A stretch of DNA of 64,000 nucleotides from Bacillus sp. 103mf (GTDB taxonomy: Bacteria; Bacillota; Bacilli; Bacillales; Bacillaceae_G). Location: positions 62,001-126,000 of the forward strand of contig NZ_FPAF01000002.1 in NCBI RefSeq assembly GCF_900116295.1. Direction: 5' to 3'. The notes beneath the pieces are model-generated. The model was not told the DNA's origin. It ran no database searches and saw nothing but the letters and a program-made list of their open reading frames with translations. Positions 1 through 64,000 of this stretch are shown here, one piece after another (position 1 is the stretch's first letter; every line of letters begins with the position of its first letter). The position numbers and the translations under genes were made by a program.

Positions 1-430
1 CACAAACGATGCTCAAAAAGCGATGGGTATTATTACAATGGCACTTATTGCAAATAATTATCACACTTCAACAGATATCCCTTTTTGGGTCCAACTCGCG
101 TGTGCAACCGCAATGGGGCTAGGTACTTCTGTTGGTGGGTGGAAAATTATTAAGACCGTTGGTGGGCAGATTATGAAAATTCGCCCTGTAAATGGCGTAG
201 CTGCTGATTTATCATCATCACTTGTTATTTTCGGCGCAACTTTCATTCATTTACCAGTAAGTACAACCCACGTTATTTCATCTTCTATTTTAGGTGTAGG
301 TGCTTCACATCGCGTAAAAGGTGTAAAATGGGGAACAGCAAAACGCATGTTAATTACATGGGTTATCACACTTCCTATTTCAGCTTCATTAGCTGCTTTA
401 TGCTATTACGTATTAAATCTTATTTTCTAA
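1..430 (+). CDS. pit: Inorganic phosphate transporter, PiT family (3' part only)
   Basis: The reading frame is already open at the left edge and starts in the window with T-N-D-A-Q-K-A-M-G, the C-terminal PiT signature. About 142 residues remain, with several membrane segments and a second signature-like stretch around LPVSTTHVISSSILGVG. PiT proteins import phosphate (often as metal-phosphate) with H+ or Na+. The 5' half lies outside the window. A strong terminator follows directly, so this is the last gene of its transcript. Confidence 0.9.
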   Translation, partial: TNDAQKAMGIITMALIANNYHTSTDIPFWVQLACATAMGLGTSVGGWKIIKTVGGQIMKIRPVNGVAADLSSSLVIFGATFIHLPVSTTHVISSSILGVGASHRVKGVKWGTAKRMLITWVITLPISASLAALCYYVLNLIF

Positions 431-466
431 AAAAAGTCGTCTTCTACATAAGAAGACGACTTTTTT
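431..466 (+). terminator. Rho-independent terminator after pit
   Basis: Ten-base-pair perfect stem (GTCGTCTTCT at 436-445, AGAAGACGAC at 451-460) with A-run before and T6 after; works in both orientations. Confidence 0.9.
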
Positions 467-541
467 GTGAATACACATCATTCTCATTCAAAACGTTGTA
501 TAATGAATGATGTATTTGCTACAAAAGAGGAGATGTTACAG

Positions 542-1342
542 TTGGAATATATTATGCTACTACTTGTTGGATTATTAGCAGGTACGATTGGAAGTCTAGT
601 TGGTCTTGGTGGCGGAATCATTATTGTTCCATTACTAATTGGATTACATAGCCTTTCCCCACAATTAGCCGTCGGTACTTCAATTGTTACTGTCGTATTT
701 ACAGGTTTGGCTTCTACCCTTACTTATATGAGGCATAAACGAGTGGATTACAAAAGTGGTCTTATTTTATTTATTGGGAGTGGCCCTGGAGGAATCATCG
801 GATCATGGGCAAATAAATTTTTAAATCAAGAATCTTTTTCTTTATATTTTGGAGTCTTTCTTATTTTCGTATCTATTTTACTAATGCTACGGCATAAACT
901 GAAACCCATCTCTCTTTCAAGTAGTTCTGTTGTGAAACGTTCCTTTACAAATTCAGAAGGAGAAATCATAACCTACCAGTTTCCACCTTTTCTTGCTATC
1001 ATTATTTCATTTGGTGTAGGTTTTATTTCTGGGTTATTCGGGATTGGTGGAGGTGCCTTATTAGTTCCAGCAATGATGCTTCTTTTTGCTTTTCCGGCAC
1101 AAATCGCCGTTGCGACATCTATGTTTATTGTTCTTTTATCTGCAATTGTAAATTCAGCAACTCATATCTCCCTTGGGAATGTTAGTTGGGTCTATGCCCT
1201 TGTTTTAATCCCTGGGGCATGGATTGGCGGAAAATTGGGAGCTTATATTAATACAAAATTAAGCGGTAATGTCATTATCAATTTATTACGCATTACCTTA
1301 ATTATTCTCGGCACACGCTTAATTATTAGTTCCATTTTATAA
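542..1342 (+). CDS. TSUP-family (TauE/SafE) membrane permease
   Basis: A 266-residue polytopic membrane protein with two homologous halves, each with a glycine-rich re-entrant motif (GSLVGLGGGIIIVPLL near the N-terminus and SGLFGIGGGALLVPA in the middle). This is the TSUP signature; family members export or import sulfite, sulfonates or other organic anions. The substrate cannot be read here. I chose the TTG at 542 because AGAGGAG (526-532) sits 9 bases upstream; the longer frame from 467 has no ribosome binding site. Own terminator follows. Confidence 0.85.
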   Translation: MEYIMLLLVGLLAGTIGSLVGLGGGIIIVPLLIGLHSLSPQLAVGTSIVTVVFTGLASTLTYMRHKRVDYKSGLILFIGSGPGGIIGSWANKFLNQESFSLYFGVFLIFVSILLMLRHKLKPISLSSSSVVKRSFTNSEGEIITYQFPPFLAIIISFGVGFISGLFGIGGGALLVPAMMLLFAFPAQIAVATSMFIVLLSAIVNSATHISLGNVSWVYALVLIPGAWIGGKLGAYINTKLSGNVIINLLRITLIILGTRLIISSIL

Positions 1343-1370
1343 CGCATTCTTTTTTTAGAATGCGTTTCTT
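1341..1370 (+). terminator. Terminator after the TSUP permease
   Basis: AACGCATTCT (1341-1350) pairs with AGAATGCGTT (1357-1366), followed by T-rich sequence. Confidence 0.85.
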
Positions 1371-1462
1371 TATATACATGTATAAAAAAACACTCCTAAA
1401 ATAATACATAATACTGAGCAGGCACATAATAAAATAAAGTTAGAAATATGTAAATTCTCCAA
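1370..1462 (-). CDS. Possible 30-residue single-span membrane peptide
   Basis: Starts at TTG 1462, with AGGAG (complement of 1471-1475) exactly 8 bases upstream. It encodes MENLHISN followed by about 20 hydrophobic residues ending FFYTCI. The frame stays open upstream to 1558 without a ribosome binding site, so only the short version is supported. No family recognised. It could be a chance ORF; the well-placed Shine-Dalgarno and clean membrane span are the only evidence. Convergent with the TSUP gene. Confidence 0.35.
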   Translation of the reverse strand: MENLHISNFILLCACSVLCIILGVFFYTCI

Positions 1463-1724
1463 AATAATCACTCCTATGTTTGTTGCATCTTTTTCACTTG
1501 ATCCCGCTCTAACGTACAGTAAGACTCCTACCGATATAGGTAAAAATGAATCTTCCATAAGAGCTTCATTGGTTCAACTAATGAAAAATCCCTATTTACT
1601 TTATCATACCGAAAAAACATAACATATACATTTACAATGCCCTAACAATATAGAAATAAGTGTTACAAATCCTATGTAATTATTACATTATATATACAAT
1701 CTCATTGTTTTTATATTTATAAAT

Positions 1725-1919
1725 ATATTCAATTTAATTTTTCAACATATAAGTAGCGGCTATGTAAAATACAACATGGCCGCTACTTGCTTTTTCCTTT
1801 TGTTTTAATCTTTGCATGTGCTAGGAAAAGGCCCTGACCGTTTTCTATGCGTGGCCAGTTGCTCTCGCCCACCTAAAAAGAGAGGAGGCTTTATGTCGTT
1901 TTTTAACTTGTAAATATAA
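1725..1919 (+). repeat. Interspersed repeat family B, copy B1
   Basis: About 195 bp. Shares with the other B copies the left motif ACATATAAGT, the core AGGAAAAGGCCCTGACCG, the box CTCGCCCACCTAAAAAG and the right end ATTTGTA-like tail. It fills most of the gap 1463-1984. Probably one of the 'bcr' repeats of the B. cereus group, though which one cannot be told without a database. Confidence 0.85.
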
Positions 1920-1973
1920 AACAATCCAATAAATGCTTCTCTCATAAATGAAAAGCAGCATTTATTGGATTGT
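1915..1973 (-). terminator. Terminator for the 74-residue gene
   Basis: A 17 bp perfect stem (1921-1937 with 1957-1973) followed on the minus strand by TTTTATATTT. It lies just downstream of the minus-strand gene ending at 1985. Confidence 0.85.
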
Positions 1974-1984
1974 TAAAAATTCCA

Positions 1985-2209
1985 TTAGTGTACAAGCGAC
2001 CATCCCATAAAATCTTCATGAACTTGTCTTGCTCGTTTATCATTTCGATCATATAATTCTGCATAACTATCAGTTTCTTCATCATAAGCCATCGTATAAA
2101 CGATTTGTCCATCTATTTCGACTGATAGAACAACTCCGCCCTTCATTTCTTCCACATGTATCACTGCATCAGCTGAAATCCTCACATCAGTCATTTTTTC
2201 ATCTAACAT
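1985..2209 (-). CDS. Hypothetical protein, 74 residues
   Basis: A small soluble acidic protein, rich in Asp/Glu and beta-type sequence (HVEEMKGGVVLSVEIDGQIVY), ending FMGWSLVH. ATG at 2209 has AGGGGGC nine bases upstream, and a strong terminator follows, so it is a real monocistronic gene. I do not recognise the family and see no catalytic motif or signal peptide. Confidence 0.7.
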   Translation of the reverse strand: MLDEKMTDVRISADAVIHVEEMKGGVVLSVEIDGQIVYTMAYDEETDSYAELYDRNDKRARQVHEDFMGWSLVH

Positions 2210-2344
2210 GGTATGCCCCCTAAAAAATATTCCTTTCTAGTACCGTTCTTACACATACACACTAAACAGTATACTACTGTAATACGGTATCCTTCGTCAA
2301 TACAATTAATGGACTTTATATAGGTGAATGTTTTTTCTACTATA

Positions 2345-2370
2345 TATAAAGTGAAATATCCATTAGTAGG
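2345..2370 (+). repeat. Fragment resembling the left end of repeat family A
   Basis: ATAAAGTGAAATATCCATTAG resembles the A-element left end (ATAAAGTGAAACTTCCATCAG) with a few changes; no matching right end found nearby. Likely a degraded remnant. Confidence 0.45.
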
Positions 2371-2430
2371 CACACTCTCTTAACCTTATAATTCAAATCT
2401 TACTACTTATAAGTGATTTGATAAAGCTAT

Positions 2431-2587
2431 ATAAAGTGAAACTTCCATCAGTGGGGGGGCTTCATCCCCCCCACCGATGGAAAGCCCGCCCAATCGGGCT
2501 TTTACGGGCAGTCGTCCCTCACCTATCTTCTTCGCTTCTCTCCAAATCTTGAGGTGAGGGTCTTACTGCCCGTTAATGCGGGATAAA
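2431..2587 (+). repeat. Interspersed repeat family A (bcr1-like), copy A1, full length
   Basis: 157 bp bounded by direct repeats ATAAA (2431-2435 and 2583-2587). Left end ATAAAGTGAAACTTCCATCA, G/C-rich hairpin around GGGGGGG/CCCCCCC, second hairpin AGCCCGCCCAATCGGGCTT, right end CTTACTGCCCG..GCGGGATAAA. Length and A/T-rich pentamer duplication fit what is known of bcr1, a non-coding mobile-like element of the B. cereus group; the name is my inference. Confidence 0.8.
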
Positions 2588-2590
2588 TCC

Positions 2591-2755
2591 TGCTGTGCAG
2601 AACAAAACATGACCTGTACTCGCTTTCTCCTTTTGCTTTAATCCTTGTACGTAGCAGAAAAAGGCCCTGACCGCTTCTATACATGGCTAGTTGCTCTCGC
2701 CCACCTAAAAGGAAAGGGGTTTTTTATGTCGTTTTTTCAAAATAGATTTATATAT
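2591..2755 (+). repeat. Repeat family B, copy B2 (5' truncated, abuts A1)
   Basis: Begins at TGCTGTGCAGAAC, homologous to an internal position of other B copies, and runs to the usual right end. Its missing left end coincides with copy A1, suggesting A1 inserted into a B element. Together A1, B2 and the fragment at 2345 fill the 2210-2844 gap. Confidence 0.8.
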
Positions 2756-2844
2756 ACAGTCACTTCTATCTGTATCAAGTATAGTCTTATATAAACAATT
2801 CCTCTATAATGAAATTAAAAGCAAAATATAAAGAGGTGCTTACA

Positions 2845-3357
2845 GTGATTTTACATAAAGGAGAAATATTATTTCGCCAAGGAGAGGAAGGCCCTCTATA
2901 TTTTATAAAAAGCGGTCTATTAAAAGTCATTCGTGTCCAAGAAGATGGCACACCTTTTTTATTTAACATTATTGTTCCAGGTGAAACAATTCCTCATCAC
3001 TCTTTAATCTCACCAAAAGAATATCATGGTACTGCAATCGCTTTAATTAAAACAGAAGTAACACCGATTACATGTAAAACATGGTATGAACAATTACAAA
3101 CAGCCCCTGAATCTTATGCCGAGATCGCCCTTCAGCTGCAAACAAAATTACGCATGATGCAGCATCGTATCGACCAACTTACAACTGTATCACCAAAAGA
3201 ACGCCTTTATCGTTTACAAGAATGGTTCGCAACGTATTTAGGTGATATCCCCATTTATGAAATCTTAACACAAACGGAAATCGGGCAATTAATTGGCATT
3301 CGCCGTGAAACCGTAAATCGTCTCCTTCGGGAACAAACAAAAAACGAGGTGAACTAA
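2845..3357 (+). CDS. Crp/Fnr family transcriptional regulator
   Basis: 170 residues: N-terminal cyclic-nucleotide-binding-type beta roll (ILHKGEILFRQGEEGPLYFIKSGLLKV), then a dimer helix and a C-terminal winged helix with recognition motif LTQTEIGQLIGIRRETVNRLL. No N-terminal cysteine cluster is present, so it is not a classical iron-sulfur Fnr. Start GTG 2845 is preferred because AGAGG lies 8 bases upstream; ATG 2809 has no binding site. It converges on hmp, whose promoter carries a Crp/Fnr-type palindrome, so it is a candidate regulator of hmp (inference). Confidence 0.85.
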   Translation: MILHKGEILFRQGEEGPLYFIKSGLLKVIRVQEDGTPFLFNIIVPGETIPHHSLISPKEYHGTAIALIKTEVTPITCKTWYEQLQTAPESYAEIALQLQTKLRMMQHRIDQLTTVSPKERLYRLQEWFATYLGDIPIYEILTQTEIGQLIGIRRETVNRLLREQTKNEVN

Positions 3358-3370
3358 CACCTCGTTCTTT
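3343..3370. terminator. Bidirectional terminator between crp-type gene and hmp
   Basis: AACGAGGTG (3343-3351) pairs with CACCTCGTT (3358-3366); the stem overlaps the last codons of the regulator. On the minus strand it is followed by TTTTTTGTTTG, making it the hmp terminator. Confidence 0.8.
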
Positions 3371-3374
3371 CTAA

Positions 3375-4583
3375 TTACTGTAAGCTTGCTGCTGGTCCGA
3401 AAAATTCAAAATGAATATGTTCTGATGAAACGCCCCATTCTGTCAAACCTACATGAATATGCTTCATAAATGGTACTGGTCCGCAGAAATAGAAATCTGC
3501 TTCATTAGAAGGAATAATAGTTTGTAACCACGCTAAATCAACAAATCCTTCTTTATCATAGTTTTTTACTTTCTTATCTTGCTCAGTTGGTGCAGAGTAG
3601 CAAGTATATGCTTTTACTTGTTCATGCTCTTGCGCTATATTTGCAACATAATCTTTCATTGCGTGTACATCGCTGTTTAACGCACCGTGAATAAAGTATA
3701 CATTACGGTTTGGTGATTGTTGAATCAATGTATTTAACATACTCATCATCGGTGTAATTCCTACCCCACCGCTAATTAACACAACTGGTAATTGTGAATC
3801 CATATTAAGTACAAAATCTCCTGCCGGTGCACTTAATGGTAAAATATCTCCTTCTTTTACATGATCATGTAAATAATTAGATATCACTCCCTCTGGACCT
3901 TCCATACTTTTCTCACGTTTTACACTAATTCTATAATAATCTTTTCCAGGGGCATCGGATAAACTGTACTGACGGTTATGTGTATATGTTTCTCCTTCGA
4001 TGTTTAGCTGTACGCTTACATATTGTCCTGGTAAGAATGAGGATAGCCCTCCTCCATCTTCCGGTTTTAAATAAAAGGATGTAATCACATCACTCTCTTT
4101 CTCTTTTTTCACGACGATAAAGTTGCGGAAGTCTTTCCAACCACCCGCTTTTGCTGCCGCCTCTTCATACATCTCTGCTTCTATACTAATAAATGCATCA
4201 GCAATTACACCATAAGCTTCTCCCCAAGCGTCCAATACTTCTTGCGGCGCATGAGCTACTTCTTTAATTGCTTGCAATAAGCATGTTCCAACAATCGGAT
4301 AGTGCTCTGCTTTAATACCTAAGCTGCGATGCTTGTGTCCAATTTGTTTTACAACTGGAATAATTACTGCTAAGTTATCAATATAATTAGCAGCTGCATA
4401 TACTGCATTTGCTAAGGCTTGTTGCTGTCTTCCTTTTTTTTGATTTGTATGGTTAAAAATATTTAATAGTTCAGGATGCTCAGAAAACATAATTTCATAA
4501 AAACGTGTTGTAATCTCTACACCTTTTTCTTGTAATAACGGTACAGTTGATTTTACGATTTCAATTGTTTTTGGATTTAACAT
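3375..4583 (-). CDS. hmp: Flavohaemoprotein, nitric oxide dioxygenase
   Basis: 402 residues, as usual for Hmp. Globin domain (about 1-140, proximal histidine in KQIGHKHRSLG), FAD-binding barrel (about 150-260, RQYSLSDAPG) and NAD(P)H domain (about 265-400, ISGGVGITPMMSML and FYFCGPVPFM). Converts NO plus O2 to nitrate in the cytoplasm, using NAD(P)H. ATG 4583 has AGGAG 9 bases upstream; the upstream GTG at 4592 lies next to that site and is unlikely. A consensus FNR/CRP palindrome lies upstream. Confidence 0.96.
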   Translation of the reverse strand: MLNPKTIEIVKSTVPLLQEKGVEITTRFYEIMFSEHPELLNIFNHTNQKKGRQQQALANAVYAAANYIDNLAVIIPVVKQIGHKHRSLGIKAEHYPIVGTCLLQAIKEVAHAPQEVLDAWGEAYGVIADAFISIEAEMYEEAAAKAGGWKDFRNFIVVKKEKESDVITSFYLKPEDGGGLSSFLPGQYVSVQLNIEGETYTHNRQYSLSDAPGKDYYRISVKREKSMEGPEGVISNYLHDHVKEGDILPLSAPAGDFVLNMDSQLPVVLISGGVGITPMMSMLNTLIQQSPNRNVYFIHGALNSDVHAMKDYVANIAQEHEQVKAYTCYSAPTEQDKKVKNYDKEGFVDLAWLQTIIPSNEADFYFCGPVPFMKHIHVGLTEWGVSSEHIHFEFFGPAASLQ

Positions 4584-4616
4584 ACTATTCACTCCTCTAT
4601 TTCTTTATCTATCTCT

Positions 4617-4659
4617 ATTTTATAGAATACTCCAAATATAGGTTGTGATTTTAATCACT
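4617..4659 (-). promoter_or_regulatory. hmp promoter with Crp/Fnr-type operator
   Basis: TGTGA-TTTTAA-TCACT (4644-4659) matches the Crp/Fnr operator TGTGA-N6-TCACA. Reading toward hmp, a -10-like TATAAAAT (complement of 4617-4624) lies where expected if the operator is centred near -41, the activating position. Confidence 0.7.
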
Positions 4660-4688
4660 ATAAACATGATGTTTTTGTGAAAAACGTC

Positions 4689-4786
4689 ATAAAGTGAAAC
4701 TTTAATCAGTGCTTTCATCTCTCTTTTGTGCTTGTCTCTCCATCTTAAGGTGGTGACTTACTGCTCAAAAGTAGCGGAATAATAAA
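4689..4786 (+). repeat. Repeat family A, degenerate copy A2
   Basis: Begins ATAAAGTGAAACTTTAATCAG and ends CTTACTGCTC..GCGGAATAATAAA; the central hairpins are largely lost. About 98 bp. Confidence 0.65.
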
Positions 4787-4810
4787 AAGACATACTAAGT
4801 ATGTCTTTTT
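4784..4810 (-). terminator. Terminator after the 172-residue gene
   Basis: AAAAAGACATACT (4784-4796) pairs with AGTATGTCTTTTT (4798-4810). Confidence 0.85.
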
Positions 4811-5327
4811 ACGGTGCTTGCAATACCTGTTCGATTATTTTCACATCTTTTCCATTTCCAAACTCTGTATAGCCCCAAATGTTCGTTTCACCTGTATATT
4901 TATTTAAAATAATATCAAGATCATGGTATACACGATGTGCATAAACAATATACTCAATATTCCGATTCGTTACTCCCTTTTTTAAAGTTTCATAACTTCG
5001 TTTCACATCTCGTTTTATTTGATTGTTTTTTACTTTCTTCTCAAAATTTTTTAAAGCATTCTCCTGTTCTTGAAACCATTTCATGAAATGATCCCAATCT
5101 CCATCTGTATACTTTTCTGCTTTTCCATAATTTAAAAAGTTATTATAACTTGCATGTGTTGTACCGATAAATTGTAACACTTCTTTCGTCTCATCCACAT
5201 CTTCTACTTTTGGCATTGATGCTACACCAACCGGCTTACTCGCATAGTGTATAAAAAATTTGCTTAAGCCGTAACTAGCGATTCCCATGACAAGAAGAAT
5301 TCCAAGTATACTCCACATTTTTTTCAT
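4809..5327 (-). CDS. Hypothetical membrane-anchored protein, 172 residues
   Basis: MKKMW then an uninterrupted hydrophobic stretch to about residue 28 (signal anchor), followed by a charged, mostly helical extracytoplasmic domain with many Lys and Tyr residues (NYGKAEKYTDGDWDHFMKWF). No lipobox and no catalytic motif. The gene stands alone between the hmp promoter and the M50 protease. Family not recognised. Confidence 0.7.
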   Translation of the reverse strand: MKKMWSILGILLVMGIASYGLSKFFIHYASKPVGVASMPKVEDVDETKEVLQFIGTTHASYNNFLNYGKAEKYTDGDWDHFMKWFQEQENALKNFEKKVKNNQIKRDVKRSYETLKKGVTNRNIEYIVYAHRVYHDLDIILNKYTGETNIWGYTEFGNGKDVKIIEQVLQAP

Positions 5328-5440
5328 ACACCTTACCCCTTTGCTTTATAAATATTACATTTATTTATTAGAAGTGTAATATTCTATGAAAAAATGGGGG
5401 TTCCTGTATAAATAGTTCTTATCATTTCGACAATACTTTT

Positions 5441-6538
5441 CTACAAATTACGTGTCGGAAGTTGATTCTGCAAGATAGTGGTTCCTTGATATGTAGCATA
5501 TCCGAGTACTACAAGTAATAATACATACAAAATGAACATACTTATACGAGTTTTCATATTTGCAGAATAGTACTTTTCATACTGTTCTTTTTCTTCTTCC
5601 CACTTATGTAATTTTCGCTCTGACACTGCTATTGCATCTTGCATCAATAGAAGGTACCGTTCTCTTTCCTCTTCATACGGTACGTAATCAAGTGGTTCAA
5701 ATTTAGGATACAGGTAATCTAATGCTATTTTTCTTTGACGTTCTTCTTTTGTTAATGTTTTATCTCTTTCTTTCTGGTTAAGCATTGTCACTTCATGATG
5801 CATCATATAGATGGTGCGATGAAGTGCACCTGTTTCTCGCAATTCTTCTTTCAAACGTATAATATATTCTTTTATGGTATCTATTTTCCAACCAAGCTCT
5901 TGGATTGGTTGATTTCGCTTTGATACTCTGTGCCACTCTAAACAACCTAGTATAAAAATAAATCCAAGAAAAATACTTTTTTGTACAATTGCATAACCGA
6001 GCAATATAACAAGGCCAAGCGCCCAAATTTTCGTACTTACAACAGAAACAATTCGTCCACCATCAAGAGGTGATACGGGAATTAAGTTAAAGAAATTAAT
6101 CATGCTACCAAGTACAATAACAAGTGCCCAAAATGGTTCTTTTGTTATCATATACAGTGGAATGGCTGGTAAAAAAGAGAGTAAACCAAATAACGGTCCC
6201 ATATATGCAATGTATGCCTCATCTTTTGCGTTTTTAGGCAATTCTTTCATTCCTATAACCGCTCCCAAAAATGGGATAAAAATAGCAGGTGATGTTGCAA
6301 TCCCTTTTCGTCTTGCTGCCCACAAATGACCCATTTCATGAATAAGTAATAAGTATACAAGTGCAACGCCAAATTTCCATCCGTATATTGCTGCATAAGC
6401 ACCAAGAGATAGCAACATACTAAATACAGTAGAAAACTTTGCTAATTTTACAATAGCAAACACCCATTTTAATTTAGACAACAGAAAAACACCAACTGCT
6501 GCAATAATTCCCCATAATCCTTTTGTATTTTGTTTCAT
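5441..6538 (-). CDS. Site-2-protease-type membrane metallopeptidase (M50)
   Basis: 365 residues. The N-terminal half is a membrane domain with the zinc motif HEMGH (about residues 67-71) and the second M50 motif NLIPVSPLDGGR (about 150-161). A long charged cytoplasmic coiled region and one C-terminal membrane span follow. These enzymes cut proteins within the membrane; the substrate is unknown. ATG 6538 follows AAGGAGAGGAAT. The neighbours give no clue to its target. Confidence 0.85.
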   Translation of the reverse strand: MKQNTKGLWGIIAAVGVFLLSKLKWVFAIVKLAKFSTVFSMLLSLGAYAAIYGWKFGVALVYLLLIHEMGHLWAARRKGIATSPAIFIPFLGAVIGMKELPKNAKDEAYIAYMGPLFGLLSFLPAIPLYMITKEPFWALVIVLGSMINFFNLIPVSPLDGGRIVSVVSTKIWALGLVILLGYAIVQKSIFLGFIFILGCLEWHRVSKRNQPIQELGWKIDTIKEYIIRLKEELRETGALHRTIYMMHHEVTMLNQKERDKTLTKEERQRKIALDYLYPKFEPLDYVPYEEERERYLLLMQDAIAVSERKLHKWEEEKEQYEKYYSANMKTRISMFILYVLLLVVLGYATYQGTTILQNQLPTRNL

Positions 6539-6660
6539 ATTCCTCTCCTTACCGATAATCTTTTTCCTCTTAATTATGTCATATTTTTCAAGTTTATTGG
6601 AAACTATCGTTTATTTCCTCCACTTTTAGCCAATACTATACATGTAAGGAGGTGAAAACG

Positions 6661-6858
6661 GTGACATTGCAATCTGTTATGATCGGCGCCTTATCTTTTC
6701 TAGCTTCTATGCTAATTTTTTATACTGTTGGATATGTATTACTTTTAGATTGGCTACCCGACAATATTTTTATTAGCTCCATTATCCTTTCTGCACTTAT
6801 TATCGCTTATTTTATTACGCGAAAGTCCATGAATGAACCTTCAACAAAAACAAAATAA
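6661..6858 (+). CDS. Small two-span membrane protein, 65 residues
   Basis: Start GTG 6661 lies 8 bases after a consensus AAGGAGG; the in-frame GTG at 6652 would overlap the spacer. Two hydrophobic segments (about residues 3-27 and 35-53) and a polar tail ending STKTK. Terminator follows at once. No known family recognised. Confidence 0.65.
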   Translation: MTLQSVMIGALSFLASMLIFYTVGYVLLLDWLPDNIFISSIILSALIIAYFITRKSMNEPSTKTK

Positions 6859-6887
6859 AAGAGTGATGGTATCTTATCACTCTTTTT
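6857..6887 (+). terminator. Terminator after the 65-residue gene
   Basis: AAAAGAGTGAT pairs with ATCACTCTTTTT around an 8-base loop. Confidence 0.85.
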
Positions 6888-6907
6888 CTCATTTCCTAGA
6901 ACAACCA

Positions 6908-7783
6908 TTATCTTTCTAGCTGCATCTTCTCTCCATATTCTTTTACTATTTGAATAATATTTTGAAACGCACCTATCTCTTCTTTTGTATGATTCAATAC
7001 TTTTAGGTTGTATTGATCATAATACGCTTCTAACATTTTTAATTGAGATGATGATATACCACTAACGGGAACAACAAAGTCCACTTCATATTGTTTATAT
7101 CCTTCTTTCACTAACTCACCTTGTACTTGTTCACTTTTTTCTTTATTTATTATCTTTTGTACTTTCGAAGGAAATTGTAATTGAAAATAATAGTTTTTTT
7201 CTTTTTCCAGCTTTTTATATAATGCGTCTGAAATCGTATAATACACTGTATAATACACTGTATTTTCCTTTGTTTTAATGTGAAAACGAGTAATTTGTAA
7301 ATCTTTTTTAGTGATTTCAGTTATAGTTGATTGCTGTCCCTCCTCATTTTGTATGAAAGGTGCCGACGGGAATAAAGAAAGAAGTTTTTCTGTATCCACT
7401 TTTGATATAAGATAAAAATTTTTTGGATCTGTTTCTTTTTGTAACCATCCTGTTCTCGCTTCTGTACGAAGCCAAGCTTTATATTTCTCTTCTTGTCCAT
7501 TTTTCTTAACTGTAATTACATATTCCGGTTCACCTAATTCACCGATTACATTTTGTTTCTCTGCTTTACTTATAATATTAGCCGCTATTTTTGCTTCGTC
7601 ATCCTTCAATATTGTTTCTTTTTTCCCTACTAGAGATACAATTACTTGTACATTCTCTTCCACAATACGCCCCGCTTCTTTTGTTGATTTTTCACTTTGT
7701 TCTATGTTCTCATCCGTTTGATTACATGCTACTAATAAAAAAAGAAAGAACATGAATAACCATTTTTTTCGCATAGCTCTCAT
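6908..7783 (-). CDS. Hypothetical lipoprotein
   Basis: Up to 291 residues. Signal peptide with lipobox LLVAC, the Cys being lipidated, then a charged Glu/Lys-rich extracellular region containing repeated beta-type segments (TRFHIKTKENTVYYTVYYTI). Three in-frame ATGs lie close together (7789, 7783, 7774); 7783 and 7774 both have a usable GAGG upstream. Function unknown; it converges on the 65-residue gene. Confidence 0.75.
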   Translation of the reverse strand: MRAMRKKWLFMFFLFLLVACNQTDENIEQSEKSTKEAGRIVEENVQVIVSLVGKKETILKDDEAKIAANIISKAEKQNVIGELGEPEYVITVKKNGQEEKYKAWLRTEARTGWLQKETDPKNFYLISKVDTEKLLSLFPSAPFIQNEEGQQSTITEITKKDLQITRFHIKTKENTVYYTVYYTISDALYKKLEKEKNYYFQLQFPSKVQKIINKEKSEQVQGELVKEGYKQYEVDFVVPVSGISSSQLKMLEAYYDQYNLKVLNHTKEEIGAFQNIIQIVKEYGEKMQLER

Positions 7784-7885
7784 CCTCATTCCTCAAAATA
7801 AGAAAAACTTATTGTCCTCGAAAGAAAACAAAATCAACCTAACAAATTAAATTCGATATAATATACATGAAAAGGAGGTTACAAC

Positions 7886-8662
7886 ATGCCGATAGATTTT
7901 CATAGTTCAGACAACAAATATACGTATACCAATCGTCAAGCAACAGATTCATGGACACATATGATACAAAACATTGTAGATGTCAAAGAAAAAAGAGTGA
8001 TTGATATTGGATGCGGAGGTGGGATTTATACGAAACAACTTGCTATGATGGGGGCAGCTGAAGTAATTGGTGTTGATTTTTCAAATCAGATGATCCAGGC
8101 TGCCAAAGAAAATTGTACTCATACATCAAATGTTTCCTTTATACAAGGTGACGCTTATAACATCCCTTTTGCAGATGAAACATTTGATATTGTTCTATCA
8201 CGAGCTGTTATTCATCATCTAGATTATATTCCGAAATTTCTTCAAGAAGCATATCGCATTTTAAAACGAGGCGGTATCCTTATTCTCCAAGATCGGACAA
8301 TTGAAGACTGCACGATTTCAGGAAGTCCGGAACATATTCGCGGCTATTTCTTTTCTTGCTATCCCAAATTAATCCGCATAGAAGCAAAACGAAGACCAGA
8401 AACAAATCAAATACAACATTTGTTACATGATAACGGCTTTGAGACAAATCCGATTCAAACTCTGTGGGAAGTTCGTAAAACACATCCTTCAATTGAAGAT
8501 TTACTTCAAGACTTATCACCACGTACAGGCCGCTCTATTCTCCATGAATTATCAGACAATGAACTTTCTGGGTTATTGCGACATATTCACTCTAAACTTT
8601 ACAAGAAATCCCCCATTATAGAACAAGATCGTTGGACAATTTGGAAAGCTGCGAAAGAGTAA
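7886..8662 (+). CDS. Class I SAM-dependent methyltransferase
   Basis: 258 residues. Motif I VIDIGCGGGIYTKQL (about residues 38-52), acidic motif VIGVDFS and motif IV FDIVLSRAVIHHL define a Methyltransf_11/UbiE-like Rossmann domain. The C-terminal third is family-specific. The substrate cannot be read from the sequence. ATG 7886 follows AAAGGAGG. The gene is monocistronic, with a terminator shared with the convergent gene. Confidence 0.85.
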   Translation: MPIDFHSSDNKYTYTNRQATDSWTHMIQNIVDVKEKRVIDIGCGGGIYTKQLAMMGAAEVIGVDFSNQMIQAAKENCTHTSNVSFIQGDAYNIPFADETFDIVLSRAVIHHLDYIPKFLQEAYRILKRGGILILQDRTIEDCTISGSPEHIRGYFFSCYPKLIRIEAKRRPETNQIQHLLHDNGFETNPIQTLWEVRKTHPSIEDLLQDLSPRTGRSILHELSDNELSGLLRHIHSKLYKKSPIIEQDRWTIWKAAKE

Positions 8663-8696
8663 CAAGCCTCACATGATGTGAGGCTTGTTACTCTTT
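8654..8696. terminator. Bidirectional terminator
   Basis: Near-perfect palindrome GAGTAACAAGCCTCAC / GTGAGGCTTGTTACTC with A-run before and T-run after, serving both convergent genes. Confidence 0.9.
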
Positions 8697-8905
8697 CATA
8701 ACCTTGTTCGGCAACACTCTTGATATCCACCATTTCTTGCCTGTGCATTACCACACTTCGGACATACTAAAAATCTGGATTGATTTGCAAACAAACTACC
8801 TTTATCAAAAAGTAACACTCCTGCCTGCTTAAGCGAACGAGAATAAGATAACCATATAAAACCACAAATTGCAGTAATACATAACAATACACCCATTACA
8901 AGCAT
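8696..8905 (-). CDS. Small membrane protein with C-terminal zinc-ribbon-like cysteines, 69 residues
   Basis: Start ATG 8905 has AGAGGTGA about 6 bases upstream. One membrane span near the N-terminus, a linker, then CPKCG and a CC pair near the C-terminus. The frame is open to 9235, but the extra upstream part runs through repeat A3 and is an artefact. No function inferred. Confidence 0.65.
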   Translation of the reverse strand: MLVMGVLLCITAICGFIWLSYSRSLKQAGVLLFDKGSLFANQSRFLVCPKCGNAQARNGGYQECCRTRL

Positions 8906-8997
8906 TATCGTCACCTCTGCTTCGTTTGTTCTTTCCAGCAAGTGGATGATTACAGTATTCTCCATAATAAATAATAAATCCTTCTTTTCGTCATAAA

Positions 8998-9278
8998 ATA
9001 AAGTGAAACTTCCATCAGTGGAGAGTTTTTTCATTTCCCACTGATGGTTAGCCCGCCCAACCTTGCACATGCCAGCAGTGATTCCCTCACCTATCTTCTT
9101 TAGAAAAGCGGAAGTGGCTCGTCCAGAATGTGAGGGGGATGGAGCTTCTGACGTAGAGGTGTTTTTTACCTCGTAGGAAGAAGCGAAGCCACCGAACATT
9201 CTAGCCACTGGAGCTGGACAACGACCCCCTCTCAATCTTAAAATGGGGGATCTTACTGCCCACGAATAGCGGGATAAA
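8998..9278 (+). repeat. Repeat family A, long copy A3 with nested insert
   Basis: 281 bp between ATAAA duplicates (8998-9002, 9274-9278). Ends match A1, but the middle carries about 120 extra bases (roughly 9101-9224, from AGAAAAGCGGAAGTGGCTCG to CACTGGAGCTGGAC) that also occur at the same internal position in A7. Explains the non-coding gap 8906-9421. Confidence 0.8.
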
Positions 9279-9421
9279 ACTTCACTTAGAGCAAAATGAA
9301 AGTAAATTTATAAGAAACAAAAAATTTTATAATTCCATAAAAGATTTACGATTTTTTAATAAAACAAAAAGTTGTCCTTCTAATACAATAAGAATACTAG
9401 TATATGTGAAGGAGTGACAAC

Positions 9422-10963
9422 ATGTTTATCTTTCTTACGTATATCTCTTTTCTCATTTCTATAACTCTTTCGTCAGTTTTTTCTCCTCCAGAATCTCCTG
9501 AAATACCTGTACAAATAATTGGATTAAACGATTTACATGGCCAAATCCACACAACTACGCCGCTGCACAGAAAGCCCACCGGTCGCGCTGACTACATAGC
9601 CTCCTATATCAACTCCTATAAAAAACAATTTCCACACACCTTGCTTGTTCATACTGGTGATATGATTGGCGGAAGCCCCCCCATTTCGGCTCTCTTTCAA
9701 GATGAGCCAACAATAGAATTTTTAAATATGCTACAATTTGACGTTGGAACAATTGGTAATCATGAGTTTGATGAAGGTGTAGAAGAGCTAAAACGACTAA
9801 TTGATGGTGGCTTTCATCCAAAAACCGGTATGTTTCCAGGTAGTTCTTTCCCTTATGTTTGTGCAAATGCACTAAATGCTAACACAAATAAGCCTCTATT
9901 CCCACCATATGCAATTAAGTGGATTGATGGTATTCCTATTGCTTTTATTGGCGTCGTTACAAAAGAGACACCATTTCTTACGATGCAAAGCGATATGTCG
10001 GCAGTCACCTTTATAGATGAAGCTACCGCTGTTCAAACATACGTACGAGAATTACAGCAAAAAGGCATCCATGCAATTATCGTTCTTGCTCATCTAGATG
10101 GGAAGACAACAGACGGAATTACCTACGGGCCACTTGCTGATTTAGCTAGTAAGCTTGATGATGATGTAGATATACTATTTGGTGGACACAATCATTCTTA
10201 TATGAATGGATATGTGAATGGAAAATTACTTGTTGAAGCGTATTCTTATGGAAGAGCTTTTGCAAATGTGCAGCTCACAATTAATCGTAAAACGAAAGAT
10301 ATTACAAGAAAAACGGCAAAGATTATTCCTACTCATCATGATCAAATGCAACCTAATCCAATCATCCAAACATGGCTCCAAAGCTATCAAACAAAAATAG
10401 CCCCACTAACCGAGCAAGTACTTGGAAAAAGTGTACACGAGCTGACGCGAGATCAAAATAAAGATGGAGAAGCAAATCTTGGTGCTCTTCTTGCTACATC
10501 CCAGCGTCAAGCCATGCAAGCTGACATTGCATTTGTCAATCCGGGGAGTATTCGCCATGATTTACCAGCCGGTTTCATTACATGGGAACATACATTTCTC
10601 ATCCAACCTTTTGAAAATAAACTCATTAAAATGGATTTAACTGGTAAAGAAATTCAAAGCGCACTGCATGAACAATGGGATGATGAAATACGTATGTTAC
10701 AAGTATCTGGAATTCGTTACACATGGGGAAAAAATGGGATAGAATCAATTACACTAGAAAATGGTGAGCCACTCCAAGATCATACAACATACTCTGTCGT
10801 AGTAAATTCTTTCCTAGCAAATGGAGGAGATAAGTTTACAATTTTTCAAAAAGGGCGAAATCGTGTTGAAGGTCCGACAGATCAAGAAGCATTCGCAAAT
10901 TTTATCCGTTCTACTCCATCTTTGGAAAATATTCGAGGGAATCATATTCAAAAAATACAGTGA
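9422..10963 (+). CDS. Secreted bifunctional UDP-sugar hydrolase/5'-nucleotidase
   Basis: 513 residues. Signal peptide (about 1-22), calcineurin-type metallophosphatase domain with GLNDLHGQ, GNHEFDEG and FGGHNHSY metal-binding motifs, and C-terminal 5'-nucleotidase substrate domain (NPGSIRHDLPAG, NSFLANGGDKF). Acts outside the membrane, releasing phosphate from nucleotides or related esters. Similar in layout to B. subtilis YunD but with a signal peptide. ATG 9422 follows AAGGAGTGACAAC. No cell-wall anchor motif is present. Confidence 0.9.
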   Translation: MFIFLTYISFLISITLSSVFSPPESPEIPVQIIGLNDLHGQIHTTTPLHRKPTGRADYIASYINSYKKQFPHTLLVHTGDMIGGSPPISALFQDEPTIEFLNMLQFDVGTIGNHEFDEGVEELKRLIDGGFHPKTGMFPGSSFPYVCANALNANTNKPLFPPYAIKWIDGIPIAFIGVVTKETPFLTMQSDMSAVTFIDEATAVQTYVRELQQKGIHAIIVLAHLDGKTTDGITYGPLADLASKLDDDVDILFGGHNHSYMNGYVNGKLLVEAYSYGRAFANVQLTINRKTKDITRKTAKIIPTHHDQMQPNPIIQTWLQSYQTKIAPLTEQVLGKSVHELTRDQNKDGEANLGALLATSQRQAMQADIAFVNPGSIRHDLPAGFITWEHTFLIQPFENKLIKMDLTGKEIQSALHEQWDDEIRMLQVSGIRYTWGKNGIESITLENGEPLQDHTTYSVVVNSFLANGGDKFTIFQKGRNRVEGPTDQEAFANFIRSTPSLENIRGNHIQKIQ

Positions 10964-10970
10964 ATACTTA

Positions 10971-11010
10971 CAAAATAAAAAAGGCTTCTTTACAGCCTTT
11001 TTTATTTTGT
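10971..11010. terminator. Bidirectional terminator between 5'-nucleotidase and liaR
   Basis: AAAATAAAAAAGGCT pairs with AGCCTTTTTTATTTT; U-run in both directions. Confidence 0.85.
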
Positions 11011-11634
11011 AAGCTGATGACGAAACGCATAAATAACTGCTTGTGTTCGATCACTTACATGTAATTTATTTAAAATATTACTTACATGCGTCTTCACTGT
11101 TTTTAAAGCAATAAATAGTTCATCAGCAATTTCTTGATTACTCTTTCCCTCGGCAATCAATAATAAAATTTCAAACTCTCGTTCTGTTAACTCTTCATGC
11201 AGAGGCTGTTCCTTCTTTTGCCGCATACGTGACATCATTTTTCCGGTAACTTTCGGTTCGAGTACTGTTTCCCCATCGTATGTCGCTCGAACTGCATCTG
11301 CTATATCGCTAGCTCGAGATGTTTTTAACAAATAACTAGTTGCACCAGCTTCAATAACCGGATATAACTTTTCGTCGTCTAAGAAACTTGTCACAACAAC
11401 AATTTTTGCTTCTGGCCATTCTTGAGTAATCGCTCGCGTTGCCTCAACACCATCCATTTCATCCATGACAAGATCCATTAAAATAATATCTGGTTTTAGC
11501 AATAGTGCTAATTCTGAACCTTTTCTTCCATTTTCCGCTTCTCCTACAACTTCAATATCCGGCTGAGTCGATAAATAAGCCGATACACCCATTCGAACCA
11601 TTTCATGGTCGTCAACAAGCAATACTTTAATCAT
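11002..11634 (-). CDS. liaR: Response regulator LiaR
   Basis: 210 residues: receiver domain (about 1-120, phospho-Asp in [14 protein letters not shown], conserved VVVTSF and K-T pair) and NarL/FixJ-type LuxR helix-turn-helix ([22 protein letters not shown]). In B. subtilis LiaR activates liaIH upon cell-envelope stress. Its start overlaps the end of liaS by 8 bases, and the order liaF-liaS-liaR is the conserved three-component layout. Confidence 0.92.
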
Positions 11635-12688
11635 CTTGTTCCCCCCCTCTTTCTATAAGAATTGGCACTTTCACCTCAATTTGCGTTCCTTTATTCGGAA
11701 AACTTAATACCTTTAAAGTTCCGCCAATTTCATGAACGCGCTCTTGCATAGAGCGAAGACCATATGATCCTGCTTTGTTCACACCTACTTCAAAGCCTAC
11801 GCCATCATCAATAATTTTTAAAATTGCATATTTATCAATTTGGCGCAACCTTACTTCTGTTTTCTTCGCTTTTGCATGCCGCAATGTATTGGACAGTGCT
11901 TCTTGTACAATGCGGAATAAGTGATCTTCCACACCTTTTTTCAATTGAATTGGCTCAATCAACCATTCAATCTTCATATGTTGTTTTCTTGAAAGCTCTG
12001 TTAATAATTCTTCAATGCCCTCTGTTAATTTTTTACCTTCTAATTGGACGGGACGTAAATGTAGAAGAAGCGCTCTCATTTCTGATTGAGCGTTTACAAC
12101 CATATTTTCAACAAGTTGTAATTGTTTTTGCGTACCCTCTGGTATATGGGCGGTTTGCACATTAATTGCTGACATCATCATCGACATCGCAAAGAGCTGT
12201 TGACTAACAGAATCATGAAGCTCTCTCGCTAAACGATGCCGCTCTTCTGAAATGGCCTGTTGTCTCATTTCTTCATTCCACTGCGCTCGTTCATTCGTTA
12301 CTTTTTGAAATAATCCGGCTTGCTCTTCTAAACGTCTAGCAAGTGCAATTACCTTTCGTTCTACTTCTTGAAATTCATCTTCCCCTGTAAACGAAGCATC
12401 TCTCGGAAAATTCCCTCTTTCTACTTCAAATAAAAAAGTCGTTAATCCTTGGATACGCTGCTGCATATAATAACCAATTGCATATCCAACAATCCCACCA
12501 ATGAGAAGACTCGTACCTAAAATAAACAAACTAACAGGAACAGAAGCAATAGATTCTTTCCATAATAAATCATACACATTTTGCTGGCTTTTCCATATAA
12601 AAACGATCGTACAAATAAGTGCAATACTCATAGAAGATAATATTGAATAGCGAATATACATCCATGAAATATTCTTCTGTTTTTTCAT
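11627..12688 (-). CDS. liaS: Sensor histidine kinase LiaS
   Basis: 353 residues: two membrane spans (about 13-30 and 48-70) framing a very short outside loop, HAMP-like linker, HisKA_3 phosphoacceptor helix ([15 protein letters not shown]) and HATPase domain ([33 protein letters not shown]). An intramembrane-sensing kinase that phosphorylates LiaR. The start ATG shares a TAATG junction with the liaF stop, so translation is coupled. Confidence 0.92.
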
Positions 12689-13428
12689 TATATTTTCCTC
12701 ACTTCCGTATCGCCTACGATAAGCGAAGAAATAATTTTAATACGGCGAGGAGCTTCTTTATACTGTTCCGTTCTAAACTTCACATTACGATTAAAGCCTG
12801 TTTCTTCATGCGATGGGAGCAAAATTCTCCCAACAATAACTGAATGATTTAAAGATAGTTCAATATCGTACGGAACATACAAACGAATATTACCAATCAC
12901 ACCGCGAATGACAATGACAGTTTCACCTTCTGGAATTATAGCTGTTGTTAAATCAATTTCAACATCACCAATTCCATATTGAATATTAACATCTTCTAAC
13001 TCATAAATATGATCCATTATTCGTACGTTACCAACCATTATATTCTTTATATACGGTTCTGTTCGATAGATTGGTTTTTCTTCATTTATATATTCTTTTT
13101 CCTTAATTTCGACCTGTACCGTTTTTGTCTTCTGCTGACCTTGCATCAATTGGTAACCAATGAAAGCTAAGCAAGCAAATAAAACGAGAACGAAAGCTGC
13201 TGATGAAAATAGGAAAAATAAGAAAACAAGTCCCCCAACAAATAAACACACATTCCCTCTCACATATCGATTCTTGTTTCGATAATGCCTCCCAAACATA
13301 ATCATAATAAATGCAAAAATAAGGGCACCAGGTTCAAAATGCCCAAGAATCATATCAAGAAAAAGACCGAATCCAAATATGACGAGGAGCATCCCTAATA
13401 ATTGTGTTTTTGAAAATTGTTTCTTCAT
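12688..13428 (-). CDS. liaF: LiaF, membrane inhibitor of the Lia system
   Basis: 246 residues: four hydrophobic segments in the first 95 residues, then a cytoplasmic beta-rich DUF2154-type domain (IQYGIGDVEIDLTTAIIPEGE, LIVGDTEVRKI). In B. subtilis LiaF keeps LiaS inactive in the absence of envelope stress. RBS GGGGGAG precedes ATG 13428. It is separated from liaH by about 107 bases that contain a hairpin. Confidence 0.88.
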   Translation of the reverse strand: MKKQFSKTQLLGMLLVIFGFGLFLDMILGHFEPGALIFAFIMIMFGRHYRNKNRYVRGNVCLFVGGLVFLFFLFSSAAFVLVLFACLAFIGYQLMQGQQKTKTVQVEIKEKEYINEEKPIYRTEPYIKNIMVGNVRIMDHIYELEDVNIQYGIGDVEIDLTTAIIPEGETVIVIRGVIGNIRLYVPYDIELSLNHSVIVGRILLPSHEETGFNRNVKFRTEQYKEAPRRIKIISSLIVGDTEVRKI

Positions 13429-13458
13429 TGCAGCTCCCCCTTCTTTATTATATATACA

Positions 13459-13498
13459 TAGAAGAAAAAGGTATTGTATTCCAACACCTTTTCTTCTA
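13459..13498 (-). terminator. Possible attenuator between liaH and liaF
   Basis: On the minus strand AGAAGAAAAGGT pairs with ACCTTTTTCTTCT, followed by A/T-rich sequence without a long U-run. It could partially terminate liaIH transcripts, which would give liaFSR less mRNA than liaIH. Confidence 0.5.
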
Positions 13499-13535
13499 TC
13501 ACTATATCATAAGCTCGTTTTATAATATACTACAA

Positions 13536-14198
13536 TTATTGTACTGATTCTTTCGTTAAAGATACTTCTTTTTTCTCCTTCATTTCGCGCTCAAGCTTTG
13601 CAATTTTCATATCAAATGTGTCACGCTCATGATCTTCATGAATACGAAGTTCTAAATCACGAATGTGATTTTCAATTTCTTCAAAGCGTAAAAATGGGTT
13701 ATTCTCATCCATTTTATGAAGAGCCGTATTCATACGACGGCTCGCATGTGCCATATTTTCACGTGCCATTAATTCCATACGTTTTGCATTCATTTCTTTT
13801 AGTTTATTTTTCATTTCAGATAGACGACGTTCTAGCTCATCTATTTGTTCTACAACTCCCGCATACATTTTTTCTAATCGAGCTACTTGCCCTTCGTAGT
13901 ACGCAACTTCTTCTAATGCACGATCATGTAGTTGCATTTCTCCTGCTTCCTTTGCAATTACAGCTTGCTTGGATCTCTTATTTACGAAATAACGCGCCTG
14001 TTCAAGCTCACGAGCAAAGTTAGATTTTAATGTTTTGTGACGCTCAATTAATTTTTCAATTTTTGTTATCTCACGCTCACCATTACGTAAATATTGGTTT
14101 AACATCGCCATTGGATTTTTTCTTTCTTTCTCGTCTAACACATTATGAAAATCTGCAAGTATTGCATCGCGTACACGTCCGAATAATGATTGTTTCAT
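13536..14198 (-). CDS. liaH: PspA/IM30 family protein LiaH
   Basis: 220 residues, almost entirely alpha-helical coiled coil, rich in Glu, Lys, Arg (ALEEVAYYEGQVARLEKMYAG). Starts MKQSLFGRVRDAILADFHNVLDE, typical of PspA proteins. LiaH oligomers coat the membrane during damage by bacitracin-like drugs. It is co-transcribed with the upstream small membrane protein, which in B. subtilis (LiaI) anchors LiaH. Confidence 0.92.
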   Translation of the reverse strand: MKQSLFGRVRDAILADFHNVLDEKERKNPMAMLNQYLRNGEREITKIEKLIERHKTLKSNFARELEQARYFVNKRSKQAVIAKEAGEMQLHDRALEEVAYYEGQVARLEKMYAGVVEQIDELERRLSEMKNKLKEMNAKRMELMARENMAHASRRMNTALHKMDENNPFLRFEEIENHIRDLELRIHEDHERDTFDMKIAKLEREMKEKKEVSLTKESVQ

Positions 14199-14243
14199 TT
14201 TTAATCTTCCTCTCTTCTACTCTATTATTTTTTTTATTTAATA

Positions 14244-14600
14244 TTAATTATTTTTCATTAATTTGTTCCACTCATCTTCAAAATTGCTATACGACTTCGA
14301 GCTATCTGAAGCAGCATCTACTACATCTTTCTCTTTTTTCCATTCACGGTATCCATAATATAGAACGACTAGTGCTGCAATACCGATTAATGCTGGGGAA
14401 TGGGACAGGGCAATTGACAAGCCGATTAAACCGACAATCCCCCAAGCTAGTTTTCCAAAAAATGATTGTGCTCGCACAAATGATTTATAGCTCCAATACA
14501 CAATCCCTGCTCCAATTGCTAACCCTACAATACCAGCAAGACTTCCAAGAGCAATTAAAGCTAAAATACCGGCTGCCATAAACGCTAAAAATTGTTTCAT
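14244..14600 (-). CDS. liaI: LiaI-like small membrane protein
   Basis: 118 residues: two pairs of glycine-rich hydrophobic segments in the first 85 residues and a charged cytoplasmic tail (YREWKKEKDVVDAASDSSKSY). It occupies the liaI position directly before liaH but is not obviously close in sequence to B. subtilis LiaI, so the symbol rests on context. RBS GGGAGG upstream. The operon promoter should lie in 14601-14715. Confidence 0.7.
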   Translation of the reverse strand: MKQFLAFMAAGILALIALGSLAGIVGLAIGAGIVYWSYKSFVRAQSFFGKLAWGIVGLIGLSIALSHSPALIGIAALVVLYYGYREWKKEKDVVDAASDSSKSYSNFEDEWNKLMKNN

Positions 14601-14715
14601 CTTGTGCTTGCCTCCCTTCGTTTTGATACTCTTATCTTACCTATCTTTTCATTTTTCTATAACGAGCTTAAGAACCGTTTTTCTCTCAGACTTAAGTCCT
14701 ATTTATTATCAGACC

Positions 14716-14917
14716 TATATAAATACAAATTAAAAAATCGCTATAAAGATCTTTTTCTTTTTAGGCTGTCGAGAGCATCTGGCCATACATAGAAGCGGTC
14801 AGGGTCTTTTTCTGCCACATGCAAGGTTTAAAACAAAAAGAGAAAGCAAGTAGCGATCATGCTGTATTGTGCATAGTAGCGACTTATATGTCGAGAAATT
14901 AAAGTGGATATATATAA
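14716..14917 (-). repeat. Repeat family B, copy B3
   Basis: Reverse-oriented full copy: TATATAAATACAAATTAA at the left, CTTTTTAGGCTGTCGAGAGC, GCGGTCAGGGTCTTTTTCTG core and ACTTATATGTCGAGAAATTA at the right. Confidence 0.85.
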
Positions 14918-15025
14918 ATACAAGATAAAAAACAAGCATAAAAGCCACTTTCCTTTTAGGGGGACGAGAGCATCTGGCCGTGCATAACAGCGAATTATAT
15001 TTTTAAAAATCAAAATGGAATTCTA
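14909..15025 (-). repeat. Repeat family B, copy B4 (internally deleted, tandem with B3)
   Basis: Starts in the same TATATAAATAC tail as B3 and keeps CTTTTAGGGGGACGAGAGC, then jumps from the CGTGCATAA region to a tail with AATTATATTTTTAAAAATC. The core GACC..AAAAAGG segment is missing. B3 and B4 fill the gap 14601-15083. Confidence 0.75.
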
Positions 15026-15044
15026 TCGTTGTGATATCCAAAAC

Positions 15045-15079
15045 AAAAGAGGATGCCTTTTATAAGACATCCTCTTTTA
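15045..15079 (-). terminator. Terminator after metT
   Basis: AAAAGAGGATG pairs with CATCCTCTTTT around a 12-base loop, with T-run on the minus strand. Confidence 0.85.
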
Positions 15080-15083
15080 TTCA

Positions 15084-16400
15084 TTATGCTGTTTTTTGAT
15101 ATTCCTTTTTCTCAGCTACAGGCGAAAGGCGCGGAAAATTAATGACAATTGAGATAATACCGCAAACAGCAACTAACATTGGATAAAATGAGTACGGTAA
15201 TAATTCAATTGGTGAAAGTGAAGCAAATCCTGCCGCCGTTAACATTTGTGCACCATATGGGATTAATCCTTGCACACTACAAGAGAATAGATCTAACAAG
15301 CTCGCAGATTTTTTCGGATCAATATTATATTGATCTGCAACATTCTTTGCTAGTGGACCTGTGAAAATAATAGAAATCGTATTATTTGCTGTGCACATAT
15401 TTGTCATACTTACAAGACCAGCAATTCCAAATTCTGCACCTTTTTTCGAACGAATATTACGTGTTAGCACATTCATTAAATAATGAATACCGCCGTTATA
15501 TTGAATAATTTCGACCATTCCACCGATTAAGATCGCTAATAATACAAGCTCCATCATACCATTAATTCCTACTGTAACGCTTTTAAAGAAACTTGCGAGT
15601 GTATAGCTTCCATCCAACATTCCGATAATACCAGCTAACACTGTTCCTCCCGTTAATACAACTAATACGTTACATCCAAGCAGTGCTGTAATTAACACTC
15701 CAGCATACGGTAAAATTTTCACCCAGTTAAACGCATGTGCCGTCATATTTGAATGAGTGCCTAACGTCAGAACGACTAACAGCACACTCGTAACAATAGC
15801 AGCCGGTAATACAATTAAGAAATTTGTTTTAAATTTATCTTTCATTTCCGTTCCTTGTGTACGTACAGCAGCAATTGTCGTATCTGAAATAAAAGATAAG
15901 TTGTCGCCAAACATCGCACCGCCAACAACTGTCGCCATAGCAAGCGCCATAGAAATATCAGTTTCCCCGCTAATTCCTACTGCAATTGGAGCCAATGCTG
16001 CAATCGTCCCCATTGATGTTCCCATTGCTAATGAAATAAAAGCACCGATAACAAATAAACCAACAACTAAAAATCCTTGCGGCAAAATAGAAAGAGCTAA
16101 GTTTACAGTTGATTCAACACCGCCCATTCCTTTTGCCGTTTCAGAAAACGCACCTGCTAATACAAAGATTAATACCATAATCATGATATCTGGATTGCCA
16201 GCCCCTTTAGCAAAACGTTCAACCTTTGTCGTAAAGTTTTCTTTCCTATTCATTACTAATGCAGCAGCAACTGCAATTAAAATAGCAACAAGAATTGGTA
16301 ACTTATAAAAATCCCCTGTAATTACACCAGAGCCAATAAATAATGCTAAAAATATGCCAAGTGGTAATAATGCCCATGCATTTCCTTTTGTTTGTTCCAA
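15084..16400 (-). CDS. metT: NhaC-family transporter, probable methionine transporter MetT
   Basis: 438 residues with 11 or 12 membrane segments and the NhaC-family signature region (GAFISLAMGTSMGTIAALAPIA; FGDNLSFISDTTIAA). By sequence alone it would be called a Na+/H+ antiporter. The S-box SAM riboswitch directly upstream shows expression is tied to SAM shortage, which fits MetT, a proposed methionine importer of this superfamily. The transport substrate is therefore inference from regulation. Confidence 0.8.
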   Translation of the reverse strand: MEQTKGNAWALLPLGIFLALFIGSGVITGDFYKLPILVAILIAVAAALVMNRKENFTTKVERFAKGAGNPDIMIMVLIFVLAGAFSETAKGMGGVESTVNLALSILPQGFLVVGLFVIGAFISLAMGTSMGTIAALAPIAVGISGETDISMALAMATVVGGAMFGDNLSFISDTTIAAVRTQGTEMKDKFKTNFLIVLPAAIVTSVLLVVLTLGTHSNMTAHAFNWVKILPYAGVLITALLGCNVLVVLTGGTVLAGIIGMLDGSYTLASFFKSVTVGINGMMELVLLAILIGGMVEIIQYNGGIHYLMNVLTRNIRSKKGAEFGIAGLVSMTNMCTANNTISIIFTGPLAKNVADQYNIDPKKSASLLDLFSCSVQGLIPYGAQMLTAAGFASLSPIELLPYSFYPMLVAVCGIISIVINFPRLSPVAEKKEYQKTA

Positions 16401-16442
16401 AGTTATATCCTCTCCTATTTCTAAACCTATCCTTCACAAGAG

Positions 16443-16603
16443 CGAAAAAGACCTCTTCTGAAGAGAAGAGGTCTTATATATCATATAAGAAACACTCTTC
16501 TCATCTATCAAGCATATCGCTTGCTGGATTTGGCACAGCACTCTACTATGAGTCCGCTGCCGAGGCATCTTAGGGCCAGTCCCTCCGCCTCTCTTGATAA
16601 GAA
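16443..16603 (-). promoter_or_regulatory. S-box (SAM-I) riboswitch controlling metT
   Basis: On the minus strand: TTCTTATCAAGAGAGGCGGA start, GGGACTGGCCC, GATGCCTCGGCAGC and the 3' part ending in a terminator AGACCTCTTCT/AGAAGAGGTCTTTTT. These are the conserved SAM-I blocks in the right order. High SAM should favour the terminator. Confidence 0.93.
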
Positions 16604-16707
16604 GGTTTCATATTATATTTTGTATGAATTAATCTTTTTTTACTTTACTCGTTACAGGAGAAAATGTCAAACATTATTTCTATCAAAATAGTTGGTATTT
16701 TTTTGAT

Positions 16708-16896
16708 ATTACATAAATACAAATTAAAACAGCGACATAAAAACCCTCTTTCTTTTTAGGCGGGCGAGAACATCTGGCTATGCATAGAAGCAGCCAGACC
16801 ATTTTCCTACCACGCGTAAAACGAAAACAAAGAGAGTAACTTGTTCTGCCTAATAGCACAACTTATATGTTAAAAAATAAAAATGAATTTATATAT
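16708..16896 (-). repeat. Repeat family B, copy B5
   Basis: Reverse-oriented full-length copy. ACATAAATACAAATTAA at left; CTTTTTAGGCGGGCGAGAAC, GACCATTTTCCTACC core; ACTTATATGTTAAAAAATA at right. It lies just downstream of the DUF402 gene's stop. Confidence 0.85.
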
Positions 16897-17423
16897 CAAA
16901 CACTATCTTTTATTTTTTGAATTTCTGCTTCTAAAATTGAAAACCATAAAAAATCTTCTTCTTCAATTTTTTTTATAATCCACTTTGCCGTATTCCAAGC
17001 TAAATCATACTCCTCTTTTATAATATCTCCGTCCGTATATGCTTCTTCTAACTCATCTTCATCTAATACATACATTTCCCCGTTTGGTAACAACACAACA
17101 TCTAAATATAAATCATCAAAATAAGGCAATCCTCTTCCATCAATTTTATACTCTTTTGCAACATCAATATAATATTGAACAAGCTCTTTGTTCTCGTTTA
17201 ACATCGCTGTAATCACAAAATGTTTTTCACTTATAAAATACTGAATCCAAGTATAGCCATTATGCGCAATACAAATCTTTCGATTATTATACTGCTTATA
17301 ATTAGGCTCCTTCACTTGCTTTATATGTAATATACCTAACATACCACCCTGTACATCTTTTACTGAATATGTTTTATCAATTAACCGTCTCCATGATGAT
17401 CCATCTCCATATTTCCGTTTCAT
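16896..17423 (-). CDS. DUF402 family protein
   Basis: 175 residues. The central block LPYFDDLYLDVVLLPNGEMY followed by DEDEL is the DUF402 signature, with acidic residues that bind metal in characterised relatives (nucleoside di/triphosphate or other phosphate ester hydrolases such as YgaC-type proteins). I chose ATG 17423 because AGGGAG lies 8 bases upstream; the frame extends 13 codons further into a repeat tail. The gene is bracketed by oppositely oriented B repeats (B5 and B6). Confidence 0.75.
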   Translation of the reverse strand: MKRKYGDGSSWRRLIDKTYSVKDVQGGMLGILHIKQVKEPNYKQYNNRKICIAHNGYTWIQYFISEKHFVITAMLNENKELVQYYIDVAKEYKIDGRGLPYFDDLYLDVVLLPNGEMYVLDEDELEEAYTDGDIIKEEYDLAWNTAKWIIKKIEEEDFLWFSILEAEIQKIKDSV

Positions 17424-17442
17424 CCTCATTTCTCCCTTTTCC

Positions 17443-17546
17443 ATATATAAATTCATTTTCATTTTTTTACATATAAGTCGCTGCTATGCATGACCGGATG
17501 CTCTCGTCCATCTAAAAAGAAAGGTTTTTTATATGTATTTATATAG
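17443..17546 (+). repeat. Repeat family B, copy B6 (internally deleted)
   Basis: ACATATAAGTCGCTGCTATG joined directly to GACCGGATGCTCTCGTCCATC, then TATGTATTTATATAG. About 90 central bases are missing compared with B7 or B9. Confidence 0.8.
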
Positions 17547-17580
17547 AAAAGGGCCTTCACGTTTACCGTGAAGGCCTTTC
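17547..17580 (-). terminator. Terminator after gltT
   Basis: AAAGGCCTTCACG pairs with CGTGAAGGCCCTTTT on the minus strand. Confidence 0.9.
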
Positions 17581-17586
17581 TATCAT

Positions 17587-18858
17587 TTAAGCTACTTGCT
17601 TCTCTGAAATCTCTTTCAAATAAGCTTGTCCTTTTTCTGCGTCATATTGTCCTTCCCATTTAGACATAACAACTGCAGCTAATGAGTTACCTACTACGTT
17701 TACTGCTGTACGTGCCATATCTAAAATACGGTCAATACCAGCGATAAATGCTAAACCTTCAGACGGAATACCTACTGTATGAAGCGTTGCTAATAATACA
17801 ACGAACGATACGCCCGGTACACCGGCAATCCCTTTTGAAGTAACCATTAATACAAGAAGTAATGTAACTTGTTGTGAAATAGATAAATCAATACCATACA
17901 TTTGCGCTAAGAAAATCGCTGCAATTGCTTGATATAATGTTGAACCATCTAAGTTAAATGAATAACCTGTCGGGATAACGAAAGATGTAATTGCTTTCGG
18001 GCAACCGAAACGTTCCATCTTTTCCATAATCTTTGGTAGAACCGTCTCTGAGCTTGCTGTAGAATATGCTAAAATAAGCTCGTCTTTTAAAATCTTAAAG
18101 AATTGGAAAATATTAATTCCAAATAACTTTGCCGTTAGACCTAATACAACAACAACGAAGAAAATCATTGATCCATAAACAACAATAACTAATTTACCTA
18201 ATGGAACTAATGACGCTACACCAAACTTAGAAACCGTTACGCCAATTAACGCAAACACACCAAACGGTGCAAACTTCATAACTTGGTTTGTTACGTAAAA
18301 CATTGCATCGGCTACACCTTGGAAGAAATTCAGAACTGGTTTTCCTCTTTCTCCAATTGCCGCTACACCTAAACCAAATAATACAGAGAAGAAAATAATT
18401 GCAAGCATATCTCCATCTGCTAACGACTTCATAATGTTCGTTGGAACGATATTTACGAACGTATCTGCAAATGAATGACTTTGTACTTGCTCTGTCGTAG
18501 CTGTGTACTTAGAAATATCCGTTTTTTGTAAATCCGCCATATTCACGCCTTTTCCCGGCTGAAATACGTTTGCCACTAATAAACCAACAACAATCGCAAT
18601 CGTTGTAATAATTTCAAAATAAATAATTGTTTTTCCGCCTAAACGTCCAAGCTTTTTCACATCGCCAACGCCGGCAACACCAACAACAATACTTGCTACT
18701 ACGATCGGTACAACAATCATTTTAATTAAACGAATAAAAATATCACCAATCGGTTGTAGATACTTTGCAACCTCTGGATTGCCATAAAAGATCGCGCCTA
18801 CCAGAATACCAAGAGCAAGACCTATTAAAATTTGCCACGCAAGTCCAATTCTTTTCAT
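17587..18858 (-). CDS. gltT: Glutamate/dicarboxylate:cation symporter (DAACS family)
   Basis: 423 residues with eight membrane helices and two re-entrant loops. The serine-rich loop is AYSTASSETVLPKIMEK, and the transport motif PTGYSFNLDGSTLYQ is diagnostic of GltP/GltT/DctA proteins. Imports glutamate/aspartate or C4 dicarboxylates with Na+ or H+. Assignment between GltT and other paralogues is not certain. Single gene with its own terminator. Confidence 0.85.
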   Translation of the reverse strand: MKRIGLAWQILIGLALGILVGAIFYGNPEVAKYLQPIGDIFIRLIKMIVVPIVVASIVVGVAGVGDVKKLGRLGGKTIIYFEIITTIAIVVGLLVANVFQPGKGVNMADLQKTDISKYTATTEQVQSHSFADTFVNIVPTNIMKSLADGDMLAIIFFSVLFGLGVAAIGERGKPVLNFFQGVADAMFYVTNQVMKFAPFGVFALIGVTVSKFGVASLVPLGKLVIVVYGSMIFFVVVVLGLTAKLFGINIFQFFKILKDELILAYSTASSETVLPKIMEKMERFGCPKAITSFVIPTGYSFNLDGSTLYQAIAAIFLAQMYGIDLSISQQVTLLLVLMVTSKGIAGVPGVSFVVLLATLHTVGIPSEGLAFIAGIDRILDMARTAVNVVGNSLAAVVMSKWEGQYDAEKGQAYLKEISEKQVA

Positions 18859-19286
18859 ACTTGCTGCAACCCCCTTCTTAGATGTTCTTAATTTTCATAT
18901 TCTATTTTTCTATAAAATACAAAAATAGAAGTATTAAATATTGTTCGACTATTCAATACTTTCTTCCCCACTTAAAATGATAAGGCAAAAATAAAAATCT
19001 GACAACTAAATAACTTTGCCAATGTGCAAATATTTTTCTTGACAAAAATAAAACCAATGTAAGAAAACCTAACATGAGAACGATTCCTTCCGCTTGTTTC
19101 TTGCTATACATCAGTTACTATCTGAACAAATTTTTATAGTAGAAATGAGCAATTAAGACGTAAAATTCTTCTAGTTTCCGACATTTAATAACAATTATTT
19201 AAATATTTTTTTACATTATCATTACAACAATAGACATTTTTCGCTTTTCTATGATTATATAGAAACATAGGGAAGGAGTTAGGCAG
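18859..19286. other. Intergenic region between divergent gltT and the M23 peptidase
   Basis: About 430 bases, A/T-rich, with no ORF or repeat copy found. A TTGACA at about 19039 lacks a convincing -10. TAGACA with TTATAT 18 bases downstream, near 19230-19260, could serve the peptidase gene. Confidence 0.4.
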
Positions 19287-20543
19287 ATGAACAAAAAAAT
19301 AACAGCGTTTAGTTTATTGACAGCCGGTACTATTTTCGTTTCTCCTGTGCTTTCAACAGCGTATGCGGAGACGAGTCAAGATAAATTATCTAATATTCAA
19401 TCACAACTAGACGGTAAGCAACAAGAATTACATATGAAATCAGAAGAAAAACAACAATTAGAAAAAGAAATACAAGAATTGCAGAAAAAAATCGATGAAT
19501 TAACTGCTTCTATTAATAAAAATGAGGCAGATTTAAAAGCAACAAAAGCGGAAATTGAAAAAACACAAAACAGTATCGCAGAGAAAAAAAAGCATATTGA
19601 AGAACTGCAAAAGAAAATCGATACACGCCAAGAATTAATTAAGCAGAGATTACAATCTATGCAAGAAAAACCTCGTACAAATTTAATTACAGAAGTATTA
19701 ATCAATACGAACAATATCGCCGAACTATTAGAAAATGTGTATTCTATCAGTTTAATTTTAAATAATGATACAGATATCGTAAAACAACAAACATACGATC
19801 AAGATACCATTAAAAAAGAAAAAGAAGCAATTGAGAAAAAAGAACAACAACTGAAAGAAGCTGAGCAAACATTACAGAAACAACAGCAAGAACTACAAGC
19901 AAACCAACAGCAACAACAAACTTTGATTGCTGATTTGCACGCAAAGGCTTCAAAAATAGATTCTGAGATGGAAAGTTTAGAAGAAGCTAAGACTATTCTA
20001 GAAAATCAACGTCAAGCTGTCCAAAATGCAATTGAAGAGGAAAAACGTGCAGCAGAAACAAAAAAAGCTGAAGAACAAAAGCAACCTCAGCAATCTCAGC
20101 AATCAGCTCCTTTAGCACCAATTCTTCCTGCATCTCAAGTGAAAAATACTGGTGGTTTTATTAAACCAGCAGCTGGTGGCTTTACTTCTGGATTTGATGA
20201 TCCAAGTCGTAGTCGCCATAAAGGCCTTGATATTGCATCACCCGGAACCGTACCCATTGTTGCTGCAGCTGATGGGGTTGTAATCCGCTCTGACTTCTCC
20301 AGTAGCTACGGAAACGTTGTATACTTATCGCACCGTATGAACGGTCAAACATATACAACTGTTTATGCTCATATGAGTAGCCGCTCTGTTTCAGTTGGAC
20401 AAAAAGTAACACAAGGCCAGCAACTCGGTTTTATGGGAAATACCGGAGATTCACAAGGGCAACACTTGCACTTCGAACTACATATCGGGGAATGGAATCA
20501 AAGTAAATCAAATGCTGTAGATCCAGCTCCTTATATTAAATAA
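19287..20543 (+). CDS. Secreted coiled-coil M23 peptidase (EnvC/PcsB-like)
   Basis: 418 residues. Signal peptide ending around STAYA-ET, a long coiled coil (about residues 30-250, very rich in Gln, Lys, Glu), a Gln/Pro-rich linker and a C-terminal LytM domain with zinc motifs HKGLD and HLHFEL. Either a peptidoglycan endopeptidase or an activator of amidases at the division site; all zinc ligands appear present, which favours an active enzyme. ATG 19287 follows GGAAGGAG. Confidence 0.9.
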   Translation: MNKKITAFSLLTAGTIFVSPVLSTAYAETSQDKLSNIQSQLDGKQQELHMKSEEKQQLEKEIQELQKKIDELTASINKNEADLKATKAEIEKTQNSIAEKKKHIEELQKKIDTRQELIKQRLQSMQEKPRTNLITEVLINTNNIAELLENVYSISLILNNDTDIVKQQTYDQDTIKKEKEAIEKKEQQLKEAEQTLQKQQQELQANQQQQQTLIADLHAKASKIDSEMESLEEAKTILENQRQAVQNAIEEEKRAAETKKAEEQKQPQQSQQSAPLAPILPASQVKNTGGFIKPAAGGFTSGFDDPSRSRHKGLDIASPGTVPIVAAADGVVIRSDFSSSYGNVVYLSHRMNGQTYTTVYAHMSSRSVSVGQKVTQGQQLGFMGNTGDSQGQHLHFELHIGEWNQSKSNAVDPAPYIK

Positions 20544-20571
20544 AAAAACTCGGCAATTGCCGAGTTTTTTT
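20542..20571 (+). terminator. Terminator after the M23 peptidase gene
   Basis: AAAAAACTCGGCA / TGCCGAGTTTTTT perfect stem. Confidence 0.92.
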
Positions 20572-20679
20572 ATTTATGTAAAACAAGTGAGCCTCATCTT
20601 TCATATTATTTTGCGATTTTTAACACCTTCTAGGCATTACACATACAATAATATAAAAGTTTTTTGAGGAGGTCTAAAC

Positions 20680-20847
20680 ATGAATCAAGAATCACAAGCA
20701 GTTGCAGAATTACAAGAAGCCAAAGAGACATTGATAGGCCGAATATTTTCAGTAGTTGGATCCGGTATCTTTTTTATTGGTTCCTTCATCGCAGCTGTTG
20801 TAGCTTTTAAAACATATACTCGTCTATTACAAACTTCTACATTGTAA
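20680..20847 (+). CDS. Small membrane protein, 55 residues
   Basis: ATG 20680 has GAGGAGG 7-8 bases upstream. The first 20 residues are polar and helical (NQESQAVAELQEAKETLIG), then one or two hydrophobic segments (IFSVVGSGIFFIGSFIAAVV) and a short polar tail. It is followed immediately by a bidirectional terminator, so it is a discrete gene. No family recognised. Confidence 0.65.
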   Translation: MNQESQAVAELQEAKETLIGRIFSVVGSGIFFIGSFIAAVVAFKTYTRLLQTSTL

Positions 20848-20878
20848 TAAAAAGCGGAGAATATTCTCCGCTTTTTAT
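20847..20878. terminator. Bidirectional terminator
   Basis: ATAAAAAGCGGAGAAT / ATTCTCCGCTTTTTAT perfect palindrome between the small gene and the NSS transporter. Confidence 0.92.
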
Positions 20879-20881
20879 TAA

Positions 20882-22225
20882 CTAAAGTACACCCATAACG
20901 TTTAAAAAGACAAGAAGAACCGTAATCGGAATAACGTAACGAAGCAAGAAGAACCATATGTTAAATAACGTTTTCCCTCTTGTTCCTGTAACTTCTAATT
21001 CTTGCATTAACAACTCTTTCTTCATTTTATTTGGTACAAAGAGCGAAATGGCTAATACACCAAGCGGAAGTAATACGTTACTCACCATAAAGTCCACTAA
21101 ATCAAAAAATGTCTTTCCGAATAATTTCACATCACTCATAACTCCAAATGATAATGCTGCTGGAATTCCAACTACGAAAATAAGTAGTCCAATTAAGAGC
21201 GATGCCGATGGACGCTTCTTTTCATCCTCTTTCGCTACGGAAGCAACTACAATTTCGAGCATAGAAATTGCCGATGTAATCGTTGCAAAGAAAAACAGAA
21301 TTAAGAATAAAATAAAGAAAAAATGCCCGAAAGGAATTTCTCCAAATACAGCCGGAAGAACGATGAATAATAATCCTGGTCCTTCTGTCGGACTAACACC
21401 TAACGCAAAAATCGCCGGGAAAATCGCTAGCCCCGCAAGTACAGTAACAAAGACTGTTAAGCTTGTAATTGACGTTGCTGATTTTGCTAAATGTTCTTCT
21501 TTTTTCAAATAAGAACTATATGTGACCATAACCGAAGCTCCAACCGTAAGTGAAAAGAACGATTGTCCCATCGCATATAAAATTGTTTTTGCTGTTAATT
21601 TTGAGAAATCTGGTTTTAAGAAAAATTCCACACCTTTCCACGCCCCGTCCAATGTAAGAGAACGAACAATGATTGCAAGAAACAGAACAAATAAAAGCGG
21701 CATCATATACTTACTTGCTTTTTCAATTCCTTTTTCTACACCTTTACTTACTATAAAAATTGTACAAAGCATAAAAATAAATTGTGCTCCAATTGCACTT
21801 ATTGGATTTGCGATTGTTTCTCCAAATAATTTTGCGTAATCAGCGGCATTCTCCCATAATCCACCTGTTACGCTATAAAATAAATAAAGTAAAATCCAAC
21901 CTCCAACAACACTATAAAATGATAAAACACTAAAACATGTCACAACCCCCATGCGACCAATCCATGGATATAATTTATTATTTGGTACTAATACTTTATA
22001 CGCTGTCACCGCTTCTTTTTGCGTACTGCGACCGATCACAAATTCCGCCACTAAAAGCGGCATCCCAATAAATATTGTCATGAATAAAAAGACAAGAAAA
22101 AAAGCTCCTCCTCCACTATTTCCGGCAACGTATGGGAATTTCCAAATCGCCCCAAGTCCTACTGCTGCCCCGGCTGCTGCGAGTACAAAACCAATTTTCG
22201 ACGTCCATTGCTGTGTTTCTTTCAT
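20882..22225 (-). CDS. Neurotransmitter:sodium symporter family transporter, probable tryptophan importer
   Basis: 447 residues, about 11-12 helices. TM1 has the NSS signature GFVLAAAGAAVGLGAIWKFPY, followed by GGGAFFLVFL. These proteins import amino acids with Na+. The upstream T-box has a probable UGG (Trp) specifier, so tryptophan is the likely substrate (inference). ATG 22225 is preferred over 22231 because AGGAG then lies 8 bases away. The gene is similar in type to B. subtilis YocR. Confidence 0.85.
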   Translation of the reverse strand: MKETQQWTSKIGFVLAAAGAAVGLGAIWKFPYVAGNSGGGAFFLVFLFMTIFIGMPLLVAEFVIGRSTQKEAVTAYKVLVPNNKLYPWIGRMGVVTCFSVLSFYSVVGGWILLYLFYSVTGGLWENAADYAKLFGETIANPISAIGAQFIFMLCTIFIVSKGVEKGIEKASKYMMPLLFVLFLAIIVRSLTLDGAWKGVEFFLKPDFSKLTAKTILYAMGQSFFSLTVGASVMVTYSSYLKKEEHLAKSATSITSLTVFVTVLAGLAIFPAIFALGVSPTEGPGLLFIVLPAVFGEIPFGHFFFILFLILFFFATITSAISMLEIVVASVAKEDEKKRPSASLLIGLLIFVVGIPAALSFGVMSDVKLFGKTFFDLVDFMVSNVLLPLGVLAISLFVPNKMKKELLMQELEVTGTRGKTLFNIWFFLLRYVIPITVLLVFLNVMGVL

Positions 22226-22274
22226 GTTCATTTCTCCTTATCTGAATATTTACACTTTTCTTAATTATACACTT

Positions 22275-22283
22275 TCAGTTCAT
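22275..22283 (-). other. Two-codon minigene after the T-box terminator
   Basis: AAGGAGGTG is followed 9 bases later by ATG AAC TGA. A strong Shine-Dalgarno serves only Met-Asn-stop, about 50 bases before the transporter start. It may be chance or a translational element. Confidence 0.3.
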
Positions 22284-22311
22284 ACTCGCCCACCTCCTTC
22301 AGAAAATAAAA

Positions 22312-22585
22312 AAGTCCCCTACACGCTATTATGCATGTAGAGGACGATATGTATAATATAATACCGTGGTACCACCTCAATTGGATAAACTATCCCACTT
22401 TTCAGGTACAGGAAAACTTCCGATACCTTATCCTTGTAACGGCGGAACCCGGGTTGCCTACTATCCGTTCAACATACCTCTCACAAGTCCATTCTGTATA
22501 TTTTATCGTACCGGGCTCACACCTTTTCCCAGCTCTCTGAACGTCTCAAATATACGTACTCTTCTTGCTCATCGATTTCATGTAT
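22312..22585 (-). promoter_or_regulatory. T-box riboswitch, probable tRNA-Trp specificity
   Basis: The T-box sequence GAGGTGGTACCACGG (complement of about 22363-22377) precedes terminator GTCCTCTACATGC/GCGTGTAGGGGACTTTTTT. Stem I begins near GATGAGCAAGAAGAGTACG, with AGAGAGCTGGG in its distal part. On the 3' side GAA-TGG-A (TGG at 22491-22489) fits the specifier loop, giving UGG = Trp. Uncharged tRNA-Trp would switch on the transporter gene. Confidence 0.85.
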
Positions 22586-22725
22586 TGAAGTTAATTGTGA
22601 TTATAGAGGAGATTATTTCATTTGTAAAGAATAAATTAATTTAGGGCTCTTCTCTCTTTTTAGTAACTCTTTATTTTATTAAAGAGAGGAAAACATCACA
22701 AACTATCAAAATACTAGCCTTTTTA

Positions 22726-22927
22726 TCTATATATACATTTTAATTTTTCGACATATAAGCTGCCGCTGTGTAGAATACAACATGACCCCTACTTGCTTTT
22801 TCCTTTTGTTTTAAACCTTGCATGTAGCAGAAAAAGGCCCTGACCGCTTCTATACATGGCCAGATGCTCTCGCCCACCTAAAAAGAAAGAGGATTTTTAT
22901 GTCGATTTTTTTATTTGTATTTATATA
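22726..22927 (+). repeat. Repeat family B, copy B7
   Basis: Full-length forward copy, among the best conserved, from TATATACATTTTAATTTTTC to ATTTGTATTTATATAAAG. Its right end overlaps the last codons of sirC. Confidence 0.88.
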
Positions 22928-23519
22928 AAGAATACAGAAGTGTTTCTCGCTCTTCTATATCGTGTACATAGGTAGACTTAAGCACTTCCTGTAATACAAT
23001 ATTTTGTTTCTTCTTATCTAATTGTAACTGCTTCACTTTCATACGTACTTCATATAAAAAATCTAGGTATTCCTTATAACGATCATCATATTTCCCTGCT
23101 ATTTTATCACGAATTTTTTTCGCAAGTTTTGGGCTTACCCCTCCAGTAGATACAGCAATATTCAATTTCCCACGATGTATAGCTGCTGGAAAATGTACAT
23201 TACCACATTCCGGATTTGTAATTACATTTACTAATTGATTTGACGCTGCATCATCTGCAATTCTCTCATTTAACAACGGATCGTCCGTTGCTGCCACAAC
23301 TAAAAAAGCCCCGATAAGATCGCTTGTTTCATATTCTTTTTGAAACCACCGGATTTTATGTTCTTCTACAAGCTGAATTAAACTTTTATCCAATTTTCTA
23401 CTAATGACAATAATATTAGCTTCTTGTTGTAATAAAGGAGCTATCTTAAATGCCGCGACTCGTCCGCCACCAATGAAAACAACAAGTTTATTCTTTATTC
23501 GCACCGTTAATGGATACAT
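22911..23519 (-). CDS. sirC: Precorrin-2 dehydrogenase (siroheme synthase N-terminal type)
   Basis: 202 residues. N-terminal NAD-binding fold (LVVFIGGGRVAAFKIAPLL), then AATDDPLLNERIADDA and NVHFPAAIHRGKLNIAVSTGGVSPKLAKKIR, characteristic of Met8p/SirC/YlnF. Oxidises precorrin-2 to sirohydrochlorin with NAD+. ATG 23519 has GGGAG 7 bases upstream. It overlaps the end of sirB by 32 bases. Its last five codons (LYKYK) and stop lie in repeat B7, so the native C-terminus has been altered or replaced. Confidence 0.88.
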   Translation of the reverse strand: MYPLTVRIKNKLVVFIGGGRVAAFKIAPLLQQEANIIVISRKLDKSLIQLVEEHKIRWFQKEYETSDLIGAFLVVAATDDPLLNERIADDAASNQLVNVITNPECGNVHFPAAIHRGKLNIAVSTGGVSPKLAKKIRDKIAGKYDDRYKEYLDFLYEVRMKVKQLQLDKKKQNIVLQEVLKSTYVHDIEERETLLYSLYKYK

Positions 23520-24246
23520 ATACATTCTCCCTTATCATTTCTTCTGTATGCTTAATGAGCATATCCTGAAACGCCTGATTTTTGCTTACATACGGACATA
23601 ATACAATTTGAGAATGGTTATATTTCCGAACTGTTTTTTCAATTATTTTCATTAACAATCCTGTGAATAAAAGATATGGAAGGATAACAATCGGAGCATT
23701 CGTTGTTTGAACAAGCTCATGCAGCTTCTCTTCAAATCGCGGCTTAGCTGCTGCTAAATAACATACTTCGACATGCTCTACTTCATCTGCCGCTTCAAAC
23801 AATGACGCAATGGCCCTAACATCTCTTAACGTTCCCTCATCACTACTCCCTCTTGCTACAAGTAAAAGAGTAACTCGTTTTCCAATGGATTTCATTCCGC
23901 TGCCATCTAAAATTGCAGTAACAAGTTTACGAGAAACACCAAATGGATTTCCATATGAAAAAGACACATAAGGATATTGATTTTGCAGTCGTCCTAACTC
24001 TTTAGGAATATCTATTTTTACATGAACTGCCGCTAATAAAAAGACAGGGACAATCACGATTTGATTTGCCCCTTTTTGTACACAAGCTGCAACTCCCTCA
24101 GCAATAGAAGGAGATGCCAATTCTAAAAAGCATAATTCCTGAATAGGAGCTGATATACGTTCCATACATGATGTAACAAAAGCAACCGCTTCTTCACACG
24201 CTTCCTGCACTCGACTGCCATGACAAATATAGAGTACCGCTTTCAT
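23488..24246 (-). CDS. sirB: Sirohydrochlorin ferrochelatase
   Basis: 252 residues. Starts MKAVLYICHGSRVQEACEEA (catalytic His in the CHGSR motif) and has a second CbiX-like half with LLVARGSSDEGT. Inserts Fe2+ into sirohydrochlorin to make siroheme. ATG 24246 follows GGAG by 9 bases; the upstream extension of the frame lies in sirA and is not used. Directly follows sirA by one base. Confidence 0.9.
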   Translation of the reverse strand: MKAVLYICHGSRVQEACEEAVAFVTSCMERISAPIQELCFLELASPSIAEGVAACVQKGANQIVIVPVFLLAAVHVKIDIPKELGRLQNQYPYVSFSYGNPFGVSRKLVTAILDGSGMKSIGKRVTLLLVARGSSDEGTLRDVRAIASLFEAADEVEHVEVCYLAAAKPRFEEKLHELVQTTNAPIVILPYLLFTGLLMKIIEKTVRKYNHSQIVLCPYVSKNQAFQDMLIKHTEEMIRENVYVSINGANKE

Positions 24247-24247
24247 G

Positions 24248-25024
24248 TTAAAGCACTCCGCTAAATAGGGATGAATGTTCAAGCGTTTGTTCAAACCAAT
24301 GAATTTTCTCGCGAAAGCGTACAACCTCCCCAATTATAATCATACTCGGATTTTGGATTCGCTCATCCTCTGCTACAGATACGATACTTCCTAATGTTCC
24401 TGTAATTGTACGCTGAGATACTGTTGTCCCCCACTCTATCATCGCCACTGGCGTATGTTCACTTTTCCCATATTTCAGAAGCTGTTCACATATATAAGGA
24501 AGATTACTTACCCCCATATAAACGGCAAGCGTGTCGACACCCTTCGCTAAGTTTTCCCACTTCACTTCCTCTTCTGCTCCTTCTTTCCGGTGCCCTGTTA
24601 CAACTGCAAAACTTGTGCTAGCTTCGCGGTGTGTAACAGGGATCCCTGCATATGCAGAAGCTGCAATCCCAGCTGTAATACCTGGAACAACCTCAAACGG
24701 AATATTATGTTTCACCAATGCCTCCGCTTCTTCGCCGCCTCTTCCAAATACGAAAGGATCTCCGCCTTTTAAACGCGTCACAATCTTTCCTTTCTTGGCA
24801 TACTTCACTAAAAAAGCATGAATCGTTTCTTGCTTCATCGTATGGTAGTTTGGAAGTTTCCCGCAGTAAATTAAATCCGCTTCTGGCTTTGCATAAGAAA
24901 GCAGTTCTTTATTCACAAGACGATCATATAAAATGACATCTGCTTGCCTAATACATTTTACGCCCTTCACAGAAATTAATTCTGGATCACCAGGCCCTGC
25001 ACCAACAATGTACACTTTCCCCAT
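24248..25024 (-). CDS. sirA: Uroporphyrinogen-III C-methyltransferase (SUMT)
   Basis: 258 residues. VYIVGAGPGDPELISVKG at the N-terminus, RLKGGDPFVFGRGGEEAE and VVPGITAGIAASAYAGIPVTH are the SUMT/CobA signatures. Makes precorrin-2 from uroporphyrinogen III using two SAM. Together with sirB and sirC it supplies siroheme to the sulfite reductase encoded upstream in the same direction. Confidence 0.93.
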   Translation of the reverse strand: MGKVYIVGAGPGDPELISVKGVKCIRQADVILYDRLVNKELLSYAKPEADLIYCGKLPNYHTMKQETIHAFLVKYAKKGKIVTRLKGGDPFVFGRGGEEAEALVKHNIPFEVVPGITAGIAASAYAGIPVTHREASTSFAVVTGHRKEGAEEEVKWENLAKGVDTLAVYMGVSNLPYICEQLLKYGKSEHTPVAMIEWGTTVSQRTITGTLGSIVSVAEDERIQNPSMIIIGEVVRFREKIHWFEQTLEHSSLFSGVL

Positions 25025-25044
25025 ACTTTCTCCTCATTTCTTCT

Positions 25045-25130
25045 ATAAAGTGAAACTTCCATCAGCAGAACCTTTTCTACTAATGGAAGTTGACAATTTT
25101 CCGTCTTACTTCCTGTTGGCATTGATTAGA
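25045..25130 (+). repeat. Repeat family A, degenerate copy A4
   Basis: ATAAAGTGAAACTTCCATCAG at 25045 with a short hairpin CTAATGGAAGTT; the right end is not recognisable. It lies between sirA and the DUF3906 gene inside the operon. Confidence 0.55.
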
Positions 25131-25137
25131 CCGTTTC

Positions 25138-25338
25138 CTACTCATGCAATACAAACGCTGCCCCCTTTCGAATTTTCTTTTTCTCATATAAAGAAATTTC
25201 CTTCACTTCCGGCAAAGGTAAAAAATATTTTTCAAGTTCTACTTCAACGAGACGAAATGCTTGCTCTTCACTTTGCGCAACAACGACTACAGGAACAACA
25301 CCATTTTCCAAAACAGCTTCAAAACGATATAGATCCAT
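25138..25338 (-). CDS. DUF3906-type small protein, 66 residues
   Basis: MDLYRFEAVLENGVVPVVVV followed by AQSEEQAFRLVEVELEKYFL. A small alpha/beta protein I associate with DUF3906, found in Bacillus next to sulfite/nitrite reductase genes. Function unknown. It lies 12 bases after the sulfite reductase gene, so it is co-transcribed. Confidence 0.65.
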   Translation of the reverse strand: MDLYRFEAVLENGVVPVVVVAQSEEQAFRLVEVELEKYFLPLPEVKEISLYEKKKIRKGAAFVLHE

Positions 25339-25350
25339 ATTGTTCTCCCC

Positions 25351-26973
25351 CTACGATGCAATCACTTCTTCTAAAATCGTATCTAATACTGCTTGTAAAT
25401 CCGTTATTCCAATACGACTAACAAATTCATAAAACGTTTCACTAGGAAGCTTATTCTCCTTAAAATATGTTAAAAATGCAGTAAGAACATGTGGCAAGTC
25501 TTCACCATCTATTTTCCCTTTTAGCTTTTCATTGTAAGCACCTCCGCCTAATAGCGTCCCGCCTACATAAATTTCAAACGCTTCAACCATCTCCTTTTCT
25601 TTCGTTTTCATTTTGATACCTTGCAAGCCGATATCAGCAATTTGTCGTTGGCCGCAAGAATTTGGACAACCGACCATATGAATACGAATTGGTACATCTA
25701 ATACAAGCTTTGTATCTAAATAATCTGCAATATTACGTAATCTTTCTTTCGTCTCTACTAATGCTAAATTGCAATATTCAATTCCTGTACAAGAAACTGC
25801 ATAACCGATAAATGACTTTGGCTTTGCAGAGATTACTTCCCATAATGGTTCTTGCAATAGTGCATCAATATTTTCTTGAGGCACATTCGGAATAATAAAG
25901 TTTTGTGAATTACACGTACGAATTTCACCATTTCCATACTGTTTTGCAATTCTAGCAATCTCATACATTTCTTCTGCATGTAGACGACCGACGGGTACAT
26001 TGAAACCAATATAATATCGATTATCTTGCTTTTGCTTATGAACACCGTAAAAGTAACCAGCATTCCACCCCTTTAGAGCACTTTCTCCTCTCTCATATAA
26101 AGGTCCTGTATATTGTAATAACTGTTCTTTAAATTTTTCTGCTCCCCAATCTGCAACAAGAAATTTTAACCGAGCAAAATGGCGCTTTTCACGATATCCA
26201 AAATCACGGAAAATCGTTGCAATAGCAATTGCTACATCTTTCACTTGCTCTGGTAAAACAAATACATCTAATTCTTCCGCCAAATATGAACGCGCTGATA
26301 AACCGCCTCCCACTTTGACATGAAAACCAATGACTGTCTCTCCATTAATTTCTTTCGTTGCAGGTGTAAATGCCACACAGTTAATCTCAGCATTTGCTGA
26401 ATTGTACACATTTGAACTAATTGACATTTTAAATTTACGGGGTAGATTTGAAAATTCTTCATTGTGCTGAAAATATTCATATACCTCCCGCACAATTACT
26501 TGTGTATCAAGCAATTCATTTTCATCAATTCCAGCGAGTGGATTGCCTGTAATATTACGTGTAATATCACCGCATGCCCCAGCTGTCGATAAACCTACTT
26601 TTTCTAATCGCTCGAAAATGTCTGGAATTTGCTCAATTTGTAGCCAATGAAACTGAATTGCTTGACGTGTTGTAATATCAAGTACATCACGGCCGTAATC
26701 TTCTGCAATAGAAGCGAGAGCCTCCACTTGTTCATTTGTTATAATTCCAGATGGGATATTCACACGCATCATAAAATATCCCGCTTCTTTTGGGCGCTGC
26801 AAATATAGTCCTGCCCACTTGAAAGAATCCCATTCTTCTTTCGGAATAGACGCAAATCCATGTTCAGCATAATACGGAATATCTTTAAAAATTTCTAAAC
26901 CGTCTTTTTCTAATTTCTTTTTCTCTGTTGCATTTAATTTTTCATTGTTTGCCCACACTTTTTCATAACTCAT
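25351..26973 (-). CDS. sir: Ferredoxin-type sulfite reductase (siroheme/4Fe-4S)
   Basis: 540 residues with duplicated NIR_SIR ferredoxin-like and catalytic halves. The Fe4S4-siroheme ligands are in CTGIEYCNLALVETK and VGCPNSCGQRQ. Six-electron reduction of sulfite to sulfide (the family also contains nitrite reductases). The surrounding sat, cysC, cysH and siroheme genes decide for sulfite. ATG 26973 has AAGGAGG-like sequence upstream. Repeat A5 separates it from cysC. Confidence 0.9.
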   Translation of the reverse strand: MSYEKVWANNEKLNATEKKKLEKDGLEIFKDIPYYAEHGFASIPKEEWDSFKWAGLYLQRPKEAGYFMMRVNIPSGIITNEQVEALASIAEDYGRDVLDITTRQAIQFHWLQIEQIPDIFERLEKVGLSTAGACGDITRNITGNPLAGIDENELLDTQVIVREVYEYFQHNEEFSNLPRKFKMSISSNVYNSANAEINCVAFTPATKEINGETVIGFHVKVGGGLSARSYLAEELDVFVLPEQVKDVAIAIATIFRDFGYREKRHFARLKFLVADWGAEKFKEQLLQYTGPLYERGESALKGWNAGYFYGVHKQKQDNRYYIGFNVPVGRLHAEEMYEIARIAKQYGNGEIRTCNSQNFIIPNVPQENIDALLQEPLWEVISAKPKSFIGYAVSCTGIEYCNLALVETKERLRNIADYLDTKLVLDVPIRIHMVGCPNSCGQRQIADIGLQGIKMKTKEKEMVEAFEIYVGGTLLGGGAYNEKLKGKIDGEDLPHVLTAFLTYFKENKLPSETFYEFVSRIGITDLQAVLDTILEEVIAS

Positions 26974-26989
26974 CTTTTATCCTCCTTAT

Positions 26990-27096
26990 ATAAAGTGAAA
27001 CTTTAATCAGTGGGGGGGCTTTATCCCCCACCTATCTTCTTTGATCTTCTATTAATCTTGAGGTGAGGGTCTTACTGCCCTTTAATGCGGGATAAA
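26990..27096 (+). repeat. Repeat family A, copy A5, overlapping the 3' end of cysC
   Basis: 107 bp between ATAAA repeats (26990-26994, 27092-27096); internally shortened by loss of the AGCCCGCC hairpin. Its right end contains the last five codons and stop of cysC. Confidence 0.8.
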
Positions 27097-27681
27097 GCTT
27101 CGTTTTTGCAAATAAGCAATAATTTGCTGTGCACATTCTTTGGTAGAATGGCGGTGTGTTTCCACAATAATCTCAGCTTGAATTGGCTCTTCATACGGAG
27201 AGTCGATTCCCGTAAATTGCTTAATCTCTCCGCTTCTTGCCTTTTTATACAACCCTTTTGGATCACGCTTTTCACATTCTTCAATCGGACACTTTACAAA
27301 TACTTCAACAAACTCATCTTGTTCCACTATGTCACGTACTTGCTGACGATCTTCTCGAAATGGTGAAATAAATGCTGTTAGTACAATGTTCCCATTATCA
27401 ACAAATAGTTTTGCCACTTCACCGATGCGCCGAATATTTTCTGTACGGTCCTCTTCGGAAAATCCTAAATCTTTATTTAGCCCATGACGAATATTATCTC
27501 CGTCTAATACATAATTACCGATATTCTTCTCAAATAATTTGCGAGCTACTGCATTGGCTACTGTGGACTTCCCAGAAGCTGATAAACCTGTAAACCATAG
27601 AACAAAACTATGATTCTTATTTTGTTTTCGGCGTTCTTCTTTTGAAACAGATGCTGCATGCCAAGTAATATTTGTTCCCAT
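27082..27681 (-). CDS. cysC: Adenylylsulfate kinase
   Basis: 199 residues. P-loop GLSASGKSTVANA, then DGDNIRHGLNKDLGFS and FISPFREDR, the APS kinase motifs. Phosphorylates APS to PAPS with ATP. Begins 13 bases after sat. The C-terminus ...QKRSFIPH and stop are encoded by repeat A5, so the ancestral end is probably lost; the catalytic domain is complete. Confidence 0.93.
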   Translation of the reverse strand: MGTNITWHAASVSKEERRKQNKNHSFVLWFTGLSASGKSTVANAVARKLFEKNIGNYVLDGDNIRHGLNKDLGFSEEDRTENIRRIGEVAKLFVDNGNIVLTAFISPFREDRQQVRDIVEQDEFVEVFVKCPIEECEKRDPKGLYKKARSGEIKQFTGIDSPYEEPIQAEIIVETHRHSTKECAQQIIAYLQKRSFIPH

Positions 27682-27694
27682 CTATTTTCTCTCC

Positions 27695-28831
27695 TTACTT
27701 TGTCACAACTTCTTTTTGCAAACCACGAATTAGGACTTCTACTACTTCTTTACGACTAAACGTACTTGGTGGTAGTTCTCCATTTCGCAAAAGCTCTCTT
27801 ACCTTTGTGCCTGATAAAATGACATGCGCTTCTTTTCCATGTGGACATGTTTTTGTTGATGCCATTCCCTCACATTTTGCACAATAAAAGCTATGTTCAA
27901 AAAAGAGAGGCGTAATCCCTAACTCTTCTACTGTAAAATTGTTGAAAATCTCCTGCGCTTCATACGTGCCATAATAATTTCCAACTCCAGCGTGATCACG
28001 ACCAACAATAAAATGCGTACATCCAAAGTTTTTTCTGACAAGTGCGTGAAAAATTGCTTCACGCGGCCCTGCGTATCGCATTGCCGCTGGAAATACCGCT
28101 AAAAAGACACGGTTATTTGGGTAGTAGTTTTCAAGAAGTACTTCGTAACTTTCCATGCGAACATCAGCTGGAATATCATCTGACTTCGTTTCACCAACGA
28201 GCGGATTTAAAAATAAGCCATCAACTATTTCAAGAGCTGCTTTTTGAATATATTCATGTGCGCGATGAACCGGATTTCTTGTCTGAAAGCCAACGATTGT
28301 TTTCCAGCCACGCCGTAAAAACTCTGCTCGCGTTTCACTTGGGTCTAAATAATAAGCGGCAAATTTTTCTTTTTCAATTCGTTTCACAAGCGTAATTGGC
28401 CCTCCCACATATAAATTAGGACGATCGTATAATTTCTTAACACCCGGATGTACGTCTTCTACCGTTTTATAGACAAGGAATGCCTCTTTTTCTTTGTTAG
28501 ACGCGTAAATCTCTTCAACTTGAATTACACCATAAGTCACCCCTTCTTTTACGAGCCTAACTTCTTCTCCTACTTGTAATTCTTTCGCTTTTTCTTCTGT
28601 TATAGACAATGTAATTGGAATGCTCCATATCTCTCCATCTGTTAATCTCATTTCCTCTATTACTGACATATAATCACTTTTCCCTAAAAAACCAGTAAGC
28701 GGGCTATATCCACCGATAGCAATAAGTTCTAGATCACTTAACGCTACTGTATCTAACTCAATTTCCTTTACAATATGTGCAGTTTCATATGTTGTATCAA
28801 TTCGATTCACCAATGTTTTTGTTTCACTCAT
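27695..28831 (-). CDS. sat: Sulfate adenylyltransferase
   Basis: 378 residues. [12 protein letters not shown] (HxxH nucleotide-binding motif), VGRDHAGVG and [21 protein letters not shown] are ATP sulfurylase signatures. Activates sulfate to APS. Second structural gene after the S-box; 27 bases after cysH. Length equals that of B. subtilis Sat. A C-terminal Cys pair region ([18 protein letters not shown]) looks like a zinc site. Confidence 0.95.
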
Positions 28832-28858
28832 TCTCTTCTTCTCCCTTTTTATCAGCCT

Positions 28859-29563
28859 TTATTGATAATGAAGACCACATTCCGTTTTTGTCTTTCCAAC
28901 CCACCGTCCATCTCTCAAATCGCCGCCTTCTTGCACCTGTACTGTGCATGTTTCACATCCGATGCTTGGATACCCAATATCATGAAGTGGATTGTATGGT
29001 AAATTATGCTTGTATACGTAACGCCACACTTCTTTCCAAGTCCAATGAATAAGCGGACAAATTTTAACAGATTGAAAACGATGATCTTGATTAACAAACT
29101 GCGTATTTTTTCGCGTTTCAGACTGCTCTCTTCTCAAACCAGATATCCATGCTTTCCTACCTGTTAGCACTTCTTCTAACGGCTTAATCTTTCTTAATTG
29201 ACAACAAAGATTTGGGTTATGTTCCCATAATGTATCGCCATGCTCTTTTGCCTGTTCTTCAAGTGTAAGTTTTGGTTGCTTTTCAATAATATTCAACTTA
29301 GGAAATCGTTCTCGTACTTTTTTAATTAAGTCGTACGTTTCTTGAAAATGAACATTTGTATCTAAAAATACAACCTTTGCAGATGGATTTACTTGGTTAA
29401 TTAAATGCAATAATACCATTCCTTCTATCCCAAAGCTGCATGCATACACAATATCCTGCCTATAATGTTCATAGGCCCAGCGCACCGCTGCTAAAGCACC
29501 TTTCGTTTCATCATCCTCTGGAAATGAAACAAAATGATCTTTCCAGGTTTCATACGTTAACAT
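28859..29563 (-). CDS. cysH: APS/PAPS reductase (4Fe-4S type)
   Basis: 234 residues. [12 protein letters not shown] nucleotide motif, CCQLRK with the first Cys pair, [10 protein letters not shown], then a second CETC-type pair and C-terminal ECGLH redox motif. Two Cys pairs indicate an iron-sulfur enzyme able to reduce APS as well as PAPS, as in B. subtilis. ATG 29563 follows GAAGGAGGTAGGGCG; the 10-codon upstream extension is rejected. Confidence 0.93.
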
Positions 29564-29591
29564 CGCCCTACCTCCTTCATAAAACTCATAC

Positions 29592-29637
29592 AAAAAGGCG
29601 GCCTTAATCTAATAAAAATAGATTAAAGCCGCCTCTA
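29592..29637 (-). terminator. Hairpin terminator between yezD and cysH
   Basis: AGGCGGCTTTAATCTA pairs with TAGATTAAGGCCGCCTTTTTG on the minus strand, strong stem and T-run. Partial read-through would lower cysH-sat-cysC relative to yezD. Confidence 0.8.
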
Positions 29638-29656
29638 GTTTTTCTAGTCAGCATGC

Positions 29657-29800
29657 TTATTTCAAACGTACTTTTTCACTTTTTTCAAGCTGAATCACTT
29701 TACCATCTTGTACAACAATTGTAATTGAACCATATTTCATATCAGTAAGCATCGCTTGAATCTTACTTGCTACTTCTTCAAATTGTCCGCGTATCCCCAC
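29657..29800 (-). CDS. yezD: YezD-like (DUF2292) small protein
   Basis: 47 residues from GTG 29800, 6 bases after AAGGGGGG; an ATG at 29821 abuts the riboswitch T-run and is less likely. The motif YGSITIVVQDGKVIQLEKSEK is the DUF2292/YezD signature. These proteins sit near sulfur assimilation genes in many Firmicutes; exact role unknown. It is the first gene after the S-box. Confidence 0.75.
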   Translation of the reverse strand: MGIRGQFEEVASKIQAMLTDMKYGSITIVVQDGKVIQLEKSEKVRLK

Positions 29801-29821
29801 GAACAGCCCCCCTTTTTTCAT

Positions 29822-29976
29822 AAAAAAAACCTTTCCCATTTCGAAAAGACTGTTCCGGTAACGTATCTACCTTATCTTCCAAAATGGATTCCATTTTGCT
29901 GGAAGTAGCACCTTACTTTTATAAAGTAGGTTGCCGGGCTTCTTTGGGCCAGTTCCCTCCGCCGCTCTTGATAAGA
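29822..29976 (-). promoter_or_regulatory. S-box (SAM-I) riboswitch for sulfate assimilation
   Basis: Minus strand: TTCTTATCAAGAGCGGCGGA, GGGAACTGGCCC, GAAGCCCGGCAACC and a distal AAAATGGAATCCATTTT hairpin, in SAM-I order. A short stem CTTTTC/GGAAAG followed by T8 (about 29822-29850) is the likely terminator. Confidence 0.93.
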
Positions 29977-30107
29977 ATATAATTATATCCGTATTTTATC
30001 ACAATTCTGAATTTTTTCAATCCTAGTTTTCCGATAAAATTTATATTTTTTAAAAGAAGAAGGAGTTATTCACCTAAAAACTCCTTCTTCAACTAAACAA
30101 GAACGTA

Positions 30108-30274
30108 TTTATCCCGCTATTCGTGGGCAGTAAGATCCCCAACCTCAAGATTGAGGGAGCCACTTCCGCTTTTCTAAAGAAGATAGGTGAGGGATCACTG
30201 CTGGTATGTGCAAGGTTGGGTAGGCTTTCCATCAATGGGGGATGACCCCCCCACTGATGGAAGTTTGACTTTAC
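30108..30274 (-). repeat. Repeat family A, copy A6 with trace of the nested insert
   Basis: Reverse orientation: TTTATCCCGCTATTCGTGGG at left, ATGGAAGTTTGACTTTAC at right. It retains only the first ~20 bases of the A3/A7 insert (CCACTTCCGCTTTTCTAAAG). Its right border overlaps the lysA stop codon. Confidence 0.8.
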
Positions 30275-31587
30275 ACAAATTCCTTTACATGTATGCGATC
30301 GTTCCCAATAATATTTTCATACGATTCCCTCTCAACAACAACATGAGATTTTCCATTTTCCGCAAACACAACTGCTGGTCGACGGATCCGATTGTAATTA
30401 TTCGCCATCGAATAACCATATGCCCCTGTACAAGAGATAGCCAAGAGATCACAAGAAACAACTTTAGGGAGCGCTACATCCCAAATGAGCATATCCCCGC
30501 TTTCACAACACTTTCCTGCGATTGAAACAACCTCTTCGGCAGATTCATTCGCTCTGTTTGCTAGCAATGCTTCGTAACGAGCTCCGTAAAGTGCTGGTCG
30601 AAGGTTATCTGTCATTCCTCCATCAACTGATACATATTTACGAATGCCTGGAATATCTTTAATTGCTCCCACTGTGTACAAAGTTGTTCCTGCATCACCA
30701 ACAATACTACGACCTGGCTCTACCCAAATTTCTGGAAGTGGATATCCACATGCTATAAACTGCTCGCGCACCGCATCTGTCACAGCTTGCACATATTCAC
30801 CAAGAGCAAGCGGTGTATCTCCTTCCGTATAACGAATTCCAAAACCACCGCCTACATTTAATACAGAAGCTACGTAATCCATTTCTTTTCTCACTACTTC
30901 TAAAAATTTGTGAAGCACTTCAATTGCACGAACAAATCCTGCTGTCTCAAAAATTTGCGATCCAATATGAGAATGAATTCCCAGCACATGGTAATTCGAT
31001 TTTTCTAATGCACGTTTCATTGCTTGTAATGCATGCCCCGTTGAAATACCAAAGCCAAACTTGGAATCATCTTGACCTGTTGTAATATATTCATGGGTAT
31101 GCGCTTCTACTCCTGGAGTCACACGAAGCAGAACGCTTGCAACTTTCCCGTATTCTTCTGCCAAATCATGCAATACTTCTAGTTCCAAAAAATTGTCTAC
31201 AACGAAACATCCGATGTTAGCTTCTAGTGCCATTCTCATCTCTTCTTCTGTTTTATTATTACCATGGAAATGGATACGATCAGCTGGAAATCCTGCTTGC
31301 AGCGCTGTATATAACTCTCCGCTAGACACAACATCAAGCGACATATTTTCTTCAGCGGCTAATCGGCACATTTCCATGCACAAGAACGCTTTGCTCGCAT
31401 ATGCTACTTGATAAGAGAACCCGCTTTCTCTAAAAGCATGATGAAATGCACGACATTTCTCACGAATTGCGGCTTCATCATATACATAAAGAGGTGTTCC
31501 ATATGTTTTTGCGAGTTCAGTAGCATCGCATCCTCCAATTTCTAAGTGTCCTTGCTCGTTAATGCGGCTTGTGCCGTGTAAATACAT
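30271..31587 (-). CDS. lysA: Diaminopimelate decarboxylase
   Basis: 438 residues. PLP-dependent alanine-racemase-like barrel with the lysine in VAYASKAFLC, glycine loop LNVGGGFGIRY, EPGRSIV and the C-terminal CESGDM motif. Last step of lysine synthesis: meso-DAP to lysine. ATG 31587 follows AAAGGGAGGAATTCAC; the eight upstream codons are not used. Preceded by a lysine riboswitch. The stop codon lies at the border of repeat A6. Confidence 0.95.
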   Translation of the reverse strand: MYLHGTSRINEQGHLEIGGCDATELAKTYGTPLYVYDEAAIREKCRAFHHAFRESGFSYQVAYASKAFLCMEMCRLAAEENMSLDVVSSGELYTALQAGFPADRIHFHGNNKTEEEMRMALEANIGCFVVDNFLELEVLHDLAEEYGKVASVLLRVTPGVEAHTHEYITTGQDDSKFGFGISTGHALQAMKRALEKSNYHVLGIHSHIGSQIFETAGFVRAIEVLHKFLEVVRKEMDYVASVLNVGGGFGIRYTEGDTPLALGEYVQAVTDAVREQFIACGYPLPEIWVEPGRSIVGDAGTTLYTVGAIKDIPGIRKYVSVDGGMTDNLRPALYGARYEALLANRANESAEEVVSIAGKCCESGDMLIWDVALPKVVSCDLLAISCTGAYGYSMANNYNRIRRPAVVFAENGKSHVVVERESYENIIGNDRIHVKEFV

Positions 31588-31661
31588 GTGAATTCCTCCC
31601 TTTTTTCTCAAACCCCTCTATTCCATCGCTTAGTTGTTCTTATTATTCCTAATGAAATAAA

Positions 31662-31970
31662 CAAAAAAACGCGCGGAACAATGTTCACACGCGTTTCTTA
31701 TTAGAAGAATATACGATGAAAAAATAAACTTGTTGTTATTTTCTCAAATAAGAAACCGCATCAAACATCTCCAAATAGCTCTCCATAAGTCAAAAACTTA
31801 TGACAGTACTACATTTATTTAATGCAGTCCCAATATATGAATAAAGTGGGTACTCATATATTTCGGCGATAATCCCTTTCAGACTATGATCATGAATACC
31901 ACTTTATTTCCTATAGCTTACTTTTGATTATCGCGGCCTCTATCCTTGAGTGTAGATGAGGTAAGTCTAT
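31662..31970 (-). promoter_or_regulatory. Lysine riboswitch (L-box) controlling lysA
   Basis: Minus strand shows GATAGAGGCCGCG, GTCTGAAAGGGATTATCGCC, GCCGAAATAT, TTGGGACTGCATT, GTACTGTCATA and TATGGAGAGCTA, all L-box core blocks in order. The terminator near 31664-31699 pairs AAACGCG with CGCGTTTTTTT. Lysine binding should terminate transcription. Confidence 0.93.
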
Positions 31971-32040
31971 TTAATTTTCAATCATCTTTTTTATTGCTAT
32001 TAACAATAGCAAATGAGTAATTTATTTGTCAAATACTTTT

Positions 32041-32436
32041 TTAAATTGGTTTACGACAATTTATTTTCGTATTATTTGGTAAGCGCTTTACACCTATATT
32101 CTTCACAGTCCATTCACCATCATCATTTTCAAAGGTAATTGTTACTTTTTCAAACGGCGGGAGTTTTTTCCCTCCTATCCCTGGTTCATATTTAATTATT
32201 TCAATAGAAGCACGGAACAAATATGTACCGCTGTACATTTTTTTCATGCTAACGATTTTTGGACATTCATATGGCTTTTGTTTTCCATAATACTTTTGAA
32301 TCGCTTCATTTATTCTCGGAAACAGCACCGAATAAAGTGCATCTTCTAATAATAACGGTTCATGTTCAGCCAAAAAAGGAGCTGGATTTCCAAGTAAAAT
32401 GAAGCAGCTCACTATAAAACAACATATTTTCTTCAT
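32041..32436 (-). CDS. DUF3888-type secreted protein
   Basis: 131 residues. Signal peptide MKKICCFIVSCFILLGNPAP, then LLLEDALYSVLFPRINEAI..YYG, which I associate with DUF3888, a small exported domain common in the B. cereus group. ATG 32436 follows GGAGGAGTACT. Function unknown. Monocistronic and divergent from the LTA synthase gene. Confidence 0.7.
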   Translation of the reverse strand: MKKICCFIVSCFILLGNPAPFLAEHEPLLLEDALYSVLFPRINEAIQKYYGKQKPYECPKIVSMKKMYSGTYLFRASIEIIKYEPGIGGKKLPPFEKVTITFENDDGEWTVKNIGVKRLPNNTKINCRKPI

Positions 32437-32570
32437 AGTACTCCTCCACTTTTCTATCGATGACATTATTTTATCCAGCTTCCCTTTTTCTACCCAATTA
32501 TGAGAAAAGCATCCACAAATTCACTATGTTTTTATATAATAGTACACATAGTAAAAAATCATAGAGATAT

Positions 32571-32602
32571 GTAACCGGTTATATACAGAAACGAACGGTT
32601 AC
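32571..32602 (+). promoter_or_regulatory. Inverted repeat before the LTA synthase gene
   Basis: GTAACCG (32571-32577) and CGGTTAC (32596-32602), about 25 bases before the ATG and near a TATAAT-like box at about 32534. It may be an operator or a 5'-leader hairpin. Confidence 0.4.
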
Positions 32603-32627
32603 TTGTAGGTAGTAGGAGGAACCCAAT

Positions 32628-34514
32628 ATGATGCAACACTTGTTTCCAAAAGTACGATTCGCTCTCATAGCAGTCGTCCTATTATGGATCAAAACATATA
32701 TTGTATACAAATTAGCTTTTGATATGAAGATCAATAACGCTTTCGAACAAATCATGTTGTTCTTTAATCCGTTAGCTTCATTATTATTATTTTTCGGTTT
32801 CGCTTTATTAGCAACAAAACATCGAAATCGTATCATTATAAGTATTAGTATGGTGTTATCATTTATTTTATTTGGCAACGCCATGTTTTATGGGTTTTAC
32901 AATGACTTTGTAACATTCCCAGTATTATTTCAAACAAATAACATGGCTGATTTAGGAACGAGTATAAAAGAACTATTTACATATAAAACACTTCTTTTAT
33001 TTGCAGATACCATTATTTTAGCCATATTATCTCGGAAATTCCCTAGTTTTTGTGACACAATTCCTCTATCGAGAAAAGAAAAACAAACCTTTTTTAGTGG
33101 TGTAACAGCAGCATTAGCCTTGCAAATGGTTATCTCAGTTATTTATAAACCACAACTCTTTTCACATTCATTTGATCGCCAAACAGTTGTGAAAAATCTT
33201 GGCTTATATACATATCATATTTATGATATTGCGCTGCAATCGAAATCCTCGGCCCAGCGTGCCTTCGCAAGTGGTGATAGCTTTTCTGAAATTGATAACT
33301 ATGTGAAAACAAAAGATAGACAAGCAAATAAAGATTTATTTGGCGTAGCAAAAGGAAAAAATGTTATTTTAATCTCCATGGAATCTACGCAAAGTTTTGT
33401 CATCAATCAAAAAATAAATGGAAAAGAAATTACACCATTTTTAAATGACTTCATTAAAGAAAGCTATTATTTCAATAACTTTTATCATCAAACTGGACAA
33501 GGAAAAACATCAGACGCCGAATTTATTATCGAAAATTCTTTATATCCGCTTGATCGCGGCTCTGTTTTCTTTACACATGCTAATAATGAATATACAGCTA
33601 CACCAGAACAACTCAAAAAACATGGATATTACTCTGCTGTATTTCATTCAAATGATAAAACATTTTGGAATCGCAATTTGATGTATCCTGCACTCGGATA
33701 TGATCGCTATTTCAATTTGCAAGACTATACAAATGCAGAACAAATGTCTGTTGGTTGGGGATTAAAAGATAAAGAATTTTTCGAACAATCTATTCCAAAA
33801 TTAAAATCCTTACCACAACCGTTCTATACGAAATTCATTACATTAACAAACCATTTTCCATTTTTGCTGCAACCGGAAGATCAATTCATTAATGAATTTA
33901 ATTCAGAAAGCGGCGTTGTAAATCGTTATTTTCCAACTGTACGTTATACAGATGAAGCAATAAAATATTTTATTGAACAATTAAAAAAAGAAGGATTATA
34001 CGATAATTCGATTATCATTATTTACGGAGATCATTATGGTATTTCTGAAAACCATAATGCAGCTATGGCCCAATTTTTAGGAAAAGAGACACTTACTCCT
34101 TTTGATACGATGCAGCTACAAAGAGTACCGCTCATCATTCACATTCCTGGTCAAAAAGGACAAGTCATTTCAAAAGTTTCTGGACAAATTGATGTGAAAC
34201 CAACACTTCTACATTTACTCGGTATAAAAACAAACCATTCTATTGAATTTGGTACAGATTTATTTGAAACAAATGATGAACCACTTATGGTTATGCGTGA
34301 CGGAAGCTTCGTAACAAATGATTATCTGTATACAAAAAATGTATGCTACAACAAAAAAACTGGTGAACCGACTGATATTACTATGTGTCAACCCTATATC
34401 GAAAAGGCAAAAACAGAGTTAAATTACTCTGATAAACTCATTTACGGTGATTTATTACGATTTGATTCACATAATCGATATAAGACTGGCACGATGATAA
34501 CGAAATTTGAATAA
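32628..34514 (+). CDS. Lipoteichoic acid synthase family protein (LtaS-type)
   Basis: 628 residues: five membrane helices in the first ~190, then an extracellular sulfatase-like domain. The catalytic Thr is in SMESTQSF; further metal/substrate motifs are GQGKTSDAEF, HSNDKTFWNRN and IIIYGDHYG. Polymerises or primes glycerol-phosphate on glycolipid outside the membrane. The cereus group has several paralogues and I cannot say which this is. ATG 32628 follows AGGAGG. Confidence 0.9.
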   Translation: MMQHLFPKVRFALIAVVLLWIKTYIVYKLAFDMKINNAFEQIMLFFNPLASLLLFFGFALLATKHRNRIIISISMVLSFILFGNAMFYGFYNDFVTFPVLFQTNNMADLGTSIKELFTYKTLLLFADTIILAILSRKFPSFCDTIPLSRKEKQTFFSGVTAALALQMVISVIYKPQLFSHSFDRQTVVKNLGLYTYHIYDIALQSKSSAQRAFASGDSFSEIDNYVKTKDRQANKDLFGVAKGKNVILISMESTQSFVINQKINGKEITPFLNDFIKESYYFNNFYHQTGQGKTSDAEFIIENSLYPLDRGSVFFTHANNEYTATPEQLKKHGYYSAVFHSNDKTFWNRNLMYPALGYDRYFNLQDYTNAEQMSVGWGLKDKEFFEQSIPKLKSLPQPFYTKFITLTNHFPFLLQPEDQFINEFNSESGVVNRYFPTVRYTDEAIKYFIEQLKKEGLYDNSIIIIYGDHYGISENHNAAMAQFLGKETLTPFDTMQLQRVPLIIHIPGQKGQVISKVSGQIDVKPTLLHLLGIKTNHSIEFGTDLFETNDEPLMVMRDGSFVTNDYLYTKNVCYNKKTGEPTDITMCQPYIEKAKTELNYSDKLIYGDLLRFDSHNRYKTGTMITKFE

Positions 34515-34555
34515 GAAAATAACCTTCGAACGATAACGATTCGAGGGTTATTTTC
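34515..34555 (+). terminator. Terminator after the LTA synthase gene
   Basis: GAAAATAACCTTCGAA pairs with TTCGAGGGTTATTTTC. Confidence 0.9.
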
Positions 34556-34794
34556 TATATACATATAAATCCAAATAAAAAACAACATACATATAATACG
34601 ATAGCTTTGAATGAAACAAATTAAAAAGCAATTACAGTTATTACTTTCAGACTTACAACAAATAAAAAATACGCTGAAATCTTTCTCAAAACGAAGAATT
34701 TTTTCGACGATTATAGGAAATTTATGTTATGATAAAAAAGATAAACTTTCATAAACTAATCAAGAATCTATAATAGAAAGCAAGGGATCAGATT

Positions 34795-35499
34795 TTGTAC
34801 AGAGCAGCCATTCCAAACCTATTTACGCTCGGAAATTTATATAGTGGATTTCTATCCATCGGCTATGCTTCATTAGGATACTACAAATCAGCGGCAATTT
34901 TAGTTTTAATCGGAATGATGCTAGATAGCCTTGATGGAAGGATTGCACGCCTACTTCGCGTCGATTCACAGCTCGGAAAAGAACTTGATTCATTAGCAGA
35001 CGTTGTTACATTTGGTGCTGCACCCGCTGTATTGATGTATTACACATCCTTCTCTAATTACGGTATTATCGGATTATACATAGCAGGACTCTTCCCTCTA
35101 TTTGGAGCATACAGATTAGCTCGCTTCAATGTTACACCATCATCAACATCAATGAAATACTTTACTGGTGTACCAATTACAGCTGCAGGTGGTCTTGTTG
35201 CCTTCCTTACTTTATTTTCACATACGATTCCAAAAATCGTACTTATTACAGTATTCGTGACATTCGCTTTTCTTATGGTTAGTCGCATTCGTATTCCAAG
35301 TATGAAAGATGTACCGATTCCAAAATATAGTATTATTGTGACACTCTTTTTAATTGGAATCATTTATACGATGTATAAAACGAGCTTCGGTAATATTTCA
35401 GTGTTTTTATTCATCGCTATTCCGCTTTATATTTTGTATATGTTATCTCAATTTCTTAGACAACGCCCATCACAAAAAAAGCGAGCAAACAAAGAATAA
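34795..35499 (+). CDS. pssA: CDP-diacylglycerol-serine O-phosphatidyltransferase
   Basis: 234 residues, about seven membrane helices. The CDP-alcohol phosphotransferase motif DSLDGRIARLLRVDSQLGKE followed by LDSLAD is complete (D-G-x2-A-R-x8-G-x3-D-x3-D). Makes phosphatidylserine, precursor of phosphatidylethanolamine. The start is TTG 34795, giving MYRAAIPNLFTLGN; the ribosome site AGGGAT is weak. No psd gene lies next to it. Confidence 0.92.
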   Translation: MYRAAIPNLFTLGNLYSGFLSIGYASLGYYKSAAILVLIGMMLDSLDGRIARLLRVDSQLGKELDSLADVVTFGAAPAVLMYYTSFSNYGIIGLYIAGLFPLFGAYRLARFNVTPSSTSMKYFTGVPITAAGGLVAFLTLFSHTIPKIVLITVFVTFAFLMVSRIRIPSMKDVPIPKYSIIVTLFLIGIIYTMYKTSFGNISVFLFIAIPLYILYMLSQFLRQRPSQKKRANKE

Positions 35500-35540
35500 A
35501 CAAAGAATCCTTCCTATCATAAGGAAGGATTCTTTGTTAT
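35499..35540. terminator. Bidirectional terminator pssA / hydroxyacid dehydrogenase
   Basis: AACAAAGAATCCTTCCT pairs with AGGAAGGATTCTTTGTT; a 17 bp perfect stem that overlaps the dehydrogenase stop. Confidence 0.92.
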
Positions 35541-36508
35541 TTCGTCACAAGTTCTTTTTTATACACTGGAGTTAACGGTTCATTTCCTTCTAATACCGCT
35601 AAAATATTGCGTACTGCCATTTCTGCCATTGCATCACGCGTCTCAATCGTTGCGTTTCCAATATGCGGTGTTAACACAACATTTGTTAATTCTTTTAATC
35701 TCTCTGTAATTTTCGGTTCAAATTCAAAGACATCGAGAGCTGCTCCTTCAATTTTCTTTGTTTCTAATGCAAATGCAAGCGCCTCTTCGTTCATAATCGG
35801 ACCACGTGCCGCATTAATAATATAAGCTGTTTTCTTCATTAGTCTAAACTGTTCCTCATCAATCATGTGATGCAACTTCGGATTATAAGCACAGTTAATG
35901 GTAACAAAATCCGCTGTTTGTAATAGTTCTTCCAGCGTTACATATGTTGCCCCTAATTCTTGCTCCGCCCTATATTTACGACTTGGCCCTGTATACACAA
36001 TGTTCATCCCAAAGGCATTTGCTCGCTTGGCTACCGCTTTTCCGATTTCTCCAAGGCCAATAATGCCAATCGTTTTGCCGTATACTTCACGCCCTAAGAA
36101 AAAGAGCGGTGCCCAGCCATTAAAACCAACTGTACGACATAGTGTATCTCCTTCTAGAATACGGCGCGCTGCCGCTAACAGAATTGCAAATGTTAGCTCT
36201 GCTGTTGCCTCTGTTGAAACTTTTGGTGTATTCGTAACCGCTATGTCCTTTTCCACCGCATATTTATAATCAATATTGTCATATCCAGCACCGTAGTTTG
36301 CAATAATTTTCAAATACGGTGCTGCATCGATGACTTCTTTCGGAACTTTTGTTGAAAGCAAGCTTAATAATACATCTTTATCTTTTACACGCGCTACTAG
36401 CTCTTCTGTGTCAATCAATTCTTCTTTATCATACATTTCCACTTCATGATCTCGTAACAACTGTAGTCCGATTTCTGGAATTTTTCCTGCTATTAAAATT
36501 TTCGCCAT
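35537..36508 (-). CDS. D-isomer-specific 2-hydroxyacid dehydrogenase
   Basis: 323 residues. Rossmann motif GIIGLGEIGKAVAKRA (about 146-161), catalytic Arg region NAARGPIMNEEAL, and active-site His in TPHIGNAT. NAD(P)H-dependent reduction of 2-keto acids; close in type to glyoxylate/hydroxypyruvate or 2-ketogluconate reductases. The substrate is not decidable. Single gene; repeat A7 lies upstream. Confidence 0.85.
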   Translation of the reverse strand: MAKILIAGKIPEIGLQLLRDHEVEMYDKEELIDTEELVARVKDKDVLLSLLSTKVPKEVIDAAPYLKIIANYGAGYDNIDYKYAVEKDIAVTNTPKVSTEATAELTFAILLAAARRILEGDTLCRTVGFNGWAPLFFLGREVYGKTIGIIGLGEIGKAVAKRANAFGMNIVYTGPSRKYRAEQELGATYVTLEELLQTADFVTINCAYNPKLHHMIDEEQFRLMKKTAYIINAARGPIMNEEALAFALETKKIEGAALDVFEFEPKITERLKELTNVVLTPHIGNATIETRDAMAEMAVRNILAVLEGNEPLTPVYKKELVTK

Positions 36509-36558
36509 GTTTAAGCATCCTTTCTTTTTTACGTACAGTAAAACCTCATCATCTTTGC

Positions 36559-36838
36559 ATAAAGTGAAACTTTAATCAGTGGGGGTTTTCTTCATCCCCC
36601 ACTGATTATCAGCCCTCACCAATCGGGCGCATGCCAGCAGTTTATCTCCCACCTAACTTCTTAAGAAAAGCGGAAGTGGCTCGTTCAGAATGTGAGGGGG
36701 ATGGAGCTTCTGACGTAGAGGGGTTTTTTACCTCGTAGGAAGAAGCGAAGCCACCGAACATTCTAGCCACTGGAGCTGGACACTGCTTTCGCTGAATTTT
36801 GAGGTGGGAGTATTACTGCCCACGAATAGGGGGATAAA
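36559..36838 (+). repeat. Repeat family A, long copy A7 with nested insert
   Basis: 280 bp between ATAAA repeats. Same ~120-base insert as A3 at the same internal position, differing at only a few bases through the shared part. Confidence 0.8.
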
Positions 36839-36901
36839 AATATGCCCATTCAATATTATTGTAAAAAATTCCGTCGAAAAAAAACAAGGAATTTGATTAA
36901 A

Positions 36902-37107
36902 CTATATAAATTCGTTTTAATTGTTCTACATATACGTTGCGGTTATGTGGAACAAAAGATGACAAGCACTCGTTTTTTCTCTTTGCTTTATCATCGTACG
37001 TGGCAGAAAAAGGCCTTGACCGTTTCTATGCATGGCCAAATCCTCTCGCCCATCTAAAACAAAGGAGGATTTTTATATCCTTTTTTCAATTTGTATTCAT
37101 ATATTTT
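36902..37107 (+). repeat. Repeat family B, copy B8
   Basis: Forward full-length, more diverged than B7: ACATATACGTTGCGGTTATG, CAGAAAAAGGCCTTGACCG and CTCGCCCATCTAAAACAAAG. A7 and B8 account for nearly all of the gap 36509-37125. Confidence 0.82.
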
Positions 37108-37125
37108 TATCACCTTTCTTTACAA

Positions 37126-37171
37126 AAACATGGCAAAAAGGCTGAATACATTCAGCCTTTTTGCCATGTTT
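37126..37171 (-). terminator. Terminator after the 52-residue gene
   Basis: A 21 bp perfect stem (37126-37146 with 37151-37171, ...CATGGCAAAAAGGCTGAA). Confidence 0.88.
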
Positions 37172-37175
37172 CACT

Positions 37176-37334
37176 TTATTTATCTCTTCCTTGTCCTAAC
37201 TTCACATCAATTGTTCCTTCTGCTACCGTATCACTAATTTGTTCTTGTATAATCGCTTGCTCTGATTGATCTTTTTGCAAGGCATTGCTCTCATTCGTTA
37301 ACTTCCCAGTATCTTTATATTGTTGTTTCGCCAT
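37176..37334 (-). CDS. Small hydrophilic protein, 52 residues (possibly DUF4025/YozQ-like)
   Basis: Reads MAKQQYKDTGKLTNES at the start and DTVAEGTIDVKLGQGRDK at the end. It is Gln/Lys/Asp-rich with no hydrophobic core, like small Bacillus spore or stress proteins. GGAGG lies 8 bases before ATG 37334, but that site is inside a long hairpin (37338-37387). Strong terminator follows. The family name is a guess from the EGTID motif. Confidence 0.65.
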   Translation of the reverse strand: MAKQQYKDTGKLTNESNALQKDQSEQAIIQEQISDTVAEGTIDVKLGQGRDK

Positions 37335-37337
37335 AAG

Positions 37338-37387
37338 AAAATCCTCCTTTTTTGTTCAACGTTAGTGTAAACAAAAAAGGAGATTTT
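37338..37387 (-). promoter_or_regulatory. Long hairpin enclosing the Shine-Dalgarno of the 52-residue gene
   Basis: AACAAAAAAGGAGGATTTT (37356-37338, minus) pairs with AAAATCTCCTTTTTTGTT (37387-37370) with only one bulged base and a ~13-base loop. GGAGG is in the stem, so translation is probably blocked unless it is opened. Confidence 0.65.
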
Positions 37388-37480
37388 CATCCCGCTATTC
37401 GCGGGCAGTAAGCCCGATTGGGCGGGCTTTCCATCAGTAGGGAATAAACCCTCCCCCTACTGATGGAAGTTTCACTTTAT
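37386..37480 (-). repeat. Repeat family A, copy A8 (short)
   Basis: Reverse orientation: TTCATCCCGCTATTCGCGGG, AGCCCGATTGGGCGGGCTTT, and GATGGAAGTTTCACTTTAT. It abuts the stop codon of the PHP phosphatase gene; its G/C hairpins may end the his transcript. Confidence 0.8.
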
Positions 37481-38499
37481 CACAAAACATTCTCTTCTAC
37501 ATATTCGAGCGGTTTCATGTTCCGGATTCTTTTTTCAAATGTTGCAACATGCGTCACACCATGATTTCGAAGTGTTTCTATATTTTCTTGTACATAACTA
37601 CCTAAATCATTTGGGAAATGCGCATCCGAAGAAATTGTAATCGGAACACCATATTGTACTAAGCGCTGTAAAAACAAAGGGCTCGGACACATTTCTCTTA
37701 CAGGATATCGATAATATAATCCAGCATTCACTTCCGTAGCTGTATTCGTTTCAATCAAAGCTTTAGCAATTTTTTCGTAATATGGTAATTGCTCATTTTC
37801 ATCTATGCGATAGTTAAACACTTTTATGTTATCTAAATGCGCAACAATATCAAATAAGCCAGAACGTATTGCTTTTTCTAACGTTTGAAAAAATGTCTGA
37901 TATAACACATGCAAATTATGTTGTCTAAAATAATCGTCTGTATCCGGATTATCAAATCCCCATCCATTAATAAAATGAACAGAACCAATAACATAATCCC
38001 AATTTCCTAATGTTAATAACTTTATCAGTTCTTCTTCCCCGCCGATGAAATAATCTGCTTCTAGCCCAAGTCGTAACGTCACGCCTCGTTTTCTCCATCT
38101 TTCTTTCGCATCTTCAATTGCGCTTGTAAAGTTTATAATCGATTCCATCCTCACTTGATCTAACCATTCTTTTTGCAGCCGCCCCAGTTCTGTATTACGA
38201 ATATCGACGTAGCGTTCATAGTATTCCTTCGCTTCATAGAAACGATATAAGTGATCAACAATGCCAACTTCTTGCAAGCCTTTACGCACAGCTTCCTCCA
38301 AGTATAAATCAATCCATTCCGGTGAAAATGCCCCTTCCTTTACACGCTTTTGTAAACGTTCCCCTGCCTTCAATATCCATTTCATCGAATGCTTTTCTTC
38401 TTCAATCGGCGCAAAATACTCAAGCGCTTCATTTGTGCGAGATAACCACCGCATAGAATACGGTCCTTCTTCTAAGTGAAGGTGATAATCTACTCTCAT
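37480..38499 (-). CDS. hisJ: PHP-domain phosphatase, probable histidinol-phosphatase
   Basis: 339 residues. Metal motif VDYHLHLEEG at the N-terminus, EVGIVDHL and SDAHFPNDLG further on, typical of the PHP family that includes HisJ/HisK. It is the last gene of the his cluster, 12 bases after hisE, and no HisB-type phosphatase exists here, so it should remove phosphate from histidinol phosphate. It is longer than B. subtilis HisJ (268 residues). Confidence 0.8.
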   Translation of the reverse strand: MRVDYHLHLEEGPYSMRWLSRTNEALEYFAPIEEEKHSMKWILKAGERLQKRVKEGAFSPEWIDLYLEEAVRKGLQEVGIVDHLYRFYEAKEYYERYVDIRNTELGRLQKEWLDQVRMESIINFTSAIEDAKERWRKRGVTLRLGLEADYFIGGEEELIKLLTLGNWDYVIGSVHFINGWGFDNPDTDDYFRQHNLHVLYQTFFQTLEKAIRSGLFDIVAHLDNIKVFNYRIDENEQLPYYEKIAKALIETNTATEVNAGLYYRYPVREMCPSPLFLQRLVQYGVPITISSDAHFPNDLGSYVQENIETLRNHGVTHVATFEKRIRNMKPLEYVEENVL

Positions 38500-38511
38500 T
38501 TTTCTCCCCTC

Positions 38512-38835
38512 CTATAAGGCATCAATGTCTTTTCGTTCACCCACTCTTGATAATTGCCCTTGCCGTTTTTGTAATTCTTCTGTTATCTCCTGTAATGAAA
38601 CATTTTTTTCTACAAGTAACACTAAGCAATGATACGTAAGATCAGTAACTTCTTTTATAAGCTCGTCTTTCTTATTATTTTTCGCCGCAATGATAACTTC
38701 CGTACATTCTTCCCCTAATTTCTTTAATATTTTGTCTTCTCCTTTTGTAAATAAGTAATTTGTATACGACTCAGAAACCGGATTTTCTTTTCGCCGCTCA
38801 ATCGTTCCATATAACTGTTGCAACACATCGTTCAT
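38512..38835 (-). CDS. hisE: Phosphoribosyl-ATP pyrophosphatase
   Basis: 107 residues, all-helical MazG-like fold. [34 protein letters not shown] carries the metal-binding E-x2-E and E-x2-D motifs. Second step of histidine synthesis. Separate from hisI here, whereas many bacteria fuse the two. RBS GGGAGAGAAGG precedes ATG 38835. Confidence 0.93.
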
Positions 38836-38848
38836 TTCCTTCTCTCCC

Positions 38849-39154
38849 CTATAACACCTTATTATAAAAACACGACTTTTTTCCTGTATGACACGCTACA
38901 CCTGCTTGCTGAACAACTACCATAATAGAATCTTGATCACAATCTAAATATAGTGATTTAACGCGCTGAATATGTCCTGATGTTTCCCCCTTATTCCACA
39001 AACTTCTTCGTGAACGTGAATAAAACCACGTCATTTTTGTCTCTACTGTTTTTTCATACGCTTCTTCATTCATATAGGCTAACATCAATACGTCTTTTGT
39101 ACCTTCTTCAATCACAACGGCTGGCAATAAGCCTTTTGTAAAATCTGGTTTCAC
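38849..39154 (-). CDS. hisI: Phosphoribosyl-AMP cyclohydrolase
   Basis: 101 residues. Contains [32 protein letters not shown] and the zinc/metal motif [12 protein letters not shown] with C-terminal cysteines ([11 protein letters not shown]). Third step of histidine synthesis. GTG 39154 overlaps the hisF stop by four bases (GTGA), indicating translational coupling. Confidence 0.94.
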
Positions 39155-39909
39155 AATCTCACCTCAATTTGCGCTTTTTGCAACTTTTGTTTCGTTTCTC
39201 GAATCGTTGCTTCGCCGTAATGAAAAATCGAAGCTGCTAACGCAGCATTTGCCGATGTTCGCTGAAAAACTTCTGCAATATGTTCAATTGATCCACATCC
39301 CCCCGAAGCAATCACCGGAATACCAACCGCTTTTGAAACTGTTTCTGTTAAAAATAAATCATAGCCATCTTTTGTTCCATCTGCATCCATACTTGTTAAC
39401 AGTAATTCACCTGCCCCTAAGCATTCCACGCGCTTTGCCCATTCGACTACATCCATTTCTGTATCAATGCGGCCTCCATTTACATATACATTCCATTTGT
39501 TTTCTCCACTCTTTCTGGCATCAATTGCAACAACTAGACATTGAGAGCCAAATTGCTCTGCTCCTTCTTGGATTAATGCCGGTCTTTGCACTGCTGCTGA
39601 ATTTAATGAAATCTTATCTGCCCCTGCCCGAAGTAATCCATACATATCTTGAACAGTGGAAATTCCACCTCCAACTGTAAGAGGAATAAATACTTGATTT
39701 GCTGTGCGCTCTACGACATCAATCATTGTTTTCCTGTCTTCGTACGTTGCCGTAATATCTAAAAATACAAGCTCATCCGCACCTGCTTCGTTGTATGCAG
39801 CAGCGATTGCAACAGGATTTCCAACATCTTGTAATCCTACAAAATTGACTCCTTTTACAACGCGGCCATTTTTCACATCTAAACAAGGAATAATTCGCTT
39901 CGTTAACAT
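39151..39909 (-). CDS. hisF: Imidazole glycerol phosphate synthase, cyclase subunit
   Basis: 252 residues. TIM barrel with catalytic Asp in [17 protein letters not shown] and [20 protein letters not shown] regions. Works with HisH to make IGP and AICAR. Its ATG overlaps the end of hisA by 7 bases. Confidence 0.95.
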
Positions 39910-40622
39910 GCCCCTGTCACCTGCAATGCTTCTTCTAACATAACTTTTTTATCATATAGTGCTTTCCCTATAATCACGCCATATAAGTTCATATTCTGTA
40001 ACTTCTCAACATCAGCAAGAGAACTCACACCACCAGAAGCAACAATTTGAAGTGAAACCTCACTTTGTAATTTTTGCAATTGTTCGAAATTGGGACCTGC
40101 AAGCGTTCCATCTTTAGAAATGTCAGTAAAAATAAGTGTCTGTACACCTACTTCCTCCATTTCCTTTGCTAATTGTACATAAGACGTTTTAGATACATCT
40201 AGCCATCCTCGCGTTGCTACATATCCATTTTTCGCATCAATTCCAACAATAATTTTATCTCCGTATAAACGAACTGCCTCTTCTAGAAATGTACGATCAT
40301 ACAGTGCTGCCGTTCCAAGAATTACTTTCATCACTCCAACTAATAAAAGCGTTTCAATCGCCGCAATCGAACGAATCCCTCCTCCAACTTGCACTGGAAT
40401 CCGCAATGCCTTACAAATATCTTCAATGACAGAAAAATTCTCTGAACGACCAGCAACTGCACCGTCCAAATCGACAATGTGCAATGCACGTGCACCAAGT
40501 TGTTCAAATAACAATGCCTGTGCAACAGGGTTTTCATTCATGACTGTTTCTTGTTGAAATTTCCCTTGATATAAACGAACACAACGACCATTTTTTAAAT
40601 CGATAGCTGGGAATATTTTCAT
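39903..40622 (-). CDS. hisA: ProFAR isomerase
   Basis: 239 residues, TIM barrel. Begins [20 protein letters not shown] with catalytic Asp8, and the second half has [16 protein letters not shown]. Isomerises ProFAR to PRFAR. ATG overlaps the hisH stop (ATGA). Confidence 0.95.
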
Positions 40623-41224
40623 CCCTCTATAACCTCCTTAAAATTTCTTAATATTTGAATTCCTATTTCCCCACTTTTTTCAGGGTGAAACTGAGCTCCG
40701 AATACATTTTCTCTTGCAACAAGACCTGGTACGAAAACACCGTACTCACTCCCCCCAACTACAACTTCAATTGGACATTGTACATAATAAGAATGAACAT
40801 AATAAACGAAGGGCTCTTCTTCTATTTCATTCCATAAAGGATGCTCCGTTTTCTTTTGTAACTGATTCCATCCCATATGTGGAATTTTATATGGCACATT
40901 TAATTTCCTTACTCTTCCTGAAAGCAAACCTAATCCTTTCGTTCTTTCAATCTCTTCACTTTCCTCAAATAAAAGCTGCATGCCTAAACAAATTCCAAGC
41001 AGCGGTTTTCCTGCATAAGCCACCTTTTGTAAAACAGAAACAAGCCCTTTTTCTTCTAAAGAACGCATCGCTCTTGGAAATGCACCGACTCCTGGCAAAA
41101 TAATACCATTGCTATTTACAATTTCTTCTGCTTCATCTGTTACAATATACGCAGCTCCAATATGCCTTAATGCTTGCTCAACACTCCGGATATTGCCCAT
41201 TCCATAATCTACAATTGCAATCAA
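40619..41224 (-). CDS. hisH: Imidazole glycerol phosphate synthase, glutaminase subunit
   Basis: 201 residues, class I glutamine amidotransferase: [17 protein letters not shown] holds the nucleophile Cys, and [13 protein letters not shown] the His-Glu pair. TTG 41224 is the start ([11 protein letters not shown]), one base after the hisB stop. Supplies ammonia to HisF. Confidence 0.94.
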
Positions 41225-41225
41225 G

Positions 41226-41810
41226 TTACAACAGCCCTTTCGTAGAATTTACCCCGATAATTTTTTCATTTTTCTCGGTGGCATCTCGCAGTGCACGTCC
41301 AAATGCTTTAAAGAGTGTTTCAATTTTGTGATGCGTGTTGCTTCCATATAAAACACGTGCATGTAATGTTATATTCGCCGCATGAGCAACTGCACGAAAA
41401 AATTCTTCTGCTAACTCTGTATCAAAGTCACCAAGCTTTGGATTTGGAAATTCACCATCAAATACGAGATACGATCTTCCGCTTATATCAACTGCAACAA
41501 ATCCTAATGCTTCGTCCATTGGTACATAAGCTGTACCGTAACGATTAATTCCCGCTTTATCACCAAGTGCTTCTTTCAAACAATTCCCAAGAACAATCCC
41601 AACATCTTCTACTGTATGATGGGCATCAACATACACATCACCATCAGCTTCAATTTGTAATCCAAAACGACCATGCTTTGCAAATAAAGTCAACATATGA
41701 TCAAAAAAACCAACTCCTGTTTGAATTGAAACTTCTTGATTACCATCTAATTGCAGTGTTACAGAAATTTTTGTTTCTGTTGTACTTCTCATTTGTTTTG
41801 CAGCACGCAT
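41226..41810 (-). CDS. hisB: Imidazoleglycerol-phosphate dehydratase
   Basis: 194 residues, the monofunctional form. Two metal motifs, [11 protein letters not shown] and [12 protein letters not shown], plus HARVLYGSN. No phosphatase domain is fused. It starts at an ATG overlapping the hisD stop (TAATG) after GGGAGGGG. Confidence 0.95.
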
Positions 41811-43099
41811 TACTCTTCCCCTCCCTTAAACCGAATCTCAATTGCTCTTGCATGAGCTTGCAATCCTTCTTTTTCTGCTAGATTGATAATATGATGTTTC
41901 ACCTTTCCAAGAGCCTCTTTTGTATAAAATAAAAAACTCGATTTTTTTATAAAATCATCAACAGATAATGGAGAAAAGAACCTTGCTGTTCCGCTCGTTG
42001 GTAACACATGATTCGGACCTGCCATATAGTCACCTAATGGCTCCGGCGCATATGGACCTAAAAATATAGAGCCTGCATGTTGAATATACGAAAGAGCTGT
42101 CATTGGTTCTTTTATATGCAGTTCTAAATGTTCCGGAGCTATTTCATTTGAGAGCTGAAACGCTTGTTCTAACGACTCTATGACAAGAATTGCTCCGTTT
42201 CTGTTAATGGATTCACGAGCTATTTCACTTCTTGGTAGATTCATCAATTGTTTTTCTATTTCTTGCTTCACTTCCTGCGCTAATCCCAAACAAGTCGTAA
42301 TACAAATAGCAGTTGCTCGTCTGTCATGTTCTGCTTGTGATAATAAATCAGCTGCAATATATGCCGCATTTCCCGTTTCATCAGCAATAACAACAATTTC
42401 AGACGGGCCAGCAATCATATCGATATGAACGGAACCGAATACTTCTCGCTTCGCTAATGCAACATATATATTTCCCGGTCCTACAATCTTATCAACACGC
42501 GGAATCGATTCCGTTCCGTATGCTAACGCAGCAATTGCTTGTGCTCCCCCTACTGTATACACCTCATCAACCCCAGCAACTTTTGCCGCTGCTAAAATAT
42601 GTGGGTCTACTCCTTCACGATTCGGCGGCGTTACCATGACAATTTTATTAACGCCCGCAATTTTTGCTGGCAAAACATTCATGAGAACCGATGATGGATA
42701 CGCTGCCGTTCCCCCTGGTACATACACGCCAACAGTTTGCAGCGGCCTAACAACCTGCCCTCGAATAATCCCTTCCTCTGTATCAATAAATGCCTGTCTT
42801 TTTTGTTTTTCGTGGTATGAAATGATGTTATTCTTTGCTTCTTGCAATGCTGTTAAAAATGCTGGTTCAACACGTTTATATGCTAATTCCAATTCTTCTC
42901 CCGAGACTTGCAATTGAGCCAAATCTACTCCGTCAAAAGCCTTTGTATACGAAAAAAGTGCTTCATCTTTTTTTTCCTTTACACTTACAACGATTTTCTT
43001 CACATCTTGTTGAATCGTTTCTTCTATTATATTGGCTTGTTCTCTTAGCCGTTTTACCTTACATAAAATATTAGAATAATCCTCATATATAATTTCCAT
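41810..43099 (-). CDS. hisD: Histidinol dehydrogenase
   Basis: 429 residues. [30 protein letters not shown] and [12 protein letters not shown] carry the NAD/zinc-binding features. Two-step oxidation of histidinol to histidine. Length is normal, start ATG 43099 after AAGGGAGAGG. Confidence 0.95.
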
Positions 43100-43113
43100 A
43101 TTTCCTCTCCCTT

Positions 43114-43749
43114 TTATTTCTTTTCTGCTACAACACTCTCTATTCTGTTTATAATATTGAATATTCCGTCTTTTTTCATTTTTAAAGATGCTTTGTTTAC
43201 AATTAGACGTGCTGAAATATCACAAACTTCTTCAAATACAAGTAACCCGTTTTCTTTCAGCGTTTGTCCTGTTTCTACAATATCGATGATTGCATCTGCT
43301 AATCCTAACAAAGGAGCAATCTCAACAGAACCTTCTATTTTAATAATCTCTACATCTTCTCCCTTCTTACGAAAATATGCAGAAGTAATATTCGGATACT
43401 TTGTTGCAATTCTCTTTTTGTTATAACCGTTTGAGTGATACGACAAAGTGGAAGCAACACAAATTTTACAACAACCTACCTCTAAATCCACCATTTCATA
43501 TACATCATTCTCATATTCAAGTAAAATATCTTTCCCAACAACACCCATATCTGCTATACCATGCTCGACATATGTTACGACATCCACTGCCTTTACAAGA
43601 ATAAATGAAATGTTTGAGTTCTTACTTCGAAATACGAGCTTTCTTCCTTTATCTTTTAGTTCTCGGCAATCAATACCAATTCGTTCAAACAATGGAATTA
43701 CATGTTTTTCTAGTCTTCCTTTCGTTAACGCAATTTGAATGTTACGCAT
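43114..43749 (-). CDS. hisG: ATP phosphoribosyltransferase, short catalytic subunit
   Basis: 211 residues, the short HisG form lacking the regulatory domain, which needs His[21 protein letters not shown] at the start and [13 protein letters not shown] in the PRPP-binding region. ATG 43749 follows AAAGGAGAATCCTC; it lies 25 bases inside the hisZ end. First committed step of the pathway, and the usual point of feedback. Confidence 0.94.
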
Positions 43750-44987
43750 GAGGATTCTCCTTTTTTCTGCATAATCCATTTCTCTTTCCAAACATACTGG
43801 GTTAAAGTATCTCCTGATACATCAATTACCGTTTTTACATCGAGCGTTCTTGCAAATCGAAATGTATCTTGTAAATTTTCTAACATGGACAGTTCTGCTT
43901 TTACACCATCTTTCCTAAATAAAGTACATAATTTCTCTGCTTCTGAAATCATATCTAACGAATAATATATGAGCGTATCTATTTGTTTTTGATATGAAGT
44001 TTCCTTCCGTTCTTGTAAAGTTCGTACAATTTGATTTACTTGTATTGCTAATCCTACTGCAGATAGAGACTCGCCAAAATTTCCAATGAGTTCATCATAT
44101 CTCCCACCGCTGACAATCTCTTCTCCAATATCACATATATATCCCCGAAAGATTACACCCGTATAATAATGAAGATGTTGAATCATCCCCAAATCAACAG
44201 AAATATACCCACCATACCCAAGACGTTCCATGTTTTCATATATATTTTTGATCCGCGCAATGGCTCGTTTCATCTCTTTACTCACAGTAAGCTTTTCAGC
44301 TTCTTCAATCACTTCTAATCCACCGAATAAACGAGGTAACTTTTGTAATAATTGAACTGTTTCATCTTGCATATCTAACCGCTTTTCTTGTAGAAAATGG
44401 GACAAAGCAGCATAATTTTTACTTTCAATATATTCTCGCAATGTATATTCATCTTCTTCTCGTAAAGATAACTTTTTCACAATAGATTTATAGAGTTCCA
44501 CTTGACCAATTTCAATTTTAAAGGATTGAATACCAACTGATTGCAAGGCGACAATTGTGCTTACAATACATTCAATTTCAGCACGCATATTATCGATACC
44601 GATAATCTCAATTCCAGTTTGTGTAATTTCATTATATTTGCCTGATAAAGATTCATTTGCCCTAAAAATATTTCCACTATAGGTTAATTTCAAAGGAGCT
44701 TCCATTCTTTTTGTTCCGATTACACGAGCTAGTGGAATTGTCATATCAGGTCTAAGAACGAGGATGCGCCCCTCAGAATCAAAAAACTTATACATCTTCT
44801 CCTCGTCAATAGGACGATTTTGAAACGCAAACACATCATAAAACTCAATCATAGGTGTCCGTATTTCTTCATATCCTCTCTCAATAAATGTACGTTTTAA
44901 CCTTTGCTGAGTCTCTTCCATTAACGTACATTCTTGAAACAAAAAATCTCTTGTTCCGTTTGGATTGGCTCGTTTCCATTTTTTCAT
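43725..44987 (-). CDS. hisZ: ATP phosphoribosyltransferase regulatory subunit
   Basis: 420 residues, class II tRNA-synthetase-like fold related to His[35 protein letters not shown] and [14 protein letters not shown]. It lacks the tRNA-binding domain. Forms the active hetero-octamer with HisG. ATG 44987 follows AGAGGTGTGACG; the upstream frame start at 45014 is unsupported. First gene of the his operon, about 230 bases after the attenuator terminator. Confidence 0.92.
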
Positions 44988-45221
44988 CGTCACACCTCTG
45001 CTTTCTTGACACATGTATATAAAAAATCTACAAAGATAGCATATTTAATATCCTTCTCTTATATGTCCCTTATTAAATTCTTGAACCACTCTCACTTACT
45101 ATTCAGCTATCTGTATAGCACACTTGATGCGAAAATCTCCTAACAAAATTTACATGAATGATTTGTTCCAATTCCGTCTTCACCATTACTCATACATTCA
45201 CAACATAGCGCTTAGAAAACG

Positions 45222-45262
45222 AAAAAAGAGCTATGTAGATAAAAATACCTACATAGCTCTTT
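45222..45262 (-). terminator. his attenuator terminator
   Basis: On the minus strand AAAGAGCTATGTAG (45262-45249) pairs with CTACATAGCTCTTTTTT (45238-45222). The 14 bp stem and T6 form a strong terminator, whose 5' arm can instead pair with an upstream segment (45276-45268). Confidence 0.9.
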
Positions 45263-45329
45263 GGAGAATGTAGGTACAACAGGAATAACCCTTGTACCTA
45301 CACGTTTTTTCACGCTAGGTTCAAGGGTT
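45246..45329 (-). promoter_or_regulatory. Alternative RNA segments 1-4 of the his attenuator
   Basis: Segment 1 (45329-45316) pairs with segment 2 (45302-45287) at 13 of 14 positions. Segment 2 pairs perfectly with segment 3 (TTGTACCTACA, 45279-45269). Segment 3 (TACCTACAT) pairs perfectly with segment 4 (ATGTAGGTA, 45254-45246), which is part of the terminator's 5' side. This gives mutually exclusive 1:2 + 3:4 (read-through) or 2:3 + terminator states. Confidence 0.85.
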
Positions 45330-45385
45330 TATGTATGATGATGTTGTGTAAATAAAATGACTGATTGGAAAGTAAACATTGTCAT
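45329..45385 (-). CDS. his operon leader peptide
   Basis: Reads MTMFTFQSVILFTQHHHT and stop, 18 residues (or 16 from the second ATG at 45379, which has GGGAG 8 bases upstream). Three consecutive CAT His codons (45343-45335) stand two codons before the stop, and pairing segment 1 begins right at the stop. A ribosome stalled on the His codons would leave segment 1 free; one reaching the stop would cover it. This is the geometry of ribosome-mediated attenuation. Confidence 0.85.
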   Translation of the reverse strand: MTMFTFQSVILFTQHHHT

Positions 45386-45414
45386 TACTCCCTTTCTCCT
45401 CTTAGTTTTAAGTC

Positions 45415-45443
45415 AGTATACTCCCAATAAAACAAAAAGTAAA
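45415..45443 (-). promoter_or_regulatory. SigA promoter of the his leader
   Basis: TTTACT (45443-45438), 17-base spacer, TATACT (45420-45415). Transcription would begin about 25 bases before the leader's ribosome site, so the his operon has its own promoter downstream of leuD. Confidence 0.8.
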
Positions 45444-45459
45444 GAATATTATTTATTTT

Positions 45460-46035
45460 CTAAATTTGTTTCATTTCATATGAAACAATTTCCTGTTCAT
45501 ATTGAAGTGTAACCCCAATATCATCTAAACCTCTTAACAACTTTTCTTTCCACATGTGTTCAATAGAAAAAGAAAAGCTGTGTTCAGGAGTTGTTATCAC
45601 TTCATTCTCTAAATCTATTTCTATTATCGCTTGCGGTGCTACAGACGCAAGTTGCTTACGCACTTCTTTTTTCATAACAATAGGGAGAATTCCATTTTTC
45701 ATACAGTTCATATAAAAAATATCTGCAAAACTTCCTGCAATAATAGCTCGAAATCCGTAATCCGCAAGGGCCCACGGGGCATGTTCTCTAGAAGATCCGC
45801 AACCGAAGTTTTCTCCTGTAATTAAAATCGTAGCTCCTTTTCGCTCAGGAGCGTTCAACGGAAACGCATAGTTTTCTTGACGGTTATTTAAATAACGCCA
45901 TTCATCAAATAAAAACTCTCCAAATCCTGTCCTTTCAATGCGCTTTAAATACTGCTTCGGAATGATTTGATCGGTATCGATATTATCATTCATCAACACT
46001 GCAAATTTCCCTTTATGAATATGAAATGGCTCCAT
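45460..46035 (-). CDS. leuD: 3-isopropylmalate dehydratase, small subunit
   Basis: 191 residues: [15 protein letters not shown] and [17 protein letters not shown] are the swivel-domain signatures. Works with LeuC to isomerise isopropylmalate. Overlaps leuC by 23 bases. Last gene before the his leader. Confidence 0.95.
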
Positions 46036-47407
46036 CGTAGTTCTCCTTTCTCACATCAACAAAATAGCCGTAAATTGCCGCAGCTGCAGCCATAGCTGGG
46101 CTAACGAGATGTGTTCTTGCCCCCTTTCCTTGTCTTCCTTCAAAATTCCGGTTTGAAGTAGATGCACAATGCTCACCTTCTGGCACTTGATCTGGATTCA
46201 TACCAAGACACATTGAACATCCAGGTTCTCGCCACTCAAATCCCGCCTCTTCAAAAATAAGGTGCAATCCTTTTTTCATTGCCTCATCTCTCACTTGTTT
46301 TGATCCAGGGACAACTAGAGCTCGCACCCCTTTTTTTACCTTCCTCCCTCTCACAACCGCAGCAGCAATTTCTAAATCAGACAACCGGGAATTTGTACAA
46401 GAACCAATAAACACGTGTTGGATTGGAATATCCATTACGCGCCCTCCTGCTTGAAGACCCATATATGCATAGGCACGTTCATCATTTTTATCATTTGCCA
46501 GCGGAAGTACCTCATCAATGCGAAGCCCCATTCCTGGATTGGTACCCCACGTTACATACGGCGCCAAATTTTTCACATCAACTGTAAGAACCATGTCATA
46601 CACCGCATCTTCATCCGTGTATAATTCACGCCATTTTTCGACTGCTTGTTCAAACTCTTTTGGGGCATATTGGCGCCCTCTTACATAAGCAAACGTCGTT
46701 TCATCCGGAGCGATCATACCTGCTTTTGCTCCTCCTTCAATCGCCATATTACAAAGCGTCATTCGCTCTTCCATTGTCATTTCTTGTACAGCATCTCCAT
46801 AGAACTCCATTACATGTCCTGTCCCAACAGAAACACCGTATGTGGCGAGTAAATGTAAAATAATATCTTTTGCATATACACCCTTTGGCAATGTTCCGTT
46901 TAATTCTATTCCCATCGCTTTCGGCTTTTGTTGCCATAAAGTTTGGGTCGCTAATACATGTTCAACCTCACTCGTACCAATCCCAAACGCCAGCGCACCA
47001 AACGCTCCATGTGTCGCTGTATGACTATCACCGCACACAATTGTTTTTCCCGGTTGTGTTAATCCAAGTTCCGGCCCAATCACATGCACAATTCCTTGCG
47101 CTTCATCTCCCATATCTGCTAATCGTACACGGAATTGCTCGCAATTATGACGAAGCGCATCCATCTGTTGTTTTGCGATAACATCTGTAACGTTCCACAC
47201 ATCCTTTGTCGGTACATTATGATCCATTGTCGCAAATGTTAAATCTGGACGCCGCACAGTTCGATTTGCAAGCCGCAAGCCCTCAAAGGCTTGCGGCGAT
47301 GTTACTTCATGAACAAGATGAAGATCAATATATAATAAATCGAGTCCATTCTCATCTGTTGCTACAACATGTCGTTCCCATAGTTTATCTAACAGCGTTT
47401 TCCCCAT
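46013..47407 (-). CDS. leuC: 3-isopropylmalate dehydratase, large subunit
   Basis: 464 residues, aconitase family. Cluster-binding cysteines in FIGSCTNSR and [10 protein letters not shown], plus [14 protein letters not shown]. The ATG at 47407 shares its A with the leuB stop (TAATG), AGGGAG lying 8 bases upstream; the three extra upstream codons are not needed. Confidence 0.95.
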
Positions 47408-48471
47408 TATCGCCATCTCCCTACTAGTGCCTGCTCTTCCATCGCTTGTAATACATACTTTGTAAACGAAGTTGTCGTTTCATTCCCGCCTAAATCTGCA
47501 GTACATTTTCCAGAACGAAGTACTGTAGAAATGGCTTCTTCAATTGCTTCTCCTTCTTTTCTTAACCCAAATGATTGTCCAAGCATCATTGCGACTGAGC
47601 GAAGCATAGCGATTGGATTTACTTTATTTTTCCCAGCAATATCTGGCGCTGATCCATGAATTGGTTCGTACAGAGATGGACCATTCTCCGCATGACTTGC
47701 AGACGGTAACATTCCTAATGAACCTGCTAATACAGATGCTTCATCGCTTAAAATATCACCAAATAAATTTTCTGTAACGATAACATCAAATCGTCTTGGA
47801 TTACGAATGAGTTCCATTGCGGCAGCATCTACTAATAAATGTTCTAACTCTACCTCTGGGTAGCGAGCTGCTACTTCTTCTGTTACTTGTCGCCATAGTT
47901 TACTAGATTCTAAAACATTTGCCTTATCAATAGAAGTTACTTTTTTGCGACGTTTTTTCGCTAATTGAAATGCATAGGAAACAATTCGTTCTACTTCACG
48001 TCGATGATAAGTAAGTGTATCCGTTGCCACTTCCTCTGTCCGTTCTTTCGGAAATGAAAAATAGATTCCACCTGTTAATTCACGAACGACAACAAAATCA
48101 ACTTGCTCCGCCGTTTTTAGCGGTGATAAGTGCGCTGTTGCTTCTTCTACAGAAACCGGGCGAACGTTTGCAAAAACTCCTAACCCTTTTCGCAGTGTAA
48201 GAAGTCCTTGTTCAGGACGTTCTTTTGCATAATCCCAGTGCGGTCCTCCAACTGCACCTAGTAATACTGCATCACTTGCCAAACACGCTGTTAATGTGCG
48301 GGGCGGAAGCGGCTGACCACATACATCAATTGCTGCTCCTCCGAACAATTCATCTTGCAAATAAAAATCATGACCGTATAACCTTTCTACCATCTCTAGC
48401 ACTTGCTTTGCACTAGACATAATTTCTGTCCCAACTCCATCACCAGCTAAACAAACGATTCGTTTTTCCAT
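47407..48471 (-). CDS. leuB: 3-isopropylmalate dehydrogenase
   Basis: 354 residues. Begins [17 protein letters not shown]; the substrate motif RELTGGIYF, Lys/Asp catalytic region [15 protein letters not shown] and [20 protein letters not shown] are all present. Oxidative decarboxylation with NAD+. ATG 48471 follows AAGGAG by 9 bases. Confidence 0.95.
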
Positions 48472-48485
48472 CTTCAAGCACTCCT

Positions 48486-50009
48486 TTACGATTTTGTAAG
48501 TGATCGTAATGCTTTTAATTTCCCAGCTGCATATACGTAAGCACGGGCCGAAGCTTCTAGTACATCTTGCGCTACGCCAAAACCAGAAACTTGATATCCA
48601 TCTTCTTTCAATTCAACATGAACATGAGCTAACGCATCTTGTCCTTGTGTAATCGACTGAATACGATAGTCAGCAAGCTCACATTGCAAATGAAGAATTC
48701 TTTGAATTGCATTATAAATGGCTTCAATGCTTCCGGCTCCCGTCGCAGCATCTTCCAATACATTACCATCAGCATCTTCTAAACAGACGGTTGCACTTTG
48801 AATACTGCTTGATACAAAATGAACTTGCAATTGCTTAATATTGTACTGTTGCTTAGCAAACGCAGTTTCTCCTAATACAAGCGCCCTTAAATCTTCTTCT
48901 GTAATTTCTTTTTTTCGATCAGCTAACCTTTTAAAAGCATGAAACGCTAAGTCTCGCTCTTCCTCTGTAAAATCATAGCCTAACTCTTTCATTTTTTCTG
49001 TAAAGGCATGGCGTCCAGAATGTTTTCCAAGTACAAATTTATTTTGTTCTTCCCCTACAAGAGAAGGTGAAATAATTTCGTAAGTAGATGCTTCTTTTAA
49101 AACCCCATCTTGATGAATACCGGATTCATGGGCAAACGCATTTGCACCAACAATTGCTTTATTTTTTGGAACAATCATGCCTGTTAAACGACTTACAAGT
49201 GTACTCGCCCTTTTAATTTCTTTTAATTGCATGAAAGATGACGCTCCGTAGTAATCGTTTCGAATATGAAGTGCAACTGCAACTTCTTCAAGAGCGGCAT
49301 TACCAGCACGTTCTCCAATACCATTAATTGTTCCTTCTACTTGAAGTGCACCGCCTTCAATTGCTGCTAATGAGTTGGCTACTGCCATGCCAAGATCATC
49401 GTGACAATGACAGGAGAAAATAGCTTTCTCATAAGATAGAACATGCTCTTGTAAATATCGGAAAAGAGAATAATATTCTTCTGGATTTGTATATCCTACT
49501 GTATCAGGAATGTTAATTACATCCGCGCCGGCGCCGATCGCAACTTCTACAGCTTCCGCTAAAAAAGAAGGTGTTGTTCGCGTTGCATCTTCTGCAGAAA
49601 ACTGCACCGCTGGAAATAATGATTTCCCAAATTTTACTGAACGATAAATTGTATCCAACACTTCATCCTTTGACATACGGAGCTTATATTTCATATGAAT
49701 ATCACTCGTTGCGAGAAATACATGTAACCGAGGAGATACACCTTCTTTTAACGCTTCATATGCAGTATGAATATCACTTTCCTTTGCACGGGCCAAACTC
49801 ATAACAGAAGCATTTTGAATGGTTCCAGCAATACGTTTCACCGACCGGAAATCACCTTCAGAAGCGGATGCAAAACCCGCCTCCATCACGTGAATTCCAA
49901 GCCGCTCTAACTGCCGTGCAATTTGTAATTTTTCTTGTTCATTTAAATTTACTCCAGGAGATTGCTCCCCATCGCGAAGCGTCGTATCCATGAACAAAAT
50001 TTTCTTCAT
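48486..50009 (-). CDS. leuA: 2-isopropylmalate synthase
   Basis: 507 residues. [13 protein letters not shown] and [17 protein letters not shown] are the HMGL-like barrel signatures; [14 protein letters not shown] belongs to the C-terminal leucine-sensing LeuA domain. Condenses acetyl-CoA with 2-ketoisovalerate and is usually inhibited by leucine. Starts two bases after ilvC. Confidence 0.95.
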
Positions 50010-50010
50010 A

Positions 50011-51562
<1,552 letters not shown>

Positions 51563-51563
<1 letters not shown>

Positions 51564-53257
51564 TATTCCACCCCCTCCATTTGGTGAACACCTTTTCCCG
51601 GAGCAACCATAGGCATAACTTTTTCAGATTGTAAAACGCGGCAATCAATTAGCACCGGCTCTTGTAAGTTCATCGCTTCTTTTAATTGTTCTTTTGCTGT
51701 TAACGGCTGTTCAATACGAATCCCTTTTATTCCATACGCATGAGCTAACATGACAAAGTCTGGTTGACAAGAAAGTACCGAATGCGAATAACGCTGATTA
51801 TAAAACTCATCTTGCCATTGCCGCACCATCCCAAGTGCTTCATTGTTTAAAATAAGTACTTTCACAGGGAGGCAATGTTCCTTTAAAACACTTAATTCTT
51901 GTAATGTCATTTGAAAGCCGGCATCCCCTACAATTGCTACGACGAGTTCATTTGGCTCGGCAATTTGCGCCCCAATCGCAGCTGGCAAACCAAACCCCAT
52001 CGTTCCAAGCCCTCCTGATGTAATCCACTTGTCAGGGTGTTTTAATTTATAATATTGCGCAGCCCACATTTGATGCTGCCCAACATCCGTCGTTATAATG
52101 GCATTTCCATTTGTAACTTCATAAAGCATCTGGATTGCAGCTTGCGGCTTTAATATTTGTGAATCGTCTTCATAACAAAACGGATAGCGATTCTTTCTTC
52201 TTCGTAGAAGTTGTAGCCATTCTTTATGATTTTGTTTCTCTCCTTTACATGCCAGCAATGCTTCTAAAGCATGCTTAGCACTTGCTACAATTGGAATTTC
52301 TGTCACGACGTTCTTTCCAATCTCTGCAGGATCAATATCAATATGTGCTACCGTTGCTTCCTTTGCAAAGTACGTTAAATTTCCCGTCAGACGATCATCA
52401 AAACGAGCCCCTATATTTATTAATAAATCGCATTCATACAAAGCCATATTTGCTGTGTAAGAACCGTGCATGCCCCCCATTCCTAAAAACAATGTATCAT
52501 CCGCTGGAAATCCTCCAAGACCAAGCAATGTATGAACAACCGGAAGATGATACATACGAGCAAATGCGGTTAATTCATTTGCCGCTTTTGCATGCAGTAC
52601 ACCAGCACCCGCTAAAATAAGTGGCTTCTTTGCCGTTTCAATTGCTTGCAGCAGTTTTGTTATTTGCAATTGATTTGGACGATAATTCGGCTGGTATCCA
52701 GGTAAATCCATCAGGGCATCGCTACATCGCTCTCCCGTTTCTATAACCATATTTTTCGGAAGATCAATGACGACCGGACCTGGTCTACCTGTTGCTGCAA
52801 TATGAAATGCTTCTTTTATAATTCTTGGTAAATCTGAAACATTTCGCACTTGATAATTATGCTTTGTAACAGGCATCGTAAGTCCGATAACATCCGCTTC
52901 TTGAAAGGCGTCACTCCCTATGAACGTTGTTGCAACTTGACCAGTAAATACGACAAGCGGTAAAGAATCCATCATCGCATCCGCTAAACCAGTAATGACA
53001 TTTGTCGCCCCCGGCCCGCTTGTAGCAATTACAACACCAGGCTTTCCAGTAATTCTTGCATACCCTTCTGCTGCATGGATCGCTCCTTGCTCATGCCGAG
53101 TTAAAATATGAGGAATTTCACAATCATAAAGCGCATCATATAGCGGCAAAACAGCTCCTCCTGGATAGCCAAAAATGACTTCTACCTTTTCCTTTCTAAG
53201 CGCATGTAACAATAACTGTGCACCGTTTGCCATTTTCTCTTCCGTTTTTGAAGACAT
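51563..53257 (-). CDS. ilvB: Acetolactate synthase, large subunit
   Basis: 564 residues, TPP-dependent. Catalytic Glu in [20 protein letters not shown]/quinone-like central domain, TPP motif [21 protein letters not shown] 53257 is chosen; GGAGG is 12 bases upstream, somewhat far, but earlier codons are within the T-box terminator transcript end. First gene behind the internal T-box. Confidence 0.94.
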
Positions 53258-53297
53258 CGTTTCTACAAACCTCCTTTTGAAATGCGTATATAAATAA

Positions 53298-53550
53298 AAA
53301 AGTCTTTCGCCCACACTTCAGCTATGTGCTGAAGGGACGAAAGACTTCGCGGTACCACCCTTCTTTGCAAGAAAGATTCTTGCCTCAGTGACTCTAATAG
53401 AATCAAGCTAATAACGGAGCTACCGTCCAAACCTAGACAAGTGCTTCAGTTTGGCACTCAAGGGCGATGTTCATCAACGTGAACCATCGGTTTCCACCAA
53501 CCACCGACTCTCTGTGAGGCTTCACAATCAACTACTCCTCCCTATCAACG
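53298..53550 (-). promoter_or_regulatory. T-box riboswitch before ilvB, probable tRNA-Ile specificity
   Basis: T-box AGGGTGGTACCGCG (complement of 53348-53361) with terminator AAGTCTTTCG..CGAAAGACTTTTTT. Stem I has GGAGTAG and CACAGAGAGTCGG; on its 3' side GAAC-ATC-G (ATC at 53468-53466) fits an AUC Ile specifier. It sits between ilvD and ilvB, giving an extra control point inside the operon. Confidence 0.85.
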
Positions 53551-53551
53551 C

Positions 53552-53584
53552 TTTATCCATCCGTGAACGGAAGTTTCACTTTAT
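53552..53584 (-). repeat. Repeat family A, minimal remnant A9
   Basis: TTTATCCATCCG-TGAACGGAAGTTTCACTTTAT: both TTTAT ends and about 10 bases of each terminus only. It overlaps the ilvD stop codon. Confidence 0.55.
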
Positions 53585-55248
53585 ACTTTCATAATTCCTC
53601 CAGTGTTTGCCGAAGTAACAAGCTTTGCGTATCTTGCTAAATACCCAGTTTTCACTTTCGGCTCTGGAGAAATAAATTGTTTTTTTCGCTCTTCTAATAC
53701 TTCGTTAGAAATTTCCCAATGCATACTGCCATCTTTTACATTAATGATGATCGGATCGCCGTCTCTCACATATGCAATTGGTCCTCCTTCAGCCGCTTCA
53801 GGCGATACATGCCCAATCGCAATCCCCCTTGTTGCTCCGGAGAAGCGGCCATCAGTAATTAACGCAACCTTTGTTCCAAGTCCTCTCCCAACGATTGCTG
53901 ATGTTGGAGCTAACATTTCCGGCATACCAGGCCCTCCTTTTGGACCTTCATAGCGGATGACTACAATATGCCCTTCTTTCACAATACCACTATGAATTGC
54001 AGCAACTGCTTCATCATGAGAGTCAAAGCAAATTGCTTCACCCACAAATGAGGTAACTGATTCATCAATCGCTCCAACTTTTAGGACAGAACCATCTGGT
54101 GCTAAATTTCCAAAGAGAATGGAAAGACCACCTGTTTTACGATAAGGCCGCTCTTTCGGACGAATTACTTTTTCATCTGAAATTTTTCCATCTTCTACTG
54201 TTTCATAGATGCTTTTCCCTGTAATTGTAATGCGCTCCGAATGAATTGCCCCTGGAATTTGTGAAAGCTCTTTAATAATAGCTGCCACCCCGCCAGCTTC
54301 ATGTACATCATGCATAGAATAATGAGAAGCTGGGCTAATTTTCGCCAAGTATGGAACACGCTTTGCAATATCATTAATACGCTGCAAATCATAATTAATT
54401 CCCGCCTCATTCGCGATGGCTAACATATGTAAAACGGTATTTGTCGATCCGCCCATCGCCATATCTAATGCAAAGGCATCATCAATTGCTTCTTTCGTAA
54501 TAATGTCACGCGGCTTTATATCACGCTCAATTAAATCCATTAAATGAGACGCAGCTTGACGAATTAAGTTATGTCGTTCTTCACTTGTTGCGACAATCGT
54601 TCCATTTCCAGGAAGTGCAACACCGAGTATTTCCATAATGGTATTCATAGAATTTGCTGTAAACATCCCTGAACAAGAACCACACGTTGGACATGCTGAT
54701 TTTTCCATATCAATCAGCTGCTCTAAACTTAACTTCCCTGATTTATGAGCGCCAACTCCTTCAAATACAGATGCTAATGAAAGAGGAGTGCCATCTTTTG
54801 CTTTTCCAGCTTCCATCGGTCCCCCTGATACAAAAACAGAAGGAACATTCGTCCGAACAGATGCCATTAACATTCCTGGTGTAATTTTGTCACAATTCGG
54901 CATAAACATCACTCCGTCAAACCAATGAGCTTGAATTACAGTTTCTGCTGCATCTGCAATAATCTCCCGGCTCGGAAGTGAATAGCGCATTCCAATATGC
55001 CCCATCGCGATTCCATCATCAACACCGATTGTATTAAATTCAAAAGGAACACCTCCTGCTTCCCGAATGGCAGCTTTCGCTACATCAGCAAGTTCCCTTA
55101 AATGAATATGTCCTGGAACAATATCTATATATGAATTACAAATTGCAATAAATGGTTTATGAAAATCTTCTTCTTTAACCCCTGCCGCATGAAGCAAACT
55201 CCGATGCGGCGCCCGGTCAATCCCTTGTTTAATCATATTACTTCGCAT
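53581..55248 (-). CDS. ilvD: Dihydroxy-acid dehydratase
   Basis: 555 residues. Iron-sulfur cysteines in [14 protein letters not shown] and [18 protein letters not shown], and the C-terminal [11 protein letters not shown] motif. Dehydrates the dihydroxyacids of Val/Ile synthesis. ATG 55248 is 11 bases after ilvE. Its stop codon is formed inside the border of repeat remnant A9. Confidence 0.95.
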
Positions 55249-55259
55249 CGGTTATTCTC

Positions 55260-56159
55260 CTACCAACTTACTTTATTTTCTTCATAAATTTTTTCGCCAT
55301 CTTCTACTACTAGCTTACGGAATTCTTCTAATAAACGATTTGTATGTGTCCCTGGTTTCCCAGCACCAATTTCTCTTCCGTCAACCTTCGTTACCGCAAT
55401 AACTTCAGCTGCTGTACCTGTTAAAAATACTTCATCCGCTACATACACATCATGACGAGTAAATAATTCTTCCCTTACGTCATAGCCAAGCTTCTCACCA
55501 ATTTCCATAATTGCATTTCGAGTAATTCCTTCCAGTGCTCCCGCAGAACTTGGCGGTGTAATTAATTTATTGCCTTTTACAATAAATACATTGTCACCTG
55601 AACCTTCTGCAACATACCCTTGCTCATTTAACATCAGCGCTTCCTGCACACCAGCAAGTTTCGCTTCAATTCTAACTAAAATATTATTGAGGTAATTCAA
55701 TGATTTCACTTGTGGTGTTAATACATCTGGACGATTCCGCCTTGTTGCAACTGTCACAACCGGGATACCCTTTTCATAATATTCCGCCGGAAACAATGCT
55801 AGTTGTTCTGCAATTACAACAACATTTGGCTTTAAACACGAGTCAGGATCTAAACCAAGATTTCCAGCTCCGCGTGATACAACTAAACGAATATACCCAT
55901 TGGATAATTGATTACGCCTTATCGTTTCAACAACAATATTGGTCACTTCTTCCAACGTATATGGAATTTCTAATAAAATGGATTTTGCTGATTCGTACAA
56001 ACGAATGAGGTGTTCTTTCAATCGAAAAACATTCCCACTATAAACACGAATGCCTTCAAATACCCCATCACCATACAAATATCCATGATCATAAACAGAA
56101 ACTTTTGCTTCATTTTTTGGAACAAATTCTCCATTTAAGAAAATCCATTGCTCGTTCAC
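55260..56159 (-). CDS. ilvE: Branched-chain amino acid aminotransferase
   Basis: 299 residues, class IV PLP fold. VYDHGYLYGDGVFEGIR, Lys in VKSLNYLNNILVRIEAK, and EGSGDNVFIVKGNKL are diagnostic. GTG 56159 is the start, with AGGGGGC 9 bases upstream. Final transamination of Val, Leu and Ile. First gene of the operon. Confidence 0.93.
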   Translation of the reverse strand: MNEQWIFLNGEFVPKNEAKVSVYDHGYLYGDGVFEGIRVYSGNVFRLKEHLIRLYESAKSILLEIPYTLEEVTNIVVETIRRNQLSNGYIRLVVSRGAGNLGLDPDSCLKPNVVVIAEQLALFPAEYYEKGIPVVTVATRRNRPDVLTPQVKSLNYLNNILVRIEAKLAGVQEALMLNEQGYVAEGSGDNVFIVKGNKLITPPSSAGALEGITRNAIMEIGEKLGYDVREELFTRHDVYVADEVFLTGTAAEVIAVTKVDGREIGAGKPGTHTNRLLEEFRKLVVEDGEKIYEENKVSW

Positions 56160-56232
56160 TTGAAAGCGCCCCCTATATCCTTGAATTTTTTATTGTTTCC
56201 TAGTTTACGCTTCCTTTTCAAATAAATCAAAG

Positions 56233-56247
56233 AAATTTTTGAAAATT
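56233..56247. promoter_or_regulatory. CodY-box-like sequence upstream of ilvE
   Basis: AAATTTTTGAAAATT agrees with the CodY consensus AATTTTCWGAAAATT at 13 of 15 positions. CodY represses ilv-leu when branched-chain amino acids are plentiful. Confidence 0.6.
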
Positions 56248-56297
56248 TTAAATTTTTAAACTTATAAACAACCTAATTTATATTGTTATATCAGCAT

Positions 56298-56311
56298 TGT
56301 TAACGTTTACA
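56298..56311 (-). promoter_or_regulatory. CcpA cre site upstream of ilvE
   Basis: Minus strand TGTAAACGTTAACA matches TGWAANCGNTNWCA at every position. CcpA activates ilv-leu in B. subtilis; a site here fits that logic. Confidence 0.7.
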
Positions 56312-56340
56312 AAATGTCAAAAAATATTTTTCGACATTTT
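56311..56340. promoter_or_regulatory. Large palindrome next to the cre site
   Basis: AAAATGTC at 56311-56318 is mirrored by GACATTTT at 56333-56340, the inner A/T-rich bases also nearly palindromic. Unknown operator or weak hairpin. Confidence 0.45.
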
Positions 56341-56564
56341 TTTCAACAAAAAATATTTATTCGAGGGAAGGATTTTTGTCCAAAAATACGAATGTATTGT
56401 ATCCAATAAACGGACGTTCCATCTGTTTTTAGGAAAAAGAGGATTAATAAAGTGAGGTGGAAAAATAAAAAATAAAATTTGAGGATAACGCTCATATTTT
56501 TTCCTCATTACTCATAATCCTATTTTCAAAAATCATTTTGACAAATTCGAGGGGGCTAAATCAT

Positions 56565-56819
56565 ATGGCATGTTTACAAATTAAAGGAACAAGACAAGAG
56601 GTAATGGAAATGCTTCAGTTATTTGATTTAATGAATACAAAAGGGCTGTGTAAATTAGAAGATTATGTAGAATTACTCCCAGATGTAGAGCAACATAAAA
56701 CGATACAAAATCCGATGTATATCGCTTCTGTTGATGTACAATCAAATGATTATACAATGCAAGATGCACAAAATGATCGCTTTGTATGCGATATGTTAAC
56801 GGGAGTTTATAACGACTAG
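56565..56819 (+). CDS. Hypothetical protein, 84 residues
   Basis: Starts ATG 56565 with GAGGGGG upstream; the nine codons before it are unsupported. [20 protein letters not shown].. ends [10 protein letters not shown]. Soluble, acidic; the first part ([15 protein letters not shown]) looks helical. Followed about 100 bases later by the UPF0180 gene. I do not recognise the family. Confidence 0.65.
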
Positions 56820-56917
56820 TTTATTCCTTCTCCTGCCACACGTGTGAACTCTTCTGCTATTTAGTGAATATTCTTCCGAAAAAGGAACATATTACTAGAT
56901 GGCAGGAGGTGAATAAC

Positions 56918-57160
56918 ATGGCGAAAATTGGCGTAGAAAATACTTTAACAAACGTACAACAAGCATTACAGCAAAAGGGGCATGACGTAGTCTCATTGCA
57001 ATCTGAAAGTGATGTACAAGGATGTGACTGCTGCGTTATCAGCGGTCAAGATTCTAACGTAGCGGGGATTAGTAATGCTGTGATAAAGGGATCTGTTATT
57101 GACGCAAGAGGATTAACAACCGATGAAATTTGTCAACAAGTCGAAAGTAGAATTCAATAA
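56918..57160 (+). CDS. ykuS: UPF0180 (YkuS-type) protein
   Basis: 80 residues. [20 protein letters not shown] and [16 protein letters not shown] define UPF0180/YkuS, a small protein of unknown function with a CDCC cysteine cluster. ATG 56918 follows GGCAGGAGGTGAATAAC. Its TAA stop is the TAA of the ATAAA border of a repeat A remnant. Confidence 0.85.
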
Positions 57161-57220
57161 AGTGAAACTTTAATGAATAAGGAATTCTATCGAAAACTTC
57201 ACTTTGCAATCCCATCACAT
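57157..57220 (+). repeat. Repeat family A, remnant A10
   Basis: ATAAAGTGAAACTTTAATGA at the left border; little else is conserved. Overlaps the ykuS stop. Confidence 0.55.
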
Positions 57221-57254
57221 GCTCAAAGATGGGAACTTCTTTCAGAAACACATT

Positions 57255-57292
57255 AAAAAAGGCTACCATTTATTAAAAAGTAGCCTTTTTTT
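57255..57292 (-). terminator. Terminator ending the 57.3-57.5 kb RNA (and/or ykuS)
   Basis: AAAAAAGGCTAC pairs with GTAGCCTTTTTTT; suited to either direction. Confidence 0.85.
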
Positions 57293-57526
57293 CTATATTT
57301 AACTAACGGGAAAGTAACATATACTGGATGAAAGCCCTACCTCTCTCTCATCATTACGGCTCCAACGACCGCTCCTGATACACTAGTATGTGTATACAGT
57401 TTACAAATACAATCTATCCTATACGTGATCACTAAAGTTGTTGGCATCATCGCCCGATCTTTAGCAAATCAGTGATTTGTATAAGTAAACAATAACCAAT
57501 ATATACTAGCTGTAACCGAGACACGA
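57256..57526 (-). ncRNA. Candidate structured non-coding RNA, about 270 nt
   Basis: A consensus promoter (57533-57561) drives an apparently non-coding region ending at the terminator 57255-57292. Internal stems include CAAATCA/TGATTTG, CTAAAG/CTTTAG enclosing GGGCGATGATGCC, and CGGTCGTTGGAGCCG. No ORF has a ribosome site. A decayed small gene is an alternative, since one frame is nearly open and ends SGAVVGAVMMRER. Confidence 0.5.
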
Positions 57527-57532
57527 AGATAT

Positions 57533-57561
57533 ATCATATCCCATTATAACAACAATGTCAA
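57533..57561 (-). promoter_or_regulatory. Consensus SigA promoter
   Basis: TTGACA (57561-57556), 17-base spacer, TATGAT (57538-57533). It lies between the terminator of the 29-residue gene and the candidate ncRNA. Confidence 0.75.
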
Positions 57562-57577
57562 CACTTCTTCCAAAATA

Positions 57578-57605
57578 AAAACAGACTAACAAATGAGCCT
57601 GTTTG
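57578..57605 (-). terminator. Terminator after the 29-residue gene
   Basis: AACAGGCT pairs with AGTCTGTTTTT (one G-U), directly after the stop at 57606. Confidence 0.6.
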
Positions 57606-57695
57606 CTAAAACTGCGCTTTTTCCTTTAGTACGTACACAACAAAACCACTCACTAACATACATAAACCAACAACAAAATTCTTGATGTTAATCAT
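57606..57695 (-). CDS. Possible 29-residue membrane peptide
   Basis: GGGAGAGG, then ATG 57695: MINIKNFVVGLCMLVSGF..VYVLKEKAQF. One membrane span with a short basic tail; size and shape resemble small regulatory membrane peptides or type I toxins, but no sequence match is recognised. A terminator follows immediately, which supports a real gene. Confidence 0.55.
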   Translation of the reverse strand: MINIKNFVVGLCMLVSGFVVYVLKEKAQF

Positions 57696-57822
57696 TTATA
57701 CCTCTCCCTTGTTCTTTCATAAATCATAATTATCTATATATTTTCATTCACCTTATATTCGTATCGTTTTTAAGCACACTTCAACTACTATATCATAATT
57801 TCCTTAAAATGCAAGTGTCCTA

Positions 57823-58197
57823 TTAAGGCTTATTTACCAATCTCTGCACGGCATTAGGCACTGTTTCCAATGCTTTTTCTACAAGGTGTGTACCACTATG
57901 TAAGTGCATTACTTGAACCCCTTTTGCTCCAACTACTAAAAATGCAACAGGATTAATGGAAACCCCAGCACCACTTCCACCTCCAAATGGATGTAAGCTC
58001 TGCGCCTCTGTTTTTTGTCCATTCACATTAAAATCACTTCCCCCTGCCCCAAAACCAAAGGAAACTTTGGAAACGGTTAAAATAATACTACCATCTGCTG
58101 TTGATACAGGCTTTCCGACAATCGTATTAACATCCACCATTTCTTTTAAATTTGCCATTGCTGTTTTCATTAAGTTTTCAATTGGATGTTGCGTCAT
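57823..58197 (-). CDS. gerW: GerW/YtfJ family sporulation protein
   Basis: 124 residues. HPIENLMKTAMANLKEMVDV, then VSFGFGAGGSDF and GGGSGAGVSINPVAFLVV, the glycine-rich GerW/YtfJ signature. In B. subtilis YtfJ is made in the forespore and aids germination. ATG 58197 has GAGG 8 bases upstream. A sporulation promoter was not identified. Confidence 0.9.
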   Translation of the reverse strand: MTQHPIENLMKTAMANLKEMVDVNTIVGKPVSTADGSIILTVSKVSFGFGAGGSDFNVNGQKTEAQSLHPFGGGSGAGVSINPVAFLVVGAKGVQVMHLHSGTHLVEKALETVPNAVQRLVNKP

Positions 58198-58324
58198 AGA
58201 AACCACCTCTTTTTCCTATTAATTCCTTTTTATCGTTTCCAAAAACGATAAAGACATACCAGTTTTTACAACTTAATAATTTTTGAAAGCAAATCTTCCT
58301 TGTAGAACATTCTTCTCCCAAAAG

Positions 58325-58372
58325 TTACTTGAGCTAAAAGCACGGCTTACTGTCCGCGAATAATAGGATAAA
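58325..58372 (+). repeat. Repeat family A, right-end remnant A12
   Basis: Only CTTACTGTCCGCGAATAATA and the final GGATAAA are recognisable. Confidence 0.45.
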
Positions 58373-58427
58373 AAAACAAAAGTAGCTCATACTAAACATG
58401 CAGCTCTTTATGAAAGGAGATATCACA

Positions 58428-58775
58428 TTGACTGATAAACATGAAGAACGTTATAGAGAAAACGAAGATCATTTTGAAGAAGAATATGCAGCTGAAATTG
58501 CACCGAACGGTGTGCCTTACAATGACAAAGAACAAGTAACGAAAAAAGCCGCAGGTGGTTCAACAACTGGATTTATCGCACTCGCTCTTGCCGTCTTATC
58601 TTTATTCACTTTTCCAATTCTCTTTGGACTTCTTTCTGTCCTACTCGGTATCTATGCCTATAACCGCGGCGCTACGGTTACAGGTGGAATTGCTGCAATC
58701 GTTGGCGGTTTAGCGGCAATTGTCGCATTAATATTCCGAGCGGCTCTTATCGGCTTATTTTTCTCTCTTTTTTAA
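58428..58775 (+). CDS. Small membrane protein, 115 residues
   Basis: TTG 58428 lies 7-8 bases after AAAGGAGA, giving MTDKHEERYRENEDHFEEEY. A charged 45-residue N-terminal tail precedes two or three glycine/alanine-rich membrane helices (GFIALALAVLSLFTFPILFG; GIAAIVGGLAAIVALIF). The layout resembles DUF4190-type proteins. Function unknown. Confidence 0.7.
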   Translation: MTDKHEERYRENEDHFEEEYAAEIAPNGVPYNDKEQVTKKAAGGSTTGFIALALAVLSLFTFPILFGLLSVLLGIYAYNRGATVTGGIAAIVGGLAAIVALIFRAALIGLFFSLF

Positions 58776-58830
58776 ACGCGAAGCTTCCATCGATCAGAAT
58801 CTTACAGACAATTTTTCATCATGGAACATG

Positions 58831-58866
58831 ATAAAAGGTATCTTGCTTCTGGCAAGATACCTTATC
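58831..58866. terminator. Bidirectional terminator
   Basis: ATAAAAGGTATCTTGC pairs with GCAAGATACCTTAT between the 115-residue gene and the K+ transporter gene. Confidence 0.85.
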
Positions 58867-60205
58867 CTGTAAATACATCCTCAGCTGGATAGCGAATTTT
58901 TTGTTTTGCTGGCCGAGCAAGTGAAAATACAAGTGTTAGCGGTCCAATTAATCCGCAAAACATAACAAACATAATCACGCATTTTCCAAAAGCTGATAAT
59001 TTCGCTGTAATGCCCATTGTTAATCCAACTGTTCCAAATGCTGAAATTGTTTCAAATAAAACTTCTATAAAACTAAAGTTTTCAGTAAGCATCAGTACAA
59101 ATACTGCCACAAAAATTAAAAATTGACTGGCAATGACAATCGCTAAAGCTCTCGTCACCGTTGACATTTTAATTGTACGACGAAATAAAACCAAGTCTTC
59201 TTTTTTCTTGAAAAATGAAAGCACAGATGTAATTAAAATAACAAAAGTGGTAAGCTTAATACCGCCTCCAGTCGAAACACTTCCTGCTCCAATAAACATA
59301 AGCACCATCGTAAAGAACAGTGTTGACTCTCCCATACTTCCGTAATCAATTGTATTAAATCCAGCTGTACGCGGTGTAATTGCTTGGAAAAACGATGCCC
59401 ACAACTTCTCACTTAATGATAAAGAACCTAATGTTTTTGCGTTATTATATTCTAATACAAATATAATAAGCATTGCAGCCACAATTAACACAATCGTACC
59501 AATAATCATGATTTTTGAATGCAATACTAGTTTTCGAAAACTGCGGCTATACCATATATCAATGAGTACGGTAAAACCTAAACCACCTGTTACAATTAAC
59601 GAACAAATACCAATATTAATAATAGGATCTCCAACATATCTCGTTAAATTATCTGGCCATAAAGCAAATCCGGCATTATTATAAGCAGCCACGACATGAA
59701 ACAAGCTGTAATATATTCCTTTTCCGAATCCGAATTCTGGAACAAAGCGAATAGATAAAAATACAACACCCACTAATTCAATACAAATTGAGAAGAAAAA
59801 CACCCGTTTTACTAATTTTACAAGCCCACCAATGTTCGTTTGATTTAATGCTTCTCCAATAAGAAGGCGATGACGCAGCCCTATCTTTTTACCTAACACC
59901 CAAACTATTAAAATAGCAATTGTCATTAAACCTAAACCACCAGTTTGTATAAGAAACATAATGACAACTTGCCCAAATATTGTAAAGGTACTATTTACAT
60001 CCACTACACCTAATCCAGTTACAGTCGCAGCTGATGTCGCTGTAAAAAAAGCATCTACCCAGCTAATTGACATTTTTGTTGAAATTGGTAATTTCAATAA
60101 TAGTCCCCCAACCATAATCAAAGCAAAAAAGCCAATTGCTAAAATTTGTGGTGGACTCAATCGTATAAAACGATCATTTAAGTCTCGTTTTTCTATTATT
60201 TTCAT
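58862..60205 (-). CDS. Ktr/Trk-type potassium channel subunit (KtrB/KtrD)
   Basis: 447 residues with four M1-P-M2 repeats. The four filter segments are visible: SAATVTGLGVVD, AAYNNAGFALW, ITPRTAGFN and SAFGTVGLTMG. Takes up K+, driven by Na+ and gated by a KtrA/KtrC ring encoded elsewhere. ATG 60205 has GGGAG 8 bases upstream; the 26 upstream codons are unsupported. No cytoplasmic partner gene is adjacent, as for B. subtilis ktrD. Confidence 0.9.
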   Translation of the reverse strand: MKIIEKRDLNDRFIRLSPPQILAIGFFALIMVGGLLLKLPISTKMSISWVDAFFTATSAATVTGLGVVDVNSTFTIFGQVVIMFLIQTGGLGLMTIAILIVWVLGKKIGLRHRLLIGEALNQTNIGGLVKLVKRVFFFSICIELVGVVFLSIRFVPEFGFGKGIYYSLFHVVAAYNNAGFALWPDNLTRYVGDPIINIGICSLIVTGGLGFTVLIDIWYSRSFRKLVLHSKIMIIGTIVLIVAAMLIIFVLEYNNAKTLGSLSLSEKLWASFFQAITPRTAGFNTIDYGSMGESTLFFTMVLMFIGAGSVSTGGGIKLTTFVILITSVLSFFKKKEDLVLFRRTIKMSTVTRALAIVIASQFLIFVAVFVLMLTENFSFIEVLFETISAFGTVGLTMGITAKLSAFGKCVIMFVMFCGLIGPLTLVFSLARPAKQKIRYPAEDVFTG

Positions 60206-60293
60206 AGCACTAACTCCCTTAATCCGTCCTCCATAATATGTAACATAGTTGAGCATAATCTTTTTTCTTATGAATTTCAACATTTATTTCCAT

Positions 60294-60374
60294 ATAAAGT
60301 GAAACTTCCATCATTGGGGTTTTTTTATTCCCCAATGATGGTTAGCCCGCCCAATCGGGCTTTTATGGAATAAA
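60294..60374 (+). repeat. Repeat family A, copy A11 (short)
   Basis: ATAAAGTGAAACTTCCATCA, hairpin CATTGGGG/CCCCAATG, AGCCCGCCCAATCGGGCTTT and terminal ATAAA; the CTTACTGCCCG part is missing. Confidence 0.8.
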
Positions 60375-60412
60375 AAATAGAAAATTCCTAATTCCTTCAC
60401 TCCAAGTTCACA

Positions 60413-60440
60413 TTGAATTCACATCAGTCTTTTATAGTAT
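60413..60440 (+). promoter_or_regulatory. Promoter of the candidate small RNA
   Basis: TTGAAT (60413-60418), 16-base spacer, TAGTAT (60435-60440). Confidence 0.55.
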
Positions 60441-60445
60441 AACTA

Positions 60446-60572
60446 TCGAAGCTGTTCCTCCCTAATAATGAGACATCCCCAATGTCTCGAACAGCTTTCT
60501 GTCCCTAACTTAAATTGACATAAATTGTCCCCCTTCCTAAGCCATCTTGAAATACAAAGATGGCTTTTTTTT
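60446..60572 (+). ncRNA. Candidate C-rich small RNA, about 125 nt
   Basis: GAAGCTGTTC (60448-60457) pairs with GAACAGCTTTC to enclose CTCCCTAATAAT and a GAGACAT-CCCCA-ATGTCTC hairpin. A single-stranded stretch with CTGTCCCT and TGTCCCCCTTCC follows, then terminator GCCATCTT/AAGATGGCTTTTTTTT (60541-60572). No start codon with a ribosome site. Exposed C-rich loops are typical of Gram-positive sRNAs that pair with Shine-Dalgarno sequences. Confidence 0.65.
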
Positions 60573-60597
60573 ATCTCACTACTTATATTCCCTCCTG

Positions 60598-60801
60598 ATA
60601 TATAAATCTATTTTAAATTTTCAACATATAAGTCGCTGCTATGCAGAATACAACATGACCGCTATTCACATGTTGCCTTTGTTTTAAACCTCGCATGTGG
60701 CAGGAAAAGGCCCTGACCGTTTCTATGCACGGCCAGATGTTCTCGCCCACCTCAAAAGAAAGAGGGTTTTCTCTCGATTTTTTAATTTGTATTTATATAG
60801 A
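60598..60801 (+). repeat. Repeat family B, copy B9
   Basis: Full-length forward copy, TATAAATCTATTTTAAATTT to TTGTATTTATATAG. With A11 and the sRNA it accounts for the gap 60206-60821. Confidence 0.88.
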
Positions 60802-60821
60802 AAAGAAGAAGTGAATATACT

Positions 60822-60977
60822 TCACTCCTTCCTTGATTTGCTTCCTTTTTTCGAACGATATTCTTTTCCTTTATTATTATCACCAGCAATAAACTCTGTA
60901 CCAAATTCCTGTTGATATTGTCCGGCTTTAGGTGCCCCTTGATTCCCACTCCCTATACTACCATTACGATTTGTCAT
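60822..60977 (-). CDS. Small Gly/Gln/Lys-rich protein, 51 residues, possibly spore-related
   Basis: ATG 60977 follows AAGGAAG. MTNRNGSIGSGNQGAPKAGQ, then YQQEFGTEFIAG and a basic tail (YRSKKGSKSRKE). No hydrophobic core. The Gly/Gln composition and FGTEF motif recall gamma-type small acid-soluble spore proteins, but that is only a resemblance. Confidence 0.6.
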   Translation of the reverse strand: MTNRNGSIGSGNQGAPKAGQYQQEFGTEFIAGDNNKGKEYRSKKGSKSRKE

Positions 60978-61042
60978 ACAACTTCCTTCCCTTCTTTATC
61001 ATAATATTGTTAGTATGCTTCGTTTCATTCAAAATACACATG

Positions 61043-61071
61043 AAAAGCCTTCGCTAGGTTGCGAAGGCTTT
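61043..61071. terminator. Terminator-like hairpin
   Basis: AAAGCCTTCGC pairs with GCGAAGGCTTT; on the minus strand it follows the MarR gene end by about 40 bases. Confidence 0.7.
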
Positions 61072-61109
61072 AACGATTCCCCAATGTAAAATACATAAAA
61101 TGATTTATC

Positions 61110-61529
61110 CTAAATTAATTTTTGCGAAATAGCGATCATAACCGTCATTTCCTCTTCAGATAAAGCAGAAAATCGTTCTTTCAAATACAGCTTGTTCTGT
61201 TTTTCCATCTCAGCTACTAACTCTTTTCCTTTATCAATAATCTCCAAATAGACGACACGGCGATCTGACGTACTACGCGAACGCGTTACAAGTCCTTTTT
61301 TTATTAATTTTTCTGCAACAGCCGTAATATGACTATTCGATACATTCAATTCATTCGCAACGCGGGAAACCATTTCCTTTTGGTTTCGATTTAAAATACG
61401 TAACACGAGAAATTCATTCCACGGAATATAATCCTCAAAAATTTTGTTCATATCATTACGGATTGTACGAAACATAGCAAAAAAATTTGTCGACAAATTC
61501 TCGATCAGCAACTCGCGATTGTTAACCAT
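61110..61529 (-). CDS. MarR family transcriptional regulator
   Basis: 139 residues. Winged helix with MVSRVANELNVSNSHITAVAEKL and the basic wing SRSTSDRRVVYLEI. ATG 61529 follows AGAGGTGCTGTATAAA. The neighbours (small protein, YrvL-like gene) do not reveal a ligand or target. An A/T-rich region with TATATTAACGTACTTTT upstream may hold its promoter. Confidence 0.87.
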   Translation of the reverse strand: MVNNRELLIENLSTNFFAMFRTIRNDMNKIFEDYIPWNEFLVLRILNRNQKEMVSRVANELNVSNSHITAVAEKLIKKGLVTRSRSTSDRRVVYLEIIDKGKELVAEMEKQNKLYLKERFSALSEEEMTVMIAISQKLI

Positions 61530-61705
61530 TTTATACAGCACCTCTATGTATTTAATATAGTTAAATAAAAATATTATGAACTATATTAACGTACTTTTTT
61601 CATTTTGTCATCCCTTTTATTTGGAAATTCATGTATCTTTTCTTCATCGTTTGGAAATAGATGATAAAGGTTGCTTTTAAAACATGCTGTACATTTAATC
61701 AGCGC

Positions 61706-61740
61706 GAAAACAGGGTGCCTCTATGCATCCTGTTTTCATT
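61706..61740 (+). terminator. Orphan terminator
   Basis: GAAAACAGGGTGC pairs with GCATCCTGTTTTC and is followed by ATTTTATT on the plus strand. No gene is visible upstream on that strand within 61542-61706. The rest of the gap 61530-61909 shows nothing else. Confidence 0.55.
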
Positions 61741-61909
61741 TTATTCTACTCAAACAAACCACGTACAAATATGTTCACATTTTATGTAAACTTCTCATCA
61801 TTAGAAAATACACCTCACTACTAAAATTTTTTTACCTTATCACTTCCCTCCCTCTCCTAAGAAACGTTATAATAAAGTTATAGTTAATTTTTACCAAAAG
61901 GAGATTTAT

Positions 61910-62350
61910 ATGAAAGAACAAGACGAACGGTTTTCAGATTTAAATATAAAAGAAAAAACACTTGTAATTAGTAGTATTTCCCTACTCATTTTTCTCGCAT
62001 TGGCTTTTATATTTTTTGTTTCTGTTGGTATATTTCATCTTATTGGGATCGAATATACATCTCGAACAACTCTTCTTCTCTTTTTTGTATTAAGCCTTGT
62101 TTTAGACATATTTAGTAGTTTTGGAATTGGTTTGTGTAAAATATTTTTTAACGCTCCATTAAACCAAATGCCCAAATGGCTCTCATTTCTCCTTCTTGCT
62201 ATTTTACAAATTTCCTTTGATTGGATTACAATTCATATTACAGATGAATGGATTGATGGGGTTACCATTTCCAATATAGGAGAATTGCTAATTGTCCTAA
62301 CCTTTTTCACAATTGATAAACTATGGCTTACCGATAAAAAGGAAAAGTAA
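61910..62350 (+). CDS. YrvL-like membrane regulatory protein
   Basis: 146 residues, four membrane helices after MKEQDERFSDLNIKEKTLVI. Composition and start (F-x-D-[LM]-N-[IL]-K-E-K) resemble B. subtilis YrvL, described as a regulatory protein. ATG 61910 follows AAAAGGAGATTTAT. The exact function is unknown. Confidence 0.65.
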   Translation: MKEQDERFSDLNIKEKTLVISSISLLIFLALAFIFFVSVGIFHLIGIEYTSRTTLLLFFVLSLVLDIFSSFGIGLCKIFFNAPLNQMPKWLSFLLLAILQISFDWITIHITDEWIDGVTISNIGELLIVLTFFTIDKLWLTDKKEK

Positions 62351-62414
62351 TATTACAAGCTTTTCACAAAAAAACTTGATACAATATGAGAAAATATAGA
62401 AAGGAGTGTAATGC

Positions 62415-62969
62415 ATGACATTACTTCAATGGTTTGAAAAAGGCATGTCCTTTGATACATATGTAAATAATATGAAAGTAAACCAATACGAATTACTACA
62501 CATTTACAATAACTTCTTAATTCCAAATGAACTTCTTCCAACTTTAGAGACACGTCAAAATGACAACTTAAAGGTTATCGTTTTAACCGCAGATTGGTGC
62601 GGTGATGCCCTTCTTTGCGTACCAATTATGAAGCGTATTTGTGAAGTTGCTGGCATTGAGATGAGCTTACTCATTCGCGATGATCATTTAGAGTTGATGG
62701 ATCAATATTTAACAAATGGGACAGCACGTGCAATTCCAATTTTTATTTTTACAGATCAAGATGGGAATGAAAAGGCGGTATGGGGACCTCGAGCACCAAA
62801 AGTACAAGAGTTGGTTACCTCTATGCGTGCAACACTTCCTAATAAGGAAGATCCAGGGTTCGAAGAAAAACAGCAAAACATGTATGCAGAATTCCGTAAA
62901 ACATTAGCTTCTGACACATCAATTTGGGAACACGTCATGGAAAATATAATAGAAAAAATAGCAAAATAA
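62415..62969 (+). CDS. Thioredoxin-fold protein with WCGD motif
   Basis: 184 residues. VIVLTADWCGDALLCVPIMKR has the active-site position WC-G-D, so the second catalytic Cys is missing and a normal disulfide exchange is unlikely. RAIPIFIFTDQDGNE holds the cis-Pro loop. Found as 'thioredoxin family protein' in bacilli. ATG 62415 follows AAAGGAGTGTAATGC. Confidence 0.8.
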   Translation: MTLLQWFEKGMSFDTYVNNMKVNQYELLHIYNNFLIPNELLPTLETRQNDNLKVIVLTADWCGDALLCVPIMKRICEVAGIEMSLLIRDDHLELMDQYLTNGTARAIPIFIFTDQDGNEKAVWGPRAPKVQELVTSMRATLPNKEDPGFEEKQQNMYAEFRKTLASDTSIWEHVMENIIEKIAK

Positions 62970-62993
62970 AAAACTGCCAAATGGCAGTTTTTT
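62968..62993. terminator. Bidirectional terminator
   Basis: AAAAAACTGCCA / TGGCAGTTTTTT. Confidence 0.9.
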
Positions 62994-62995
62994 CA

Positions 62996-63787
62996 TTATA
63001 AAACAAAGAAATAAAACACCGCAGCAAGAATGAAACGATAATATGCAAATGGTGTTAATTTCACACGAGATAATAATTTTAAGAATGAAACAATCGCTAA
63101 CATCGCAACTACAAATGCAGTAATAAATCCGCTCGCAAATAACGGAAGATCTGCTGCACTTAATTCACTCCAACTCTTAATTAAGTCAAGACCTGTTGCC
63201 GCAATCATCATTGGTACCGCAAGAATAAATGTATATTCAGCAGCTGCTGTATGAGATACACGAGCTAATAACCCACCACTAATCGTAGACCCAGAACGTG
63301 AAAATCCTGGCCATAGCGCTAAACATTGAAACATCCCAATTGTGAATGCTTGTTTATATGTAATCTCGTCCAATGTTTTTGCTGTGCTTGGTTTTGAAAA
63401 CTTCTCAGCGATAATCATTAAAATACCACCAGCAACTAAACTAATAACAACCGGTCCTGTCCCGAATAAAATCTCCTTGATTTTGCTATGAAATAAAAAA
63501 CCAAGTAAACCTGCTGGAATCATTCCGATAATAATATGTAATAAGTTTAATGATGGCCCTTGCTTTACTCGTCCAATTCCCACTAATGACCATAATCGTT
63601 TCCAAAATACAACAACAACCGCTAAAATGGACCCTAATTGCACAACAACTTCAAATGTTTTTGCTTTATCTCCTTCAAATCCAATTAAATGCCCTGTTAG
63701 AATCATATGTCCTGTTGATGATACAGGTAAAAACTCCGTCAATCCTTCAACAGCACCCATGATTAATCCAATTAACCAATCAGCCAC
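62996..63787 (-). CDS. uppP: Undecaprenyl-diphosphatase (BacA/UppP)
   Basis: 263 residues, about eight helices. The two catalytic motifs are [16 protein letters not shown] and [14 protein letters not shown]. Recycles the undecaprenyl carrier for wall synthesis and contributes to bacitracin resistance; functionally linked to the envelope-stress lia operon elsewhere in the window. ATG 63787 follows AAGGAGGCACGA. Confidence 0.95.
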
Positions 63788-63969
63788 ATTCGTGCCTCCT
63801 TAATACCTTATAATGCTTCATTCACACTTTATCATAATACCTCATCTTTACAAAACACGCATCGTTTTTTTCAAATTCACTCTCAATACATGGGTACACA
63901 TTACTTTTCTAAATTCTTATTCAATAGTATGATTAAAGCGGTTTGTTTGTATTTCAGAAAGGAGTATAT

Positions 63970-64000
63970 ATGAAAGAAACTACATCAATTTCACAAAAAA
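63970..64000 (+). CDS. Start of a gene running off the right edge
   Basis: AAAGGAG then ATG 63970: MKETTSISQK. Too short to identify. Confidence 0.6.
   Translation, partial: MKETTSISQK

Follow-up and report, generated by a model that had tools for sequence, protein, structure and literature searches.

The 64,000-nucleotide stretch of the Bacillus sp. 103mf genome analysed here (NZ_FPAF01000002.1; hereafter the window) carries a leader region at 45443-45222 (the window leader), all parts of which are read from the minus strand and fall between leuD and hisZ. The hisZ gene is the first of a his operon, and the genes behind it are presumably hisG and hisD, as recognised from their protein sequences. 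The leuD gene, which we likewise take to be such from its protein, ends an upstream ilv-leu cluster that itself stands behind a T-box (53557-53330). The features are:

45460..46035, minus strand: leuD (presumed from its protein), end of the upstream ilv-leu cluster
45415..45443, minus strand: promoter-like site TTTACT-17-TATACT, agreeing with 9 of 12 consensus positions
45388..45394, minus strand: Shine-Dalgarno sequence AAGGGAG for the leader peptide, with the conserved ATG 8 nt downstream
45329..45379, minus strand: leader peptide MFTFQSVILFTQHHHT, probably 16 codons, stop codon TAA at 45331-45329, frame ending in QHHHT-stop
45335..45343, minus strand: putative sensing codons CAT CAT CAT (three His), two codons from the leader stop
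45311..45329, minus strand: segment 1, starting at the last base of the leader stop codon; partner, segment 2
45287..45304, minus strand: segment 2; partner, segment 1 or 3
45268..45279, minus strand: segment 3; partner, segment 2 or 4
45246..45254, minus strand: segment 4, within the 5' arm of the terminator; partner, segment 3 (antiterminator) or segment 5 (terminator)
45222..45262, minus strand: predicted intrinsic terminator, a 17-pair stem that covaries and a T run whose last base is 45222
43725..44987, minus strand: hisZ, first gene of the his operon (TIGR00443, 338.8 bits versus a cut-off of 271.65)

An initial annotation of this DNA had described a histidine attenuator at this site. 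We found the pairings 2:3 (11/11) and 3:4 (9/9), as well as 1:2, just as described there, and the three CAT codons two codons from the leader stop (45343-45335) were confirmed. The terminator, given as 14 bp, has a stem of 17 pairs. The proposed promoter does lie at 45443-45415, but its match to the consensus is no better than chance (3 sites in 2 kb versus 7.0 expected in shuffles). The reading frame of the leader peptide stood as well, but 16 codons are likelier than the 18 that had been claimed from an alternative upstream ATG at 45385, because relatives conserve the second ATG (45379), located 8 nt from the Shine-Dalgarno sequence; in the aligned leaders of these relatives, a purine-rich sequence is likewise present upstream of the ATG. 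Three CAT codons say little by themselves, since the same 9-base word is present four times in the window. The leader RNA (45408-45222) folds with -61 kcal/mol (z -7.6) and is more stable than 200 of 200 shuffled sequences, and the lowest-energy structure of the complete leader contains the terminator hairpin. Judged by their complementarity, the four RNA segments pair in mutually exclusive ways.

Related leaders were collected with an exact 26-base core pattern, which occurs at three places in the species-genome collection: in Ectobacillus antri (G001), E. panaciterrae (G002) and Bacillus sp. 165 (G003). None of these three places is in front of hisZ; two precede an amino-acid permease and one precedes an orphan frame of 163 amino acids. 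A covariance model (R1) was built from the window leader and these three matches (L001-L003), and a wider model (R2) was used alongside it. We followed 48 loci recovered with R1 and R2 to the gene behind the leader, a non-random sample in which near relatives dominate. This gene was hisZ in 16 cases and a hisS paralogue, complete or cut by the contig end, in 23; a YuiF-type transporter and a permease were found twice each, and hisD once. One further locus (L109), which we retained in the counts as leaderless, showed a partial match to the hisS paralogue and no His leader, and none of these target genes was found behind L015, L016 and L035.

Protein family models support several of the gene assignments. 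The hisS paralogue scored over the PRK12420 cut-off at L071 and L092, and hisD over that of TIGR00069; for hisZ at L086 and L103, TIGR00443 was the best match, yet it stayed below its cut-off. The YuiF-type transporter belongs to a Pfam Na+/H+ antiporter family, its name being given by resemblance and after the accessible text of Ashniev et al. (2022; PMC9413887). Among the permeases, the G003 copy was tested and matched Pfam AA_permease_2, with a basic amino acid/polyamine antiporter subfamily as its best NCBIfam match, under the cut-off; the G002 copy is 78% identical to it. At L110, about 600 bases lie between the leader and the start of the hisS paralogue. The 163-amino-acid protein is encoded directly behind a His leader in both G001 (L067:9426-9917, minus strand) and G005 (L068:679-1170, plus strand); the G001 protein had no Pfam or NCBIfam match, and it is possibly a candidate histidine-related gene.

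The initial annotation had staked its reading on the conservation of the His codons and pairings in relatives, and the reading survived this comparison. Among the 48 related loci, 44 have at least three consecutive His codons, three have two, and one has none; in an alignment of 16 leaders (A4), a His run is present in every row (three codons in 15, two in L019). Alignment cells changed on both sides of a pair numbered, in A4, 25 for helix 1:2 (shuffle mean 10.0), 10 for 2:3 (3.9), 22 for 3:4 (7.0) and 24 for 4:5 (7.9), in each case above all 500 shuffles, with the caveat that kinship alone can let sequences beat such shuffles without any structure. Controls in which the partners were slid preserve kinship, yet they were clearly lower (21-51% of cells paired, versus 86-96% in register), a comparison that favours the structure because it was drawn from one row. 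An alignment of 23 leaders (A5) gave 27, 15, 25 and 30 both-side changed cells for 1:2, 2:3, 3:4 and 4:5, values that were reached in none of 500 shuffles, and 86-91% of cells paired versus 22-55% when slid. When pair types or both-side changed pairs were counted instead, several helices were at chance in A4 and A5. Helix 2:3 pairs poorly in the register of the window in L018, L035, L036 and L037, where by eye a shifted 2:3 pairing runs through CAGG and CCTG. All four helices (1:2, 2:3, 3:4 and 4:5) covary; this covariation, like the anatomy and the conservation, is read directly from the sequences.

We regard the element as very probably a ribosome-mediated transcription attenuator that sets expression of the his operon by the supply of charged tRNA-His. 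This is the reading of the initial annotation, and the conservation of the His run, the covariation and ribosome-masked folding support it, as do the mostly histidine-related genes behind the leaders and the failure to find HisR in 17 leader-bearing genomes; the start site, the behaviour of the ribosome, termination, the response to histidine and the default state are what we infer on this basis. When His-tRNA is short, a ribosome would wait on the first His codons; in this stalled state segment 1 would be free to pair with segment 2, leaving segment 3 to pair with segment 4, and the 3:4 helix would sequester the 5' arm of the terminator and let RNA polymerase continue into hisZ and the genes that follow. 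With ample His-tRNA, the ribosome would reach the stop codon and cover the first half of segment 1. With segment 1 covered, 2:3 would form, segment 4 would be free, and the terminator could form and end transcription near 45222. The leader stop codon is followed by segment 1, so that RNA free of ribosomes should fold like the stalled one, a consequence for the untranslated leader (ON as well) that the initial annotation had not drawn. If true, such logic would be inverted, with antitermination as the default and a ribosome that has finished the peptide and stands at the leader stop as the active OFF signal.

In the ribosome-masked folding, the front edge of the ribosome was set 12 nt past the first base of the A site, and the occupancy of helix 3:4 was computed for the stage before the 3' arm of the terminator is made. 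For the window leader, the occupancy was 0.95 without a ribosome, 0.99, 0.99 and 0.88 with the ribosome at His codons 1 to 3, 0.73 at the Thr codon and 0.12 at the stop codon, values consistent with a ribosome edge at the leader stop. Across 16 leaders, all 16 reached at least 0.78, whether no ribosome was present or its A site held the first His codon, and 14 fell to 0.13 or less at the stop codon; the two exceptions, L035 (0.63) and L019 (0.86), showed no switch. Counting any upstream partner of segment 4 left a weak switch in L015, L018, L035 and L019. As a control that covered six of the 16 leaders, the RNA between the leader stop codon and the terminator was shuffled: the switch in segment 4 occupancy between the first His codon and the stop was matched by 0 of 200 shuffles for the window and for L021, by 1 of 200 for L022 and L036, by 3 of 200 for L014 and by 32 of 200 for L018. 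A cruder, automatic run of the mask gave the three expected states in only 15 of 39 distinct leaders (47 examined), a low yield that is probably due in part to failed terminator finding; this run is noisy, and the conclusions from folding rest on the 16 leaders. A similar computation on E. coli hisL gave 0.01 without a ribosome, 0.69-0.81 at the His codons and 0.80 at the stop. The E. coli his leader is held to be OFF when the ribosome is at its stop codon, and since the computed value contradicts this, we do not trust the folding model for exact states.

With this restriction, the model leads us to favour, with some reserve, a default-ON state of the untranslated leader. It is less likely, though a serious competitor, that the same attenuator is OFF by default in the classical manner and that its terminator forms without translation (super-attenuation); this possibility concerns the default state alone. 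It would agree with the super-attenuated phenotype of start-codon and ribosome-binding-site mutants of the Listeria Rli60 leader, in which ilvD transcription is lowered according to the accessible text of that report (PMC5864092), the reverse of what is predicted for the window leader. The terminator, contained in the lowest-energy structure of the complete leader, could moreover win if 3:4 formed too slowly or were too weak. Against it stand the high ribosome-free 3:4 occupancies in the window and in all 16 leaders, compared with the near-zero value computed for the E. coli hisL terminator arm; in these predictions E. coli his is OFF by default and the window leader ON. In the S. aureus ilv leader, a nonsense mutation that arose under selection was interpreted as relieving repression, as far as the text at hand describes it (PMC5794164). 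Removal of the leader start codon would separate default-ON from default-OFF attenuators.

We consider it very improbable that the hairpin is a bare terminator that ends leftover ilv-leu transcripts, with an incidental small frame and no sensing of histidine. In favour of it, no minus-strand terminator-like site was found between leuD and the his leader (45460-45222), whereas by eye two relatives without the leader (L045, L046) have a hairpin followed by T behind leuD. However, the His run and the leader frame are conserved, the overlapping alternative helices covary, and the genes behind related leaders are mostly histidine genes. With no such site on the minus strand between the two, readthrough coming from the ilv-leu genes may also be gated by the attenuator. 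Slimmer still are the chances that histidine or tRNA is sensed directly, by a riboswitch, a T-box or a protein-binding leader, and that the peptide is an accessory: the link between segments 2 and 3 (TATTCCTGTT-like) seems by eye more conserved than a loop requires, but the ribosome-edge geometry at the stop codon fits the masked folding, and no Rfam family reached its gathering score in the window leader or in nine related loci, all matches at permissive E-values being far below the families' own cut-offs. In particular, the T-box model (RF00230) had no match in the window leader, in keeping with the absence of a T-box signature reported initially, and the nearest T-box in Rfam is the one in front of the ilv-leu cluster. 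The lack of an Rfam match, the conserved His run and the covariation led us to reject the T-box, riboswitch and bare-terminator readings in favour of ribosome-mediated attenuation.

Whether such an element had been described before was left open initially; it has been, in outline. Naville and Gautheret (2010; PMC2965389) predicted a His leader peptide in front of hisZ and hisS* in bacilli, and the accessible text agrees with our findings in the target genes, in the short ORF that contains a run of His codons and is accompanied by a premature terminator, and in the similarity of the sequences before hisZ and the hisS paralogue; the segment model, covariation, transporters, hisD and the default state do not appear in that text. 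For the B. cereus group, Eubacteriales and Erysipelotrichales, Ashniev et al. (2022; PMC9413887) predicted, in the portion available, that his operons are preceded by candidate RNA attenuators, likewise with a His leader peptide, a terminator and an antiterminator. Among the Bacillales, that portion lists attenuators in six species of the B. cereus group, a group reported there to lack HisR, and holds the B. cereus attenuator to be independently acquired; its table names his operons only as attenuator targets, and its section 10 mentions a his operon and/or transporter with a T-box and/or attenuator in other families. Compared with that account, one covariance model here also covers two further genomes (G108, G130), hisS paralogues and transporters. 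No other study of these leaders, and no experiment on them, was found among the titles and abstract beginnings of the open-licence literature; the single match for Ectobacillus deals, to judge by its title, with a different topic.

The window leader has the features of a Bacilli his leader, i.e., an ORF with at least three His codons, a terminator and an alternative antiterminator in front of hisZ. It shares with E. coli hisL (RF00514) a leader peptide with a His run, mutually exclusive hairpins and an intrinsic terminator, and the RF00514 covariance model had no match to it. The Listeria Rli60 (PMC5864092) and S. aureus ilv (PMC5794164) leaders, as presented in the accessible texts, are also cases of ribosome-mediated attenuation in Firmicutes, for other amino acids. 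The class of mechanism is hence not new, His leaders having already been predicted in bacilli and the B. cereus group; what is added here is an apparently wider leader family and its predicted default-ON logic, and covariation now supports a Gram-positive attenuator class that, in the accessible texts of PMC2965389 and PMC9413887, was only predicted. Our data suggest a range beyond the six B. cereus-group species reported among the Bacillales, and a common origin for several of the Bacilli his leaders. That all of them form one homologous, mobile Bacilli RNA family with hisZ, hisS-paralogue, hisD and transporter targets, inverted logic and no match in our Rfam 15 scans is about an even bet.

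At E <= 1e-4, R2 had matches in 23 of 398 genomes sampled from the class and 18 of 397 from the order, overlapping sets that also overlap with the 39 genomes of the G354 family, 22 of which matched. In this family, 21 of the 22 matching loci are His leaders before the hisS paralogue, and L109 is degenerate. Eighteen of 21 positive genomes scored at E below 1e-17, the other three (G022, G027 and G032) belonging to the weak matches dropped as described below; G241, from the class sample, reached 46 bits. The genomes G108 (2.6 Mb) and G130 (2.2 Mb) each have a leader that is followed by hisZ and then by a hisG-like frame, and no further match was found in their families (1 of 2 and 1 of 5 genomes matched). 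Weak matches in which no His leader was seen (L020, L023, L031, L034, L077-L079) were dropped. On leaders already recovered, antisense matches were dropped as were antisense matches that R1 and R2 also gave on these leaders themselves, which we attribute to near-symmetric hairpins and because of which alignment A3 was left unused.

Several individual loci deserve mention. At L056 (G017), a hisS-like gene is, by eye, preceded by a leader with three His codons; this leader was missed by R2 and is outside the counts. G019 has two hisZ leaders (L080, L029), the second of which stands before another hisZ-hisG pair and reads His-Asp-His-His. L035 (G002), with its weak folding switch, precedes a very short frame and an alpha/beta hydrolase-like gene. 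L019, without a switch in folding, has two consecutive His codons before hisD in G055, a genome with HisR.

Homologous leaders do occur in genomes of presumed B. cereus-group type, the group that the initial annotation had proposed for comparison, but the host itself appears closer to Ectobacillus. The HisZ protein encoded in the window shares 67-69% identity with its best counterparts in G001 (E. antri), G002 (E. panaciterrae), G004 and G005, 53% to that of G007, and 27-30% to those of G006, G013, G017 and G018, genomes that we read as B. cereus-group type; the best HisZ match in G003, at 25%, is not a close one. Ectobacillus thus provides the nearest relatives found, and to judge from these sequences the host does not look like a member of the B. 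cereus group. R1 recovered the hisZ leaders of genomes read as B. cereus type at about 24-31 bits, and the window leader is, by sequence comparison, homologous to them, the group of these genomes being a presumption. The leaders most similar to it precede permeases (L014, 81%; L017, 80%), followed by L015 (74%), five B. cereus-type hisZ leaders (57-60%) and those of G108 and G130 (54-55%). R1 found no leader at the hisZ locus of G001, G002, G004, G005 and G007. Because the leader is missing at hisZ in close relatives and its nearest kin stand before permeases, the element seems either to have shifted to the his operon in the lineage of the window or to have disappeared from it in others.

HisR (TIGR02531) was found in 12 of 30 genomes tested and not found in 18, among them the Ectobacillus-type genomes G001-G005 and G007. 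Seventeen of these 18 carry the leader, G004 being the one that does not. Two of the 12 genomes with HisR (G017, G055) also carry it, so that replacement of HisR by the leader is not strict. An inverted repeat, CTTTCGTTTCGAAAG, is found shortly before the hisZ start at L045 and L044 (G002 and G004), where the his operon is leaderless; as HisR was not found in either genome, another regulator may bind it.

Elsewhere on the minus strand of the window, Rfam places a lysine riboswitch at 31950-31768, two SAM riboswitches at 29977-29869 and 16603-16498, and a second T-box at 22581-22337. The plus strand has a match to the BsrC small RNA family at 57320-57398 (44.3 bits, just over the gathering score of 38).
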